A DNA stretch of 64,000 bases from Magnetospirillum sp. (GTDB taxonomy: Bacteria; Pseudomonadota; Alphaproteobacteria; CACIAM-22H2), in the NCBI GenBank assembly GCA_027532905.1, contig JAPZUA010000005.1, positions 1-64,000 on the forward strand. The letters are read 5' to 3'. Both the position numbers and the translations under genes were made by a program. The notes beneath the pieces were generated by a model. The model had not been told where the DNA came from, did no database searches, and saw nothing but the letters and a program-made list of their open reading frames with translations. Within the stretch, counting starts at the first letter, position 1. The number at the start of each line of letters is the position of its first letter. Positions 1 through 64,000 of this stretch are shown piece after piece.

Positions 1-137
1 GCCATGAACGTGGCGCCGCCCGTTTCGGCCAGCACCTTCGTGATCGCAGCCGTCAGCGACGTCTTGCCATGGTCGACATGGCCGATCGTTCCGATGTTGC
101 AGTGCGGCTTGTTCCGCTCGAATTTAGCTTTCGACAT
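1..137 (-). CDS. tuf: Elongation factor Tu, N-terminal fragment (cut by window edge)
   Basis: EF-Tu is the GTPase that delivers aminoacyl-tRNA to the ribosome. Only the first 45 codons are inside the window; the rest lies to the left. The fragment begins [20 protein letters not shown] and shows the G1 P-loop GHVDHGKT followed by [12 protein letters not shown], which is diagnostic. The ATG is at 135-137. It lies downstream of tRNA-Tyr and tRNA-Gly on the same strand, a common alphaproteobacterial order in which tRNAs and tuf are co-transcribed. Truncation is by the window edge, not by mutation. Confidence 0.97.
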
Positions 138-218
138 GGGGGCTTCCGATCGTCCGTTTCCTGCGGTTGCTGCCTAAATCTCGGGTCGTCTCGTCGTCGT
201 CTTCGTGCGCTCGGCGCC

Positions 219-292
<74 letters not shown>

Positions 293-377
293 CGATCAGC
301 ACTCCAAAGGTTCGTCCTACCGTCCTGTCGCCGCCGCTTCGTTGCCCTTAATCGTCGCGACCCAGGGCTTGGGCCAG

Positions 378-463
<86 letters not shown>

Positions 464-612
464 TACCGACTGGTCCGCTTTTGGCCGAACCGAACGACGC
501 AGGACCAGTCCCTTTAAGGACGGCCGCACGCGGCGAAAGTATCGAGCCTTTGGCGGAATGCCGATGACCCCGGGGTTCTTAGCCTCCGAAGGGTCCGCAG
601 CACGGACCCGGG

Positions 613-641
613 GTTTAAAGAGAAATGGGGGCCGAAGTCAA
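613..641 (-). promoter_or_regulatory. Candidate sigma-70 promoter for the tRNA-Tyr/tRNA-Gly/tuf run
   Basis: On the minus strand TTGACT (5 of 6 to the -35 consensus) is followed after exactly 17 bases by TTAAAC (a weak -10). It points at tRNA-Tyr about 150 bases downstream and is the best promoter-like pair I saw in the 292-base gap between tRNA-Tyr and rlmB. This is pattern matching only. Confidence 0.35.
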
Positions 642-718
642 TCCCTAAACCTCACGACAAAACAAGCCGTCCCCCTCGACCTTTCCGGAAAACTCCGGCC
701 TGATCGACGAGAGGCGAC

Positions 719-747
719 TTGAACCCTACCGTAATAAGGCATATTAA
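719..747 (+). promoter_or_regulatory. rlmB: Candidate promoter immediately upstream of rlmB
   Basis: TTGAAC and TATTAA are separated by 17 bases, and the -10 ends only 8 bases before the rlmB ATG at 756. If used, transcription would begin within a few bases of the start codon, giving a leaderless or nearly leaderless mRNA. AGGA sits directly against the ATG, too close for a normal Shine-Dalgarno site. Confidence 0.35.
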
Positions 748-755
748 GCCCAGGA

Positions 756-1946
756 ATGAGCAAAGGCAAGCCTCCGACCGGCAAATACGGCAACCGGACA
801 CCGCGTTTCGACAAGTCCAGCGGACGCGGGTCCGAACGACCTGGGTCGCAACATCCCGACCGTCCGCGCGGTTCCAACGCCAAACCCGCGACCTTCAAGG
901 GCGGCAAACCGTCTTTCAAAGGTCCGCGCGACGATAAGCGCTTCGCCGACAAGGGCGACGGGCCTGCGCGCAACCCGCGCCTGGAACGCGGCGAACGCGG
1001 CGGTGCTTCTGGCAAACCAGGGTCGACAAAATTCCGGCCTGAAGGCAAACCCGCCTACAAAGGTGACTCCGTTAAGCCCGGCCCCCGCTTCGAAAAAGGC
1101 CCGCGCGTCGAAAAGACTCCACGCCCGCCGCGCGAAGCGCGCGAGCCGCGTGCCTTCATCCCCGGCCCTATCGACCCGAACCAGCCGCAGGCCGGCGGCA
1201 ACAAGGTTTGGCTGTACGGCATTCATCCCGTGCTGGCGGCCCTTGCCAATCCGAACCGCAAAGTGCTGCGCATTGCACTCGCCGCCGAAATCGACGCTTC
1301 GATCGGGCCGCGCTTGGCAAGCCTTGCCGAGGACCATCCGCGCGGCCTGCCCGATGCCGAAATCCTGAGCCGCGAGCAGATCGACCGCCTGCTGCCGCGT
1401 GCGGCCGTGCATCAAGGCCTCGCCGCTTTGGTCGAAGGCCTCGAAGATCCCGATCTCGACGACATCGCGCGCGCGACCGAGCACAACGACAATGCGCGCG
1501 TCGTGGTGCTCGACCAAGTCACCGACCCGCACAATGTCGGCGCCATTCTGCGCAGTTGTGCTGGCTTCGGCGTGGCGGCGGTCGTCCTGCCCGAGCGCCA
1601 TTCGCCAATGGCGACGGCCGTGATGGCCAAAGCCGCCTCGGGTGCGCTCGAGCGCGTGCCCTTCGTGCGCGTGGTCAATCTTGCGCGCGCACTCGACCGG
1701 CTCAAAGCCGCAGGCTTCTGGTGTGTGGGCCTCGCAGGCGAAGCGCAGACCGACATCAATGCCGCCGACCTCACCGGCAAGATCGCCCTTGTGGTGGGTG
1801 CGGAAGGCGAAGGCCTGCGCCGGCTTACGCGCGAACGCTGCGACCTTATGGTGCGCATCCCGATCGAAAAGGGCGTAGAAAGCCTCAACGTGTCGAACGC
1901 CGCCGCGATCGCCCTCTACGAATTGCGCCGCCGAACGCTCGTCTGA
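756..1946 (+). CDS. rlmB: 23S rRNA 2'-O-ribose methyltransferase, TrmH/SpoU family
   Basis: This is a SAM-dependent SPOUT methyltransferase, most like RlmB, which methylates G2251 of 23S rRNA. The catalytic half (about residues 150-396) has the substrate-binding N domain (VWLYGIHPVLAAL), motif 1 NVGAILRSCAGFG, motif 2 VVGAEGEGLRR and motif 3 RIPIEKGVESLNVSNAAAIAL, including the knot residues. The first 140 residues are low complexity, rich in Gly, Lys, Arg and Pro, and probably disordered; classic RlmB is about 250 residues, so this is a long RNA-binding-like extension. It stands alone on the plus strand and ends 3 bases from a convergent gene. Confidence 0.85.
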   Translation: MSKGKPPTGKYGNRTPRFDKSSGRGSERPGSQHPDRPRGSNAKPATFKGGKPSFKGPRDDKRFADKGDGPARNPRLERGERGGASGKPGSTKFRPEGKPAYKGDSVKPGPRFEKGPRVEKTPRPPREAREPRAFIPGPIDPNQPQAGGNKVWLYGIHPVLAALANPNRKVLRIALAAEIDASIGPRLASLAEDHPRGLPDAEILSREQIDRLLPRAAVHQGLAALVEGLEDPDLDDIARATEHNDNARVVVLDQVTDPHNVGAILRSCAGFGVAAVVLPERHSPMATAVMAKAASGALERVPFVRVVNLARALDRLKAAGFWCVGLAGEAQTDINAADLTGKIALVVGAEGEGLRRLTRERCDLMVRIPIEKGVESLNVSNAAAIALYELRRRTLV

Positions 1947-1949
1947 ACG

Positions 1950-2516
1950 TCAGACGCCGGCTTCGGCCGACGCGCGCAGGCACGCGGCCAATGCGGCGCG
2001 AAAATGCGCCGGTGCCGGCGTGGCACGCCCGACGACCTTTGCCTGGTCGTCCCACTCGCGCAGGCGCAAGGCTGCGATCGCGTGTTTCTTGGCGATATAG
2101 CGCTTCATTTCGTCGGCATCCATCGGCCCGCCTTGCAGGGCGAGCGAGCGCACCGAAGCGGGCGACAAGGTCGCGGCATAAGGCGGATCGGCGGCCACGC
2201 GATAGCGCTTGGCGTCGACATGCAATGCGACCGGCCCAACCACATCGTCGGTGAAATGACGCGCGAGATAGGCCGCCCCCACGGCTTCGTGCTTGGCATC
2301 GACGCCGCGGGACGCGATGTCTTCGCCAAGCCCGTGCAGGAGATGGCCGATATCGTGCAGCAGGCACGCGGCAACCAACGACGACGGCGCACCGGCCTGC
2401 TCGGCAAGCAGGGCCGCTTGAAGTGCGTGTTCGCGCTCGCTGACCCCTTCGCCGTAATGCGCATGGCCTTCGGGCTGGTCGAAAACGGCGAGAATCCTGT
2501 CGACGATTTGGTCCAC
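1950..2516 (-). CDS. HD-domain oxygenase resembling PhnZ (phosphonate C-P cleavage)
   Basis: This 188-residue HD protein contains LLHDIGHLLHGL. Candidate metal ligands H30, H54, D55, H76, H99 and D156 have nearly the same spacing as the six mixed-valent di-iron ligands I recall for PhnZ (H34, H58, D59, H80, H104, D161). E23 falls where PhnZ has its substrate-responsive Glu, but the partner Tyr position is H20, with Y21 beside it. PhnZ cleaves 1-hydroxy-2-aminoethylphosphonate to glycine and phosphate. The divergent neighbour is a PhyH-type 2-oxoglutarate dioxygenase like PhnY, the partner that makes this substrate. The start is GTG, preceded by GGGGGAAAC. A related substrate is equally possible, and no phosphonate transporter is in view. 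Confidence 0.6.
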   Translation of the reverse strand: MDQIVDRILAVFDQPEGHAHYGEGVSEREHALQAALLAEQAGAPSSLVAACLLHDIGHLLHGLGEDIASRGVDAKHEAVGAAYLARHFTDDVVGPVALHVDAKRYRVAADPPYAATLSPASVRSLALQGGPMDADEMKRYIAKKHAIAALRLREWDDQAKVVGRATPAPAHFRAALAACLRASAEAGV

Positions 2517-2538
2517 GTTTCCCCCAAGTCCCTTTCGC

Positions 2539-2568
2539 TTGCGGTCGATTCGCGCAATGATACCGCAA
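2539..2568. promoter_or_regulatory. Inverted repeat in the divergent PhnZ/PhnY-like promoter gap
   Basis: TTGCGGT (2539-2545) and ACCGCAA (2562-2568) form perfect 7-bp arms around 16 bases, centred in the 80-base gap between two divergently transcribed oxygenase genes. This is the position expected for an operator controlling both. No regulator gene lies beside it. Confidence 0.4.
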
Positions 2569-2596
2569 ACAATGTTACAGTTTGGGGAGGCAGCCG

Positions 2597-3400
2597 ATGA
2601 AACTCAGCGACAGCCAGATCGAAGCGTTCGACCGCGACGGCTACATCTTCATTCCGAACGTCTTCTCGCCGACCGAAATCGCAACGCTGACGGCCGAACT
2701 GCCCGGCGCCTTCGCCCAACAGCGCGACGAAGTCGTGCGCGAAAAAGGCAGCAGCGCCCCGCGCTCGGCCTTCCATCTGCAGACTTGGAACCCGGCCTAC
2801 GAAGCGCTCTCGCGCCATCCGCGCCTGTTGGGACCGGGCGCCCAGCTGCTGGGCTCGGACCGGCTCTACATGCACCAGTTCAAGGTCAACGCCAAAGCCG
2901 CGTTCGACGGGGCCGTGTGGCAATGGCACCAGGACTACGCGACCTGGAAGGCCGACGACGACATGCCCGAGCCCAACGCCTTCAACATCGCGCTGTTCTT
3001 GGCCGAGGCCAACGAGTTCAATGGGCCGCTGATGTTCATCCCCGGCAGCCACAAGCGCGGCGCCATCGAGTCGAGCTGGGACACGACGACCACGAGCTAT
3101 CCGCTCTGGACGATCGACAACGACACCGTGACCAAGCTCGTCGAGCGCGGCGGCATCGTGGCGCCGAAGGGTCCTGCGGGCAGCATCCTCATCTTCCATT
3201 CGTGCCTCGTGCACGCGTCGGGCTCGAACCTCACGCCGTGGTCGCGCTGGATCGTCTATCTCTCGCTCAATCGCTGCGACAACGCGATCCGCCGCTTCAA
3301 GCGGCCGGACTGGATCGCGGCGCGCGACTTTGCGCCGCTCGAGCCGCTCGGCGACGACTGCCTTGCGTCGTTCGCGGCCGCCGCGCGCGCGGCGGAATAA
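2597..3400 (+). CDS. Phytanoyl-CoA dioxygenase (PhyH) family Fe(II)/2-oxoglutarate oxygenase, PhnY/EctD-like
   Basis: This 267-residue non-heme iron oxygenase should couple 2-oxoglutarate decarboxylation to substrate hydroxylation. The facial triad appears as H111-Q-D113 with distal H206 (LVHASGSN), and R217 is a likely 2-oxoglutarate ligand. FNGPLMFIPGSHKRG is the usual PhyH core. Because the divergent neighbour is a PhnZ-like HD oxygenase, a PhnY role (hydroxylating 2-aminoethylphosphonate or a relative) is the leading inference; the same fold also serves ectoine hydroxylase. I chose the ATG at 2597 because GGGGAGG lies 7 bases upstream; an in-frame ATG at 2582 has no such site. Confidence 0.7.
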   Translation: MKLSDSQIEAFDRDGYIFIPNVFSPTEIATLTAELPGAFAQQRDEVVREKGSSAPRSAFHLQTWNPAYEALSRHPRLLGPGAQLLGSDRLYMHQFKVNAKAAFDGAVWQWHQDYATWKADDDMPEPNAFNIALFLAEANEFNGPLMFIPGSHKRGAIESSWDTTTTSYPLWTIDNDTVTKLVERGGIVAPKGPAGSILIFHSCLVHASGSNLTPWSRWIVYLSLNRCDNAIRRFKRPDWIAARDFAPLEPLGDDCLASFAAAARAAE

Positions 3401-3404
3401 GGCA

Positions 3405-3800
3405 ATGGAATTTCCGCTCGCAAGCCTCGCGACCTTGTTCGCCCTCGGCGTCTATGTCTGGACGACGCTTGTCGTCGGCAAGGCGCGCGCCACCTACAAG
3501 ATCCCCGCCCCCGCCATGACCGGCGACGTCGAATTCGAAAAGCGCGTACGCGTGCAGATGAACACGCTCGAGCAGCTCGTCGTGCTACTGCCGGCTTTGT
3601 GGCTATGCGCGTTGTGGGTGGGCGATCTCTGGGCGGGGATCGGCGGGGCGGTGTGGGCGCTCGCGCGCGTGTTCTACGCGACCGGCTATTTTGCCGATCC
3701 CAAAAAGCGCGGCCCCGGCTTCGGCATCGCGTTTCTCGCCGCCATCGCAATGCTGGCGGCGGTTTTGGTGCAGATCTTGCGGACGGTAATGTCGCGTTAA
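3405..3800 (+). CDS. MAPEG-family membrane protein
   Basis: This 131-residue protein has four hydrophobic segments, the MAPEG plan (membrane-associated proteins in eicosanoid and glutathione metabolism; bacterial members include glutathione transferase-like enzymes). FEKRVRVQMNTLEQLVV matches the family signature ER..M..N..E that contributes to the glutathione site. It starts 4 bases after the PhyH gene ends, so the two are probably co-transcribed. A link between glutathione chemistry and the oxygenase next door is possible but unproven. Confidence 0.8.
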   Translation: MEFPLASLATLFALGVYVWTTLVVGKARATYKIPAPAMTGDVEFEKRVRVQMNTLEQLVVLLPALWLCALWVGDLWAGIGGAVWALARVFYATGYFADPKKRGPGFGIAFLAAIAMLAAVLVQILRTVMSR

Positions 3801-3859
3801 CCGTTTTCTGCGTTTTATGCGGCTTGAACATTTTGCCATTCACACAAGATGGGGCGAAC

Positions 3860-4114
3860 ATGTTGAAGATCGCCGCAGAACTTGCGGCCCGCACGGCCGC
3901 ACCGTTGGCGCCGGGCAGGATGTCGGCGGCATTTGCGGCCAGCATCGTCCAGCGCGAGCGCAATCTCGCAACCCTCGCGACCGCGCTGCTCAACGAAGGC
4001 TGCGACGCGGCGACGGCCCAGTCGAACTTTTCGACGATATTCGAGTCCTACCGCCAGCAGCTGGCGGCAGTAATGGCGCGCTTGAAGGAGGATACCGATG
4101 TTCTCCGAACTTAA
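3860..4114 (+). CDS. Small hypothetical protein overlapping the diguanylate cyclase start
   Basis: This 84-residue, Ala-rich, apparently all-helical protein matches no family I recognise. It begins MLKIAAELAARTAAPLA and has heptad-like helical stretches (NLATLATALLNEG, SYRQQLAAVMARL). Its last 17 bases overlap the start of the GAF-GGDEF gene, and the GGAGG that serves that gene lies inside this one, which suggests translational coupling. It may be a small partner or regulator of the cyclase; that is inference. AT-richer sequence lies just upstream. Confidence 0.6.
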   Translation: MLKIAAELAARTAAPLAPGRMSAAFAASIVQRERNLATLATALLNEGCDAATAQSNFSTIFESYRQQLAAVMARLKEDTDVLRT

Positions 4115-5111
4115 GCTTTCCGACGAAGAAGGGCGTCTGCGCGCGCTGAACCGCTACGACGTACTCGACACGGTCGCCGAAGTACCGTTCGACAAAATCG
4201 TCGCCCTCGTGCAGCAGGTCCTCAATGTACCGATATGCGCGGTGTCGCTGGTCGATCGGCATCGCCAATGGTTCAAAGCCCAACGCGGCCTCGATACGTG
4301 CGAAACCACGCGCGACGCTTCGTTCTGCGCGCATGCCATCAAAACGTCCGAACCGCTGATCGTGCGCGACGCGACCGAAGACCCGCGCTTTGCGCAAAAC
4401 CCGCTGGTCGTCGGTCCGCCTTTCATCCGCGCCTATGCCGGGATCCCGTTGCGGACGCCCGAGGGCTACAATATCGGCAGCCTGTGCGCGATCGACACCA
4501 AACCGCGCGAATTCCCCGAAACGCAGATCGCCGTCCTCGACAGTTTCGCCAAGCTCGTCGTCGACGAGCTCGAACTGCGCCAGATCGCGTCGAGCGACCA
4601 TCTGTCGGGCGCTTTGTCGCGGCGCGCGTTCATGGAGCAAGCCGCCAACGAGGTCGAGCGCGCGCGCCGCTACGGACGCGCGCTGTCGCTCGCGGTTCTC
4701 GACATCGATTTCTTCAAGAAGGTCAACGACACGTGGGGCCATGCCGCCGGCGACGTCGCGATCAAGCGCATCGCCGAAACGGCGATGGCGGCAATGCGCG
4801 GCTCTGACATACTCGGACGGATCGGCGGCGAGGAATTCGCGCTGCTGATGCCCGAAACGTCGGCCGACAATGCGCGCCTGTTCGCCGATCGGCTGCGCGC
4901 AGCGGTCGAGGCGCTCGAAATCGACGCCCCGCCCAAGATCCGCGTGACGGTCAGCATCGGCGTTGCCGAATTCGGCGGCGGCGCCGAAAAGATCGAGGCG
5001 ATGCTTGCGCGCGCCGACCGCGCGCTCTACGCGGCCAAATACGCCGGCCGCAACCGCGTGGCAGTCGCCGAGACCGTCGGGGCCGAGACCGCCAGGGCCG
5101 ACGCCGACTAA
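4098..5111 (+). CDS. GAF-GGDEF diguanylate cyclase
   Basis: Synthesises c-di-GMP. Residues about 25-160 form a GAF sensory domain (ICAVSLVDRHRQWFK; AGIPLRTPEGYNIGSLCAID). Residues 168-325 form the GGDEF domain with an intact active site (DIDFFKKVND; GGEEF at 243-247) and an intact product-inhibition I-site R234-G-S-D237 five residues before the signature. There is no transmembrane segment, so it is cytosolic. GGAGG precedes the ATG. An 84-residue gene overlaps its start. The GAF ligand cannot be told from sequence. c-di-GMP from this enzyme could feed the two PilZ-type chemoreceptors in the window. Confidence 0.93.
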   Translation: MFSELKLSDEEGRLRALNRYDVLDTVAEVPFDKIVALVQQVLNVPICAVSLVDRHRQWFKAQRGLDTCETTRDASFCAHAIKTSEPLIVRDATEDPRFAQNPLVVGPPFIRAYAGIPLRTPEGYNIGSLCAIDTKPREFPETQIAVLDSFAKLVVDELELRQIASSDHLSGALSRRAFMEQAANEVERARRYGRALSLAVLDIDFFKKVNDTWGHAAGDVAIKRIAETAMAAMRGSDILGRIGGEEFALLMPETSADNARLFADRLRAAVEALEIDAPPKIRVTVSIGVAEFGGGAEKIEAMLARADRALYAAKYAGRNRVAVAETVGAETARADAD

Positions 5112-6037
5112 GCCTGGCGGCGGCGGCGCCTCGCGAACACGCGCCCGTCGATCGCGGCAAGGCCAATGCCGATCAGCGCCATGCCGACGAAATGACGCAG
5201 CGCCAGCGTCTCGTCCAAAAACGCTGCCCCCAGCACGATCGCTGTGACCGGGATCAGGAACGTGACGAGCAGCAAGTTCGTCGCCCCCGCAACGGCGAGA
5301 ATGCGGAAGAACAGAATATAAGCAAGTGCCGTCGACAGCAGTGCCAAGCCCGCCAAAGCGAGCAGTGCCTGTACCGACGGCATCGCAAGTTCCCAGGGCC
5401 GGTCGATCAGCAGCATCGGCAGCAACAGCAAGACGGCCGACGCCGTCACTTGGCCGGTTGCGATCTCGAGCGGGGCGAGGCCCAGCGCCTTGAAGCGCCG
5501 CCCGTAGATGCCCGCCACAGCATAGGACAAAGCCGCCGCCAGACATGCGACCTGCGCCCACAAAGGGGCCGCCGCCGCGTCGCCGAGGGCGGCCCCCATC
5601 ATCGCCACAACGCCCGCGAACCCGGCCGCGATTCCGAAAATCTTGGCGGTGTCGAGCTTCTCGTCGCGCGTGGCGAGATGCGCGACGACGGCGCCGAACA
5701 ACGGCGTCGTGGCGTTGAGAATGGCGGCAAGGCCGCTTGCGATCTGCACCTGGCCCCACACGATCAGCACGAACGGCACGACGTTGTTGAGCAGCGCCAT
5801 ACCGAGTATAGCGCGCCGTCCTGCGCGGTCGAATTGGAGTGTGCGCCCCTGCAGCGCCAGCAGCAGATGCAAGGCAGTCGCCGCCAATGCGACGCGCGCG
5901 AACACGATCGAAAGCGGCGGCACTTCGCCTACGGCCACGCCGATAAAGAAGAACGAGCCGCCCCACAAGACCGAAAGGGCCAGCAGCAGCGCCCAGGTGC
6001 GGGCATCCATGCGCGATTGGATTTTTGCGACGTTCAT
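5108..6037 (-). CDS. DMT-superfamily (EamA) transporter
   Basis: A 309-residue integral membrane protein with ten predicted helices arranged as two EamA repeats. The N-terminal repeat starts WALLLALSVLWGGSFFFIG and the second around residue 150 (AALSYAVAGIYGRRF). This family exports amino acids and other metabolites; the substrate is unknown. Its stop overlaps the convergent diguanylate cyclase by 4 bases. The C-terminus ends in a run of arginines (RRRRRQA), consistent with the positive-inside rule. Confidence 0.88.
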   Translation of the reverse strand: MNVAKIQSRMDARTWALLLALSVLWGGSFFFIGVAVGEVPPLSIVFARVALAATALHLLLALQGRTLQFDRAGRRAILGMALLNNVVPFVLIVWGQVQIASGLAAILNATTPLFGAVVAHLATRDEKLDTAKIFGIAAGFAGVVAMMGAALGDAAAAPLWAQVACLAAALSYAVAGIYGRRFKALGLAPLEIATGQVTASAVLLLLPMLLIDRPWELAMPSVQALLALAGLALLSTALAYILFFRILAVAGATNLLLVTFLIPVTAIVLGAAFLDETLALRHFVGMALIGIGLAAIDGRVFARRRRRQA

Positions 6038-6093
6038 GGCTGCGACCTAGGCGCCGAAGACGGGCCGACATCAGCCCGGTTCTTGCGCCCTTT

Positions 6094-6663
6094 TCAGAAT
6101 CCGAAACCGGCCAACGTGGCAATTCCCAGCACGGCGAACAAAGCGGCGGCGGCATAGCGGATCGTCGCAACGGGCAGGCGGCCCGCAAACCGTTCGCCCA
6201 GATAGACGGCCGGCACGTCGGCGATCAGCATGCCGAGCGTCGTACCCGCCACGACCGGTATCAAATCGCCGAAGCGTGCGGCTAGCGTCACGGTTGCAAC
6301 TTGCGTCTTGTCGCCGAACTCGGCGAAGAAAAACGCGACGGAAGTGGCAAGAAAAGCGCCCGCTGCGCCGAGCGTGCGATTGGCGTCGCTGTCGTCGATC
6401 GTGTCGGGCACGAGCGCCCACGCCGCCACGGCCAGAAACGTACCGCCGACGATCCAATGCAGCCAGGGCCCGGCCAGAAAGTCGGCAGCAAGCGTGCCGA
6501 CAAAGCCCGCCAGCGCATGGTTCAGCAGCGTGGCTGCAAGAATGCCCAGAATGACGGGGACAGGCTGGCGGAAACGCGCTGCGAGCAACACAGCCAAAAG
6601 CTGTGTCTTGTCACCGATTTCCCCCAAAGCGACAACGCCTGTCGAAACCAAAAACGCGTCCAT
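6094..6663 (-). CDS. GDT1/TMEM165 (UPF0016) family cation transporter
   Basis: This 189-residue, six-helix membrane protein has two inverted-repeat halves, each carrying the family signature E-x-G-D-K-(T/S): EIGDKTQLLAVLLAARF near the N-terminus and EFGDKTQVATVTLAARF near residue 115. The acidic and Asp/Lys residues form the cation path. Family members export Mn2+ or Ca2+, so manganese homeostasis is the likely job. No yybP-ykoY-like riboswitch is visible; only 19 bases separate it from the next upstream gene. Confidence 0.9.
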   Translation of the reverse strand: MDAFLVSTGVVALGEIGDKTQLLAVLLAARFRQPVPVILGILAATLLNHALAGFVGTLAADFLAGPWLHWIVGGTFLAVAAWALVPDTIDDSDANRTLGAAGAFLATSVAFFFAEFGDKTQVATVTLAARFGDLIPVVAGTTLGMLIADVPAVYLGERFAGRLPVATIRYAAAALFAVLGIATLAGFGF

Positions 6664-6682
6664 GTCCTTGTCCTATCTGTCG

Positions 6683-7261
6683 TTATCCGGCTGCCGCCGC
6701 GTCAACGTCGCCACGGCTTGCAGCGATCGTCTCGAGAATGCCCTCGCTGCGGCCCGGGATTGGCACCTGGTGGGGTTCGATCTGGAACCCCACGACCATC
6801 GCGATGAGGAGGTCGGGCCCCGCATCGCCTTCGGCGAAAGGCAGCAGCAGCCGCTTCTGCAGCCGATGCTCGCGGCCCGGGTTCGCGAGGAAACTGCGAT
6901 ACGCGATTGGCAGCCCCTCGGCAAGCGGCCGTCCGAACAAGGCGAGACGCTCTGGCAGACGATGCGGCACCAGCACCTCGGACAGCAATTTGCCGCGATT
7001 GTTGGCGCCGATGAGCTGTGCCGCACTCTCGCCGACCAGATCGAGCCGGTAGTCGCAGTTGCCGTCGCCGCCATCGACGCGCCGATAGAGCTGCAGATGC
7101 GGCAGGCTGAAGGCGACCGCCAACGGATCGAACGTGCTGTACGTTGGCACGCTGCCGCGCGCCAGCTTCGCCCAATACACAAAAAGTCGTGCCAATTCCG
7201 GGTGCGTCAACCGCGCTGCAAAAGGACGGTCGAGCGAAAGGTCGAGCGGATCGAGAGACAT
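6683..7261 (-). CDS. PAS_5-like domain protein
   Basis: A 192-residue cytosolic protein. The segment LARLFVYWAKLARGSVPTYS, then LPHLQLYRRVDG, and YRLDLVGESAAQLIGANNRG match the pattern of the alphaproteobacterial PAS_5 family (a PAS-like fold with no attached output domain). Function is unknown; members usually occur singly in signalling-rich genomes. The ATG at 7259-7261 is preceded by GCGGAA; longer upstream readings enter the neighbouring TPR gene and are not credible. It lies 67 bases downstream of the TPR gene on the same strand. Confidence 0.7.
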   Translation of the reverse strand: MSLDPLDLSLDRPFAARLTHPELARLFVYWAKLARGSVPTYSTFDPLAVAFSLPHLQLYRRVDGGDGNCDYRLDLVGESAAQLIGANNRGKLLSEVLVPHRLPERLALFGRPLAEGLPIAYRSFLANPGREHRLQKRLLLPFAEGDAGPDLLIAMVVGFQIEPHQVPIPGRSEGILETIAASRGDVDAAAAG

Positions 7262-7328
7262 TTCCGCACGATTGCAGGATTCGGCTGGCGATGCCAGCCG
7301 AGCCTGGGCGGGCGGGCCGGCGGACGAT

Positions 7329-8624
7329 TCAGGTGCGTAGATCCGTGCCCGGTCGCGCGGCGGCGCGGCGGCGCTGCAGCAATTCGCGGCTGAAACGGTC
7401 GGGTGCGCGGTTGCGATGGCGGAACGCCAGAATGCGCCGGGCCTGGATCCAATCGCCGCGCAGGAAGGCGCGCTCGGCCAGCAACCGCACGAACACGTCG
7501 CGCTGGGCGTGGCTGCCGCCGATTGCAGGCATGGCCGCGAGCAATGCGTCGAGATCGGCGTCGTCGACCGATTGGCCATCGATCAGGCGCGCGAATTTGG
7601 CGCCGACGCGCGCTGCCGTACGCCCCTGATCGTGCGGTTGCTGCGCAAGCGCATCGAGCGCCTGTGCGATCGCCGTGCGCGCCGCCTCCGCACCGCTCTG
7701 CTGAGTTGCGACCAGGCGGTGCAGCATGGCGAAGACGAGCGCATCGTCGGCCGCGTAATTCTGCGCATGCGTGCCGAGTGCTGCCCAGCGGTCGCCGACG
7801 CAATGGCCGAGCTGCTCGAGCCGCACAAGCAGCGACACGGCGTTGGCGACATCGCGATATTCGTCGCTAGGTGTGCGCCGAATCGCCGAATCATAGAGCG
7901 CAAGTGCGGCCTCGCCTTCACCCAGCTCGAGGCGGAACAAGGCAAGATGCCACGCGACATGCAGGCCGAAATTGTTGCAGAGCTGCCAATCGGGCTGGGT
8001 CTTTTCCAACCAGTCGGCGCCGCGCAACGGCTGGCCCGTCATTTCGTAGACATGTGCCACCGCGTGCAGGCCCCATGCGTCGGCGGCGTCGGCTTCGACA
8101 GCGGCAAGGCCGACCGCTTCGGCCGCACTGTAGTCGCCGGCCTCTTCGAGCGAAAAGGCATGGCAGCCGAGCACGAAACTGCCGAGCGGTGCTTCCACCG
8201 GAAAGCGCCGTGCGGCTTGGGCGCTCGCGCGCAGCATGCCGGGAGCGTCCCCGCCCATGAAGCGGATACCGTGCGCGAGCTTGAAGGCGAGCGCATCGCT
8301 CGGTTCGGCGTCGAGATGCGCTTCGAGGCGTGCAGCGGCCGCCAGCATGTTGCCGTCGAGCCAAAGCCCCAGCGCGGCGGCAAAAGCAGTCGCGCGCCCA
8401 TCGGTACCTGCATACGCGATCGCGCGACCGTAGGCAGCAACCGCGACAGGTCGCAAAGCCACCCGACCCAACGACAAAGCACCAAGCCCCTGCACCGCAT
8501 GCGCGACCGCATGCGCAGGGTCGGCCGCAAGACACGCCGCAAGAGCAGCGCCGGCATCCGGCAGATGGGCCATAAAGGCACGTTCGGCGCGCGCAAAAGC
8601 AGCGGCGGCTTGCGTTTTCGGCAC
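7329..8624 (-). CDS. Tetratricopeptide-repeat protein of the TTC38-like family
   Basis: A 431-residue soluble protein made of helical repeats (AAALAACLAADPAHAVAHAVQG; AYGRAIAYAG), with the stretch DAWGLHAVAHVYEMTGQ typical of TTC38-like proteins. These are conserved but lack a defined biochemical role. I chose the GTG at 8622-8624, with GAGGGGG about 8 bases upstream; the frame stays open another 42 codons, but those residues are Arg-rich and look non-coding. It lies between a response regulator and a PAS_5-like gene. Confidence 0.75.
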   Translation of the reverse strand: MPKTQAAAAFARAERAFMAHLPDAGAALAACLAADPAHAVAHAVQGLGALSLGRVALRPVAVAAYGRAIAYAGTDGRATAFAAALGLWLDGNMLAAAARLEAHLDAEPSDALAFKLAHGIRFMGGDAPGMLRASAQAARRFPVEAPLGSFVLGCHAFSLEEAGDYSAAEAVGLAAVEADAADAWGLHAVAHVYEMTGQPLRGADWLEKTQPDWQLCNNFGLHVAWHLALFRLELGEGEAALALYDSAIRRTPSDEYRDVANAVSLLVRLEQLGHCVGDRWAALGTHAQNYAADDALVFAMLHRLVATQQSGAEAARTAIAQALDALAQQPHDQGRTAARVGAKFARLIDGQSVDDADLDALLAAMPAIGGSHAQRDVFVRLLAERAFLRGDWIQARRILAFRHRNRAPDRFSRELLQRRRAAARPGTDLRT

Positions 8625-8718
8625 GGTGGGACCCCCTCGGATTGGACGATGGCTTGCCCTGAGCCTTGTCCAAACCGCTTCGCACCGCTTGCGAGGATGG
8701 TTACGTACCGATTCTTCT

Positions 8719-9507
8719 TTAAGCCGAGGCGCGCGTTTTGCGGGGCGCAAAGACGCTGCGCACCGCCGCCATGACGCGCGGCTCGCTCAACGGTTTCGAT
8801 AGGATCGCGTCCGCGCCGATCTTCTGCGCCGCCAGCAGCGCCTGGTCGGGGTCCATGCGACCGCCGAGCCCTTCGGAGAACGCCACGATCGGCACCGGCG
8901 CCCAATTGGCGCGCACATGGCGAATGCCTTCGACCCCGCCCATGCCGGGCATGAAAATGTCGGTGAAAACGAGATCGACGCCGAGCGTGTCCCAGCCGCT
9001 CAAGGCCGCTTCCCACGTCGGTTTGACGACCGTGTTGAAGCCGTTTTTCTTGAGGAAGGCGCGCAAGATTTCGCCGATCGTTTCGCTGTCGTCGACGACG
9101 AGGGCGGTCCGCCGGCGCTCGGGCGCGCCGTAGCCCTGGCGCGCAAGCTCGTCCAAGCGTCGCGCAAGATCAGCGGGTGCGACCGGATGCACGAAGAAAG
9201 CGTGCGCGCCGATCGCGCGCGCGCCCGCCAGCATTTCGGTGTCGGTCTTGCCGCGCTTGGCGCTTGCCAAGGCGACGATGCCGATATTGGGCCAGCGCGC
9301 TTTGAACTCGCCGGCATCTGCCGCCACCTCGGGCGGAAAGGCGTCGAGCTCGATCACGGCCAAACGCATCTCGAGTGCGGTGCTCTTGTCGAGTGCGTCC
9401 TGCGGCGTCGGCACCGGCACGGCCTGGAAGCCCGCCTGCGACAGGCCTTGGGCCGTGCGCAGCCTTTCCTCCGCGCGTGAATCGACGATTAGAACGGGAC
9501 CTTTCAT
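8719..9507 (-). CDS. Response regulator with two receiver domains, the first degenerate
   Basis: Two CheY-like domains in 262 residues. The second is complete: D139/D140 acidic pair, phospho-acceptor D183 (FTDIFMPGMGG), S211 and K238 (LSKPL). The first keeps a possible acceptor D55 but has only one acid in the pocket (D9-S10) and His107 where the conserved Lys should be (FFVHPVAP), so it is probably a non-phosphorylated docking or dimer domain. There is no output domain. It lies 44 bases upstream of a chemoreceptor's end, on the same strand, suggesting a chemotaxis or c-di-GMP role. Confidence 0.85.
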   Translation of the reverse strand: MKGPVLIVDSRAEERLRTAQGLSQAGFQAVPVPTPQDALDKSTALEMRLAVIELDAFPPEVAADAGEFKARWPNIGIVALASAKRGKTDTEMLAGARAIGAHAFFVHPVAPADLARRLDELARQGYGAPERRRTALVVDDSETIGEILRAFLKKNGFNTVVKPTWEAALSGWDTLGVDLVFTDIFMPGMGGVEGIRHVRANWAPVPIVAFSEGLGGRMDPDQALLAAQKIGADAILSKPLSEPRVMAAVRSVFAPRKTRASA

Positions 9508-9551
9508 GGCCGCGAAGCTACGGCCAAACCGTCAACAAATCACCAACGAAA

Positions 9552-11900
9552 TCAATCTTTCGCGTATCGCGCTACGAATGCCAGCCATGCAGCATCGGGA
9601 TTGCGCGTGAAGGCGACGTGGGCTTCGCCGTCCTTGGCGCTGCGCACCTCGAAATCGAGGGCTTGCGAAAATCCGTCGATCGTCAGGCGGCCGCGCGCGC
9701 CGGCGACAAAATCGGGTGCTTCGGCAAGAAACGCCCCGCTTTGCGACACATCGACGACGGAAACTTTTGCACCACCGTCGATTTTGCCCGCGAGACGGAC
9801 AGGAAAACGTTTGAACATGCGCCGGTCGGCATCCTCGGTCGAGGTGCGCACAACGCGCACCAAGGCTGCGCGCAGCTGTTCGATGTTGGATGTCATGCCC
9901 GCGATCGACTCGCGCATCTCGACCGAGCGGCGCCCGACTTCGTCGGCATCGCTCGACACGGTAGCGATGCGGGTGGACACTTCCTGGGCGGCCAAAGTGG
10001 TCTGGGAGACGTTGCGCGCGATCTCCTGCGTCGCCGACCCCTGCTCTTCGACAGCGGCCGCGACCGAGTTGGCGACCGTGTCGATGTCGGAGATGCGCTC
10101 GGCGATCGCGACCACGGCGGCCACAGCCTCGTCGGTTGCCGCGCGGATTTCGGCCACTTGGCGGTCGATGTCTTCGGTCGAACGCGCAGTCTGGCTCGCG
10201 AGATTCTTGACCTCTGAAGCCACGACCGCGAAGCCCTTGCCCGCATCGCCCGCGCGCGCGGCCTCGATCGTGGCGTTCAGTGCCAGCAGATTGGTCTGGC
10301 TCGCGATCTGGCCGATCAGTTTGGTCACGTCCGAGATACGGCCCACGGCGGCCGAAAGTGCGCCGATTTTGGCGCGCGCATCGGCGCTGGTTTCGACGGC
10401 TTCGCGCGTGGCGACACTCGCCCGGCCGATCTGGGCCGAGATCTCCTGGATCGAACTGGTGAGCTCTTCGGCGGCAGAGGCGACGGTCTGGGCGTTGCTG
10501 AGCGCTTCTTCGGATGCGGCTGCGACCGACTGCGCGTTCTCGCCGACCGTGACGGCACGTTTGGCCATGCCGTCGGCAACGTCATCGACGGACGCGGTTG
10601 CGGCCGCCACTTTGGCGATCGCCGACGTGGTCTCGCGTTCGACCGTGTCGGCCATGTCGCGCAGGGCCTTGCGTTTCTGCGCTTCGGCCTGGGCTTCGCT
10701 TTCCTTCTGCGCTGCCTTCAGGCGCTCGTTCTCGGTCGCGTTGACTTTGAACACTTCCATCGCACTGGCCATGCTGCCGATCTCGTCGCGCCGCCCGACG
10801 CCGGGCACGCTTGTCGCAAGGTCGCCGTCCGCGAGCTTGCGCATCGCACCCGCCATGCCGAGCAAGGGGCCTGCGATCTGGACCGCCACCATCCATAGCG
10901 CGAACGCTGCGATCGCGAGCACGACGACCGCAACCGCGAGATTGAACGTGAACGCCGCACTGGCCGCCGCCGATTCGGCTGCAGCTTTGGCTTCGGCCGC
11001 TTTGGTCGCGGCGGCCTGGGCGGCGATGATTCTTTCGATGGCGGCCGTCGCTTGGGCAAACCATTCGCCGGCTGCAATCGGATAGGGCTCGCCGGCATTG
11101 GCCGCCGCCATCACGCGCGCGCGCAGCTGGCCAAAATTGTCGAAATAGGCCGCACGCGCCTCGCCGATGGCGCGCGCGACGTCGGCGTCCACGCTGCGCA
11201 CCAGCGTGTCGAGCCGCGATTGGGCGAGCGCGATCTGGCCGCGGTTTTCGCCCTGCCCGAGCGCCTGGGCCACGCTGAGCGGCCGGCCACCGACGATGAT
11301 GCCGGCAACCCCGCCGCGCTCGCGGCCCGCGAATTCGCTCATCGTCGCAAGCAAACCTTTGACCTCGAACAGCGTGCGCAGTGCTTGCGGCGCTTGGGGA
11401 TCGAGCTGGCGCTCGATTTCCATGCGCACATCCATGCTCGCAAGCACGAGCGCACTGATCGCCGGAAACCAGTCGCGCACCAATTCGGGTTCGACGGCGC
11501 CTGCCGCGTCGACGCGCGCGCGCAACGCGGCGAGATTGCGCAAGCGCTCGGCTGCGCGCTCGTGGACCTGGCGCGCATTGGCCGGCAGGAAAGATGCCGC
11601 CGCCACGAGGCGCCCGGCCTCGGAAAACGCCGCGTCGCCGGCTTGGCGGCGCTGGGCGATCGTCTGGCGCTGGGCCGGTGTCGCCGCCGCCGGGTTTGCG
11701 ATGACCGTATTCGCCGTGCCGCGTTCGACCGCCCAATCGGCAGCGGCGGCAAGATAACGGTCGGCGATCGCATTGATCGCCTGGGCCTGGGCCACGGCGG
11801 CACGCAGATCCAGGGCCTCCTTGGCGCGAACGACGACAAATGCCAACGCCATGGCCGACAGCACGAGCGTCAGCACGTACAGCTTCACGCGCAAAGTCAC
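9552..11900 (-). CDS. Methyl-accepting chemotaxis protein with NIT-like sensor and C-terminal PilZ domain
   Basis: A 782-residue receptor. Order: TM1 (about 7-25); a periplasmic helical region with two ERG motifs ([25 protein letters not shown]) resembling the NIT nitrate/nitrite-sensing domain; TM2 (about 318-340); HAMP ([20 protein letters not shown]); the MCP signalling hairpin with its tip ([20 protein letters not shown]); then a PilZ domain from about residue 693 with KRFPVR and the c-di-GMP signature D-x-S-x-x-G (DVSQSG). It should pass ligand binding to CheA/CheW, tuned by c-di-GMP. No CheA or CheW gene is in the window. The start is GTG with GGGGAAAC upstream. Confidence 0.9.
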
Positions 11901-11944
11901 GGTGTTTCCCCTGAAACCAACAAAAACAGCAATAAGAAAATGTA

Positions 11945-13114
11945 CTATACGCGCAATGGTTCCAAAATGGATACATAATTGGCAACAGCAGCCCCGCCCA
12001 TATTGAACACGCCGGCAAGACCTGGATTCTTGACCTGCATGTCGCCTGCGGTCCCGGTCGCCTGCATCGCCGCCATGATGTGCATCGACACGCCCGTCGC
12101 ACCGATCGGATGGCCCTTGGATTTGAGCCCGCCCGAGGCGTTGACCGGCAGGCGCCCGTCTTTTTCGGTCGCCCCCGACAGCGCCATCTCCATGCCCTTG
12201 CCGGGCTTGGCCAAACCCATCGCCTCATACTGCAGCAATTCGGCGATGGTGAAGCAATCGTGTGTCTCGACGAGTTTCAGATCGTCCACACGCACGCGCG
12301 CTTGCGCGTAAGCCTGGCTCCAGGCACGCGCGCAGCCCTCGAACGCCACAATGTCGCGCCGGCTCATCGGCAGATAGTCGTTGACCTGCTGCACGGCGCG
12401 GAACGCGACGGCCTTCTTGAGCGCCAACGCGGTTTCGAGATCGGCCAGCACCAGAGCGGCGGCACCGTCCGACACGAGGCTGCAATCGGTGCGGCGCAAC
12501 GGCCCTGCGACCAACGGGTTCTTGTCCGACACGGTACGGCAGAATTCGTAGCCGAGATCTTTGCGCAATTGCGCGAACGGATTGGCGCAGCCGTTTTTGT
12601 GGTTCTTGGCCGCAATGCGCGCCATCGCGTCCGACGGATCGCCGTAGCGCTGCGCGTAGAGCTGGGCGATCTGGCCGAACACACCCGCAAAGCTCATGCC
12701 CGGGCGGTCTTCTTCCTTGACGTAGCTCGCCTTCATCAGAATGCCGCCGACCACATCGCCCGGCGTTTCGGTCATTTTCTCCACGCCGACGACGAGCACG
12801 ACGCGCGCGCGTTTGGCCGCGATCGAGGTCAACCCCATATGCACGGCGGCCGAGCCCGTGGCGCAGGCGTTTTCGACGCGCGTCGACGGCTTGAAGCGCA
12901 AGCGCTCGGAGGCCTGCATCACAAGCGAGGCCGGGAAATCCTGTTTCACGAAACCGCCGCCGAAATGGCCGACATAGATTTCGTCGACGTCGTCGGGACC
13001 GAGGCCCGCATCGGCCAAGGCGCCGACCGAGACTTCAGCGAGCAGCGCTTCCAGATCGAGCCCTTCGCGCTTGCCGAACTTGCCGTGCGACCAACCGACG
13101 ATGCAGCCTTCCAT
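11945..13114 (-). CDS. Thiolase / acetyl-CoA acetyltransferase (SCP2-type)
   Basis: A 389-residue thiolase-fold enzyme that should cleave or form 3-ketoacyl-CoA. The nucleophilic Cys lies in [14 protein letters not shown] and the C-terminal catalytic motif is [14 protein letters not shown]. The ETHDCF segment is typical of the SCP2-thiolase/acetyl-CoA acetyltransferase subgroup rather than PhaA/FadA. No partner DUF35 OB-fold gene is adjacent, though many relatives pair with one. It sits 37 bases downstream of pyrC, at the end of the glycosyltransferase run. Confidence 0.85.
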
Positions 13115-13151
13115 GGCGCTCTCCCCTTCCGTTTTACGCGCGAAGTCTAGT

Positions 13152-14186
13152 CTAGGCGGCTTCTATCCGCCAGCCGAGCGCCTGGCCGCCGAGATAGGCG
13201 ACGATGTCGCCCGCCGGTCCCGGCACGCGGTCGGGTGCGGTCGCCTGGCCCCGCACAAGGGCGATGCGCGCTTCGTTGAGCGGCAGGCCGTAGAAGGCGG
13301 GGCCGAAGAGGCTTGCGAACCCTTCGAGCTTGCCGAGCGCTTTTTCCTCGTCGAACACGCGCGCATAGGCCTCGAGGGCGACGGGTGCATTGAAGATGCC
13401 GGCACATCCGCAAGCGGCTTCCTTGGCATGCACGGCATGCGGGGCCGTGTCGGTCCCGAGGAAAAACTTGGGGCTGCCCGAGACGGCGGCTTTGCGCAGC
13501 GCCGTGCGATGGTGGCTGCGCTTGGCGATGGGCAGGCAGTAGAGATGCGGCCGGATGCCGCCTTCGAAGATCGCGTTGCGGTCGATCATCAGATGATGCG
13601 GCGTGATCGTCGCCGCGACGTTCGCAGGGGCGGCGGCCACGAAATCGGCGGCCTCTTTGGTCGTGATGTGTTCGAACACGATCTTGAGGGCGGGAAAATC
13701 GCGCACGAGCCCGGCCAGCGTACGGTCGATGAAGGCGGCCTCGCGGTCGAAGATATCGACGTGTTTGTCCGTCACTTCGCCGTGCACGAGGAACTTCATG
13801 CCGATGCGCTGCATGCGCTCGAGCACGGGAGCTATTTTCGCGATGTCCGTAACGCCGTGCGCGGAGTTGGTCGTGGCATGGGCGGGATAGAGCTTGGCCG
13901 CGACCCACGCCCCTTCTTTGTAGCCGCGCTCGATCGTGTCGGGATCGCTCGCGTCCGTGAGGTAGCAGGTCATCAACGGCTCGAAGCCGGGCCCCGCCGC
14001 TTTGCGGATGCGCGCGGCATAGGCGTTTGCCGCTTCGACAGTCGTGACCGGGGGCACGAGATTGGGCATCACGATCGCGCGCGCGAATTGGCGGGCCGTG
14101 AACGGGGCCACCGTCGCCAGCATCTCGCCGTCGCGCAAATGCGCATGCCAATCGTCGGGACGGCGCAGCACGATCCGGTCGGTCAT
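13152..14186 (-). CDS. pyrC: Dihydroorotase (class II, PyrC)
   Basis: Catalyses the reversible cyclisation of carbamoyl-aspartate to dihydroorotate in pyrimidine synthesis. The 344-residue length matches E. coli PyrC. Zinc-binding HAHLRDGE lies near residue 15; the carboxylated Lys is in GAWVAAKLYPAHATTN; the later histidines are in FLVHGEVTD and FEHITTK. I chose the ATG at 14184-14186 because AAGGAGA lies 7 bases upstream; an in-frame ATG 8 codons earlier overlaps asnB and lacks it. It follows asnB by 20 bases; both belong to N metabolism, but both sit inside a glycan-type cluster. Confidence 0.95.
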   Translation of the reverse strand: MTDRIVLRRPDDWHAHLRDGEMLATVAPFTARQFARAIVMPNLVPPVTTVEAANAYAARIRKAAGPGFEPLMTCYLTDASDPDTIERGYKEGAWVAAKLYPAHATTNSAHGVTDIAKIAPVLERMQRIGMKFLVHGEVTDKHVDIFDREAAFIDRTLAGLVRDFPALKIVFEHITTKEAADFVAAAPANVAATITPHHLMIDRNAIFEGGIRPHLYCLPIAKRSHHRTALRKAAVSGSPKFFLGTDTAPHAVHAKEAACGCAGIFNAPVALEAYARVFDEEKALGKLEGFASLFGPAFYGLPLNEARIALVRGQATAPDRVPGPAGDIVAYLGGQALGWRIEAA

Positions 14187-14206
14187 CGGCGATTCTCCTT
14201 GGTCAT

Positions 14207-15979
14207 TCACGCACGCGCTTGTTCGAGCGCTGCAAAAGTATCAACGTCGTCGTTGCGGTCCAGCACATGGCGGCGATGCCACAGCGCGTAGAACAGCAGG
14301 CTCCAGGCGGCAAAGCCACGCCGTTTGTCGGCCGCTTTTTCGAACAGACGCACGACGGCAGCACGGTCGGCGATCTCGGCAATGCCAGCCGACGCGGCCA
14401 CGAGCGGCCCCAGCCTTGCGCCCTCGGAAGCGATCCAGCTTTGCACGGGGACTGTGAACCCCTGCTTGGGTGCAAACGCGCGCGCTGCCGGCAGCACGCG
14501 GTCGAGCCAGCGGCGCACGAGCCATTTGCCCCAGCGCCGATGCAGCTTCAGCGTGTCGGGAAGTGCGAAGGCAAACGCCGCCATTTCGGGATCGAGGAAC
14601 GGCGTGCGGCCTTCCACGGCATGCGCCATCAAGCAGCGGTCGAGCTTGGCCAGGAGATCGTTGGGCAGCCACGCGTCGATGTCGATGGCTTGCGCCACCT
14701 GCAACGGCGTGCGCGCCTCGATCCGCGCGCGCGTCTCGCTTGCCTGCATGCCGTCGCGCCAGCCTTTGGTGTCGATGCGCAGCAACCCGAGCCCGTCGAA
14801 CGTGCCGCGTCGGCGCATCGCGCGCCCGCCGAGCCACCAGGGTTTCACGACGCTGCGATAGCGCCCGTAGCCAGCGAACAGTTCGTCCCCGCCCTCGCCC
14901 GACAGTACGACTTTGAGGCCTTGCTTGCGCGCTGCGCGCGCGAGGAGCCAGGTCGGCACGATCGCGTAGTCGGCCGCCGGATCGTCCATGGCGGCTGCGA
15001 TTGCCGGCAGATGCGCCCAGAAATCGGCGGCTGTGACCGGCACTTCGACGAGATCGGCGCTGCACGCGGCCGCAGCGCGCGCCGCTGCCCCGCGCTCGTC
15101 GGCGGCGTTCGTGTCGGGGAAAAAGGCGGTGAAAGCCTGGACGGGCCGCTCGTTGAGCCGCGCCATCATCGCGAGGACCGAAGCCGAATCAATGCCGCCC
15201 GACAGGAACATGCCGTAGGGCACGTCGGCGCGCTGGTGCACGCGCACGCTGTCTTGGAAAACGCGGTCGAACGCATCGACCGCTTCGTCCGCACCGATAT
15301 TCGCAGGCCCGCCCAAGGGCAAGGCCTGAACCCGGCTGCGCGCGACGATACGCCCGCCCGACAGCACCAAGGTTTCGCCGGGCAACACGCGCACGATGCC
15401 GTCGAACAGCGTGGCCTCGCCGGTCTGGAATTGCAGTTCCAGAAGTTCCGCGCGCTTGTCGGCATTGAGGGTGCCGGTGCCGAAACCCGCCGCGCGCAGG
15501 GCTTGCGCTTCGGACGCGAACGCAACGCCGTCTTTGGTCTGCGCATAGTAAAGCGGCTTGATGCCGAACGGATCGCGCGTGAGCACGAGTTTGCCCGCGC
15601 GCGGATCGTGCAGTGCGATCGCGAACATGCCGCGCAGCGCGCTCGCGTAGTCGGGCCCGTTCTGGCGGTAGAGTGCGAGCGGCGGTTCGCAGTCGGACTG
15701 CGTCTTGAACGGATAGTTCGCAAGGCGCGCGCGCAGTTCGACGTGGTTGTAGATCTCGCCGTTGGCGACGAGCACCGCACCACCCGCCTCGCGCAGCGGC
15801 TGGTCGCCGGTGACGAGATCGACGATCGCCAGACGATTATGGACGAACGCGACGTCGCCCGCCTCGTAAGTACCCGTCCCATCGGGCCCGCGATGGGCGA
15901 TGGCGGCGGCAAAGCGTTCAAGCATCCGGGCCGGAAATGTCGCACCCGGAACCAGCATCATGCCGGCAATGCCGCACAT
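14207..15979 (-). CDS. asnB: Glutamine-hydrolysing asparagine synthetase
   Basis: A 590-residue two-domain enzyme. The N-terminal glutaminase begins with the nucleophile Cys2 (MCGIAGMM), with RLAIVDL and NGEIYNH following. The C-terminal synthetase has the ATP pyrophosphatase loop SGGIDSASVLAMM and the segment SGEGGDELFAGYGRY. Members in glycosyltransferase clusters often act as amidotransferases that amidate sugars or acyl groups, so a role in surface-glycan decoration competes with plain asparagine synthesis. The start follows the upstream glycosyltransferase stop by 1 base (TAGCATG), so coupling is likely. Confidence 0.93.
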   Translation of the reverse strand: MCGIAGMMLVPGATFPARMLERFAAAIAHRGPDGTGTYEAGDVAFVHNRLAIVDLVTGDQPLREAGGAVLVANGEIYNHVELRARLANYPFKTQSDCEPPLALYRQNGPDYASALRGMFAIALHDPRAGKLVLTRDPFGIKPLYYAQTKDGVAFASEAQALRAAGFGTGTLNADKRAELLELQFQTGEATLFDGIVRVLPGETLVLSGGRIVARSRVQALPLGGPANIGADEAVDAFDRVFQDSVRVHQRADVPYGMFLSGGIDSASVLAMMARLNERPVQAFTAFFPDTNAADERGAAARAAAACSADLVEVPVTAADFWAHLPAIAAAMDDPAADYAIVPTWLLARAARKQGLKVVLSGEGGDELFAGYGRYRSVVKPWWLGGRAMRRRGTFDGLGLLRIDTKGWRDGMQASETRARIEARTPLQVAQAIDIDAWLPNDLLAKLDRCLMAHAVEGRTPFLDPEMAAFAFALPDTLKLHRRWGKWLVRRWLDRVLPAARAFAPKQGFTVPVQSWIASEGARLGPLVAASAGIAEIADRAAVVRLFEKAADKRRGFAAWSLLFYALWHRRHVLDRNDDVDTFAALEQARA

Positions 15980-15980
15980 G

Positions 15981-17018
15981 CTATCGCCTCACCGCATCGA
16001 AGAATTCGCCGTAGAGCCGCACGACCGCCTCTTTTGTATGGGCTTTTTGGTACGAAAATGCGCCTTCCTGCACAAGCCCCTTTGCCAAGGCAGCGTCGTT
16101 GCAGGCGCGCACAAGGCTTGCGGCCAGCGCATCCGCGTCGTCGACGGGCACCAGCAAGCCGTTGCGGCCGTTTTCGATCAAAGCGGCAGGGCCTGAAGCG
16201 GTAGCGGCAACTACGGGGCGATTCTGCGCCCAGGCTTCGAGTACGACGTTGCCGAGCGGTTCGACGCGCGACGGGCAAGCAAGCACGTCGCACGCCGCGA
16301 GCAGGGCGGCCGTATCCTCGCGCCAGCCCAGGAACCGCACGCGCGACGCAATGCCCAACGCTTGCGCTTGTGCGCGCAAATCGGCTTCGAGCGGGCCTGT
16401 GCCGGCGATCCACAGATAGGCTTTCGGCATCTTGGCGAGTGCCGCCAGCAGCACGTCGAACGCTTTGTTTTCGTGCAGACGACCCAACGCCAGCACAAGT
16501 TTGGCGTCAGCGGGCGTATCGAGGGCCGCCCGGTCGACGGCTGGGGCGTGCGCGGCATCGACGAAATTCGGCAGATAGGCCACGCGCGCGGCGGGCCAGC
16601 CTTGGCGGACGATCCAGTCGCAGATGTCTTTGGTGTTGCCGATCAGATGGCGGCAACGTTTGTAGTATTTGAGATCGTAGTAGCCGCCCAAGCGCCCGAC
16701 ATAGACAGGTTTGTGCTCAAGCACGTAACGCCCCGGCAGCTTGGCCGCCGCCCGGCTCATGAAGGCGAGTGCGATGTCGGGCTTGAAGCGGTCGATCGCG
16801 TTTGCGATGTCCCATGTCGTGCCGAAATCGAACCAGCCGCCGAACGGCGCTTGCGTGACGGCAAGACCGCCCGCGCGCAAGCGCTCGGCGCGCGCCGTAT
16901 TGCTGCGAATCGTTGCGGCGCATTCCATGTCCGTTTGCGGCAACGCCAGCATCAGGCGTTCGAAAAACGCTTCGGCCCCGCCTTGCGGTGCCCCCGCCAT
17001 CACGCCGAGAACTCGCAT
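15981..17018 (-). CDS. Glycosyltransferase, GT4 family
   Basis: A 345-residue GT-B-fold retaining transferase. The N-terminal acceptor half begins MRVLGVMAGAPQGGAEAFFE; the nucleotide-sugar half shows LVLALGRLHENKAFDVLLAA, FLGWREDTAALLAACDVLACPS and the E-x7-E motif RVEPLGNVVLEAWA. No membrane segment is visible, so it is cytosolic or peripheral. Donor and acceptor are unknown. Its ATG shares one base with the stop of the preceding glycosyltransferase (TGATG). It is the fifth transferase of the run 20812 to 15981. Confidence 0.9.
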   Translation of the reverse strand: MRVLGVMAGAPQGGAEAFFERLMLALPQTDMECAATIRSNTARAERLRAGGLAVTQAPFGGWFDFGTTWDIANAIDRFKPDIALAFMSRAAAKLPGRYVLEHKPVYVGRLGGYYDLKYYKRCRHLIGNTKDICDWIVRQGWPAARVAYLPNFVDAAHAPAVDRAALDTPADAKLVLALGRLHENKAFDVLLAALAKMPKAYLWIAGTGPLEADLRAQAQALGIASRVRFLGWREDTAALLAACDVLACPSRVEPLGNVVLEAWAQNRPVVAATASGPAALIENGRNGLLVPVDDADALAASLVRACNDAALAKGLVQEGAFSYQKAHTKEAVVRLYGEFFDAVRR

Positions 17019-18055
17019 CACAAACCCGCTTTCCGCGCAAAATCCTGCGCCATGTCGCCCCAGCTGCGTTTTCCTTGCGACGCAAGGCATGCGCGGTGCT
17101 GGGCAGTCCACAACGCGTCGTCGATCAAAAGACGCCGTGCCGCATCGGCAAACGAAGCCGGCCCGTCGACGACGAAGCCGGTAACGCCGTCGACCACGCG
17201 CTCGGGCAAGGCGCCGTTGCGCAACACGACGCACGGCACGCCCATCGCCTGCGCCTCGGCGACCGACAGGCAGAAGGTCTCCGTCGGATCGCCCGGATAG
17301 AGATACACCCGCGCGCGGCGCAACGTTGCAACCAATTGCGCGTGGTCGATCAAATCGCCCAATGTCAGCTGCTCACCCGCGGCCGCACGCGCAGCATCGA
17401 TCGCTTCCTGCATGGCCGCAGCCGTGCGCGGCTTGGGCGGCGTACCATAGAGGCCGAGCCCGGTATGCACCTGCAGGCGCGCAGCCGGCACTTGCGGTGC
17501 GATCTCGCTCTGCCACAAGGGGGCGAGCATGCTGAGGCCGCGCAGCGGGTTGGCGGCGTAAAGTGCGAGCGGCGGCGGCGGTGCGCGCTCGGTCTCTTGG
17601 CGAAACGACGCATCGAGCCCGAGCGGGATCACGTGCCGCGCGCGCGCGGGCAGCCACCAAGGGGCGGAGCGCAGATGCGCGTTGCTCACAAACACAAGCT
17701 CGGACCGATGGCGCAGCATGCGAAGGACATAGCGCGGCTTTGCGAGATAGCGCGCATCGTTGTGCAGCCAAAAAAACCGACGGCGCGCATCGGCCCCCAA
17801 GGCCAACAGATGCGGACTGCGATTAGCGACGAACAGATCCGCCTTGCCCGGCAGCTTCGTGCCGAGCGGCACCCAATCGACGCCGCGATGGCGAAGGCTG
17901 CCCGCGCCGCGCGCGGTTGCAGTCACGTCGTGACCCTGTGCCGCGAAGGCTTCGGCAAGCCGCACGAAGGCCGTCTCGCTGCCGCCGGCCGCTTTACCGT
18001 CAAGCGATTTGCCGTCGAACACGACCCCGTCGTCGGCAAGGACGATGCGCGCCAT
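17018..18055 (-). CDS. Glycosyltransferase, GT4-like
   Basis: A 345-residue GT-B protein starting MARIVLADDGVVFDGKSLDG, with GGSETAFVRLAEAFAAQGHDV in the first Rossmann half and VYLYPGDPTETFCLSVAEAQ (the E-x7-E region) in the second. The specific sugar is unknown. The ATG at 18053-18055 is the first that leaves the upstream gene intact. It overlaps the next gene by 1 base and follows the GT2 gene by 8. The FDGKSLDGKAAGGSE opening resembles transferases of LPS-core-type clusters. Confidence 0.85.
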   Translation of the reverse strand: MARIVLADDGVVFDGKSLDGKAAGGSETAFVRLAEAFAAQGHDVTATARGAGSLRHRGVDWVPLGTKLPGKADLFVANRSPHLLALGADARRRFFWLHNDARYLAKPRYVLRMLRHRSELVFVSNAHLRSAPWWLPARARHVIPLGLDASFRQETERAPPPPLALYAANPLRGLSMLAPLWQSEIAPQVPAARLQVHTGLGLYGTPPKPRTAAAMQEAIDAARAAAGEQLTLGDLIDHAQLVATLRRARVYLYPGDPTETFCLSVAEAQAMGVPCVVLRNGALPERVVDGVTGFVVDGPASFADAARRLLIDDALWTAQHRACLASQGKRSWGDMAQDFARKAGL

Positions 18056-18063
18056 CGCCGCCC

Positions 18064-18828
18064 CTAGCCTCGAAGATCCGGCGGCGATTCGTGTTTGGCT
18101 TTGAGATGCGAGACCAGCGGAAACAGCCCGGCCAAGGCCGCGATCACGAGCCCGTAGCCGCCCTCGCGATAGCCCTTGCGCGCGACGTAGCATTTCCAGA
18201 AGCGCGAGAAGAAGCGCCGCACATAGCGCTTGGTATCGTCCGGATCGCCCGCCTCGCGCAGATCGGCCGCGCGCGCCTCGCTGTAGCGATCAAGGCGCCG
18301 TATCGTCTCGGAGAGATTGCGGTCGACCTCGTGGCGGATCGCGTGCGTCAAGGGCGCACCCGCCTCGCCCGTCAGCACGAGCTTCGGATGCACGCGCTCG
18401 CGGCCCCATGTTTTCGTGCCCTTGCGGAACAGGCCCCAATAGCCGGACTTGCCGAAAGAAGCGCCCCAGCCATAGCGCACAAGGCGCGTGCCGATATAGT
18501 TGTCGACCGGGATCGAATGGCGGCTGGCCGTGCTCGTTTCGACCGTGCGGCGAATCTCGGCGGCAAGGTCGGGCCCAACCAATTCGTCGGCATCGACCTC
18601 GAGCACCCATGCATGCGTGCACGCGGCGATACCTTCGTTGCGCCTGTCGCCCTCGCGCGGCCATTCGCCTTCGACGATGCGTGCACCCGCCGCCGCCGCG
18701 ATGGCGGCACTGCCGTCGGTCGTGCGGTCGAGCACCACGACGATTTCGTCGGCGAAAGCGACGCCTGCGAGGCACGCCGGCAGGCGGCCCTCTTCGTTGC
18801 GCGCGACGACGAGGGCCGAGAGCTTCAT
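18064..18828 (-). CDS. Glycosyltransferase family 2 (WaaE/KdtX-like)
   Basis: A 254-residue GT-A enzyme. It opens LSALVVARNEEGRLPACLAG, has the nucleotide-binding DRTTDGS and the metal-binding EVDADE (the DXD equivalent), and the later GRERVHPKL typical of the WaaE/KdtX group that adds glucose or a similar residue to the LPS inner core. A hydrophobic stretch near the C-terminus (GLVIAALAGLFPLVS) may anchor it at the membrane. It overlaps the preceding GT9 gene by 4 bases (ATGA). This supports an LPS or lipid-linked glycan role for the run. Confidence 0.88.
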   Translation of the reverse strand: MKLSALVVARNEEGRLPACLAGVAFADEIVVVLDRTTDGSAAIAAAAGARIVEGEWPREGDRRNEGIAACTHAWVLEVDADELVGPDLAAEIRRTVETSTASRHSIPVDNYIGTRLVRYGWGASFGKSGYWGLFRKGTKTWGRERVHPKLVLTGEAGAPLTHAIRHEVDRNLSETIRRLDRYSEARAADLREAGDPDDTKRYVRRFFSRFWKCYVARKGYREGGYGLVIAALAGLFPLVSHLKAKHESPPDLRG

Positions 18829-19781
18829 GCCGCTTCCCGCTTGGCGCGGCGCAACAGGTCCAACGCCGCCGCTTCAACCGTTTCGACCGCGATCGAGGTC
18901 AGCAGCGAATGCGAACCGTTCGGCTGGTAGTCGATGCGCGCGAAAAGCGCATCTTTGCTTTCGGCCGTGCGCACATAGGCCGTGTTCGCGCCCCAGGGCC
19001 GGAAATTTCGTTCGTCCGACGGCCCGAACAGCCCGAGCGTGGGCACGCCGGAAGCCGCCGCGATATGCATGAGGCCTGAATCGTTGCCGACAAAAAGATC
19101 GGCACGCGCGATGGCCGCCGCCGCAGTCGCAAGATCGGTGGTGCCGACAAAATCGATCGCGCGGGAACCCAAGCCAGCGAGCAAGGGCGCCGCAGCCGCC
19201 TGTTCGCCCGGCCCGCCGAATACGGCGATGCGCGCGCCCGCAAGCACCGCACCCGGTGCGGTCAAAGCTTCGGCCAATGCCAAAAATCGTTCGGCCGGCC
19301 AGATTTTGCCGGACCAGTTGGCAGTGGCCCCAAGTGCCAAGATCGGGCCGTCGCCGAGCCGCTTGGCGGCGGCTTGTTTGGCTTCGTCCGACAGCCACAG
19401 TACCGGTGCCGGCGGCGGATCGAAATCGAGCACGCGGGCGGCATCTTCCACGCGATGGATGGAGTCGTTGCGCCCCGTCGAACGCGCGCGCTTGCGCGCT
19501 GCCAGAAACCACACGAGGCCCGAGCCCCGCATGTCGACCGCGATGTCCCAGAAATTCGCAAGCGTGCGCAGCCACAACGCGAACCAATGGAGTTTGAACT
19601 TGCCCTTGCGCAGCACAATGGTGCGTACCCGCTGCGGCATCGCCTCAAACAAGGGCGCTGCCGCCGGGCCGCAGGCGATCGTGAAGCGCGCTTGCGGATA
19701 GCGGCGGGCCAACTCCGCCAACACACCCGATGCCAGCATCGCGTCGCCGATCCGGTTCGAGGCGACGAAAAGCACCTTCAT
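18825..19781 (-). CDS. Glycosyltransferase family 9 (heptosyltransferase-like)
   Basis: A 318-residue GT9 protein. It begins MKVLFVASNRIGDAMLASGV, the usual start of heptosyltransferases, and carries the donor-site block FVGNDSGLMHIAAASGVPTL followed by GLFGPSDERNFRPWG. GT9 enzymes transfer ADP-heptose or related sugars to the LPS inner core. It overlaps genes on both sides by 4 bases. The ATG at 19779-19781 gives the family's normal N-terminus; about 270 more open codons upstream belong to the neighbouring gene's other frame. Confidence 0.92.
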   Translation of the reverse strand: MKVLFVASNRIGDAMLASGVLAELARRYPQARFTIACGPAAAPLFEAMPQRVRTIVLRKGKFKLHWFALWLRTLANFWDIAVDMRGSGLVWFLAARKRARSTGRNDSIHRVEDAARVLDFDPPPAPVLWLSDEAKQAAAKRLGDGPILALGATANWSGKIWPAERFLALAEALTAPGAVLAGARIAVFGGPGEQAAAAPLLAGLGSRAIDFVGTTDLATAAAAIARADLFVGNDSGLMHIAAASGVPTLGLFGPSDERNFRPWGANTAYVRTAESKDALFARIDYQPNGSHSLLTSIAVETVEAAALDLLRRAKREAA

Positions 19782-20812
19782 GCGAAGCGCTCTTCCCACT
19801 CGGAAGCGGCGATGGCCCAACTGCGGCCGCGCCGCAATTGGCGTGCGGCTGCAGCCATGGCGCCGTAGGGCTCTTCGCCCGCCAGCAAGCGCAAGGTCGC
19901 GGCCGCATAGGCGGCGGAATCTTCGGCAACGAAGCCTGTCGAGCCGTCGAGCACGAAGATGCGCGCGACCGCACTTGCCGCGAACGTCACGGCCGGCAAA
20001 CCGGTCGCCTGCGCTTCGACGAGTTGCAGTGCCAGCGCTTCGTCGCTGCGCGCCGGATGGAGGAAGGCACGCGCACGGCGATAGATGTCGGCCATCTGCG
20101 GATCGGGCTGCGGGCGCTTCACGCGCACGCCCTGCGCTGCCGCCGCCTGCACCTTGTCGTGGATCGCGGCAATGTCGGCGGGGACCAAGCCGCTCAAGGC
20201 CGCGCGGTCGAGCAGGCTCGAATAGACATGCAATTCGGCATCCATCGCCGCCGGATGCACGTGTGCGATCCAAAGATCGATAAGCGTTTCGAGACCACCC
20301 AGCGGATGGCACACCGTGACCGCATAGGGTGGTGCGGCCGGTGCGGCGACCATGTCTTCCACATACGACGGCGCAGGCGCGTCGCCGATCACGTGGGCGG
20401 GCAGACCATGCAGCGTCGCAAAATCGCGCTGCGCATCGGTACGGAACACGAGCTGCGGGGCGAGACGCTGCCAGACGCCCTGCCAGCCCGGCGTGTCGAG
20501 GGCACTTGCCGCCCCTGCCACCCACAGCACGCGCGTGCCGGCGTTTTTCACGAGATCGAACAAGGTCGGGTCGCCGACTGCAACCAGCAGATCGCATTGT
20601 TCGGGCCGGTCGCCATGCCAGCCGGGATAGGAAACGCCGTCGCAGGCGAGCACGGTCTCGGCACGCGTGATGACCGTCACCTGATGGCCGCGTTGGGCTA
20701 GCGAAGCCGCCAAATACGCGACCGCCTTTTGCGGCCCGTCGAGCGGGCGGCTGGTCGGGCTGAAGCCGTCATATTCGGCCGAATCGTCGAGGAAGCAGAT
20801 ATGTTTGAGCAT
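19778..20812 (-). CDS. Glycosyltransferase, GT4-like, first gene of the glycan run
   Basis: A 344-residue GT-B protein with N-terminal MLKHICFLDDSAEYDGFSPT and a C-terminal donor half containing YRRARAFLHPARSDEALALQ and LVEAQATGLPAVTF, where E-x7-E is expected. Its overall plan resembles the GT4-like gene at 17018-18055, consistent with an old duplication. It starts the minus-strand run that continues through GT9, GT2, two GT4 genes, asnB and pyrC. The 96-base gap to the divergent ygfZ holds the likely promoter. Confidence 0.82.
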   Translation of the reverse strand: MLKHICFLDDSAEYDGFSPTSRPLDGPQKAVAYLAASLAQRGHQVTVITRAETVLACDGVSYPGWHGDRPEQCDLLVAVGDPTLFDLVKNAGTRVLWVAGAASALDTPGWQGVWQRLAPQLVFRTDAQRDFATLHGLPAHVIGDAPAPSYVEDMVAAPAAPPYAVTVCHPLGGLETLIDLWIAHVHPAAMDAELHVYSSLLDRAALSGLVPADIAAIHDKVQAAAAQGVRVKRPQPDPQMADIYRRARAFLHPARSDEALALQLVEAQATGLPAVTFAASAVARIFVLDGSTGFVAEDSAAYAAATLRLLAGEEPYGAMAAAARQLRRGRSWAIAASEWEERFA

Positions 20813-20908
20813 AGGCGCGTTATAGGCTCCAACAGCACCCTTGCCAAGCGCAGGGGCGGCCACCTAACTCCTAGGGATCGAGCCCGCCCCCGCATCGGAG
20901 CTGCCGCC

Positions 20909-21787
20909 ATGTCCGCCCGCTTTTTCGCCCCCCTTCCCGCCCGTGCCGTCTTGCGCATCGCCGGGCCCGACCGTATCGGCTTTCTGCAGGGCCTTGTCTC
21001 AAGCGATGCCGCCAAGATCGCGTCTGATCGCGCGCTGCATGCGGGCTTTTTGACGGCACAGGGGCGCTTCCTGCACGAGTTTTTCATGGGAGCCCTCGGC
21101 GAGACGGTGCTGCTCGACTGCGAAGCGGCACGGCGCGACGATCTGCTGCGCCGCCTCAAAATCTACAAGCTGCGCGCCAAGATCGAACTCGTTGCCGACG
21201 ACAGCTTCGTCGCCGCCACCTTCTGGGGCGAGGGTGCCGCCGAAGCTTTCGGCCTGCCCGACACAGCAGGTGCCGCCAAGGAACAGGGCGACGGCATCGT
21301 CTATGTCGATCCGCGCTTGGCCGCCTTGGGCGTGCGTGCCCTCGTGCCCGCCGCGCGCCTCACGGAAATCGCCGCAGCGTTTGCCCCCGGCACGCTCGAC
21401 GCGTACGAAGCGCTGCGCCTGTCGCATGGCGTGCCGGACGGCAGCCGCGATCTTGCTGTCGAAGACGCGTTGCTGCTTGAAAACGGTTTCGAAGAACTCG
21501 GCGGCGTGGACTTCAAAAAAGGCTGCTATGTCGGCCAGGAAGTGACCGCGCGCATGAAATATCGCGGCCTCGTCAAAAAGCGCCTGCTGCCTGTGACGAT
21601 CGAAGGCCCTGCCCCTGCGATCGGCACGCCGATCCGCTTGGACGGCACGGATGTCGGCGAAATGCGCTCGAGTGCCGGCAGCCAAGGCCTCGCCTTGCTG
21701 CGCCTCGAAGCGCTCGACAAACCAAGCCCGCTCGTCGCGGGCGAGGCCAAACTTGTCGCCCACAAGCCCGCCTGGGCGAATTTCTAG
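20909..21787 (+). CDS. ygfZ: Folate-binding Fe-S cluster repair protein YgfZ
   Basis: A 292-residue GcvT-like protein that helps keep [4Fe-4S] enzymes such as MiaB active, using a folate. The signature K-G-C-Y-x-G-Q-E is present (FKKGCYVGQEVTARM) near residue 205, as is the N-terminal LRIAGPDRIGFLQGLVSSD. The ATG at 20909 follows GGAG. It is divergent from the glycosyltransferase run and ends 3 bases from ppdK, which converges on it. Confidence 0.92.
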   Translation: MSARFFAPLPARAVLRIAGPDRIGFLQGLVSSDAAKIASDRALHAGFLTAQGRFLHEFFMGALGETVLLDCEAARRDDLLRRLKIYKLRAKIELVADDSFVAATFWGEGAAEAFGLPDTAGAAKEQGDGIVYVDPRLAALGVRALVPAARLTEIAAAFAPGTLDAYEALRLSHGVPDGSRDLAVEDALLLENGFEELGGVDFKKGCYVGQEVTARMKYRGLVKKRLLPVTIEGPAPAIGTPIRLDGTDVGEMRSSAGSQGLALLRLEALDKPSPLVAGEAKLVAHKPAWANF

Positions 21788-21790
21788 GCG

Positions 21791-24784
<2,994 letters not shown>

Positions 24785-24795
24785 GGTTTTTTCCT

Positions 24796-26994
24796 CTAGC
24801 CTTCGATACGCGCAAAATCCGCCACCAGCATCGTGGTGCGGCGGATCTGCGACAGCAGTTTGAGACGGTTCGCGCGCAAGGCCGCGTCGTCGGCATTGAC
24901 GGTGACCTTGTCGAAGAACGCGTCGAGGGGGCCGCGCAGCGACGCCAAAGCGCGCATCGCGGCCGCAAAATCTTCCACCCCGACGGCTTTGCGCACGGAA
25001 GCTTCCACCTCCGACAAACGCGCGAAAAGCTCTGTTTCTTCCGCCTGCGCGAGCAGGCCCGCATCGACGGGTGCGTCGTACGATGCACCGTCCTTCTTGG
25101 CCTCGATGCCCGCAATGTTCGATGCGCGCCGTGCCGCGATCAGAAGATTGGCGCCATCGTCGCTTGCCAAGAACGCGCCGAGCGCTTCGACGCGGGCGAG
25201 CAGCCGCACAAGATCGTCCTCGTCGCCGAGGGCAAACACCGCATCGATCAGATCGTGCCGCACGCCCTTTTCCTTGAGCGACACTTTCAGACGGTCGGCG
25301 AAAAAATCCAAAAGTTCAAAAGACTCGCGGTTCGCGGACAAGGACCCGCGCGTTTGCATGTCCAATCCCATGCTCCGAGTCGAGTAGGGCGACTCAGCCA
25401 TGCCCGCGGCTTTCATTGCATCCGCAACTCGGTCAAGATTTTTGACCGATTCCGCGAGCATTCGTTGCTCCATGACAGAGATACTTGCCCACTTGAATAC
25501 GCTGCCAAGGTCAAGGCGAATCTTGTTCTCTAGAATTAGCCTAATCACACCCAACGCCGAACGGCGCAGCGCAAACGGGTCTTTGGAGCCCGTCGGCTTT
25601 TCGTCGATGCTCCAGAAACCGGCCAGCGTGTCGATTTTTTCGGCCAAGGCGACGGCGACCGAGACGGGCTCGGACGGGCATGCGTCGCCGGGGCCGAGCG
25701 GCTGGTAATGCGCGCGGATGGCGTTGGCCACAAGCTCGCTCTCGCCGTCGTGGCGCGCATAGTAGCGGCCCATGATGCCTTGCAACTCGGGGAACTCGCC
25801 GACCATGCCGGACGACAGATCGGCCTTGGCAAGATGGGCGGCTCGCGTTGCGGCGGCAACGTCGGCCCCGATCTTGCCCGCGATGAAGGCCGAGAGTTTT
25901 TCGAGCCGCTCGACCTTCTGCAGCACCTTGCCGAGCTTGGCATGGAACACGCGCGATGCCAGCGCAGGCACACGCGCTTCGAGCTTGGTCTTTCGGTCCT
26001 GGTCCCAGAAGAATTTGGCGTCCGACAGGCGCGCGCGCAAAACGCGCTCGTTGCCCGCGACAATCAGTTCGCCATTGTCTTCTGCGACCATGTTGGCCAC
26101 GACAATAAAATGGCGGCCAAGCGAACCGTCCGCATTCAACGTCGCGAAATATTTCTGGTGCGCGCGCATCGATGTGACCAGCACTTCGGCCGGCACATCC
26201 ATGAATTTTTCGTCGATGGCCCCTGCCAGCACGACCGGCCATTCGACAAGGCCCGCGACCTCGTCGAGCAAGCCCGGATCGTCGCGCAGTTTCACGCCCA
26301 GCTTTGCGGCTGCGGCGGACGCATCGGCCGAAATCTTGGCGCGGCGTGCGGCTGCATCGAGGATCACAAAGGCCTTTTCCAACTTCGCGCGATAGTCGGC
26401 AAAGCCCGACACGGCGAACGCGGCGGGCGCCAGAAAGCGATGGCCGACGGTCGTGTTGCCGAACGCGATCTTGTCGCCGCCGAGATCGAATTCGCCGCTG
26501 AGCGAAGTACCGTCGAGCAGGGCGACGATGCCCTGCATCGGGCGCACCCAGGCAAAGCGCTGGGTGCCTGCGCGCATCGATTTGGGCCAAGGCAGCGCTT
26601 TGATCGCCTCGACGATCACGCCCGGCAGAATCTCGGAAGTCGCCGCACCCTTCTTGTCGACGACCGCAAACCAGAACTCGGCCTTTCCGACCATGCGCTT
26701 TTCGCACGCGTCGAGCGAAGCAAGGCCTGCACCCTTCAAAAAGCCCGCAATAGCCTGGTCGGGCGAGCCGACGCGCGGACCTTTTTTCTCTTCCTTGAGA
26801 TCGGGCGTGCGCAGCGGCAGGCCATCCACGACCAGCGCCAAGCGGCGCGGTGTGACAAACGCTTCGGACTTCGAAAATTCGAGCCCGGCTTTGCCGAGGC
26901 CTTCGCAGACGAGGCGTTTCAATTCCTCGGCCGCACGACCTTGCATGCGCGCCGGGATTTCCTCGGACAGAATCTCGAGCAGCAGCTCAGCCAT
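24796..26994 (-). CDS. glyS: Glycyl-tRNA synthetase beta subunit
   Basis: A 732-residue beta chain of the tetrameric alpha2-beta2 glycyl-tRNA synthetase. It starts [20 protein letters not shown], the family's normal N-terminus, contains [20 protein letters not shown], and ends with an HD-like and anticodon-recognition region ([19 protein letters not shown]). The ATG at 26992-26994 overlaps the end of glyQ by 8 bases. A GTG three codons upstream (27001-27003) is possible but less likely. glyQ, glyS and ppdK form one transcription unit. Confidence 0.97.
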
Positions 26995-27853
26995 TGGCCG
27001 CACCTTCGCCCGCGAGCCACGCTTCGCAGCAGGCCTTGGCCAAGTTGCGCACGCGGCCGATATAGGCTTGGCGCTCGGTCACCGAAATCACGCCGCGCGC
27101 ATCGAGCAGATTGAAGCGATGCGAAGCTTTGATGCATTGGTCGTAGGCTGGCAGTGCGAGCTTCGCTTCCAGCAGCGCCTTACACTCGGCTTCGGCGTCC
27201 TGGAAATGCTTGAAGAGCTGGTCGGTGTTCGCGTGCTCGAAATTGTGCGCCGAATATTCGCGCTCGGCGCGCAGGAACACTTCACCGTATTTGACGCCCT
27301 CGTTGTTGAAAGCGAGGTCGTAGACGTTCTCCACACCTTGGATATACATCGCCAAGCGCTCGAGCCCGTAGGTGAACTCGACCGCAACGGGATTGCACTC
27401 GATGCCGCCGACCTGCTGGAAATAGGTGTACTGCGTGACTTCCATGCCGTCGCACCACACTTCCCAGCCGAGGCCCCAGGCCCCCAGCGTCGGGCTTTCC
27501 CAATCGTCCTCGACAAAGCGTATGTCGTGGCGCTTGGCGTCGAGCCCGATCTTGGCGAGGCTGCCGAGATAGAGCTCCTGCGCGTCCGCGGGCGACGGTT
27601 TCAGGATGACTTGGTACTGGTAGTAGTGCTGGAGCCGGTTCGGGTTTTCGCCGTAGCGCCCGTCGGAAGGGCGGCGCGAGGGCTGCACATAGGCGGCTTT
27701 CCAAGGCTTGGGACCCAGTGCCCGCAACGTCGTGGCCGGATGGAAGGTGCCCGCCCCCATTTCCATGTCGTAGGGCTGCAAAATGAGGCAGCCCTGCGCC
27801 GACCAATAGGCGTGCAAGGTCAAAATCAGGTCCTGGAAACTAAGGGGCTTCAT
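26987..27853 (-). CDS. glyQ: Glycyl-tRNA synthetase alpha subunit
   Basis: A 288-residue class II catalytic chain. The characteristic [20 protein letters not shown] start, [36 protein letters not shown] and the glycine/ATP site segments are present. The ATG at 27851-27853 gives the standard N-terminus. Together with glyS it forms the heterotetrameric enzyme used by most Proteobacteria. Upstream is a 98-base gap to a small membrane-protein gene on the same strand. Confidence 0.97.
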
Positions 27854-27951
27854 CCGTGGGGCTTCATAAGTGGGGCCGACTCCTACCGGTTGCGGCGCAA
27901 CATAGCCAGCCATCCCCCCTGCGGCAATGACGGAATCGGGGCGTAAATCCG

Positions 27952-28191
27952 CTACAGCGAGCGGTGCGGGCGCGGGCAGCCGCGAATGCTGCAATAGGGG
28001 GTTTTGGCGGGCACCCATAGCGAACAGGCCACGCACCATTCGACGTCGTAGCCTTCGAGGCTTTTGGGCTTTTCAGGAGCCGAGCGCGGCTCGTCGTCGG
28101 CGAGCCTTACCTGGACATACAAATAGACGGCCACAACGCCGCCCACGACCAGCGACCATGGATATTCGAGCACGAATTCGACGATTTCCAT
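27952..28191 (-). CDS. Small membrane protein with C-terminal four-Cys motif
   Basis: A 79-residue protein: one N-terminal membrane helix (about 8-28, [18 protein letters not shown]), a charged linker, then [16 protein letters not shown] and a final Cys before PRPHRSL. The C-x2-C and C-x4-C pairs suggest a zinc ribbon. This layout (one helix, then CxxC..P) resembles the PP0621-like small proteins; function unknown. It sits just upstream of glyQ on the same strand and may lead that operon. Confidence 0.6.
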
Positions 28192-28362
28192 GGGGCGGTT
28201 CTAGCAGACGGCGCGGGCGTTCCGCCAAGGTTCCGATTCGATGGCCGAACCGCACTGCTGCACGGCCTTCGGCACGCGCTGAAATTTGGCCGCCCGCGCC
28301 CCATATCGCGTAGGTTCGCGCGGATCGACCAGCCCCTTTCGAAGAAGGAACATCGTATTGCG

Positions 28363-29484
28363 ATGAAAGATTTCCAGCTGACCAACGATGTTCTGGTCAA
28401 GTCGATCGAGCACAGCAATATCGCGCACACGATTTCGCGCGTCGACGGCGACATGGAACTGGTCTACGTGAACCAGGCTTTTCTCAATGTCACTGGGTAT
28501 TCGCGCGAAGAAGTCATCGGACGGAACTGCCGTTTCCTGCAAGGGCCCGGTACCGATCCCAATACGGTACGCGCCATTCGGGAGTCTGTCGCCGCTTTCG
28601 CGACGATCGAGATCGAGATCCTCAACTACCGAAAAGACGGCACAAGCTTCCCCAACCATCTGCGGATGGCGCCCGTCTACGATTCCGACGGCATCCTGAT
28701 CGCGTATTTGGGCGTGCAGTCGGACGTGACGCATTTCTACCAGAGCCAACGGTTCGAGCAGGAGCGCCAGAAGATGGAGGCGCTTGGCCGCATGGCGGGC
28801 AACGTAAGCCACGAAATCAAAAATACGCTGCAGCCGGTCAAGCTCATGAGCGACTTGCTGAAGGACTGGAAATCGCTGAGCGAAGACAAGCTCAAACGCT
28901 GCCTGGAGATTCTCACCGAAAACGTCGATATCGCCGACAAAGTCGCGCAGGACGTGCTGCGGTTCTCGCGCCGGGCAAGTTCAGAGATCGAAACCGTAGA
29001 CGCCGCCATCCTGCGGCAGGACGTCATCCGTTTCGTGCGAAATCTTCTGCAGGCGAACACTGGGTTCGAATTGAGCGTCGCAGCGACCTCATCCGAAGAC
29101 CAAATGTTCGTGCGCATCCGCCGAAACCACGTCTATCAGGTGCTCATCAATCTCGTGAACAATGCCATTTTTGCCATGGAAGGCGCGGGCAAGCTGACGC
29201 TTCTTTGGAATCGCGAAGACATCGGTCCGGCAAGGGCGCTGGAACTCAGTCTGAAAGTAGGCACATACCTCGTGATCGGAATTCAAGACACCGGTTGCGG
29301 CATCGAAGAGAAGAACATCGGCGAGATTTTCAGCCCGTTTTTCTCGACCAAACCCCCTGGCGAGGGAACCGGACTTGGACTTTCGGTCTCGTATCGAATG
29401 GCGCGGGAATGGGAAGGCACGCTCGCTTTCGTCAGCGAGTCGAAAGTCGGAAGCACTTTTTATATATATATTCCAATAGCTTGA
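28363..29484 (+). CDS. Blue-light LOV histidine kinase
   Basis: A 373-residue soluble sensor kinase. Residues about 15-125 are a canonical LOV domain: GRNCRFLQG holds the flavin-adduct Cys56, with the FMN-binding Asn/Gln set at NYRKDGT (N88), FPNHL (N98) and GVQSDVT (Q119). Blue light should form a cysteinyl-flavin adduct. A HisKA helix follows with phospho-acceptor H150 (GNVSHEIKNTLQP), then HATPase_c with N-box VLINLVNNAIFAM, DTGCGIEEKNIGEIF and GEGTGLGLSVSYR. It is followed by a single-domain response regulator and a chemoreceptor on the same strand. The 171 bases upstream hold its likely promoter. Confidence 0.93.
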   Translation: MKDFQLTNDVLVKSIEHSNIAHTISRVDGDMELVYVNQAFLNVTGYSREEVIGRNCRFLQGPGTDPNTVRAIRESVAAFATIEIEILNYRKDGTSFPNHLRMAPVYDSDGILIAYLGVQSDVTHFYQSQRFEQERQKMEALGRMAGNVSHEIKNTLQPVKLMSDLLKDWKSLSEDKLKRCLEILTENVDIADKVAQDVLRFSRRASSEIETVDAAILRQDVIRFVRNLLQANTGFELSVAATSSEDQMFVRIRRNHVYQVLINLVNNAIFAMEGAGKLTLLWNREDIGPARALELSLKVGTYLVIGIQDTGCGIEEKNIGEIFSPFFSTKPPGEGTGLGLSVSYRMAREWEGTLAFVSESKVGSTFYIYIPIA

Positions 29485-29595
29485 AAGATAATAGCGGGAA
29501 ATAGAAGATTTACTTCTTCGCGAAGTGGTTTATGTGCCAACAATGTACTAAGTTTATGTCTAACTCTGCGTTTTTAATTTTCCCAAGGAAGAAGA
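29485..29595 (+). promoter_or_regulatory. AT-rich gap with palindrome between LOV kinase and response regulator
   Basis: This 111-base gap is much more AT-rich than its surroundings. It holds the perfect 10-base palindrome CTTCGCGAAG (29516-29525), which can extend to a hairpin with ACTTC/GAAGT arms, and then a T-rich stretch running to the next RBS (AAGGAAGAAG before the ATG at 29596). It could be a separate promoter or operator for the response regulator and chemoreceptor, or an attenuating hairpin. I cannot choose between these. Confidence 0.4.
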
Positions 29596-29964
29596 ATGAA
29601 AAAGAAAATTTTGCTGATCGAAGACATGAAGGGGGTTCGCGAATCTCTCGAAATGATTCTCTCGATGCAGGATTACCAAGTCGAGATGGCTTCCGACGGT
29701 GCCGAAGGACTGCGCGCCGCAAAGGCAGCGAAATTCGATCTGATCATAACGGACATACTCATGCCGGAAATCGACGGCGCAGAAGTGATCATGGCGTTGC
29801 GGGCGGCCGGCAACAAGGTGCCGATCCTGGCGATTTCGGGCGGCGGCAACGGCGTTTCCGCCGCCATGGCGCTGACGCTGGCGAAGGAAAAGGCCGACGC
29901 CGTGCTCGAAAAACCGTTTTCGAAGGCGGATCTGCTGGCGGCCGTTCGGAACCTGATTCCCTAG
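29596..29964 (+). CDS. Single-domain CheY-like response regulator
   Basis: A 122-residue stand-alone receiver with a complete phosphorylation site: E9/D10 acidic pair, acceptor D53 (IITDILMPEIDGAEV), S81 (AISGGGNG) and K106 (LEKPFSK). With no output domain, it should act by protein-protein contact, like CheY at the flagellar motor, or as a phosphotransfer intermediate. It lies between the LOV kinase and a chemoreceptor, so it is the probable target of the kinase. Its RBS is strong (AAGGAAG). Confidence 0.92.
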   Translation: MKKKILLIEDMKGVRESLEMILSMQDYQVEMASDGAEGLRAAKAAKFDLIITDILMPEIDGAEVIMALRAAGNKVPILAISGGGNGVSAAMALTLAKEKADAVLEKPFSKADLLAAVRNLIP

Positions 29965-29982
29965 TATCTGGAGCTGCACAAA

Positions 29983-32022
29983 ATGGCGTTTTTTTACGGG
30001 TTTGCGATCGGGCAACGCGTGTCCGCACTCGCGGCGTTTCTGCTTTTCGTGCTCGGCATCGTCGGCGGCGTAAGCGTCTACAAGATGACCGAGATCGGGC
30101 ATGAGCTGGAGGAAGTCGACCGCTTCGAGCTGCCGCTCGCTCTTCTTGTCGAGCAAACGACGATCAGCCAGCTCGAGCAGGCGATGCTCTTCGAAAAGGC
30201 GCTGCGTTTCCGTTCGGTCGCCGTCGCGGTCGAGGGCGAAAACTTCGAATCGACTGTCCAGGCGTTCGCGAAATACGCCAAAAAGGCGGAAGCCGAACTG
30301 CTGCAAGCGCTCGGCCTGATCGACAAGGCGCTGGCGAGCGGTCCACCCGCCGCAGCCGCAACGCAACTCAAAGAATTCCAGCGCGCGCTCAAGGCGATCG
30401 AGGCAAAGCACAAAAGCTACGATTCGACTGTCGGCGAATTGTTTGCCGAGCTGTTGCGCTCCCCCGACGCCGCCGCGAGGCTGAATGCCCGGATCGTCGG
30501 CGTCGCGAAGGACCAGCAAGAACTGGTCAGATCGCTCGAAGATCTCGCCGAAAAGTCCGCGGCTTTTGTCTCGCACTCCATGCATCAAGCACTCGAGGAC
30601 GAAACGATCGCAAAAAACATCGTCGTTGCGGCAAGTCTCGCCGGGTTCTTGCTGGGAACGATGATCGCATTTTGGCTCGGCCGCAGCATCACCGTTCCGC
30701 TGAAGAACCTGACCAACGCGATGTCCGGTCTCGCGGACGGCAAGCTCGATACGCCGATCCCCGCGACCAAATTCAAAGACGAAGTCGACTCCATGGCGAA
30801 AGCGATGCTGGTGTTCCAAACCAACATGCTGCGTGCTGAAGCGCTCGAGGCGGAACAGACCGCTCTCAAAAACAAACAAGCGCAGCGCGCGAACGAACTC
30901 AACCAGCTCGTCGGAATATTCGGCTCCACGATCGGCGCGGTTTTCGCCCAGATTCTCGACGCGTCGAAGAAGATGGCCGGACAGTCGCAGAACATGCGCA
31001 GCAGCAGCGGCGACGCCCAAAGCATGGCGACGATGGTCGCCACGGAAGCCGAGGAATCGTCGGTCAACGCGCAAGCTTTGAGCGCCGCTGCCGAACAGAT
31101 GGTGGCCTCGATCCGGGAGATCTCGCGCCAAGTCAGCAAATCGTCGGAGGTCACGCGGCAGGCGGTCGAATTCGCCCAGAACTCCGAACGCGACGTGAAG
31201 GCGCTGCAGCAGACGTCGGCGGAGATCGGGCAGGTCGTTCAGATGATCACCGGCATCGCCGAACAGACGAACATGCTGGCGCTCAACGCGACGATCGAGG
31301 CGGCGCGGGCCGGGGAAGCCGGAAAAGGCTTTGCCGTCGTCGCGAGCGAGGTCAAGAATCTCGCCAAACAGACCGCGAGTGCCACGGACGCCGTGTCCAA
31401 GAAAGTACAGTCGATCCAAGACGCGTCCGTCCAGTCCGCCGCGTCGATCGCGAATATCGGCAAGATCGTCGGCAGCATCGACGAATACATCACCGTAATT
31501 GCCGCCGCGATCGAAGAACAGAATGCGACGACCGAGGAGATCTCCCGCAACGTCTCATTCGTCTCCGGCAGCGCATTGCGGGTCGCGGAGAACGTCCAGA
31601 AGATTCAGACGCAGTCGGGGGAGATCAGCGGCAACGCACAGACCGTCAACGCAAGCGCCGACCACATGGCCGGCGAAGCCGAAACGCTGAGTCGCGAGGT
31701 GAAAACCTTTCTTACCGCGATGCAGAATACGGGTGTCGACGACGACACGTACGAACCGCGCAAGATTTCCGCCAATGCCACTGCAAAGCTGGAAGTCGGT
31801 ACGTGGTCGGGACGCGCGTCCGAAGTTACGGCAGCCTTCGTGATCGTGGCGCCGCCGATCAACTGCGCCCTCGGCGAAGGGCTCGAGATTTCGATCGACG
31901 GGATCAACGAACGTTTGCGCGGCCGAGTGGCCAAGAACGAAAACGACAGGACGACGATCCAGTTCCCGCTCGACACGGAACATCTCGAAAAAATGCGCGG
32001 GCTCGTAAAGAAGATCGCCTGA
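29983..32022 (+). CDS. Methyl-accepting chemotaxis protein with C-terminal PilZ-like domain
   Basis: A 679-residue receptor: TM1 (about 9-33), a mostly helical periplasmic domain of about 175 residues, TM2 (about 207-230, IVVAASLAGFLLGTMIAFWLG), HAMP (VPLKNLTNAMSGLADGKLDTP), the MCP signalling domain with tip [20 protein letters not shown], and about 90 C-terminal residues of PilZ-like beta strands (ISANATAKLEVGTWSGRASE). The PilZ end lacks a clear R-x3-R / D-x-S-x-x-G pair, so c-di-GMP binding is uncertain. It begins 18 bases after the response regulator, so co-transcription with it is likely. Confidence 0.9.
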   Translation: MAFFYGFAIGQRVSALAAFLLFVLGIVGGVSVYKMTEIGHELEEVDRFELPLALLVEQTTISQLEQAMLFEKALRFRSVAVAVEGENFESTVQAFAKYAKKAEAELLQALGLIDKALASGPPAAAATQLKEFQRALKAIEAKHKSYDSTVGELFAELLRSPDAAARLNARIVGVAKDQQELVRSLEDLAEKSAAFVSHSMHQALEDETIAKNIVVAASLAGFLLGTMIAFWLGRSITVPLKNLTNAMSGLADGKLDTPIPATKFKDEVDSMAKAMLVFQTNMLRAEALEAEQTALKNKQAQRANELNQLVGIFGSTIGAVFAQILDASKKMAGQSQNMRSSSGDAQSMATMVATEAEESSVNAQALSAAAEQMVASIREISRQVSKSSEVTRQAVEFAQNSERDVKALQQTSAEIGQVVQMITGIAEQTNMLALNATIEAARAGEAGKGFAVVASEVKNLAKQTASATDAVSKKVQSIQDASVQSAASIANIGKIVGSIDEYITVIAAAIEEQNATTEEISRNVSFVSGSALRVAENVQKIQTQSGEISGNAQTVNASADHMAGEAETLSREVKTFLTAMQNTGVDDDTYEPRKISANATAKLEVGTWSGRASEVTAAFVIVAPPINCALGEGLEISIDGINERLRGRVAKNENDRTTIQFPLDTEHLEKMRGLVKKIA

Positions 32023-32043
32023 CCGCGAGGTGCGCCGCGTTTG

Positions 32044-32071
32044 CCGCCGCAGACGTCGGCATCTGCGGCGG
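32044..32071. terminator. GC-rich hairpin between convergent chemoreceptor and cydB
   Basis: Perfect 10-bp arms CCGCCGCAGA (32044-32053) and TCTGCGGCGG (32062-32071) enclose an 8-base loop in the 62-base gap between two convergent genes. This is where a bidirectional terminator belongs. There is no T-run on either side, so it may act with Rho or only as an mRNA-stabilising end. Confidence 0.55.
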
Positions 32072-32084
32072 TGCGGATCGCGCT

Positions 32085-33098
32085 TCAATCGTAGCGCAAC
32101 GCCGTCGCCTTGCCGCGGAACACCCAATAGGCGAAGGCCGAATAGGCGACGATGACCGGCAGCACCACGCATGCGCCGACGAAAATCAGCATTAGGCTTT
32201 CGGGAGCCGCCGCCGCCTGCCACACGGTGATGCGGTCGACGACGAGATACGGGTAGAAGGAATAGGCAAAACCGAAAAAGCCGAGCGCAAACAGCCCGAC
32301 AGCCCCCACGAACGGCACGATGTCGAGGCTGCGGTCGACGCGCGGCATGCGACGCAGGAAGATCCAAAGCGCCAGGAACAGCCCGGCCGTGACGAGCGGG
32401 ATCGGTGCCAGCAGAATGATCTCGGGGAACGAGAACCATTTGGCGAAGATTCGCGGCGAGGCGATGGGTGTGGCCAGCGACACCGCCACCATGCCGAGGG
32501 CCGCAAGCCACAGGCAGGTGCGCGCCATGCCGACCGCGCGATCATGCAAGGCGCCCTCGGTTTTGAGCACGAGCCAAGTGGCGCCGATGAAGGCGTAGCC
32601 GGCAGCCAGGCAAATGCCGGTCAGCACGGCAAAAGCGTGCGCGGCAAAGCTCGGCTCGAAGCCGACGATGTAGAAGCCCAGCATGTAGCCTTGCGTGGCA
32701 GCGGCGAGCAGCGAGCCCGCCACGAAAATGCGGTCCCAGATTTCGCGCAAGCCCGACTGCGCCTTGACGCGAAACTCGAACGCCACGCCGCGCAAGGTGA
32801 GGCCGACGAGCATCAACGCCACGGGCAGATAGAGGGCCGTGAGGATCACGCCGTGTGCCGCCGGAAACGCCACGAGCAGCAAGCCGATGCCAAGGACGAG
32901 CCAGGTTTCGTTGGCATCCCAGAACGGGCCGATCGAGCCCACCATCACGTCGCGCTCTTCGCGCGTGGCGTTGCCCATCAAGATGCCCACGCCCAGATCG
33001 TAGCCGTCGAGGATCACGTAGGCGAGGATCGACGCCCCCATCAAGATGGCAAAAGCGACGGGCAACCACACATCCGGTTCGAAGCCGAAAAGCGCCAT
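32085..33098 (-). CDS. cydB: Cytochrome bd-type ubiquinol oxidase subunit II
   Basis: A 337-residue integral membrane protein with eight to nine helices, starting MALFGFEPDVWLPVAFAILM followed by VILDGYDLGVGIL, the family signature near the N-terminus, and FWDANETWLVLGIG. Subunit II packs against CydA in the quinol oxidase that reduces O2 to water without proton pumping. It follows cydA by 24 bases. No small cydX-type gene is visible downstream. Confidence 0.95.
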   Translation of the reverse strand: MALFGFEPDVWLPVAFAILMGASILAYVILDGYDLGVGILMGNATREERDVMVGSIGPFWDANETWLVLGIGLLLVAFPAAHGVILTALYLPVALMLVGLTLRGVAFEFRVKAQSGLREIWDRIFVAGSLLAAATQGYMLGFYIVGFEPSFAAHAFAVLTGICLAAGYAFIGATWLVLKTEGALHDRAVGMARTCLWLAALGMVAVSLATPIASPRIFAKWFSFPEIILLAPIPLVTAGLFLALWIFLRRMPRVDRSLDIVPFVGAVGLFALGFFGFAYSFYPYLVVDRITVWQAAAAPESLMLIFVGACVVLPVIVAYSAFAYWVFRGKATALRYD

Positions 33099-33122
33099 TG
33101 CGGTTTCTCCTCTTTTCCGGAT

Positions 33123-34502
33123 TCAGATGCGCGCCGCGGCACTGGCGGCGATGAGTTTGCCCTTGGGCGCGTCTTCGGGCATCGCGGTTGCAGGCTTGCC
33201 CGCAAGATAGAACAGCACGCTCACATAGGCCGCGATCAACGCGGCGTAGAGCAGCAGATAGATCGCAAGCGAACTGCCGATCAGTGCGACCGGCACGTCC
33301 GACGCCGCGTCGGAAGTCGCGAGCACGCCGGTGACGAGCCAGGGTTGGCGGCCGATCTCGGTCACGTACCAGCCGGCCAGTGTCGCAACCCAACCCGACA
33401 ACGTCATGGCGGCAAGGCCGCGCGCGGTCCAAACCCCAATACCGCCGCGCCGCCATATCAGCCACGCCGCGAACCAAGCGACCGCAAGCATCAATAGTCC
33501 CGTCCCTACCATCACGCGGAACGCGTAGAACACGGGTGCGACCGGCGGATGTTTGCCCTCGAACGCGTCGAGCCCCGGAACCACGCCCGACGGCGAATGT
33601 TTGAGAATGAGGCTCGCGCCGTTCGGGATCTCGATCGCAAAATCGTTTCGCTTTTCGGCTTCGTTCGGAATGGCGAACAGCACAAGCGGCACGTTGGGGC
33701 CGGTCGTCCAGTTGCCTTCCATGGCCGCGACCTTGGCGGGCTGGTGCTTCAGCGTGTTGAGCCCATGCATGTCGCCCGCCAGGATCTGCAGCGGGATCAA
33801 GACGGCAGCGACCGCAACACCGGTGCGCATCGCCGCATCGACGTCCGCCCCGCGGTCGCCACGCAGCCAACGATAAGCCGACAAGCCCGCCACCAGAAAC
33901 GCACATGTAAGGCCCGAGGCCAGCAGCATATGCACAAGCCGGTACGGCATCGACGGGTTGAACACGATCGCGAACCAGTCGGTCGCGTGCGCAACGCCGT
34001 CGCGCATTTCGAAGCCGGCCGGCGTGTGCATCCAGGAATTCAGCACGAGAATCCAGAAAGCCGAGATTGTGGTGCCGAACGCGACGAGGAACGTGGCGAG
34101 CGTGTGCACCCAGTCCTTCACGCGCCGGAAGCCGAACAGCATGATGCCGAGGAAGCTCGCCTCAAGGAAGAAGGCGGTCAGCACCTCGTAGGCCAGCAGC
34201 GGACCTGCGATGTTGCCGACCGCATTCATGAAGCCGGGCCAGTTGGTGCCGAACTGGAAGCTCATCGTGATGCCCGACACCACGCCGAGCGCGAAGGTGA
34301 GGGCAAACACCTTCACGTAGAGGCGGTAGGCATCCATCCAGCGTTCCTGGCGCGTGGCGTTGTAGCGCAGCTTGAAAAACAGCAGGAACCAGCCGAGGGC
34401 GATCGTGATCGTCGGGAACAGAATATGGAACGAAATGTTGGCCGCGAACTGGATGCGCGCCAGCAGCACGGGATCGGCACCTTCGAAAGGCGTCGGAAAC
34501 AT
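33123..34502 (-). CDS. cydA: Cytochrome bd-type ubiquinol oxidase subunit I (short Q-loop, CIO type)
   Basis: A 459-residue haem-bearing subunit. Haem-ligand and family motifs are visible: FHILFPTITIALGW near the N-terminus, LVHMLLASGLT near residue 185 and GWYVTEIGRQPW near residue 390. E. coli CydA is about 520 residues; the shortfall lies in the Q-loop, as in cyanide-insensitive oxidases (CioA). It likely supports respiration at low O2 or under inhibitors and helps balance the quinone pool in a phototroph. It lies 14 bases downstream of a GbsR/MarR-type regulator gene. Confidence 0.95.
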   Translation of the reverse strand: MFPTPFEGADPVLLARIQFAANISFHILFPTITIALGWFLLFFKLRYNATRQERWMDAYRLYVKVFALTFALGVVSGITMSFQFGTNWPGFMNAVGNIAGPLLAYEVLTAFFLEASFLGIMLFGFRRVKDWVHTLATFLVAFGTTISAFWILVLNSWMHTPAGFEMRDGVAHATDWFAIVFNPSMPYRLVHMLLASGLTCAFLVAGLSAYRWLRGDRGADVDAAMRTGVAVAAVLIPLQILAGDMHGLNTLKHQPAKVAAMEGNWTTGPNVPLVLFAIPNEAEKRNDFAIEIPNGASLILKHSPSGVVPGLDAFEGKHPPVAPVFYAFRVMVGTGLLMLAVAWFAAWLIWRRGGIGVWTARGLAAMTLSGWVATLAGWYVTEIGRQPWLVTGVLATSDAASDVPVALIGSSLAIYLLLYAALIAAYVSVLFYLAGKPATAMPEDAPKGKLIAASAAARI

Positions 34503-34516
34503 CGGGTCGTCTCCAA

Positions 34517-35089
34517 TCAGGGGGATTTGGCCGCAGCCTTGCGGCCCGGCAATGCAAACAGCCGGTCTTTGACGTCGAGCGCTTTGACGATCGTCGCACC
34601 GAGGCTCAAGAGTTGGATCAAGCGCTCGGTCTCAAGCCGCTCGACGTCGTCGTACCATTTGGTCAGCAGTTCCATGGGGGCCAGCATGTCGCGCATGCGC
34701 GCTTGGGCGTGCGCTTCGGCATCGCTCTGAGGGCTCTGCAGCAGCAGATCGCGCAGCACGGACAGGGTCGGATCGACCTCGCGCTTTTTGCGCTCCTGGA
34801 CGAGCGTGCGCAGGATCGCCCACACGTCTTCGGGCGTGGAGAAAAACTCGCGGCGGTCGCTCGGCACATGGCGCAGCCGCACGAGATTCCAGGATTGCAA
34901 CTCCTTGAGGCCGATCGACACGTTCGAGCGCGAAATGCCGAGCCGGTCGACGAGATCGTCGGCGCAGAGCGGCTCGGCCGACACGAACAGAACGGCGTAG
35001 ATCTGACCCACGGTGCGCGCAATTCCCCAGCGCGAACCCATTTCGCCGAAATGCAGCACGAAGGACTGGACGATAGGGGGCAGATTCAT
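34517..35089 (-). CDS. GbsR/MarR-type winged-helix transcriptional regulator
   Basis: A 190-residue regulator. The winged helix-turn-helix spans about residues 30-90 (LCADDLVDRLGISRSNVSIG then LKELQSWNLVRLRHVPSDRR), with the GbsR-type N-terminus FVLHFGEMGSRWGIARTVGQ. A helical C-terminal half probably mediates dimerisation. It is the first gene of a run with cydA and cydB, so autoregulation and control of the oxidase are likely. The AT-rich divergent gap upstream contains an inverted repeat (35102-35121) suited to be its operator. Confidence 0.85.
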   Translation of the reverse strand: MNLPPIVQSFVLHFGEMGSRWGIARTVGQIYAVLFVSAEPLCADDLVDRLGISRSNVSIGLKELQSWNLVRLRHVPSDRREFFSTPEDVWAILRTLVQERKKREVDPTLSVLRDLLLQSPQSDAEAHAQARMRDMLAPMELLTKWYDDVERLETERLIQLLSLGATIVKALDVKDRLFALPGRKAAAKSP

Positions 35090-35101
35090 GGCGCTTCCAA
35101 A

Positions 35102-35121
35102 TTTTCAGAAATTATTGAAAA
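35102..35121. promoter_or_regulatory. Inverted repeat in AT-rich divergent promoter region
   Basis: TTTTCA (35102-35107) and TGAAAA (35116-35121) are perfect 6-bp arms around 8 bases, 13 bases upstream of the GbsR/MarR-type gene and in the gap shared with the divergent Lrp gene. The gap is markedly AT-rich against a high-GC background. It is a good candidate operator for the regulator and the cyd genes. It does not match the FNR consensus. Confidence 0.45.
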
Positions 35122-35194
35122 CACGAAAATACCACCTCTGTCAAACCAAAACAAATCTGTAGAATCTCGAAGATGACGCATGTATTTTGCGGCC

Positions 35195-35647
35195 ATGGAC
35201 GATATCGACAGAAAAATCATAGCGCATCTTCAGCAAAACGCGCGCGATTCCTATGCCGGGACCGCGGCAGCGGTCGGCCTGTCGGTGTCGGCCGTCAACG
35301 AGCGGCTCAAAAAGCTCGAGGCGGGCGGCATCATCACCGGCTGGTCGATCACGACGGATCCGGAAAAACTCGGGCGGCCGACCTTGGCATTTGTTTCGGT
35401 CGCCCTCGAGGGCACCAAACACGATGCGGGCTTCGTCGCTACGATGGCAGCCCTGCCCGACGTGCTCGAATGCCATCACGTGACGGGCGCGTGGTCGTAT
35501 CTGCTCAAGATCCGTGTCGCCACGAATTCCGCACTCGAGCGCGTGATCGTCGAGCGCATCAAACGCGTTCCAGGCGTGGCGCGCACGGAAACGGTGATTG
35601 CCCTCTCCTCGGCCAAGGATACGCATGTCGTGGCGTGCGGACCATGA
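35195..35647 (+). CDS. Lrp/AsnC-family transcriptional regulator
   Basis: A 150-residue regulator: N-terminal helix-turn-helix (DDIDRKIIAHLQQNARDSYA; LSVSAVNERLKKLEAGGIIT) and a C-terminal RAM/AsnC ligand-binding domain (VLECHHVTGAWSYLLKIRVA). These sense amino acids and often control adjacent transport genes; here it overlaps a LysE-type exporter by 4 bases (ATGA). An earlier in-frame ATG (35180) exists, but the family N-terminus begins at MDDIDRKI. The ligand is unknown; D- or N-acyl amino acids are suggested by the next genes. Confidence 0.9.
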   Translation: MDDIDRKIIAHLQQNARDSYAGTAAAVGLSVSAVNERLKKLEAGGIITGWSITTDPEKLGRPTLAFVSVALEGTKHDAGFVATMAALPDVLECHHVTGAWSYLLKIRVATNSALERVIVERIKRVPGVARTETVIALSSAKDTHVVACGP

Positions 35648-36270
35648 CCGGCATCGATGTCGATTTTTTGACGAAGGGCCTGATCTTGGGCGTGTCGATC
35701 GCGGCACCCATCGGGCCCATCGGCATTCTGTGCATCAGGCGCACGCTGTCGCACGGCGTGCTGGCCGGCATTGCGGGCGGGCTCGGCACGGCCTTGGCCG
35801 ACGGGCTCTACGCCGCCATCGCCGCTTTCGGCTTTGCCGCCTTGCTCGGCGATCTTCTGGCCGACAATCTGTGGTTCCGTCTCGGCGGTGCCGCCTTTCT
35901 GCTATGGCTCGGTTGGAAGGGCTGGAACGCCGAGCCTGCTGCGCGCGCCGCCTCGGTCGATGCGCGCACGCTTGCGGGCACATTTGCGGCGACGTTCCTC
36001 CTCACCGTCGCGAACCCCGCCACGATCGTCACGTTCCTCGGCCTGTTCCTCGCACTCGGGCTGGCCGATGCGGGCGATTCGAGCGCCGCTGGAATGTCGC
36101 TGGTCGCGGGCGTGGTGCTGGGCTCGTTCGGCTGGTGGATCGTGCTGTCGGGCACCATCGCTTCCTTGCGCGACCGGATCGGTCCAAACGCGTTCCGCTT
36201 CATCAACCGATCGGCGTCGCTGCTGCTGGTCGGGTTCGCGCTCTGGATGCTCGCCGACGCATTCGGTTGA
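35644..36270 (+). CDS. LysE/RhtB-family amino-acid exporter
   Basis: A 208-residue protein with six predicted helices. The N-terminal GLILGVSIAAPIGPIGILCI followed by RRTLSHGVLAGIAGGLGTAL is the family signature. Members export lysine, threonine, homoserine or related compounds. Its ATG overlaps the stop of the Lrp gene, an arrangement like LysG/LysE pairs in which the regulator senses the exported amino acid. It ends 5 bases from the convergent deacylase gene. Confidence 0.9.
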   Translation: MTGIDVDFLTKGLILGVSIAAPIGPIGILCIRRTLSHGVLAGIAGGLGTALADGLYAAIAAFGFAALLGDLLADNLWFRLGGAAFLLWLGWKGWNAEPAARAASVDARTLAGTFAATFLLTVANPATIVTFLGLFLALGLADAGDSSAAGMSLVAGVVLGSFGWWIVLSGTIASLRDRIGPNAFRFINRSASLLLVGFALWMLADAFG

Positions 36271-36275
36271 AGCGT

Positions 36276-37733
36276 TTAGGCAGCGTAATCGAGTGCTGCG
36301 CGATCGAGCGCCAAAGCACGGCCCGGACGTGCCCCTGTCGGCGCGCCATCCCGCCACACGCATGAGCCGTTAACGAACACGCGCTCGATGCCGCTCGCGG
36401 TGCGTTTGGGTTCGGCGAAACTCGCCTGGTCGAGGATCGCCGCCGCATCGAATACGGCGATGTCGGCGAAGGCCCCCGCCCGCAGCACGCCGCGATCTTT
36501 GAGGCCAAAGCGTTTGGCGGGCAGGCTCGTCATCTTGCGCACCGCCTCTTCGAGCGGGAACAGCTTGAGATCGCGCGCATAGTGGCCGAGCACGCGCGGG
36601 AACGTGCCCCACAGGCGCGGATGCGGATGCGTATCGTGCGGCAGCCCGTCCGAACCGATCATCGACTCAGGCCAGGCGAGCACGCGGCGCACATCGTCTT
36701 CGTCCATCGCGAAATAGATCGCCCCTGCCGGCTGCAGCTTGTCGCACATGGCCTCGATGCCGAGCCCGTGCTCGGCCGCAAGCTCGGCGAGGTCCCGCCC
36801 CTGGGCCTGCGGCATCGGTTTCGACCAGGCGATCAACGTGCGCGCGGCATCGCCGACGCGCGCCAAGGTCAGCACGGTCGAGGACGCGATGTAGGGATAC
36901 ATGTCGAGTGCGAGGCGCTGTTCGCGGCGCGCTTCGTCGAGGCGCGGCAGCGTGTTTTTGGTTTTGCCGTGATAAGGACGGCCTGCCGCTTTGTGGTGCG
37001 AGAGTACGACCGGCAAATCCGCGGCACGGCCGATCGTCAAAGCCTCCTCGACCGAGTCTTCGAGGAACGCGCCTTCGTCGCGCAGATGCGTGGCGTAGAT
37101 GCCCCCTGCTGCTGCCGCCACGCGCACGATCTCGATAATCTCGCGGGTGGAGGCCATGCGCGCCGGCGCATACGCCAAGCCCGTCGACAGGCCGAGCGCG
37201 CCGTCTGCCATTGCACCCTCGAGCAGATTCGCCATCGCCGCAATCTCGGCCGCATCCGCCGTTCGGTCGAGGGACGCCATTGTCTGCACGCGCAGCGCCG
37301 AATGGCCCACAAGCCCGATCGCATTAACGGCCGAAGGGGCCGTATCGAAAGCGCGCCGCCAGTCGGCAAAGCGCTTGAAGCGATAGGCGCTCTGCCCGCC
37401 CAGCAGATTGAGCGGCGGCGGCGGCGGGCCTTTGAGATCGACCGGTGCGAGCGACACGCCGCAATTGCCGGCCACGACGCTCGTCACACCCTGGCTCGTC
37501 TTCATCGGCATGTCGGGATAGTCGAGCAACGCCGCATCGTCGTGCGTGTGCGCATCGACGAAGCCGGGGGCAACGATGCGGCCCGTGCAGTCGATGCGCG
37601 ATCCGGCGTGTGCTGCACCCAGATCGCCGATGGCCGCAATGCGGCCGCCCGCGATGGCAATGTCGGTGCGGCGTGCGGCCGCGCCCGTGCCGTCGATGAG
37701 GTTGCCGCCGTGGAGGATCGTGTCGTAGTTCAT
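36276..37733 (-). CDS. N-acyl-D-amino-acid deacylase (D-aminoacylase) family amidohydrolase
   Basis: A 485-residue metal-dependent amidohydrolase. The metal-binding HTHDD lies in APGFVDAHTHDDAALL; the family-specific GNCGVSLAP carries the Cys ligand of D-aminoacylases; GIYATHLRDEG, LPVVLSHHKAAG and IGSDGLPHD supply the remaining ligands. It should hydrolyse N-acyl-D-amino acids. Substrate range (D-Glu, D-Asp or neutral) cannot be read. It is divergent from dgcN-dgcA across a 94-base gap, so a shared role in D-glutamate or N-acyl-amino-acid metabolism is likely. Confidence 0.88.
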   Translation of the reverse strand: MNYDTILHGGNLIDGTGAAARRTDIAIAGGRIAAIGDLGAAHAGSRIDCTGRIVAPGFVDAHTHDDAALLDYPDMPMKTSQGVTSVVAGNCGVSLAPVDLKGPPPPPLNLLGGQSAYRFKRFADWRRAFDTAPSAVNAIGLVGHSALRVQTMASLDRTADAAEIAAMANLLEGAMADGALGLSTGLAYAPARMASTREIIEIVRVAAAAGGIYATHLRDEGAFLEDSVEEALTIGRAADLPVVLSHHKAAGRPYHGKTKNTLPRLDEARREQRLALDMYPYIASSTVLTLARVGDAARTLIAWSKPMPQAQGRDLAELAAEHGLGIEAMCDKLQPAGAIYFAMDEDDVRRVLAWPESMIGSDGLPHDTHPHPRLWGTFPRVLGHYARDLKLFPLEEAVRKMTSLPAKRFGLKDRGVLRAGAFADIAVFDAAAILDQASFAEPKRTASGIERVFVNGSCVWRDGAPTGARPGRALALDRAALDYAA

Positions 37734-37827
37734 CGCACCAAACTATCGGAGGCGAAGGCCGTTGGAAAGCGGCAGCGAATGTCGTTTAATCGCCGACGTC
37801 TGCCCCCAAAACCAGGAGATCGATCCG

Positions 37828-38832
37828 GTGGAAATCAAGGCGCCTTACCTGCTCTTTCTCGGCGAAGCGGCCGATGCGCTCGCGGCCAAAACCTCGATCG
37901 GCGTGGCGCAATGGCGGCTGGAGAAATGTTTGGGCCAAGTGCGCCTGCCCGGCTGCAAGGCCGATGCAGGCGTGCCCGACATGGATGTGCGCGAGGCCGC
38001 ACGCAAAGGCGCCAAGACCATGATCGTGGGCGTGGTCAATCGCGGCGGCATCATCTCGCCCGCCTGGAGCAAGGTGCTGCTCGAAGCACTTGCCGCCGGG
38101 ATTGATCTTGCAAGCGGCCTCCATAATCGCCTGTCGGACGTGCCCGAGATCGCGGCAGCCGCCAAGAAACACGGCCGCCAGCTTTTCGACGTGCGCCATC
38201 CCGACCGCGAATTCCCGATCGCGACAGGCCTGAAGCGCAGCGGCAAGCGCGTGCTCACCGTCGGTACGGACTGTTCGATCGGCAAAATGTACACATCGCT
38301 GGCCCTTGAAAAAGCGCTGAAGGCGCTGGGGCTCAAAGCCACGTTCCGCGCCACCGGCCAGACCGGCATCTTGATTGCCGGTTCCGGCTGGTCGATCGAC
38401 GCGATCGTGTCGGACTTCGTGGCGGGGGCCGTGGAAACCCTGTCGCCCGCAGGGCCTGCCGATCATTGGGATGTGATCGAAGGCCAGGGCTCGCTGTTCC
38501 ATCCGAGCTATGCGGGCGTGACGCTCGCACTGATCCACGGGGCGCAGGCCGACGCGCTCGTGATGTGCCACGAGCCGGGCCGCCCGCACATGCGCGGCCT
38601 GCCGCACTACAAGCTGCCGCGCATCGAGGACTGCATTGCGGTCAACGTTGCACATGCGCGCCTCACGAACCCGAAGGCCAAATGCATCGGCGTGAGCCTG
38701 AATACGTCGAAAATGACGGCAAAGGCCGCCGAGCGCGCACTCAAATCGCTCGCCGACCGGCTCGGCCTGCCGGTCGAAGATCCGAGCCGAACGGGTGTGG
38801 CAAAACTCGCCAAGAAGCTGGCGCGGATCTGA
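37828..38832 (+). CDS. dgcN: DUF1611 family D-glutamate N-acetyltransferase DgcN
   Basis: A 334-residue DUF1611 protein. The C-terminal half has a P-loop-like GTDCSIGKMYTSLALEKAL, and the middle has MIVGVVNRGGIISPAW. In characterised bacteria DgcN acetylates D-glutamate and DgcA epimerises the product to N-acetyl-L-glutamate; the immediate partner here is a DgcA-type epimerase, which supports the assignment. I chose GTG at 37828 because AGGAG lies 9 bases upstream; the ATG at 37762 adds 22 residues of unlikely composition. The biochemical role rests on family knowledge. Confidence 0.8.
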   Translation: MEIKAPYLLFLGEAADALAAKTSIGVAQWRLEKCLGQVRLPGCKADAGVPDMDVREAARKGAKTMIVGVVNRGGIISPAWSKVLLEALAAGIDLASGLHNRLSDVPEIAAAAKKHGRQLFDVRHPDREFPIATGLKRSGKRVLTVGTDCSIGKMYTSLALEKALKALGLKATFRATGQTGILIAGSGWSIDAIVSDFVAGAVETLSPAGPADHWDVIEGQGSLFHPSYAGVTLALIHGAQADALVMCHEPGRPHMRGLPHYKLPRIEDCIAVNVAHARLTNPKAKCIGVSLNTSKMTAKAAERALKSLADRLGLPVEDPSRTGVAKLAKKLARI

Positions 38833-39815
38833 TGCGCCGCACGCTCGAGGTCGCGCGCGAAGTCTGGCCGATCCGCGGCACGTTCCGCATCTCGCGCGGC
38901 AGCCGCACCGAAGCCGTGGTGCTTTCCGTGCGTATCGCAGCGGCAGGCCATGCCGGGCGCGGCGAATGCGTGCCCTATGCGCGCTACGGCGAAACGATCG
39001 AAAGTTCAATGGCGGCGATCGAAGCCATGCGCAATCTCGTCGAAAGCGGGGCCGACCGTGACGCCTTGGGCCAGGCGATGCCGGCAGGGGCTGCACGCAA
39101 CGCGCTCGACTGCGCGCTTTGGGATCTCGAAGCCAAACAAGCGGGCAAGCGCGTGTGGCAGCTTGCAGGCCTGCCCGATCCGGGTGCCGTTGTCACCGCG
39201 TTCACGCTATCGGTCGACACGCCGGAGAAGATGGGCGAAGCCGCAGCTTCTGCTGCCGCACGCCCACTTTTGAAAATCAAACTCACCGGCGAAGGCGATC
39301 TCGAGCGTGTAGCGGCCGTGCGCAAAGCGGCCCCCGCCTCGCGCCTGGTCGTCGATGCCAACGAAGCATGGGACATCGCGGCCTATACGAAATTCGCCCC
39401 GGCCCTTGCGGCACTCGGCGTCGATCTGATCGAACAGCCGCTGCATGCCGAGCGCGACGGCGATCTTGCCAAGGTCGCCCACCCTGTCCCCGTCTGCGCC
39501 GACGAAGCGTGCCACGACGTGGCCTCGCTCGCCCATCTCAAGGGCAAGTACGAAGCGGTCAATCTCAAGCTCGACAAGACGGGCGGCCTCACCGAAGCCT
39601 TGAAACTGCGCGCGGCCGCGCGCACCGCCGGCTTCAAGATCATGGTCGGCTGCATGGTCGGCACGTCTTTGTCGATGGCGCCCGCCCATCTCGTGGCGCA
39701 AGGAGCCGAATGGGTCGATATCGACGGCCCGCTGCTGCTCGCAAAAGACCGCGCACCCGGTCTCGTCTATCACGGCAGCTCGGTCGAACCGCCCGACGCG
39801 GCGCTTTGGGGCTAA
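38832..39815 (+). CDS. dgcA: Enolase-superfamily epimerase DgcA (N-acetyl-glutamate / dipeptide epimerase)
   Basis: A 327-residue member of the L-Ala-D/L-Glu epimerase group. The barrel shows the catalytic K-x-K (LLKIKLTGEG), metal ligands in VVDANEAW, LIEQPLHAE and CADEACHDV, and the second acid/base Lys in VNLKLDKTGG. In the DgcN-DgcA route it converts N-acetyl-D-glutamate to the L form; dipeptide epimerisation in murein recycling is the alternative. Its ATG shares one base with the dgcN stop (TGATG), so the two are translationally coupled. Confidence 0.87.
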   Translation: MRRTLEVAREVWPIRGTFRISRGSRTEAVVLSVRIAAAGHAGRGECVPYARYGETIESSMAAIEAMRNLVESGADRDALGQAMPAGAARNALDCALWDLEAKQAGKRVWQLAGLPDPGAVVTAFTLSVDTPEKMGEAAASAAARPLLKIKLTGEGDLERVAAVRKAAPASRLVVDANEAWDIAAYTKFAPALAALGVDLIEQPLHAERDGDLAKVAHPVPVCADEACHDVASLAHLKGKYEAVNLKLDKTGGLTEALKLRAAARTAGFKIMVGCMVGTSLSMAPAHLVAQGAEWVDIDGPLLLAKDRAPGLVYHGSSVEPPDAALWG

Positions 39816-40690
39816 AGCGGCGCGCCGAAACGCGCGATCTTCGCACCCGCCACATCCACGCGCAGGCGCAGGAGCGTCCCGTTCTGCGTGGGTCCGCTGC
39901 GATTGCTCGTAAGCGAGGTCACGTAGAGCGTCTTGCCGTCGGGCCCGCCGAAACACGGCATCGTCGGCGCTTCGACGGGCAATTGCAGAATGCGGTCGAT
40001 GCGCCCGTCGGGGGCAATGCGGTTCAAGCGCCCGGCCGACACGCCCGCACTCCAATAGAAACCTTCGGCGTCGCACGCCGCCCCATCGGGCCTGCCGTCG
40101 GCCTCTTCAAGCATGCGGATCGTCTTCTGGCCCGACATCGCGCCGGTGCGCGCGTCGAAATCGTAGGTCTGCACGAAACGCTGGCGGCTGTCGGAATGGA
40201 ACATGCGCTTGCCGTCCGGGCTCCAGGCAAGTCCGTTCGAAACGATCAGCCCGTCGCGCATGCGCGTGGACACGCCCTTTGCATCGACGCGGTAGAGAGC
40301 GGCCACGGGCTGCTTCTCGGGCCGGTCGTCCATGCTGCCGACCCAGAACGCACCGTCCGGGCCGACCTTGCCGTCATTGAGGCGATTGCCCGGCTGATCG
40401 GGCTCGGGATGCACGAGGAATTCGAGCTTTTGCGTCGCGAAATCGAACAGATGCACGCCCGAGCGCAGGGCCACCACCGCACGCCCATCGGCGCACAGGC
40501 CGAAACTGCCGATCGCACTCGGCATGTCGTAGCGCTGCAGCTTGCGGCCCGCCGGATCGTAGCGATAGAGGCACGGGGCCAGGATATCGAGGAACAGCAA
40601 GGTACCGCTCGCATCGTCCCAGCACGGGCCTTCGCCGACTTTGAGCGGCGTATCAATCAGGATTTCGACGTCCGGCGTTTCGATCTGCAT
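39812..40690 (-). CDS. SMP-30/gluconolactonase-family protein
   Basis: A 292-residue six-bladed beta-propeller. GEGPCWDDASGTLLFLDI supplies the metal Glu, RLNDGKVGPDGAFWVGSM the Asn and Asp, and NGLAWSPDGKRMFHSDSRQR the remaining ligands. These enzymes open sugar lactones such as gluconolactone or arabinonolactone. Its 3' end overlaps dgcA by 4 bases in convergent orientation. No sugar dehydrogenase is adjacent, so the substrate is unclear. Confidence 0.88.
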   Translation of the reverse strand: MQIETPDVEILIDTPLKVGEGPCWDDASGTLLFLDILAPCLYRYDPAGRKLQRYDMPSAIGSFGLCADGRAVVALRSGVHLFDFATQKLEFLVHPEPDQPGNRLNDGKVGPDGAFWVGSMDDRPEKQPVAALYRVDAKGVSTRMRDGLIVSNGLAWSPDGKRMFHSDSRQRFVQTYDFDARTGAMSGQKTIRMLEEADGRPDGAACDAEGFYWSAGVSAGRLNRIAPDGRIDRILQLPVEAPTMPCFGGPDGKTLYVTSLTSNRSGPTQNGTLLRLRVDVAGAKIARFGAPL

Positions 40691-40713
40691 TCTTGTTTCC
40701 CCCTATACCTTCA

Positions 40714-40735
40714 TAGTCTTAACAATACTAAAGAC
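40714..40735. promoter_or_regulatory. Dyad in the SMP-30/sulfite-reductase divergent gap
   Basis: GTCTT (40716-40720) and AAGAC (40731-40735) form an inverted repeat, with TAGT/ACTA (40714-40717, 40727-40730) nested within it. It lies in the AT-rich 126-base gap between the divergent lactonase and the DUF2849-cysI run, and may be an operator for one of them. The evidence is limited to symmetry and position. Confidence 0.25.
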
Positions 40736-40816
40736 CGAAGTGAATTTATCTATCTGGCTCGCTTCCACCCCGCGCGCGAAAATCATATTCACATTTCGAA
40801 TAGGCACAGAACAACC

Positions 40817-41098
40817 ATGGCAGCGCGCAAAATCAAGTTCGACTGGGTGGCGGCAACCGCCAACGATCTCAAAGGCGGCGAAGCGGTGTTCCGCCGCGCC
40901 GACGGCAGCTGGACCCGCGCGGTCGCAGAGGCCGAACTTGTCCCCGGCGGCGAGGCGGGAGCAGCCCTGCTCGCGCGTGCGCAGGCCGACCATGCCGCCA
41001 ACCGCGTCGTTGAACCCGTGCTGATCGCGATCGATCCGGCCACGCGTCGGCCGCTGTCCTTGCGCGAGCGCATCCGCGCCGACGGCCCGACGGTCTAA
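40817..41098 (+). CDS. DUF2849 small protein of the sulfite reductase operon
   Basis: A 93-residue protein beginning MAARKIKFDWVAATANDLKG, with GEAVFRRADGSWTRAVAEAE and a C-terminal PLSLRERIRADGP. This small DUF2849 family regularly precedes cysI-type genes in alphaproteobacteria; its role (electron transfer, assembly or regulation) is not established. It ends 4 bases before cysI, so it is surely co-transcribed. I see no cofactor-binding Cys. Confidence 0.85.
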   Translation: MAARKIKFDWVAATANDLKGGEAVFRRADGSWTRAVAEAELVPGGEAGAALLARAQADHAANRVVEPVLIAIDPATRRPLSLRERIRADGPTV

Positions 41099-41102
41099 TT
41101 CC

Positions 41103-42761
41103 ATGTACCGTTACGACCAATTCGACCGCTCGTTCGTGGCGGCCCGCGTCGCCGAGTTTCGCGACCAGGTCGCCCGTCGCCTGTCGGGCGAGCTCACCGA
41201 AGACCAGTTCAAGCCGCTGCGGCTAATGAACGGCGTCTATCTGCAGCTCCACGCCTACATGCTGCGCATCGCGATTCCGTACGGCGTGCTGTCGAGCCGG
41301 CAGCTGCGCAAGCTTGCGCATATCGGGCGCGTCTACGACCGCAGCAGCGGCCATTTCACCACGCGCCAGAATCTGCAGTTCAACTGGGTGCGGCTGGCCG
41401 ACATCCCGGACATCCTGTCCGAACTCGCCGAAGTCGAGATGCATGCGATCCAGACGTCGGGCAACTGCATTCGCAACGTCACGGCAGACCATTTTGCCGG
41501 TGCCGCCGCCGACGAAACGGTCGATCCGCGCCCCTATGCGGAACTGCTGCGCCAATGGTCGAGCCTGCATCCCGAGTTCACATTCCTGCCGCGCAAATTC
41601 AAGCTTGCGGTCACGGGTGCGGCCGTCGATCGCGCTGCGATCCAAGTCCACGATATCGGCCTTGAAGTGAAGCGCAATGAGCGCGGCGAAATTGGTTTTG
41701 CCGTCTATGTCGGCGGCGGCCAGGGTCGTACGCCGATGATCGCCAAGAAGCTGCGCGATTTTCTGCCCGAACGCGATCTGCTCGCCTATTGCGAGGCAAT
41801 CTTGCGCGTCTACAATCTCGAGGGCCGCCGCGACAACAAGTACAAAGCGCGCATCAAAATCCTGGTGCACGAAAAAGGCCTCGAGGAAATCGCCGCATCC
41901 GTCGAAGCCGAGTTCGCCGCACAGCCCGTCGCAACAGCGGCTTTGGGCGAGGCCGAAATCGCGCGTATCGCCGCCTATTTCGCACCGCCCAGATTCGCTG
42001 CCCTGCCCGCACGCTCGACCGCCCTTGAGGCCGCCCAAGCGACGGACGAAGCCCTGCGCCGCTTCGTTTCGCGCAACGTCTCGGCCCATAAAGCACCCGG
42101 CTACGGTGTGGTCACCGTATCGCTCAAACCCATCGGCGGCATTCCGGGCGATGCAACCTCGGACCAGATGGATGCGCTTGCCGACATCGCCGAGCGCTGG
42201 AGCTTCGACGAGCTGCGCGTAAGCCATGCGCAGAACATCGTGCTGCCGCATGTGCGCCTCGACGATCTGCCGCAGGTGCATGCGGCCCTTGCCGCCGCCG
42301 GACTCGCCACGCCGAACGACGGGCTTGTGACCGACATCATCGCCTGCCCCGGCCTCGATTTTTGCGCACTTGCCAATGCGCGCTCGATCCCGGTGGCACA
42401 GGAAATCTCGCAGCGTTTCGCCGATCTCGACCGGCAGAACGCGATCGGCGAACTCAAGCTCAAGATTTCGGGCTGCATCAATGCCTGCGGCCATCATCAC
42501 GTCGGCCATATCGGCATCTTGGGCGTCGATCGGCAGGGCGAAGAGTTCTACCAGATCACGCTCGGCGGGGCCGAAGGGGCGGACTGCGCCATCGGCGAAC
42601 TCGTCGGTCCCGGCTTTGCTGCCGACAAAATCACCGACGCCGTCGAAACTTTGGTCGAAACCTATCTCAAATTGCGGCGCGATCCGGGCGAGCGCTTTCT
42701 CGACGCCTATCGCCGCGTGGGGCTCGGCCCCTTCCAGGAGGCGCTTTATGCCGACGTTTGA
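41103..42761 (+). CDS. cysI: Assimilatory sulfite/nitrite reductase haemoprotein subunit
   Basis: A 552-residue siroheme and [4Fe-4S] enzyme for six-electron reduction of sulfite to sulfide. The two ferredoxin-like halves are present: the first contains HFTTRQNLQFNWVRL and the cluster Cys ligands lie in ACPGLDFCALA and SGCINACGHHHVGHIG (C-x5-C ... C-x3-C). The setting (DUF2849 before, DUF934 after, siroheme synthesis close by) favours sulfite over nitrite. There is no flavoprotein CysJ; relatives use ferredoxin. Its last 14 bases overlap DUF934. Confidence 0.92.
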   Translation: MYRYDQFDRSFVAARVAEFRDQVARRLSGELTEDQFKPLRLMNGVYLQLHAYMLRIAIPYGVLSSRQLRKLAHIGRVYDRSSGHFTTRQNLQFNWVRLADIPDILSELAEVEMHAIQTSGNCIRNVTADHFAGAAADETVDPRPYAELLRQWSSLHPEFTFLPRKFKLAVTGAAVDRAAIQVHDIGLEVKRNERGEIGFAVYVGGGQGRTPMIAKKLRDFLPERDLLAYCEAILRVYNLEGRRDNKYKARIKILVHEKGLEEIAASVEAEFAAQPVATAALGEAEIARIAAYFAPPRFAALPARSTALEAAQATDEALRRFVSRNVSAHKAPGYGVVTVSLKPIGGIPGDATSDQMDALADIAERWSFDELRVSHAQNIVLPHVRLDDLPQVHAALAAAGLATPNDGLVTDIIACPGLDFCALANARSIPVAQEISQRFADLDRQNAIGELKLKISGCINACGHHHVGHIGILGVDRQGEEFYQITLGGAEGADCAIGELVGPGFAADKITDAVETLVETYLKLRRDPGERFLDAYRRVGLGPFQEALYADV

Positions 42762-43242
42762 AACCGAACTCTATCGCGGCGGCCGTTTTGTCGCCGACGA
42801 TGCCGTGTACGTCGCCGACGGCGAACCTCTGCCCGCCAACGCGTTCGCGATCGTTTCGAAGAAGCGCTATCTCGCCGAACGTGCCGCCCTCGATGCGCGG
42901 GCGGGCCGCTTGGGCCTCGTGCTCGAAACCGCCGACACGCTGGACGGGCTTGACAGCACGCTCGATCGTTTTGCGACGATCGTGCTGCGTTTTGCGCGTT
43001 ATGCCGACGGCAGGCCCTATTCGCTGGCGCATCGTTTGCGCCATCGCCTGGGCTATCGCGGCGAGTTGCGCGCGGCGGGCGACGTGCTGCAGGACCAGAT
43101 CGTGTTCATGCTGCGCGGCGGATTCGATGCGCTGGAAATCTCGCATGCGGGCACAAGGGCCGCACTGCGCGCCAATCGCATTGTGGTGGTGCCGACGCGC
43201 GGGAACGCCCCCGCAGCGCAGATACTGGAAGCTGCCGAATAG
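42748..43242 (+). CDS. DUF934 protein of the sulfite reductase operon
   Basis: A 164-residue protein with the family core DRFATIVLRFARYADGRPYS then LAHRLRHRLGYRGELRAAGD and VLQDQIVFMLRGGFDALE. DUF934 proteins are nearly always encoded next to cysI/nirA-type reductases and CysH in alphaproteobacteria; the function is unproven, and an electron-donor or assembly role has been suggested. GGAGG lies before the ATG at 42748, inside cysI, giving a 14-base overlap and likely coupled translation. Confidence 0.88.
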   Translation: MPTFETELYRGGRFVADDAVYVADGEPLPANAFAIVSKKRYLAERAALDARAGRLGLVLETADTLDGLDSTLDRFATIVLRFARYADGRPYSLAHRLRHRLGYRGELRAAGDVLQDQIVFMLRGGFDALEISHAGTRAALRANRIVVVPTRGNAPAAQILEAAE

Positions 43243-43245
43243 GGT

Positions 43246-43752
43246 TTAGCCGGCCGCACTCCAGGCTTGCGGCCATAGCGCATCGTCGGCCACGTCGGCC
43301 AATGCCCCACCGCCTAGCGCATAGGAGAGCACGAGCACGGCACCGGGGGCCGCACCGGTCGGGCGGGCCGTTTCGAGCGCATTGGCCGCAGCCGACAGAA
43401 CCAGGCCCGGCTCGCTCGCGATCGCTTCGGCGCCGACAAGGCCAAGCCCGCCGCGCCAGCCGAGGAAGACGAGAAAGTTCTGCGTGTCAGCCAGGATCGG
43501 CAACGCGACAGATCCGTCCCAACGCGCCAGATAGGTCGCGGTCACAAGACCGCTGCCGGCAGCGGCCAAGCGGCGCAAACGCGGATGGGCGGCAAGCAAC
43601 CCCAAGGCCGGGACCGCACGATGCGCATCGACCAGAACGGCCTTGCCCGACCGCGCCGCGACGACGGCCGCCTCGGCAGCGATCCAGCCGATCTCGTCGG
43701 CATCGAAGAGTTTGGCGGTCACGGGTATCTGGACGGCGCTGTCGAACGGCAT
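43246..43752 (-). CDS. Hypothetical protein at the sulfite reductase locus
   Basis: A 168-residue, Ala-rich protein that I do not recognise. It has no Cys and no clear membrane segment. Notable stretches are WIAAEAAVVAARSGKAVLVD and GLVTATYLARWDG. Coding looks real because an RBS (AAGGAA, 8 bases before the ATG) is present and the frame fills the space between DUF934 and the siroheme gene almost exactly. Its start region mirrors that of the divergent siroheme gene. A role in sulfur or siroheme metabolism is only suggested by position. Confidence 0.6.
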   Translation of the reverse strand: MPFDSAVQIPVTAKLFDADEIGWIAAEAAVVAARSGKAVLVDAHRAVPALGLLAAHPRLRRLAAAGSGLVTATYLARWDGSVALPILADTQNFLVFLGWRGGLGLVGAEAIASEPGLVLSAAANALETARPTGAAPGAVLVLSYALGGGALADVADDALWPQAWSAAG

Positions 43753-43913
43753 AACGGCGGTTCCTTTGCCTCAGTGTCCGCTTAAAGTAGGTGTTGCTCC
43801 GCCGCTTTGCGACGCAAAGGAATTTGACCGCCGCATCAATTTTCCTCAATTCCGCCTCCGGCACCCGACTGCGACAGTGCCTTCCGCAACGCTGACAAGG
43901 AACCGCCGCTATG
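43750..43913. repeat. Near-identical mirrored start regions of two divergent genes
   Basis: Bases 43750-43769 and 43894-43913 are inverted copies matching at 17 of 20 positions, including 12 consecutive bases (CGGCGGTTCCTT on the plus strand). Each copy contains the RBS AAGGAA and the ATG of its gene, so both divergent genes begin with almost the same leader. The 124 bases between hold the two promoters. It may be shared translational control or chance convergence on a good RBS. Confidence 0.6.
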
Positions 43914-44495
43914 CTGCCGATCGTGCTGGATGCCGCAAAACTGCATATCGCCCTGGTCGGCGAAGGCCCGCGCGCCGAGCGGCGCTTGGCCCTCCTGCGC
44001 GAAGGCGGAGCGGACAAGGTTGCGGTCTTCGCGACTGCACCCGAAACCTATGCGGGCTTCGATCTCGTGTATTTCGTCGAAGCAGACCGCAAGGCAGCGG
44101 CTGAAGCGCGCGCGCAAGGGGCGCTCGTCAATGTCGAGGACGTGCTCGAGTTTTGCGATTTCCACACGCCCGCGATTTTGCGGCGCGCCGATCTCACCGT
44201 GACGGTCTCCACAGCTGGGCGGGCGGCTGGCCTATCGGCCGTGTTGGTCGAATATCTGGCACGGATTTTCGAGCCTGCGTGGGCGTTGCGGCTCGCCATT
44301 CTCGAGGCCAAACGCCGCACGTGGCGCGCCGAAGGTCTCAATCACCCGCAGATCCGCGCCAAGCTCAAGTGCACCGTCGATCAGGCGGGCTGGCTGCCGG
44401 ACTTGGCGCCGTCGGCCGACGCTTCGGCGCGCAGCCAATCGCAGAAAGACGAAACCTTGCGCAAGACGAGTTTGGCCGTCGGGCAGACGATGTAA
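43911..44495 (+). CDS. Precorrin-2 dehydrogenase / sirohydrochlorin ferrochelatase (CysG N-terminal type)
   Basis: A 194-residue stand-alone siroheme-synthase N-domain. It begins MLPIVLDAAKLHIALVGEGP, an NAD-binding Rossmann segment, has AEARAQGALVNVEDVLEFCD followed by FHTPAILRRADLTVTVSTAG, and the C-terminal helical chelatase part. It would oxidise precorrin-2 and insert iron to make the siroheme that CysI needs. The uroporphyrinogen methyltransferase partner is not in the window. The last 115 bases overlap the convergent LysR gene; the final 30 residues (after WLPDLAPS) are unusual and may be a run-on tail. Confidence 0.8.
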   Translation: MLPIVLDAAKLHIALVGEGPRAERRLALLREGGADKVAVFATAPETYAGFDLVYFVEADRKAAAEARAQGALVNVEDVLEFCDFHTPAILRRADLTVTVSTAGRAAGLSAVLVEYLARIFEPAWALRLAILEAKRRTWRAEGLNHPQIRAKLKCTVDQAGWLPDLAPSADASARSQSQKDETLRKTSLAVGQTM

Positions 44496-45313
44496 TAGGC
44501 GAAATCGACCGTCACACCGTCGCCGAACGGTTTGACGAGACTTCCAGCCGCCAAGTCTTCGGCCGCGAGGCGCGCTTTGCCGAGTGCGATCCCGCGCCCG
44601 CGTACGGCGGCTTCCACGACGAGGCTCGACTGGTTGAAACGCGGGCCCCTTGTGCCGTCGATTTCGGTGAGGCCGGCGGCTTTGAGCCACATGGGCCAAG
44701 TCGGGCAGGACGGGTCTTCGTCGGGGCTGTCGTCGTGCAGCAAGGTTGCGGTCTTCAAAAGCGCTTCGATGTCGCTTGCCGCCACACCCTCGACAAGCTT
44801 GGGGCTGCACACCGGCGACACCGCCTCGGCAAGCAGTCGCTCGACATGCAGATTGCCGTAGCGCCCGCCGCCATAGCGGATGGCGAGGTCCACGCCGTCG
44901 CGCTGGAAATCGGTCAACGTCATCGAGGCGGCGACGCGCACGTCGATGTCGGGGAACGCGGTCTGGAAACGGTCGAGGCGCGGCAGCAGCCATTTGGCGG
45001 CAAAAGACGGCGCCACACTGACCGTGAGCACGCCAGTGTCGCCGAGATTGTCGACAGCCTCGAGGGCGGAATCGAAATTGTCGAAGCCGTCGCGAATGCC
45101 GGGCAGGATCGCTTGGCCCGCGTCGCTCAGCAGCAACGTGCCCTTGGTGCGCTCGAACAGGCTCAAGCCCAGATGGTCTTCGAGCGCTTTGATCTGGTGG
45201 CTTACGGCCGCGGGCGTCACGGCAAGCTCGTCGGCGGCTTTGGTCACGCTCATATGGCGCGCCGTCACTTCGAAGGCACGCAAAGCGTTCAGGGGGGGCA
45301 AACGACGTCTCAT
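44381..45313 (-). CDS. LysR-family transcriptional regulator, GcvA-like
   Basis: A 310-residue regulator. N-terminal HTH: PPLNALRAFEVTARHMSVTK then AADELAVTPAAVSHQIKALE. A periplasmic-binding-like effector domain follows (VSVAPSFAAKWLLPRLDRFQ; GVDLAIRYGGGRYG). The opening PPLNALRAFE and the RYG motif place it in the GcvA group. I chose the ATG at 45311-45313, which gives the family's MRRRLPPLN start. Its 3' end overlaps the siroheme-synthesis gene by 115 bases, antisense. The target is unknown. Confidence 0.85.
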   Translation of the reverse strand: MRRRLPPLNALRAFEVTARHMSVTKAADELAVTPAAVSHQIKALEDHLGLSLFERTKGTLLLSDAGQAILPGIRDGFDNFDSALEAVDNLGDTGVLTVSVAPSFAAKWLLPRLDRFQTAFPDIDVRVAASMTLTDFQRDGVDLAIRYGGGRYGNLHVERLLAEAVSPVCSPKLVEGVAASDIEALLKTATLLHDDSPDEDPSCPTWPMWLKAAGLTEIDGTRGPRFNQSSLVVEAAVRGRGIALGKARLAAEDLAAGSLVKPFGDGVTVDFAYYIVCPTAKLVLRKVSSFCDWLRAEASADGAKSGSQPA

Positions 45314-45632
45314 GCATGGAACTTTAGCGGGTCGATGCGACGAGCGCATGTCTAGTTTTTCGAAAGCCGACCGGCAATTTTACTCAATTGCGGGCCGGGG
45401 GCTGCCGCAATCACTCTCGCCGCCATGTCCGGCACCGCTTTGATCGCCCTCAAGAGTTCGGCCCTGATCGGGGCCACGATCGCGCTGCTGCGCTGGCTCG
45501 GCTTCGCGGGCTGAAAAACCGCTGCGTCGTTACTTCCCGTAACGACATGCCTCGAAGCGGCCTTGTTCCCGCCATCATCTGCGCGCGTTCTGGAACCATG
45601 TTGGCCCTATCCGCCAACCTGGAGAACGCTCC
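45314..45632. other. 319-base gap between LysR and HtrA genes
   Basis: This is the longest gap in the window. It must hold promoters for the LysR gene and for htrA. It contains one short, possibly translated reading frame (45425-45514). The stretch GTTACTTCCCGTAAC (45528-45542) includes the inverted repeat GTTAC/GTAAC around five bases, about 90 bases upstream of htrA, a possible operator. Nothing else stands out. Confidence 0.5.
45425..45514 (+). CDS. Possible 29-residue hydrophobic peptide
   Basis: ATG to TGA encodes a 29-residue peptide starting MSGTALIALKSSALIGATIA and continuing LLRWLGFAG, a plausible single amphipathic membrane helix. It lies in the gap between LysR and htrA. No clear Shine-Dalgarno sequence precedes it, so translation is doubtful. 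Without conservation data it is only a candidate. Confidence 0.2.
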   Translation: MSGTALIALKSSALIGATIALLRWLGFAG

Positions 45633-47069
45633 ATGACGCAGCCCAAACTTCGTGCCGTCCGCGCTTCGATCCTTGCCAGCGTCTCGCTCGTCGCCTTGCT
45701 CGCACTGTCGCCGATGCTCGCGCGCGCGCAGACGCCGAACGCGCCGGCGGCAGCCGCAGCGGCCTTGCAAGCCCTGCCCGATTTCAGCGAGCTCGCCGCC
45801 GCCGTTTCGCCCGCCGTCGTGCAAGTCGCGGTGACGGCAACGGAGATCGACGAGGAAGCAGGCGTGCCGCCGCAATTCCGCGGCACACCGCTCGCCCCGC
45901 TTTTCGGCCAGGGCTCGCGCCAAGCGCATCGCGTGCGCGGGCTCGGCTCCGGCTTCGTGATCGATCCGAGCGGCTACATCGTCACGAACTACCATGTCGC
46001 GGGCCGCGCCGACGACATTCAGATCGTGTTCGCCGACGGCACGCGCCTGCCCGCCAAACGCATCGGTGCCGACGCGCGCACCGACATCGCACTCTTGAAG
46101 GTCGAATCGCCCAAGCCGCTTGCGGCCGTTTCCCTCGGCGATTCGGACGCGGTGCGCATCGGCCAATGGGTGCTGGCGGTCGGCAATCCGTTCGGCCTTG
46201 GCGGCACGGTGACGGCCGGCATCGTGTCGGCGCGCGCGCGCGACATCGGCGCAGGCCCCTACGACGATTTCCTGCAGATCGACGCGGCGATCAACCAAGG
46301 CAATTCCGGCGGCCCCAGCTTCGGGCGCGACGGCAAGGTGATCGGTATGAACACGGCGATCTTTTCGCCAAACGGCGGTTCGGTTGGTCTCGGCTTTGCG
46401 ATCCCGTCGAACCTCGTGCGTAAGGTCGTCGACCAGTTGCGTGTGCACGGCAGCGTCGATCGCGCCTGGCTCGGCGTGCAGACGCAAAGCATCGACGAAA
46501 CGCTGGCCGCCGCCCTCAAGCTGCCGAGTGCCCAAGGCGCATTGATCGGCTCCGTGCAGAAAAACAGCCCCGCCGACCAAGCGGGCTTGCGGCGCGGCGA
46601 CGTTATCCTCGCCCTCGACAGTTCCGCCATCGGCGATCCGCGCGACCTGTCGCGGCGCGTGGGCGATCTTGCCTCGGGCACCAAAGCCACGTTCGACATT
46701 TGGCGCGACGGGCGGCGCATCGCAACGACCGTCGCGTTGGGCGCCGCCCCGGCGGACGCGGCACCCGTAGCGGTCGCAGCGCCAGAACCGCAAACACCCG
46801 TTGCGGGGTTGGGCTTGCGTCTGGCACGCGGGGGCCAAGGCGAAACGATCGTCGCGGAAATCGCGCAAGACGGCCTTGCCGAACAAGCAGGCCTGCGGCC
46901 GGGCGACGTGCTGCTCGAAGCCGACCGCCAGCGCATTCGCGGACCCAACGACCTTGCCGCCGCCTTGCGCACAGCGCGCCAGACCCAACGCCCGGGCATC
47001 GCGCTGTTCTTGAGCCGCGACGGTCAGCCGCTTTATCTGGCTTTGCCGGTGCCGGCACTGCGCGGCTAG
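45633..47069 (+). CDS. Periplasmic HtrA/Do-like serine protease
   Basis: A 478-residue protease and chaperone. An N-terminal signal peptide (about 1-33, ending ARA-QTP) sends it to the periplasm. The trypsin-like domain has His in IVTNYHVAGRADD, Asp in DARTDIALLKVE and Ser in NQGNSGGPSFG. Two PDZ domains follow (LGVQTQSIDETLAAALKLPS; LGLRLARGGQGETIVAEIAQ). This is the DegP/DegQ plan for envelope protein quality control. GGAG lies 8 bases before the ATG. Confidence 0.93.
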   Translation: MTQPKLRAVRASILASVSLVALLALSPMLARAQTPNAPAAAAAALQALPDFSELAAAVSPAVVQVAVTATEIDEEAGVPPQFRGTPLAPLFGQGSRQAHRVRGLGSGFVIDPSGYIVTNYHVAGRADDIQIVFADGTRLPAKRIGADARTDIALLKVESPKPLAAVSLGDSDAVRIGQWVLAVGNPFGLGGTVTAGIVSARARDIGAGPYDDFLQIDAAINQGNSGGPSFGRDGKVIGMNTAIFSPNGGSVGLGFAIPSNLVRKVVDQLRVHGSVDRAWLGVQTQSIDETLAAALKLPSAQGALIGSVQKNSPADQAGLRRGDVILALDSSAIGDPRDLSRRVGDLASGTKATFDIWRDGRRIATTVALGAAPADAAPVAVAAPEPQTPVAGLGLRLARGGQGETIVAEIAQDGLAEQAGLRPGDVLLEADRQRIRGPNDLAAALRTARQTQRPGIALFLSRDGQPLYLALPVPALRG

Positions 47070-47137
47070 GGGCGCGGCTAGGGGTGCTCGTCGAGAACGT
47101 AGCTTGGATCGCAGCGGCGGGCTAAGTTTGGCCCGCC

Positions 47138-48376
47138 ATGCGATTCCTGTTCGTGCATCAGAATTTTCCGGGCCAGTTCCGCCATCTGGCCCCCGCCCTC
47201 AAACGGCGCGGCCACGACGTGGAAGCCACGGCCATGCGGCCCGAGCCGATGACCGAGTTCGACGGCTTGCGCGTGAACTCCTACCGCCCCGCCCGCGGCT
47301 CGACGCACGGCGTGCATCCATGGGTCGCCGACCTCGAGACCAAGGCGATCCGCGCCGAAGCCGCCTTCCACAATGCGCGCGCGCTCAAAGCGCGCGGCTT
47401 CGAGCCCGACGCGATCGTGGCGCATCCGGGCTGGGGCGAAAGCCTGTTCCTCAAGGAAGTGTGGCCCAAGGCCAAGCTCGGGATCTATTGCGAGTTCTAC
47501 TACCGCGTGCACGGCATCGACACCGATTTCGATCCCGAATTCTCGACGCACGATGCGAGCGTTTCGTGCCGCCTGCGCATGAAAAATCTCAACAACGACA
47601 TGCATTTTTCCATCGCCGATGCGGGCCTTTCGCCCACGCGTTGGCAGGCCTCGACCTTTCCGCCTTCGTTCGCCGATCGCATCACGGTAGCGCATGACGG
47701 AATCGACACCGACAAACTCGTGCCCAACCCCGACGCGCGGCTCGACCTTGCGACCAAAAGCGGCCCGCTCGTGCTCACGCGAAACGACGAGATCGCGACG
47801 TTCGTGGTGCGCGATCTCGAACCCTATCGCGGGGCGCACATTTTTTTGCGGTCGCTGCCTGCCCTGCTCGCCTTGCGTCCGAATGCGCGCGTGTTGATCG
47901 TGGGCGGCGACGGCGTCAGCTATGGGGCAGCGCGCGTCGACGGGCGCAGCTGGAAAGACGCCCTCGTCGAAGAGGTGCGCCCGCGCATCTCCGACGCCGA
48001 CTGGGCACGCGTGCATTTCCTGGGGCGGGTACCTTACGGCGATTTCATGCGCGTACTCGCCCTCTCGCGCACGCACGTGTATCTCACATATCCGTTCGTG
48101 CTGAGTTGGAGCCTGCTCGAAGCCATGAGCATGGGCTGCGCCATCGTCGCCAGCGACACGGCCCCGCTGCGCGAGGCGATCGTGCACGGCCAAACGGGCC
48201 TGCTGGTCGATTTTTTCGATGTGGAGAAATTGGCGACAACGGTCGCCGACCTATTGGCGCGGCCCGATCTGCAGCAAACGCTTGGTGCGGCCGCGCGCGC
48301 GCATGCGTGCCGCACCTACGACCTTGCGCGCGTGTGCCTGCCGCAGCAGATCGCGTGGGCGGAATCGCTGCGCTGA
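47138..48376 (+). CDS. Glycosyltransferase, GT4 family (stand-alone)
   Basis: A 412-residue GT-B protein opening MRFLFVHQNFPGQFRHLAPA, with HPGWGESLFLKEVWP in the acceptor half and FLGRVPYGDFMRVLALSRTH, TYPFVLSWSLLEAMSMGCAI and HGQTGLLVDFFDVEKLA in the donor half. The E-x7-E Glu before the loop is replaced by the PFVLSWSLLEA form found in this subgroup. It is separate from the glycan run at 15981-20812, so it probably serves another polymer. The substrate is unknown. Confidence 0.88.
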   Translation: MRFLFVHQNFPGQFRHLAPALKRRGHDVEATAMRPEPMTEFDGLRVNSYRPARGSTHGVHPWVADLETKAIRAEAAFHNARALKARGFEPDAIVAHPGWGESLFLKEVWPKAKLGIYCEFYYRVHGIDTDFDPEFSTHDASVSCRLRMKNLNNDMHFSIADAGLSPTRWQASTFPPSFADRITVAHDGIDTDKLVPNPDARLDLATKSGPLVLTRNDEIATFVVRDLEPYRGAHIFLRSLPALLALRPNARVLIVGGDGVSYGAARVDGRSWKDALVEEVRPRISDADWARVHFLGRVPYGDFMRVLALSRTHVYLTYPFVLSWSLLEAMSMGCAIVASDTAPLREAIVHGQTGLLVDFFDVEKLATTVADLLARPDLQQTLGAAARAHACRTYDLARVCLPQQIAWAESLR

Positions 48377-48380
48377 GCGC

Positions 48381-48737
48381 CTATTCGTCGCCGACGCTGC
48401 GCCAGGCGGCCGCATCGGTCGGCAGATCGCCAGACACGTCCACGTGGGCGACGCGCGCCGTGGGCCCGAGCTTCTTGGCCGACAGGCGCAGTTCGAGCGT
48501 GAGGCCGGACTTGGTCACAAGCCGCACATTGCGCTGGCCAAGCAGACCTTGCAGCACGGCGGTCGGGGCTTCGATTTCGCCCGCACATGCGACCCCGCCC
48601 GCAGGCTTGAAGAAGCCCTCGAAATCGTAGCTGGCCGGACCCATCGGCGTTGCGTCGAGCTGCAGCTGGCCTGTGCCCGCGATGCGGCCAAGATACTGCA
48701 TCGCCTTGCGGCGGCCCGATCGGACGTTCTGATGCAT
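48381..48737 (-). CDS. Hypothetical protein
   Basis: A 118-residue, apparently all-beta protein that I do not recognise. It contains GTGQLQLDATPMGPASYDFE and VRLVTKSGLTLELRLSAKKL, a strand-rich pattern without Cys or membrane helices. I used the ATG at 48737, eight bases after the upstream small gene ends; an ATG 12 codons later (48701) is also possible. It lies in a run of small minus-strand genes. Confidence 0.55.
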   Translation of the reverse strand: MHQNVRSGRRKAMQYLGRIAGTGQLQLDATPMGPASYDFEGFFKPAGGVACAGEIEAPTAVLQGLLGQRNVRLVTKSGLTLELRLSAKKLGPTARVAHVDVSGDLPTDAAAWRSVGDE

Positions 48738-48745
48738 GGGACGAG

Positions 48746-48898
48746 TCAGCCCTTTTTCTTGTCGGCGATCGCGGCCCCGGCGGGGCTGCGATTGCGGAAT
48801 GCCTGCGCGTCGCGCGGCGGCGCCGCGTTCGACGTCGCCGGCTTGGCGGCCTTGGGTTTGCGCAGCTCGCGCGAGCTGCGTTTTTGGCCTTTAGCCAT
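48746..48898 (-). CDS. 50-residue basic protein
   Basis: Encodes 50 residues starting MAKGQKRSSRELRKPKAAKP and ending AIADKKKG. It is strongly basic and probably disordered. Short proteins beginning MAKGQ(K/L)RSNRE are widespread in alphaproteobacteria and usually annotated hypothetical, which supports reality here. The function is unknown; RNA or DNA contact is a guess from charge. The next gene begins 8 bases downstream. Confidence 0.6.
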   Translation of the reverse strand: MAKGQKRSSRELRKPKAAKPATSNAAPPRDAQAFRNRSPAGAAIADKKKG

Positions 48899-48932
48899 GG
48901 AACTTCTCCGGGTGGCGGGATTCGGGTCGCAT

Positions 48933-49022
48933 TCAGATCGGTGCGCGCAGGGCTGCGTAGACGAGAACCAGCAGCACCAGCAGGGCCGGCACGACGATAG
49001 GCGGAATGAACCAGCTTTTCAT
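48933..49022 (-). CDS. 29-residue single-helix membrane peptide
   Basis: ATG (49020-49022) to TGA encodes 29 residues: MKSWFIPPIVVPALLVLLVL followed by VYAALRAPI. It is almost entirely one membrane helix. It sits in line with the 50-residue gene on the same strand, 34 bases upstream of it. Composition and position favour a real small membrane protein, but homology could not be tested. Confidence 0.4.
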   Translation of the reverse strand: MKSWFIPPIVVPALLVLLVLVYAALRAPI

Positions 49023-49145
49023 GGGACGCGTCTCCTCGCGTGGCGACAAGGGCGGGAGTACACGTCTCTCTCAGCCGACGGCGCGGCGATTATGCCGCAA
49101 TCCGTCAGTAGGCGGACCTTACGCCCTATTGCACCGCAGGTCCAT

Positions 49146-49637
49146 CTATTCGCGGGCGAAGGCCGGGTTGAGCTGCCACATGGCGCGATTGAGCGCGCCG
49201 GCGAAGGTGACCCAGGCAAGATAGGGCACCATCATCCAGGCGGCCGTCGCGTCAATAGGCGCATAAGCCACGATCATCGCCAGGATCGACAGCCACAGGG
49301 CCGCAAGATTCCAGAAGGCCCAATCCATTCGCCTTGCGCCGAAAAACAGCGCCGACCACGCCGCGTTGAACACGAGCTGTACGCCGAAAATCGCCATCGC
49401 GAGGCTGCCTTCCTCGAAGCCCGCGATACGCCACACGCGCCAAGCGGCCGTCGCGATCAGGCAGAACAGCACGAGCCAAGCCGGCCCGAACAGCCAATTG
49501 GGCGGGCGCCAGCGCGGCTTGGCGAGGGTCTCGTACCAGGGGCCGGGGCGGAAAAAGGCGCCCGACAAGGCGGCGGCAAAGCACAAGCCAGCGAAAACCG
49601 CCAAGGCCAGATAGTCCGATGCCGTCGCCGCTTCCAC
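49146..49637 (-). CDS. tspO: TspO/MBR tryptophan-rich sensory protein
   Basis: A 163-residue, five-helix membrane protein. The family signature appears as WYETLAKPRWRPPNWLFGPA then WLVLFCLIATAAWRVWR, with many Trp residues and VQLVFNAAWSALFFGARR. TspO binds tetrapyrroles; in Rhodobacter it restrains photosynthesis-gene expression in response to oxygen. It lies 69 bases downstream of dxs on the same strand, at the end of the photosynthesis superoperon, which fits a porphyrin-linked regulatory role. Confidence 0.93.
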   Translation of the reverse strand: MEAATASDYLALAVFAGLCFAAALSGAFFRPGPWYETLAKPRWRPPNWLFGPAWLVLFCLIATAAWRVWRIAGFEEGSLAMAIFGVQLVFNAAWSALFFGARRMDWAFWNLAALWLSILAMIVAYAPIDATAAWMMVPYLAWVTFAGALNRAMWQLNPAFARE

Positions 49638-49706
49638 CGTGCCGCTCCCCTACCGCTTCCGTGTATCGCGGCAGGTGTGCAGCCTCAGGGCCGCCCTTTC
49701 CCCCGC

Positions 49707-51632
49707 CTATGCCCGATGCAGCAATCCGCGCGCATCGCGGTCCAACGCCGAAAGGATCGTCGCGACGATCTGGGCGGCATTGAGCCCGGCCGCATCATAC
49801 ATCTTCTGCGGCGAATCATGGTCGATGAATCGGTCGGGCAAGGCGAGGCTGCGGATTTTGAGGCCGCGGTCGAGCAGACCGTCTTCGGCCATCGCATGCA
49901 GCACCTGGCTGCCGAAACCGCCGACCGCCCCTTCCTCGACCGTCACGAGCATCTCGTGCGACCGCGCAAGGCGCCCCAATAGATCGCGGTCCAGGGGCTT
50001 GGCAAAGCGCGCATCGGCGACCGTCGCGGAAAGGCCGCGCGCGGCCAGTTCGTCGGCGGCCTTCAAGCATTCGGCTAGGCGTGTACCGAAAGAGAGGATC
50101 GCGATAGTGCTGCCTTCACGCAGCACACGGCCGCGCCCAATCTCGAGCGGCACGCCGCGCTCGGGCATATCCACGCCAACGCCCTCGCCGCGCGGATAGC
50201 GCACGGCCGACGGCCGGTCGTCGATCGCAGCCGCCGTCGCGACCATATGAACGAGTTCGGCCTCGTCGGCCGCCGCCATCACGACGAAGTCGGGCAGCGA
50301 TGCCAAGTAACCGATGTCGAACGAGCCCGCATGTGTCGGCCCATCCGCGCCCACAAGACCGGCCCGGTCGATGGCAAAGCGCACCGGCAGACGCTGCAAG
50401 GCAACGTCGTGCACGATCTGGTCGTAGGCGCGCTGCAGGAAGGTCGAATAGATCGCCACGACCGGCTTGTAGCCTTCGCACGCAAGCCCAGCCGCAAACG
50501 TGACCGCGTGCTGCTCGGCAATGCCGACGTCGAAGCAGCGCGAGGGAAAGCGTCGCTGGAACGCGTCGAGACCCGTGCCCGTGGGCATGGCGGCCGTGAC
50601 GGCGACGATCTTTTCGTCGCGCTCGGCCTCGGCCACCAGCGCATCGCCGAACACTTTGGTGTAGCTCGGCGCATTGGTTTTGACGGGAGCGAGCGTGCCG
50701 GTCAGCACGTCGAACTTGCCGACACCGTGATATTTGTCGGCTGCCGCTTCGGCGGGCGCGTAGCCCTTGCCCTTCTGCGTGACGACATGGATCAGCACCG
50801 GCCCATTGCGCTCGGAATCGCGCGCATTGCGGAGCACGGGTAGCAGATGCTCGAGATTGTGCCCGTCGATGGGGCCGAGATAGTAGAAGCCCATTTCCTC
50901 GAACAGGGTGCCGCCGGTCGCCATGCCGCGCGCATAGGTGTCCACGCGGCGTGCCGCCACATGCATCGAGCGCGGCAATTGGGAAGCGAACTGCTTGCCG
51001 AGTTCGCGCAAATGCACGAAGCCCGGCGACGACATGAGCCGCGAGAGATAAGCGCTCATGGCGCCCACCGGCGGGGCGATCGACATATCGTTGTCGTTGA
51101 GGATCACGATCAGGCGCGATTTCATCGCACCCGCATTGTTCATGGCTTCGTAGGCCATGCCCGCTGACATCGCCCCGTCGCCGATCACGCAGACGACATT
51201 GTTGTCGCGGCCCTCGAGATCGCGCGCCACAGCCATGCCGAGGCCCGCCGAAATCGAGGTCGACGAATGTGCGGCCCCGAACGGGTCGTATTCGCTTTCA
51301 CTGCGCTTGGTGAAACCCGACAGCCCGCCGCCCTGGCGCAAGGTGCGGATGCGATCGCGTCGGCCGGTCAGTATCTTGTGCGGGTAGGCCTGGTGGCCCA
51401 CGTCCCAGATCAGCTTGTCCTCGGGCGTGTCGAAGACGTGATGAAGCGCCACGGTGAGTTCGACCACGCCCAGGCTGGCGCCAAGATGTCCGCCCGTCGT
51501 CGAAACGGCCGAAACCGTTTCGGCGCGCAGTTCGGCGGCCAAGTCCCCCAACTCGGCCGTCGAAAGGGCCCGCAGATCGGCGGGTACTTGGATCTTGTCC
51601 AGCAGCGGCGTGGTCGTTTGCGTCTTCCCCAT
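49707..51632 (-). CDS. dxs: 1-deoxy-D-xylulose-5-phosphate synthase
   Basis: A 641-residue TPP enzyme that condenses pyruvate and glyceraldehyde-3-phosphate, the entry step of the MEP isoprenoid pathway. TPP-binding [38 protein letters not shown] and the [14 protein letters not shown] segment are present, with the transketolase-like C-domain. The ATG at 51630-51632 is preceded by GGGAGGG. It lies 44 bases downstream of hemA, so isoprenoid supply for the bacteriochlorophyll tail and carotenoids is tied to the photosynthesis run. Some phototrophs carry a second dxs elsewhere. Confidence 0.95.
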
Positions 51633-51676
51633 AGCGCCCTCCCCCAAGCTTTTTTGTTGTCGTTCGACGCTGTGCT

Positions 51677-52888
51677 TCAGGCGGCCCGTTTGAGCTCGAG
51701 CCTGCCCCAGATCGCCGAGAGCGAGGCGACCAGATGGTCGATGTCGGCGTCGGTGTGCAGCGGCGACGGTGTCACGCGCAGGCGCTCGGTGCCGCGCGGC
51801 ACGGTCGGGTAGTTGATCGGCTGCACATAGATGCCGTATTCGGTGAGCAGCTCGTCGCTGATGCGCTTGCACTGCACAGGGTCGCCCACCATCACCGGCA
51901 CGATGTGGCTTTTGTTGGCCAACACCGGAATGCCCGCCGCCGTAAGGCGCTGGCGCACCTTGCGCACGACCGCCTGCTGACGCTCGCGCTCAACCGAGCT
52001 CGCCTTCAAATGCTTGATGCTGGCGAGTGCCCCCGCCGCTACGGCCGGCGGCAGCGACGTCGTGAAGATGAAGCCCGAGGCGTAGCTGCGGATGAAATCG
52101 ACAAGATTGGCCGAGGCCGCGATGTAGCCGCCAAGCACGCCGAAAGCCTTGCCGAGCGTGCCTTCGATCACGGTCAGGCGATGGCTGAGGCCCTCGCGAT
52201 CGGCAATGCCACCGCCATGCGGACCGTAGAGGCCGACCGCGTGCACCTCGTCGAGATAGGTCATCGCGTTGTGCGCGTCGGCGACGTCGCAGAGTTCCGC
52301 GATGGGCGCTATGTCGCCGTCCATTGAATAGACGGATTCGAACGCGACCAGTTTCGGGCGCGCGGGATCGAGGTCGCCGAGCTTGCGCGCCAGATCCTGC
52401 GGGTCGTTGTGCTTGAAGATGCGCTTCTCGGCCCCGCTGTGGCGAATGCCCTCGATCATCGAAGCGTGGTTTTCCGAGTCCGACAGCACGATGCAGTTCG
52501 GAATGCCTGCCGCCAGCGTGCTAAGCGACGCCCAGTTCGACACGTAGCCGGAGGTGAAGAGCAACGCCGCTTCCTTGCCGTGCAGATCGGCAAGCTCGCG
52601 CTCGAGCAGCACATGGTAGTGGTTGTTGCCGGAGATGTTGCGCGTGCCGCCGGCACCCGCACCGCAACGGTCGAGCGCCTCGTGCATCGCACCCACCACG
52701 AGCGGGTTCTGGCCCATTCCGAGATAGTCGTTCGAACACCACACGGTGATGGGTGCCGGTTCGCTTTCGCCGAAATGCGTGGCGCGCGGGAAATCGCCGC
52801 GATGGCGCTCAAGATCGGTGAAGACGCGGTAGCGACCCTCCTTGCGAAGACCATCGAGTTTCTGAGCGAAGAATTTTTCGTAGTTCAT
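51677..52888 (-). CDS. hemA: 5-aminolevulinate synthase (C4 pathway)
   Basis: A 403-residue PLP enzyme that condenses glycine and succinyl-CoA to 5-aminolevulinate, the committed step of tetrapyrrole synthesis in alphaproteobacteria. It starts [20 protein letters not shown]. The PLP lysine is in [33 protein letters not shown] and [10 protein letters not shown] are also diagnostic. Its ATG overlaps the puhE stop by 4 bases, so it is translated as part of the photosynthesis run. Confidence 0.96.
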
Positions 52889-53814
52889 GACGGCCTCCGT
52901 TTTATGGACACATCCACCCCGGGTGCGAGCAATTCTCCGATCGGTCGCACCATGCGTCTTGCCGCCTTGGCCGGAGCCAATTGCGAACGAAGATCGCCCC
53001 TGCCCAACACGCGCCCGAAGACCGGGCGTGCGTCGGCTTCATTGCCGTCGTTCGCAGCGCGCGAACGCAGCCCCCATTTCCAGATCGCATTGACCGGCAG
53101 CGGAACGACGAGGAACCAATGTTCCAGCACGCCCAGCGTCAGGATCGTCGCGATCAGAACGGCACCCGCAAGTTCGGGCGCCTCCCCCGGCAATGCCGAT
53201 ACCGCCCCCCAGGCGAAACCGGTTGCCGTCGTCGCCAAAGTAACCGAGACCGGGAAAAACAGGTTCATCGGCCGCTTGGCAAAATAGCTGGCGAGATAGG
53301 CAAGATGCGCGGGCAGAACCTCTTCGCTGAGATTCGGCACGCCCAAAAACAGATTGAGCTTGGTGCTGAGGCGCATCGTCCAGAGTGCGACGAACGTCCA
53401 GGTTCCGATCTGGTTGTCCCCGCCCCATGTCATGGCCACAACCGCAAGGCCCGAGACCGCGAGCGCCAACTCGTGGAACAGGATCGTTTCGACCGCGAGC
53501 GAAAAGCGCTTTGCGGTGCCGACACCCGCCGGGCATCGCACACGGCGCGGGCCGGTGACGAAACCCATCAGGAAACCCATTTCCTGCCACCCCCAAACGG
53601 CCAAAGCACACGCAAAGGCGATGTAGGCGCCGCTGCCGGAGACGTCGCCGGCCGTTGCCGACAGGCCCCACAAGGCCGCGATCAAAACGACGGTCATCCC
53701 CGCCATGCTGTAGCGGAAAGTGCGGCGCGGCAGACCGTCGAGATAGAAGATCGCACCCGTGCTGAACCACCAAGCCAGCAGCACGAACAGCACGGGTGCG
53801 AAATATTCGAACAT
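52885..53814 (-). CDS. puhE: Photosynthetic complex assembly protein PuhE
   Basis: A 309-residue membrane protein with about seven to eight helices, starting [20 protein letters not shown]. Family segments include [20 protein letters not shown] and [18 protein letters not shown]. In Rhodobacter PuhE modulates assembly of the RC-LH1 complex. The C-terminal 60 residues are basic and extend past the last helix. It lies between acsF (8 bases) and hemA (4-base overlap), the usual order in purple bacteria. Confidence 0.93.
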
Positions 53815-53822
53815 CGCTGCGC

Positions 53823-54890
53823 TTACCACACGGCCTGCATGCGAACCTGCGGCAGCTTGGCGTGGCGCACGACGGGCAGCATGTAGAGCCCGGCAAACGT
53901 CGCAACCGCAGCGACGGCGCAACCCGCGCGCTTGATGGCTCCCATAACGCCCCCCTCGGCCTTGGCCGCGTCGACCGTCTTCTGAAGGCGGCACAGCCGC
54001 TCGAGCCCGGCGCGGAACGCCGGATGGTCGATGTCGAGCGTGAAGGGGAATATCTGCTTCGTGCATTCCGACGTGATGCGGAAGACCTGGAAATCGTATT
54101 CCGTCGGGTCGAGCCCGAACGCCTTGTGAAGCTCGGGGCGCGTATGGTCGCGCACGAACATCGTGGCGTAGACCGCGAGCAGGAAGAATCGGATCCACAG
54201 CTTGTTGCGGCCCTCGAGCAGTTCGGGCTTCGCACTCATCATCAGCGCAAAGGCCTCGCCGTGGCGGTACTCGTCGTTGCACCACTGCTCGAACCATTTG
54301 AAGATCGGATGGAAGCGGCGCTCGGGATGGCGCTCGAGCTCGCGGTGGATAGTGATGTAGCGCGCATAGCCGATCTTCTCGGACAGATACGTCGCGTACA
54401 TGATGAACTTGGGCGCAAAATACTTGTATTTCTTCGCCTGCTTCAGGAACCCGAGATCGACGCCGAGGCCGAAATCCTTGAGCGACTGGTTGATGAAATT
54501 CGCGTGCCGCGATTCGTCGCGCGCCATGTAGCCGAACAGATCGGCCATGTCGGGGTTCTTCGCACGGCGCTTGAGTTCGGCATAGAGCACGCAGCCCGAA
54601 AACTCCGACGTGCACGAGCTGATCAGGAATTCGATGAATTCTTCCTTGAGGGCCGGCGGCAGTTCGGTCACTTCGCGCCCGAAACCTTCGTCGCGGTCGA
54701 AATGGTCGCCGTTTTTGTCGTCGCTGAATTCCTTCATCAGCGCGTTCCACTCGGCGCGGATTGGCTCGACATCGAACGCGTCGATCGCGGCATAGTCGGT
54801 GCGGTAGAAATTCGGGGTCAGCATCGTGCTGACCTTGGCGCGTTCTGTCGAATGGTTCGGTGCGATATCGGCGGCGATTGCGGCAGTCAT
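53823..54890 (-). CDS. acsF: Aerobic Mg-protoporphyrin IX monomethyl ester oxidative cyclase
   Basis: A 355-residue O2-dependent di-iron cyclase that forms ring E of bacteriochlorophyll. Di-iron ligand motifs include [15 protein letters not shown] and [14 protein letters not shown], with [19 protein letters not shown] earlier. Its presence means the cell can make bacteriochlorophyll in air; an anaerobic BchE may exist elsewhere. GGAGGGG precedes the ATG. It sits between puhC and puhE. Confidence 0.96.
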
Positions 54891-54915
54891 GGGAACCCCC
54901 TCCCGTGAATGAGTT

Positions 54916-55389
54916 TCAGCGAAGTGCGGCCACCGCCCGGTCCGGCAGCAGACGCGCGAAGACGTCGAGATTGGTCGGCCCGAACGCGCGCAGATCGACC
55001 GTGCGGTTCGTGGCGGGGTCGGTCAGAAGCAGACGGCCGTCCGGCTCCATCGAGATGCGGAACGGCGTTTCGGGACCCAGCTCGCGGCGTTTGCGCTCGC
55101 GCACGAGACCGCGCACGGTCGAACGCAGGAAACCGTTTGTGGCCGGCTCGAACTGCGCGATCACGACCCCGCCATTGGCGTCCGCCACCGTCACGCCGCC
55201 GTCGTCGCGATCGTAGAAAAAGAGATCGCGGCTTGTGGCGTTGGACGAGGCGGCCGATTGCGCTTCGACCCGACCGACCCCCGTCATGGTCGAGAACGTC
55301 GCAAAACAGATCGCAAGGCCCAGGACAGCTGCCAAACCCAGCAGCGGCCCGCGCGGGAACGAATGTTGGGTGCCGTTGTCGCCGGCCAT
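54916..55389 (-). CDS. puhC: Photosynthetic complex assembly protein PuhC
   Basis: A 157-residue protein with one N-terminal membrane helix (about 14-35, [20 protein letters not shown]) and a periplasmic domain. [20 protein letters not shown] followed by [17 protein letters not shown] is the PuhC core. It assists RC-LH1 organisation. Its ATG shares one base with the puhB stop. Length and layout are normal for the family. Confidence 0.92.
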
Positions 55390-56096
55390 CAGGCTGCACT
55401 CCCGCTGAAGTTTCCAGCGCCGAGATTGCCCGACCCAAAGCGTTCCGCACCTTGATTTGCATCAACCGGCGTGCGCACGGAAGCGCGCGCGGCAGGGAGC
55501 GGCTGGGCAACGACCGCGCGCGCCAGGATCTGCGCCACGTTCTCGACGTCGGCGATCGCGCGCAAGGTCGGCTGCACGCGCGAGAAATGCCACGGGCGCG
55601 CATGCGGCCACACGACCGCATAGGCCATGCGCTCGCCCGGTGCGAGCACCAGCGAAATGTCGCCGGTCCCGTCGCCGTTCTGTTTGACCGAAGCGCTTTC
55701 GACGAGCTTGTAGGGAATGTTGAAGGTGATCGGCAGCGCAATGCCGATGCGCATCACCAAGCGGCGCTGGGTCAGCGTGTAGACTGTCGTGCGCGCAATG
55801 CCCCAAGCGAACAGCGCCACGAGCCCGACGGCGGCTGCCGCCAGCAGCGTGAGCACGGCCAGCGAGACCGCAAGTTCGACGGTCGGCGTGCTGTCGGCAA
55901 TACCGGCTGCGACCGACCATGCGAAGATCGCGGCGAAATAGATGCCGATCTTGCGCACATGCAGCACGCGCTTGGCGACGGTTGCCGCATCCGGGCCACC
56001 CTGCCACAACATCGTTTCGCCTTGCGGCAGCATTTTGGGTAGGCCGCGGACGGGTTCGAAATCGAAATCGTCGTGGCCTTCGGCGTGCGCGCTCAT
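55389..56096 (-). CDS. puhB: Photosynthetic complex assembly protein PuhB
   Basis: A 235-residue protein with two to three membrane helices (FAAIFAWSVAAGIA; LAVLTLLAAAAVGLVALFAWG) and a bacterial PH-like domain (TVYTLTQRRLVMRIGIALPI). PuhB helps assemble the reaction centre. It overlaps puhA by 4 bases and puhC by 1. The N-terminal FEPVRGLPKMLPQGETMLWQ is typical of the family. Confidence 0.93.
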   Translation of the reverse strand: MSAHAEGHDDFDFEPVRGLPKMLPQGETMLWQGGPDAATVAKRVLHVRKIGIYFAAIFAWSVAAGIADSTPTVELAVSLAVLTLLAAAAVGLVALFAWGIARTTVYTLTQRRLVMRIGIALPITFNIPYKLVESASVKQNGDGTGDISLVLAPGERMAYAVVWPHARPWHFSRVQPTLRAIADVENVAQILARAVVAQPLPAARASVRTPVDANQGAERFGSGNLGAGNFSGSAA

Positions 56097-56860
56097 ATCA
56101 CAGGCTCCGAGCGCGAGGGCAGCGAATAGAGATGGCCGCCGGCATAGTAGGCGGTGATGCGGTCTTCCTCGCGCGAGGTGACCTGGTCGAGGCTCGCCGT
56201 CTTCGGCACGCCCGCGAACTGGTCGCTGCGGATCGAGTCGACCGTCACGCGTTTGCGCGACGCACTCACCCGCGCCATCGTCATCGGCAGCAGCACGCGC
56301 GCACCCGAGCTCGCGACCGACACTTCGAGATAGCGGATCATCACTTCGCTGCGGTCGATCCAGATGTCGGTAACCGTGCCGCCGACCGCATCGTCGATGC
56401 CGACAACCGGCATGCCGCGCGGATCGGGATCGCCTTCGGCCACCCAATGGTCAGGGGCGAGGCGCATCGGCACGATGGTCGGCAGATTGTCGGACGAGGT
56501 TTCGGGATGTTCGGCGCGCAGCGCGTAACCGGCCGGGCCCACGCCGTCCTGCATCGGGTCGCCGGTCGGCTCGAAGGGGGCACCCGGATAGTTCTGCACC
56601 TGCACGAGCGCGAAGGAGCGCGGCGCTTCCGCCTTGGGGGCCTGCACGGTCGTACCGTCGCGCAGCAGATAGGTCTTGGGTGCGGGCACGGCCGGGAAGC
56701 CCTGCACGACGCCGCCCTGCGCCCGGTCGGTTTCGAGCGGATAGCCCTCGCGCTTGTTCTCGCGGTGCAAGTAGTAGATGAGCCCCGCGAAGAACGCCCA
56801 GAACACGTAGAGCGTGATCTGCGCGATGTCGAAGTTTTGTGCGACGATTCCCATTTCCAT
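56093..56860 (-). CDS. puhA: Photosynthetic reaction centre H subunit
   Basis: A 255-residue H chain: one N-terminal membrane helix (about 12-32, ITLYVFWAFFAGLIYYLHRE) and a cytoplasmic beta-barrel domain that guards the QB proton path (GGTVTDIWIDRSEVMIRYLE). RENKREGYPLE after the helix is diagnostic. The first ATG (56858-56860), with GGGAG upstream, gives MEMGIV; a second lies two codons on. It is the first puh gene, 28 bases after lhaA. Confidence 0.96.
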   Translation of the reverse strand: MEMGIVAQNFDIAQITLYVFWAFFAGLIYYLHRENKREGYPLETDRAQGGVVQGFPAVPAPKTYLLRDGTTVQAPKAEAPRSFALVQVQNYPGAPFEPTGDPMQDGVGPAGYALRAEHPETSSDNLPTIVPMRLAPDHWVAEGDPDPRGMPVVGIDDAVGGTVTDIWIDRSEVMIRYLEVSVASSGARVLLPMTMARVSASRKRVTVDSIRSDQFAGVPKTASLDQVTSREEDRITAYYAGGHLYSLPSRSEPVI

Positions 56861-56888
56861 GGCTGCTCTCCCGCCTTCTCGTTTTCGC

Positions 56889-58328
56889 TTAGCCCGGCAT
56901 CTCGGCCAGGCCGAATTTCGTTCCGCCTGCCGGCCGCACATGTCCGACGCGGACCAAGGGTCCGATCGCGACGAGTGTTGCGAACAGCAAGGCAATTTCA
57001 ATGTGGTACACGACGCTGTAGCCGACCGCTGGATCGGCGAGGCCCGCACCCAGAGCGCCGGCACTGGCAAGTGCACCAACACCGTCGCCGATGAGCCCGC
57101 CCAAGGCGACCGCCGTTCCCGCTGCGGTGGCCTGCACGGCCCCCCAGGCGCCGAGTGCCAATCCCGTGCGGCCTTCCGATTTGATCGACATGACGGCCGT
57201 TAGCGTGCCGACCGAGAACAGCCCGCCGCCCATCCCGATCGCGAAGACGCCCGCACGGAACATGTCGACAGCGTCGAGCGGCGCAGAGAAAATCACGAGC
57301 GCAAAAGCGACGATGCCGAGCAATGCGCCGTAGGCCGCCAGGCGATACGGGTCAAAGCCGCGCTCGAGCAAGTTTGCGGCCAAGGCGAAAGCCAGCAATG
57401 CGCCGAGTGCCAGCGTGGCGGTGAGTTCCGTGGTCGAACCCACGCTCATCTTCAGCACCTGGCCGCCATAGGGCTCGAGCAGAATATCCTGCATCGCAAA
57501 GGCCGCGGTGCCCAGCCCAACCGCAACCAACAGGCGCAGCGTACGCCCGGCCTTTGCGAGGGCCCGCCATTCTTCGGCAAAGCTCGGCTGCCGCACGTTT
57601 TTGGAGGTAAGGCGCGGATTGCGAACCTCCTGCTTCCACAATGCCACCACGTTCAGCACGATCGTGACGACGGCCGCCCCTTGCACGACCTGCACGAGGC
57701 GCTTGGCGCTGAAATCGGCAAGCAATTCGCCGAAGACGAAGCCGCTGACGACCGAACCCACAAGAAGTGTGACGTACATCAGCGCCACGACGCGCGGGCG
57801 CGAGGATTCGCTGGCCAAGTCGGTCGCAAGCGCCAAGCCCGCCGTCTGAGCCGTGAGCATGCCAGCACCCACGAGCAGGAACGCCAGGGCCGCACCGAGC
57901 TGGCCGACCCAGATCGGCCCTTCGCCGTCGCCCGACAGCACGAGCAGGGCGAACGGCATTATCGCAAGCCCGCCGAACTGCACGAGCGAGCCCATCCAAA
58001 TATAGGGCACGCGCCGCCAACCGATGGCCGAGCGATGCGTATCCGAGCGGAAACCCACGAGTGCGCGCAAAGGGGCGAACAGCAGCGGCAATGCGACCAT
58101 CACGGCCACGAGGCTCGCGGGCACACTCATCTCGACGATCATCACGCGGTTGAGCGTGCCGTTCAGCAGCACAAACGCCATGCCGCCGGTCAGCTGGAAC
58201 AGCGACAGACGCAAGAGGCGACCAAGCGGCAAATCGGCCGTCGCCGCATCGGCGAAGGGCAGGAAGCGCACGATGCGCGGCCCCATGCCGACCATGTATT
58301 TGCGCGTCTTGGCCGAAAGCCAGCTCAT
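56889..58328 (-). CDS. lhaA: LH1 assembly / BCD-family major facilitator LhaA
   Basis: A 479-residue, twelve-helix member of the BCD (bacteriochlorophyll delivery) family related to PucC. LFAPLRALVGFRSDTHRSAI followed by GWRRVPYIWMG is the signature loop. It aids insertion of bacteriochlorophyll into the LH1 antenna. It overlaps bchM by 4 bases upstream and lies 28 bases before puhA, the standard bchM-lhaA-puhA order. Confidence 0.95.
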   Translation of the reverse strand: MSWLSAKTRKYMVGMGPRIVRFLPFADAATADLPLGRLLRLSLFQLTGGMAFVLLNGTLNRVMIVEMSVPASLVAVMVALPLLFAPLRALVGFRSDTHRSAIGWRRVPYIWMGSLVQFGGLAIMPFALLVLSGDGEGPIWVGQLGAALAFLLVGAGMLTAQTAGLALATDLASESSRPRVVALMYVTLLVGSVVSGFVFGELLADFSAKRLVQVVQGAAVVTIVLNVVALWKQEVRNPRLTSKNVRQPSFAEEWRALAKAGRTLRLLVAVGLGTAAFAMQDILLEPYGGQVLKMSVGSTTELTATLALGALLAFALAANLLERGFDPYRLAAYGALLGIVAFALVIFSAPLDAVDMFRAGVFAIGMGGGLFSVGTLTAVMSIKSEGRTGLALGAWGAVQATAAGTAVALGGLIGDGVGALASAGALGAGLADPAVGYSVVYHIEIALLFATLVAIGPLVRVGHVRPAGGTKFGLAEMPG

Positions 58329-59025
58329 GCGCGACGCAGCTCCATCGCTTGCGAGGTGTAGAAGCCGCTGGCCACGCGCTCGCTCGAGGCTTCGCGCCAG
58401 GACGCGAGCGCTTCGTGTTGCGGCAGCATGCGGCGCAGCGAAGCGACCGCGATGGGCTCGATCGCAGGTGCGCGGTCGCTGCGTGGGAACAGGCGGCCCG
58501 CCGCCCAGAACGCCATCAGGAGCGGCGTGCGCGGCGCGAACGTGAACTGAATCGAATGGCGCGTGCGGCCCGCAATGTCGCCGAGCACGCGCGAGACGTC
58601 GCGTTCGTCGTAGTGGATCAACGAGTCCATCGCCACGACATGGTCGAATTCGCCGAGGCTTGCATCCGACATGTCGCCCACACGGAACTCGATCTTGCCG
58701 TGCGCGAAATCGCGCGGTGCGCGTTCGTCGGCAAGGGCAACCAACGTCGGCGACAGATCGATCGCGACCACATGGGCACCGCGACGTGCTGCTTCGACCG
58801 CAAAAGCGCCCGTCCCGCAGCCCGCATCGAGCAGACGCAACCCGCGCATGTCGGCGGGCAGGTTGGCGAGCAGGATGTTGCGCATGCGATCGCGGCCCGC
58901 GCGCACCGTGGCGCGGATGCGCCCGACCGGGGCGGTCGAAGTGAGTTTCGCCCAGGCATCTGCCGCCGTGCGGTCGAAATAGTTTTCGATCTGGCTGCGG
59001 CGATGTGTGTAGGAGGCGCTGGCCA

Positions 59026-59026
<1 letters not shown>
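58325..59026 (-). CDS. bchM: Mg-protoporphyrin O-methyltransferase
   Basis: A 233-residue SAM-dependent methyltransferase that esterifies Mg-protoporphyrin IX. The SAM loop LLDAGCGTGAFAVEAARRGA is at about residues 65-85; the N-terminal YFDRTAADAWAKLTS and the VGDMSDASLGEFDHVVAMDS segment are typical. Its ATG shares one base with the bchL stop (TGATG). It acts after BchH/D/I and before the cyclase AcsF. Confidence 0.95.
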
Positions 59027-63645
<4,619 letters not shown>

Positions 63646-63671
<26 letters not shown>

Positions 63672-64000
63672 CGTACAGCGTCTCCACGGTGATGACGGCC
63701 ACACCCCGTTCGACCGAGAAGCGCTCGGTGTTGCGGCGGGCTTTGCCGCGCACGAAGAACGGTATCTTTTTGAGTTCCTTTTCCGCATCCGCTGCCCAAA
63801 CCGGAACGATCGGTCCTGCAGCAGCGGGTGCAGCAGCAACGACGATCGGCGCGTCTTGTGCAGGCGTCGGCTTTTCGGCGGCGGCGTTGGCGGGGGCATG
63901 CGACTTGCCCGCACCCAGATGCGACGAGCCCGCACCGTCGTGGAATTCGAAATCGCCGCGGAACATCGTCAGCAGATGTTCTTCGAGACCCATCATCAGC
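63646..64000 (-). CDS. bchB: Light-independent protochlorophyllide reductase subunit B, C-terminal fragment (cut by window edge)
   Basis: Only the last 117 or so codons are inside the window. The end reads [20 protein letters not shown] then ERFSVERG and [13 protein letters not shown], the diagnostic C-terminal domain of BchB, preceded by a family-typical [16 protein letters not shown] and an Ala/Pro-rich linker. BchB with BchN binds protochlorophyllide and its [4Fe-4S] NB cluster. The stop lies 26 bases inside bchH. The frame stays open to the right edge, so the truncation is by the window. Confidence 0.93.

Follow-up and report, generated by a model that had tools for sequence, protein, structure and literature searches.

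Organization of the locus

The window, as we call the whole 64,000-nucleotide stretch of DNA analysed here, contains five genes of interest whose coordinates, re-read from its open reading frames, agree with those of the initial annotation. The first, lrp (35195..35647, plus strand), encodes an Lrp/AsnC-family regulator (PF13404 and PF01037 over cut-off); an alternative in-frame ATG is found at 35180 (35180–35647), the second ATG, at 35195, being the more likely start. This gene overlaps by the four bases ATGA (a four-base overlap was noted in the initial annotation) the lysE gene (35644..36270, plus strand), which encodes a LysE/RhtB-type amino-acid exporter (PF01810, 81 bits for a cut-off of 25.6). 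The next gene (36276..37733, minus strand) specifies an N-acyl-D-amino-acid deacylase of the D-aminoacylase family (subtype V amidohydrolase), and a divergent intergenic region of 94 bases (37734..37827, as delimited by the gene boundaries) separates it from dgcN (37828..38832, plus strand; D-glutamate N-acetyltransferase, DUF1611). The latter starts with a GTG codon preceded by AGGAG and overlaps by one base (TGATG) the dgcA gene (38832..39815, plus strand; N-acetyl-D-Glu racemase, enolase superfamily), which in turn shares four bases with a convergent SMP-30/gluconolactonase-like gene (39812–40690, minus strand). Purifying selection acts on each of the five genes, with dN/dS values of 0.06–0.25 against the three congeners compared (0.08–0.14 for lrp).

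DgcN and DgcA

DgcN scored 528.4 bits against NF041892, whose curated equivalog cut-off is 480, over the entire profile (1–326 of 326), and 404 bits against 7xrj. DgcA scored 498.4 bits against NF042940 (cut-off 400) and 339 bits against 4gfi, and the L-Ala-D/L-Glu epimerase model NF011708 gave 325.8 bits, under its cut-off of 343. Judged by these curated cut-offs, dgcN and dgcA are predicted with confidence to be genuine genes for D-glutamate N-acetyltransferase and N-acetyl-D-Glu racemase. The DgcN–DgcA pathway of D-glutamate catabolism has already been described (Yu et al. 2023 ISME J, as cited in PMC12363236, PMC10845958 and PMC11747546), and the window resembles it in that both enzymes exceed the NCBIfam cut-offs and their genes are adjacent and co-oriented. 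The window differs from other dgcNA loci in having a divergent deacylase gene and no transaminase as the third gene: the transaminase follows dgcNA in 23 of 73 loci outside the genus, whereas none was found in the eight named congener loci searched, some of which are short. No D-Glu uptake gene was seen among the classified neighbours of the locus.

The divergent gene encodes a predicted D-aminoacylase

The closest solved relative of the deacylase is the D-aminoacylase of Alcaligenes faecalis (1m7j, 545 bits), followed by 9g5m (450 bits), OngB (9kb1, 419 bits) and an N-acyl-D-glutamate deacylase from Bordetella bronchiseptica (3gip, 409 bits); neither 9g5m nor 9gv8 was named in any paper that our literature search turned up. 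Residues H62, H64, C91, H216, H246, K248, D362 and R373 are all retained. They include the Cys/His/His metal site of subtype V (C91, H216, H246), the catalytic Asp (D362) and the alpha-carboxylate anchors (K248 and R373), according to the roles given in PMC12017989, and the A. faecalis and B. bronchiseptica enzymes have the same metal ligands, catalytic Asp and anchors. As far as its sequence can tell, the divergent gene is thus a D-aminoacylase gene with intact catalytic residues. Together with the Lrp/AsnC and LysE matches and the scores of DgcN and DgcA, this bears out the gene names initially given.

The side-chain pocket is another matter: A187, A250, G294 and A342 of the window enzyme take the place of Phe, Met, Leu and Met of the A. 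faecalis protein. We considered using G294 (window) versus R294 (congener) as a marker distinguishing a Glu-specific deacylase from others. In the N-acyl-D-glutamate deacylase, Arg295 is described as contacting the side-chain carboxylate. The marker was dropped because, in sequence alignments (3gip with the deacylase of congener L027, which has a different core, and the congeners among themselves), this Bordetella Arg295 falls on the invariant Arg292 of the window enzyme, a position at which the A. faecalis enzyme also has Arg. The equivalence of Bordetella Arg295 with A. faecalis Leu298, whose sequence column is occupied by G294 in the window, is given in PMC12017989 as a spatial one. The sequence of the deacylase fits an enzyme that uses N-acetyl-D-Glu as well as one that does not, and argues only against a GlcNAc1A deacetylase. 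The deacylase might or might not, accordingly, undo the reaction of DgcN, a conflict raised in the initial annotation.

Conservation within the genus

The deacylase gene is divergent to dgcN–dgcA in 10 of 10 congeneric genomes, with a gap to dgcN of 72–118 bases in seven and of about 1250 in three, and the deacylases of the genus form a single clade (support 100/99). The lrp–lysE pair lies beside the locus in all seven congeners whose contigs reach far enough, so that the five-gene set is kept wherever it can be assessed. On the upstream side, ppdK, glyS and glyQ are also kept in the congener loci that extend to them. In some species, unrelated genes have been inserted between the parts: congener L018 carries one for an EAL response regulator and one for a GST, and congener L023 has a SnoaL-like gene. 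In the more distant congeners the conserved order stops at dgcA, the genes found downstream in the window being missing.

Among congeners, identity of the deacylase falls to 65%, its core is mosaic, and its pocket varies even between congeners with almost identical dgcN. This is not the pattern expected of a fixed partner of dgcN.

Distribution outside the genus

The deacylase gene was absent from all 73 dgcN loci examined outside the genus, 54 of which include at least 4 kb of upstream sequence, and LysE was likewise found at none of the 73; conversely, no dgcNA was present at 40 non-genus deacylase loci. In the data examined, the pairing of dgcNA with a divergent deacylase is peculiar to one genus. 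Conservation of the group, which the initial annotation had proposed to check in relatives, thus holds within the genus and gives way beyond it to the scattered distribution named there as refuting its proposal. The same annotation described dgcN–dgcA operons as lacking such neighbours. This is nearly correct, the exception being two Roseobacteraceae plasmids, among eight plasmid loci examined, with a divergent LysE/Lrp pair 2.4–2.9 kb upstream of dgcN–dgcA; outside the genus, lrp–lysE near dgcNA was seen only in Ruegeria and Tritonibacter. The adjacency of lrp and lysE is itself that of other Lrp–LysE regulator–exporter pairs (lrp lies in the flanks, of about 1.5 kb, of 7 of 28 other LysE loci), from which the window pair differs by its position beside dgcNA.

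The deacylases found outside the genus had no steady partner: among 100 neighbour ORFs, every Pfam family was limited to four or fewer, in a tally that relied on crude gene calls and scanned 100 of 148 candidate ORFs. Of 29 records of plasmid D-aminoacylases, three were examined in context: one has a D-amino acid dehydrogenase and an ABC transporter close by, another belongs to a TRAP transporter operon, and the third is accompanied by an MFS transporter plus an amidase. Our literature searches returned no paper pairing DUF1611 or dgcN with a D-aminoacylase, joining DgcR with D-Glu, or dealing with an N-acylamino acid racemase together with D-aminoacylase and D-amino acid; none of the matches listed linked the deacylase with Lrp or LysE.

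A probable D-amino-acid salvage locus

From these gene identities, this arrangement and its conservation, and the families present or absent, we infer substrates, direction of flux and any regulation at the locus. The reading that we favour, and hold to be probable although far from assured, is that of a D-amino-acid salvage locus in which the DgcN–DgcA route has a D-aminoacylase and Lrp–LysE next door. DgcN would N-acetylate D-Glu and DgcA would invert the product to N-acetyl-L-Glu, the final conversion being left to ArgE/M20-type deacetylases or to the ArgJ arginine route, encoded elsewhere; the source genome has ArgJ and two ArgE-family genes over cut-off. The D-aminoacylase would release D-amino acids from N-acyl-D-amino acids, and Lrp–LysE would be a neighbouring export pair responsive to amino acids.

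The main alternative is that the deacylase and lrp–lysE are functionally unrelated to dgcN–dgcA and were simply inherited with them as a block, which we consider possible but the less likely account. It is favoured by the conservation of ppdK and glyQS in the same stretch, by the insertions in L018 and L023 and by the lack of a steady partner for deacylases elsewhere. The upstream regions also fit it: in five genomes, a weak test, the region upstream of lrp and the deacylase–dgcN gap shared no operator-like site beyond what shuffled sequences gave. Out of 60 simple shuffles, between 4 and 59 did as well as the best 15-mer matches (10 to 12), so there is no sign of common control of lrp and the deacylase–dgcN gap. 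Against block inheritance stand the loss of the conserved order beyond dgcA in more distant congeners and the survival of the five-gene set in 7 of 7 assessable congeners, with deacylase identity as low as 65%. With no shared site found, with genes inserted between the parts and with glyQS and ppdK kept as well, the joint 'sense, export and convert' module first proposed is at most a possibility, as is functional coupling of the deacylase or of Lrp–LysE to DgcN–DgcA. The locus looks like an already described pathway flanked by a neighbour particular to its lineage, a modest and mostly ordinary variation.

D-Glu supply in the lineage

The usual sources of D-Glu are given in PMC8788868 as MurI and D-amino-acid aminotransferase. 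MurI (TIGR00067) was found in none of 11 genus genomes, several of them incomplete (74–98%); as a control, the same model gave matches in 10 of 14 genomes, eight over cut-off. All 10 genus genomes searched for MurD gave a match over cut-off (354–373 bits for a cut-off of 212), although this MurD may be of the MurD2 kind. MurD2/MurL is the other known route to D-Glu. The D-amino-acid transaminase NF005209 was over cut-off in 10 of 11. In the source genome, PF01177 marked eight racemase-like places over cut-off. The glutamate racemase model matched the ORFs at none of the eight, one of which weakly matched the aspartate racemase model (23 bits, cut-off 93); a non-MurI glutamate racemase could be among them. 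Because MurI was unmatched and both MurD and the transaminase are present in the lineage, the genus probably makes its D-Glu by transamination, from 2-oxoglutarate and D-Ala.

In the salvage reading, DgcN–DgcA would provide the link from D-Glu to L-Glu otherwise given by MurI; D-Glu might also be lost to 2-oxoglutarate through the transaminase. This puts the Dgc pathway in a lineage whose wall D-Glu apparently comes from a source other than glutamate racemase, where it would offer a direct return towards L-Glu.

The adjacent DgcA racemase and D-aminoacylase could also connect N-acetyl-L-Glu, from arginine synthesis, with wall D-Glu. That they form a second, reversible link of this kind in a MurI-less lineage is very unlikely in our estimation; such a locus would drain or supply D-Glu according to which divergent arm is expressed. 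A reversed flux, in which DgcA and the D-aminoacylase turn N-acetyl-L-Glu into D-Glu for peptidoglycan, much as N-acylamino-acid racemase and D-aminoacylase are used as a pair, is likewise very unlikely: it would suit the distribution of MurI and MurD and the fact that the racemase and deacylase genes share a locus in 10 of 10 congeners, but the transaminase is almost always there, two genomes of the same family (G011 and G012) without DgcN also lack MurI yet have the transaminase, and dgcN, co-oriented with dgcA, would have no role in that direction.

Finally, an OngB-type role for the deacylase, removing the acetyl group of GlcNAc1A derived from oxidised chitin in concert with the SMP-30 lactonase, is scarcely credible despite the common fold family and the overlap of the lactonase-like gene with dgcA: the window has Thr286 and Arg292 for OngB Ser292 and Gln298 (positions matched by subtracting a constant 6 from the residue numbers of PMC12017989), 1m7j outscores OngB, and, of nine congener loci, three have the lactonase-like gene whereas six lack it over the 7.3–9.3 kb covered beyond dgcN. 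With their differing deacylase cores at one locus, the congeners constitute a natural set for work on D-aminoacylase specificity.

Gene content and conservation of the locus

The five genes proposed in the initial annotation all read as described there: lrp (35195-35647, +; a further in-frame ATG lies at 35180), lysE (35644-36270, +), a deacylase gene of the D-aminoacylase family (36276-37733, -), dgcN (37828-38832, +) and dgcA (38832-39815, +). In profile searches, both DgcN and DgcA passed the NCBI curated equivalog cut-offs, and DgcA fell below the cut-off of the dipeptide-epimerase model. The nearest solved structures are 7xrj for DgcN and 4gfi for DgcA, the latter followed by 1jpd (an L-Ala-D/L-Glu epimerase). 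Comparison with three congeners indicated purifying selection on all five genes. A convergent SMP-30/gluconolactonase-like gene (39812-40690), found in 3/9 congener loci, shares its last 4 bases with the 3' end of dgcA.

DgcN is present in 14 of the 31 genomes searched, and in 11/11 of the genus. As to conservation of the group in relatives, the check that the annotation proposed, it holds within the genus: the deacylase gene is divergent to dgcN in 10/10 congeners, and lrp-lysE come next in 7/7, a count that leaves out three congeners whose contigs stop too early. At one of these three loci, L017, lysE was not matched in the 981 bases between the deacylase gene and the contig end. The deacylase-dgcN gap measures 72-118 bases in seven congeners and about 1250 in three; in L018, the one long-gap locus scanned, it is occupied by an EAL response-regulator gene. 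In a tree of 50 sequences, the genus deacylases form one clade (support 100/99).

Beyond the genus the distribution is scattered, which the annotation had named as refuting. We considered 73 non-genus dgcN loci, i.e. L028 and the 72 non-congeners among the best 80 of 371 named DgcN relatives (8 being congeners), taking flanks no longer than 10 kb, with at least 4 kb upstream in 54. There, dgcA was present at 67/73, the deacylase and LysE at none within these flanks, and Lrp at one, 7.9 kb away; a D-amino-acid transaminase gene occurred at 25, as the third gene in 23. Among eight plasmid loci (of 81 records), none had the deacylase; two, from Ruegeria TM1040 and Tritonibacter, have LysE and Lrp genes as a divergent pair, 2.4-2.9 kb upstream of dgcN. 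The statement that dgcN-dgcA operons lack such neighbours is nearly right, these two plasmid LysE/Lrp pairs being exceptions. Conversely, of 385 genomes from the class, 70 contain deacylase matches (E 1e-100 or better); at 40 of the 74 non-genus places listed (flanks up to about 7 kb), neither dgcN nor dgcA was found nearby, and lrp and lysE accompanied the deacylase at one, 5-6 kb off.

Four of the plasmid dgcN homologues (L265, L267, L268 and L270, from Sinorhizobium, Bosea, Indioceanicola and Azospirillum; DgcN 52-57% identical) lacked dgcA in the surrounding 7-8 kb; relatives of DgcN can therefore occur without an adjoining DgcA. In L264 (Ruegeria) and L266 (Vibrio tritonius), a D-amino-acid transaminase gene is next in the dgcN-dgcA operon; in L266, alr and a sodium:alanine symporter gene are divergent to it.

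In the data examined, the D-aminoacylase opposite dgcN-dgcA is genus-specific and new; the functional meaning of this placing is unproven. No report of the pairing was found in the literature searched, outside which lay Yu et al. 2023 (ISME J), the founding paper of the DgcN-DgcA pathway. The pathway itself is already known: in excerpt, PMC12363236 describes it as racemising acidic D-amino acids, and the amides of these, irreversibly, with dgcN as key gene, and PMC10845958 takes it as the likely main D-Glu route in a Shewanella.

Module or neighbourhood

A joint module of the five genes for sensing, export and conversion is possible: the set is steady, and in more distant congeners the conserved gene order ends at dgcA. 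Against it, the order runs on at the opposite side into glyQ, glyS and ppdK, which have no evident link to the set, inserted genes separate its parts in some congeners, no common upstream site was found for these parts, and the deacylase gene has a mosaic core.

The mosaic segment (about 36709-37521, residues 71-342) spans the pocket residues. One allele is common to the window and L024, a second to L027 and L025: this split is seen at 98/600 sites in 36800-37399 versus 19/1095 in 37734-38832, and dgcN of L027 is 96% identical to that of the window despite the differing deacylase core. Such a pattern looks like a sign of homologous exchange among congeners. A substrate-binding half that changes freely is not expected of a partner locked to DgcN.

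Elsewhere in the window, three genes (28363-32022), one of which we take to encode a methyl-accepting chemotaxis-like protein, lie between a conserved 79-aa ORF and cydB; they were unmatched in nine congener loci, and the ORF and cydB directly adjoin in L024 and L027.

Specificity of the deacylase

Among solved structures, the deacylase best matched the Alcaligenes faecalis D-aminoacylase (1m7j, 545 bits), followed by 9g5m (450), the GlcNAc1A deacetylase OngB (419) and the Bordetella bronchiseptica N-acyl-D-glutamate deacylase (3gip, 409). With residue roles taken from PMC12017989 (in excerpt), it has the full set of metal ligands, the catalytic Asp and the carboxylate anchors (H62, H64, C91, H216, H246, K248, D362 and R373). 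OngB has Ser292 and Gln298 (same excerpt), which do not fit Thr286 and Arg292 of the window deacylase, as placed by shifting the OngB residue numbers by a constant 6 rather than by alignment with OngB. The A. faecalis side-chain pocket residues Phe191, Met254, Leu298 and Met346 correspond to A187, A250, G294 and A342 in the window deacylase. In the ten genus deacylases, column 294 holds G, G, R, R, D, D, A, L, A, A, and column 187 is occupied by A in two and by F in eight.

These comparisons bear on the proposed substrate conflict between DgcN and the deacylase. The Glu side chain is bound by Arg295 in the Bordetella enzyme (PMC12017989, in excerpt), a residue that corresponds by sequence to Arg292, invariant in the genus deacylases; since the A. 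faecalis enzyme likewise has Arg in this column, sequence speaks neither for nor against N-acetyl-D-Glu as a substrate.

D-glutamate economy of the genus

The usual D-Glu sources are MurI and D-amino-acid aminotransferases, MurD2/MurL being an alternative route found in some Alphaproteobacteria too (PMC8788868, in excerpt). MurI (TIGR00067) was matched in 0/11 genus genomes (G000-G010) by a search whose control worked. MurD was above cut-off in 10/10 genus genomes searched, and the D-amino-acid transaminase (NF005209) in 10/11; the genome in which it was missed is 74% complete. The transaminase of the window's own genome scored 398 with NF005209 (cut-off 320) and narrowly missed TIGR01121 (267 versus 277). 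This genome has nine PF01177 places, eight above cut-off; ORFs at these eight, picked by position and length, gave no match to glutamate racemase models, and one weakly matched an aspartate racemase model. Given the lack of a MurI match, the presence of MurD and the transaminase and the lack of a glutamate racemase match at the PF01177 places, D-Glu in the genus is probably made by transamination.

DgcN-DgcA would then be a direct path back from D-Glu, which could also be drained by the transaminase in reverse or by oxidative enzymes. In two genomes of the same family outside the genus (G011 and G012), neither MurI nor DgcN was matched and the transaminase is present, so DgcN-DgcA is not needed for life without MurI. 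The resulting N-acetyl-L-Glu would end at ArgJ and ArgE-family enzymes: the window's own genome contains ArgJ and two ArgE-family genes above cut-off.
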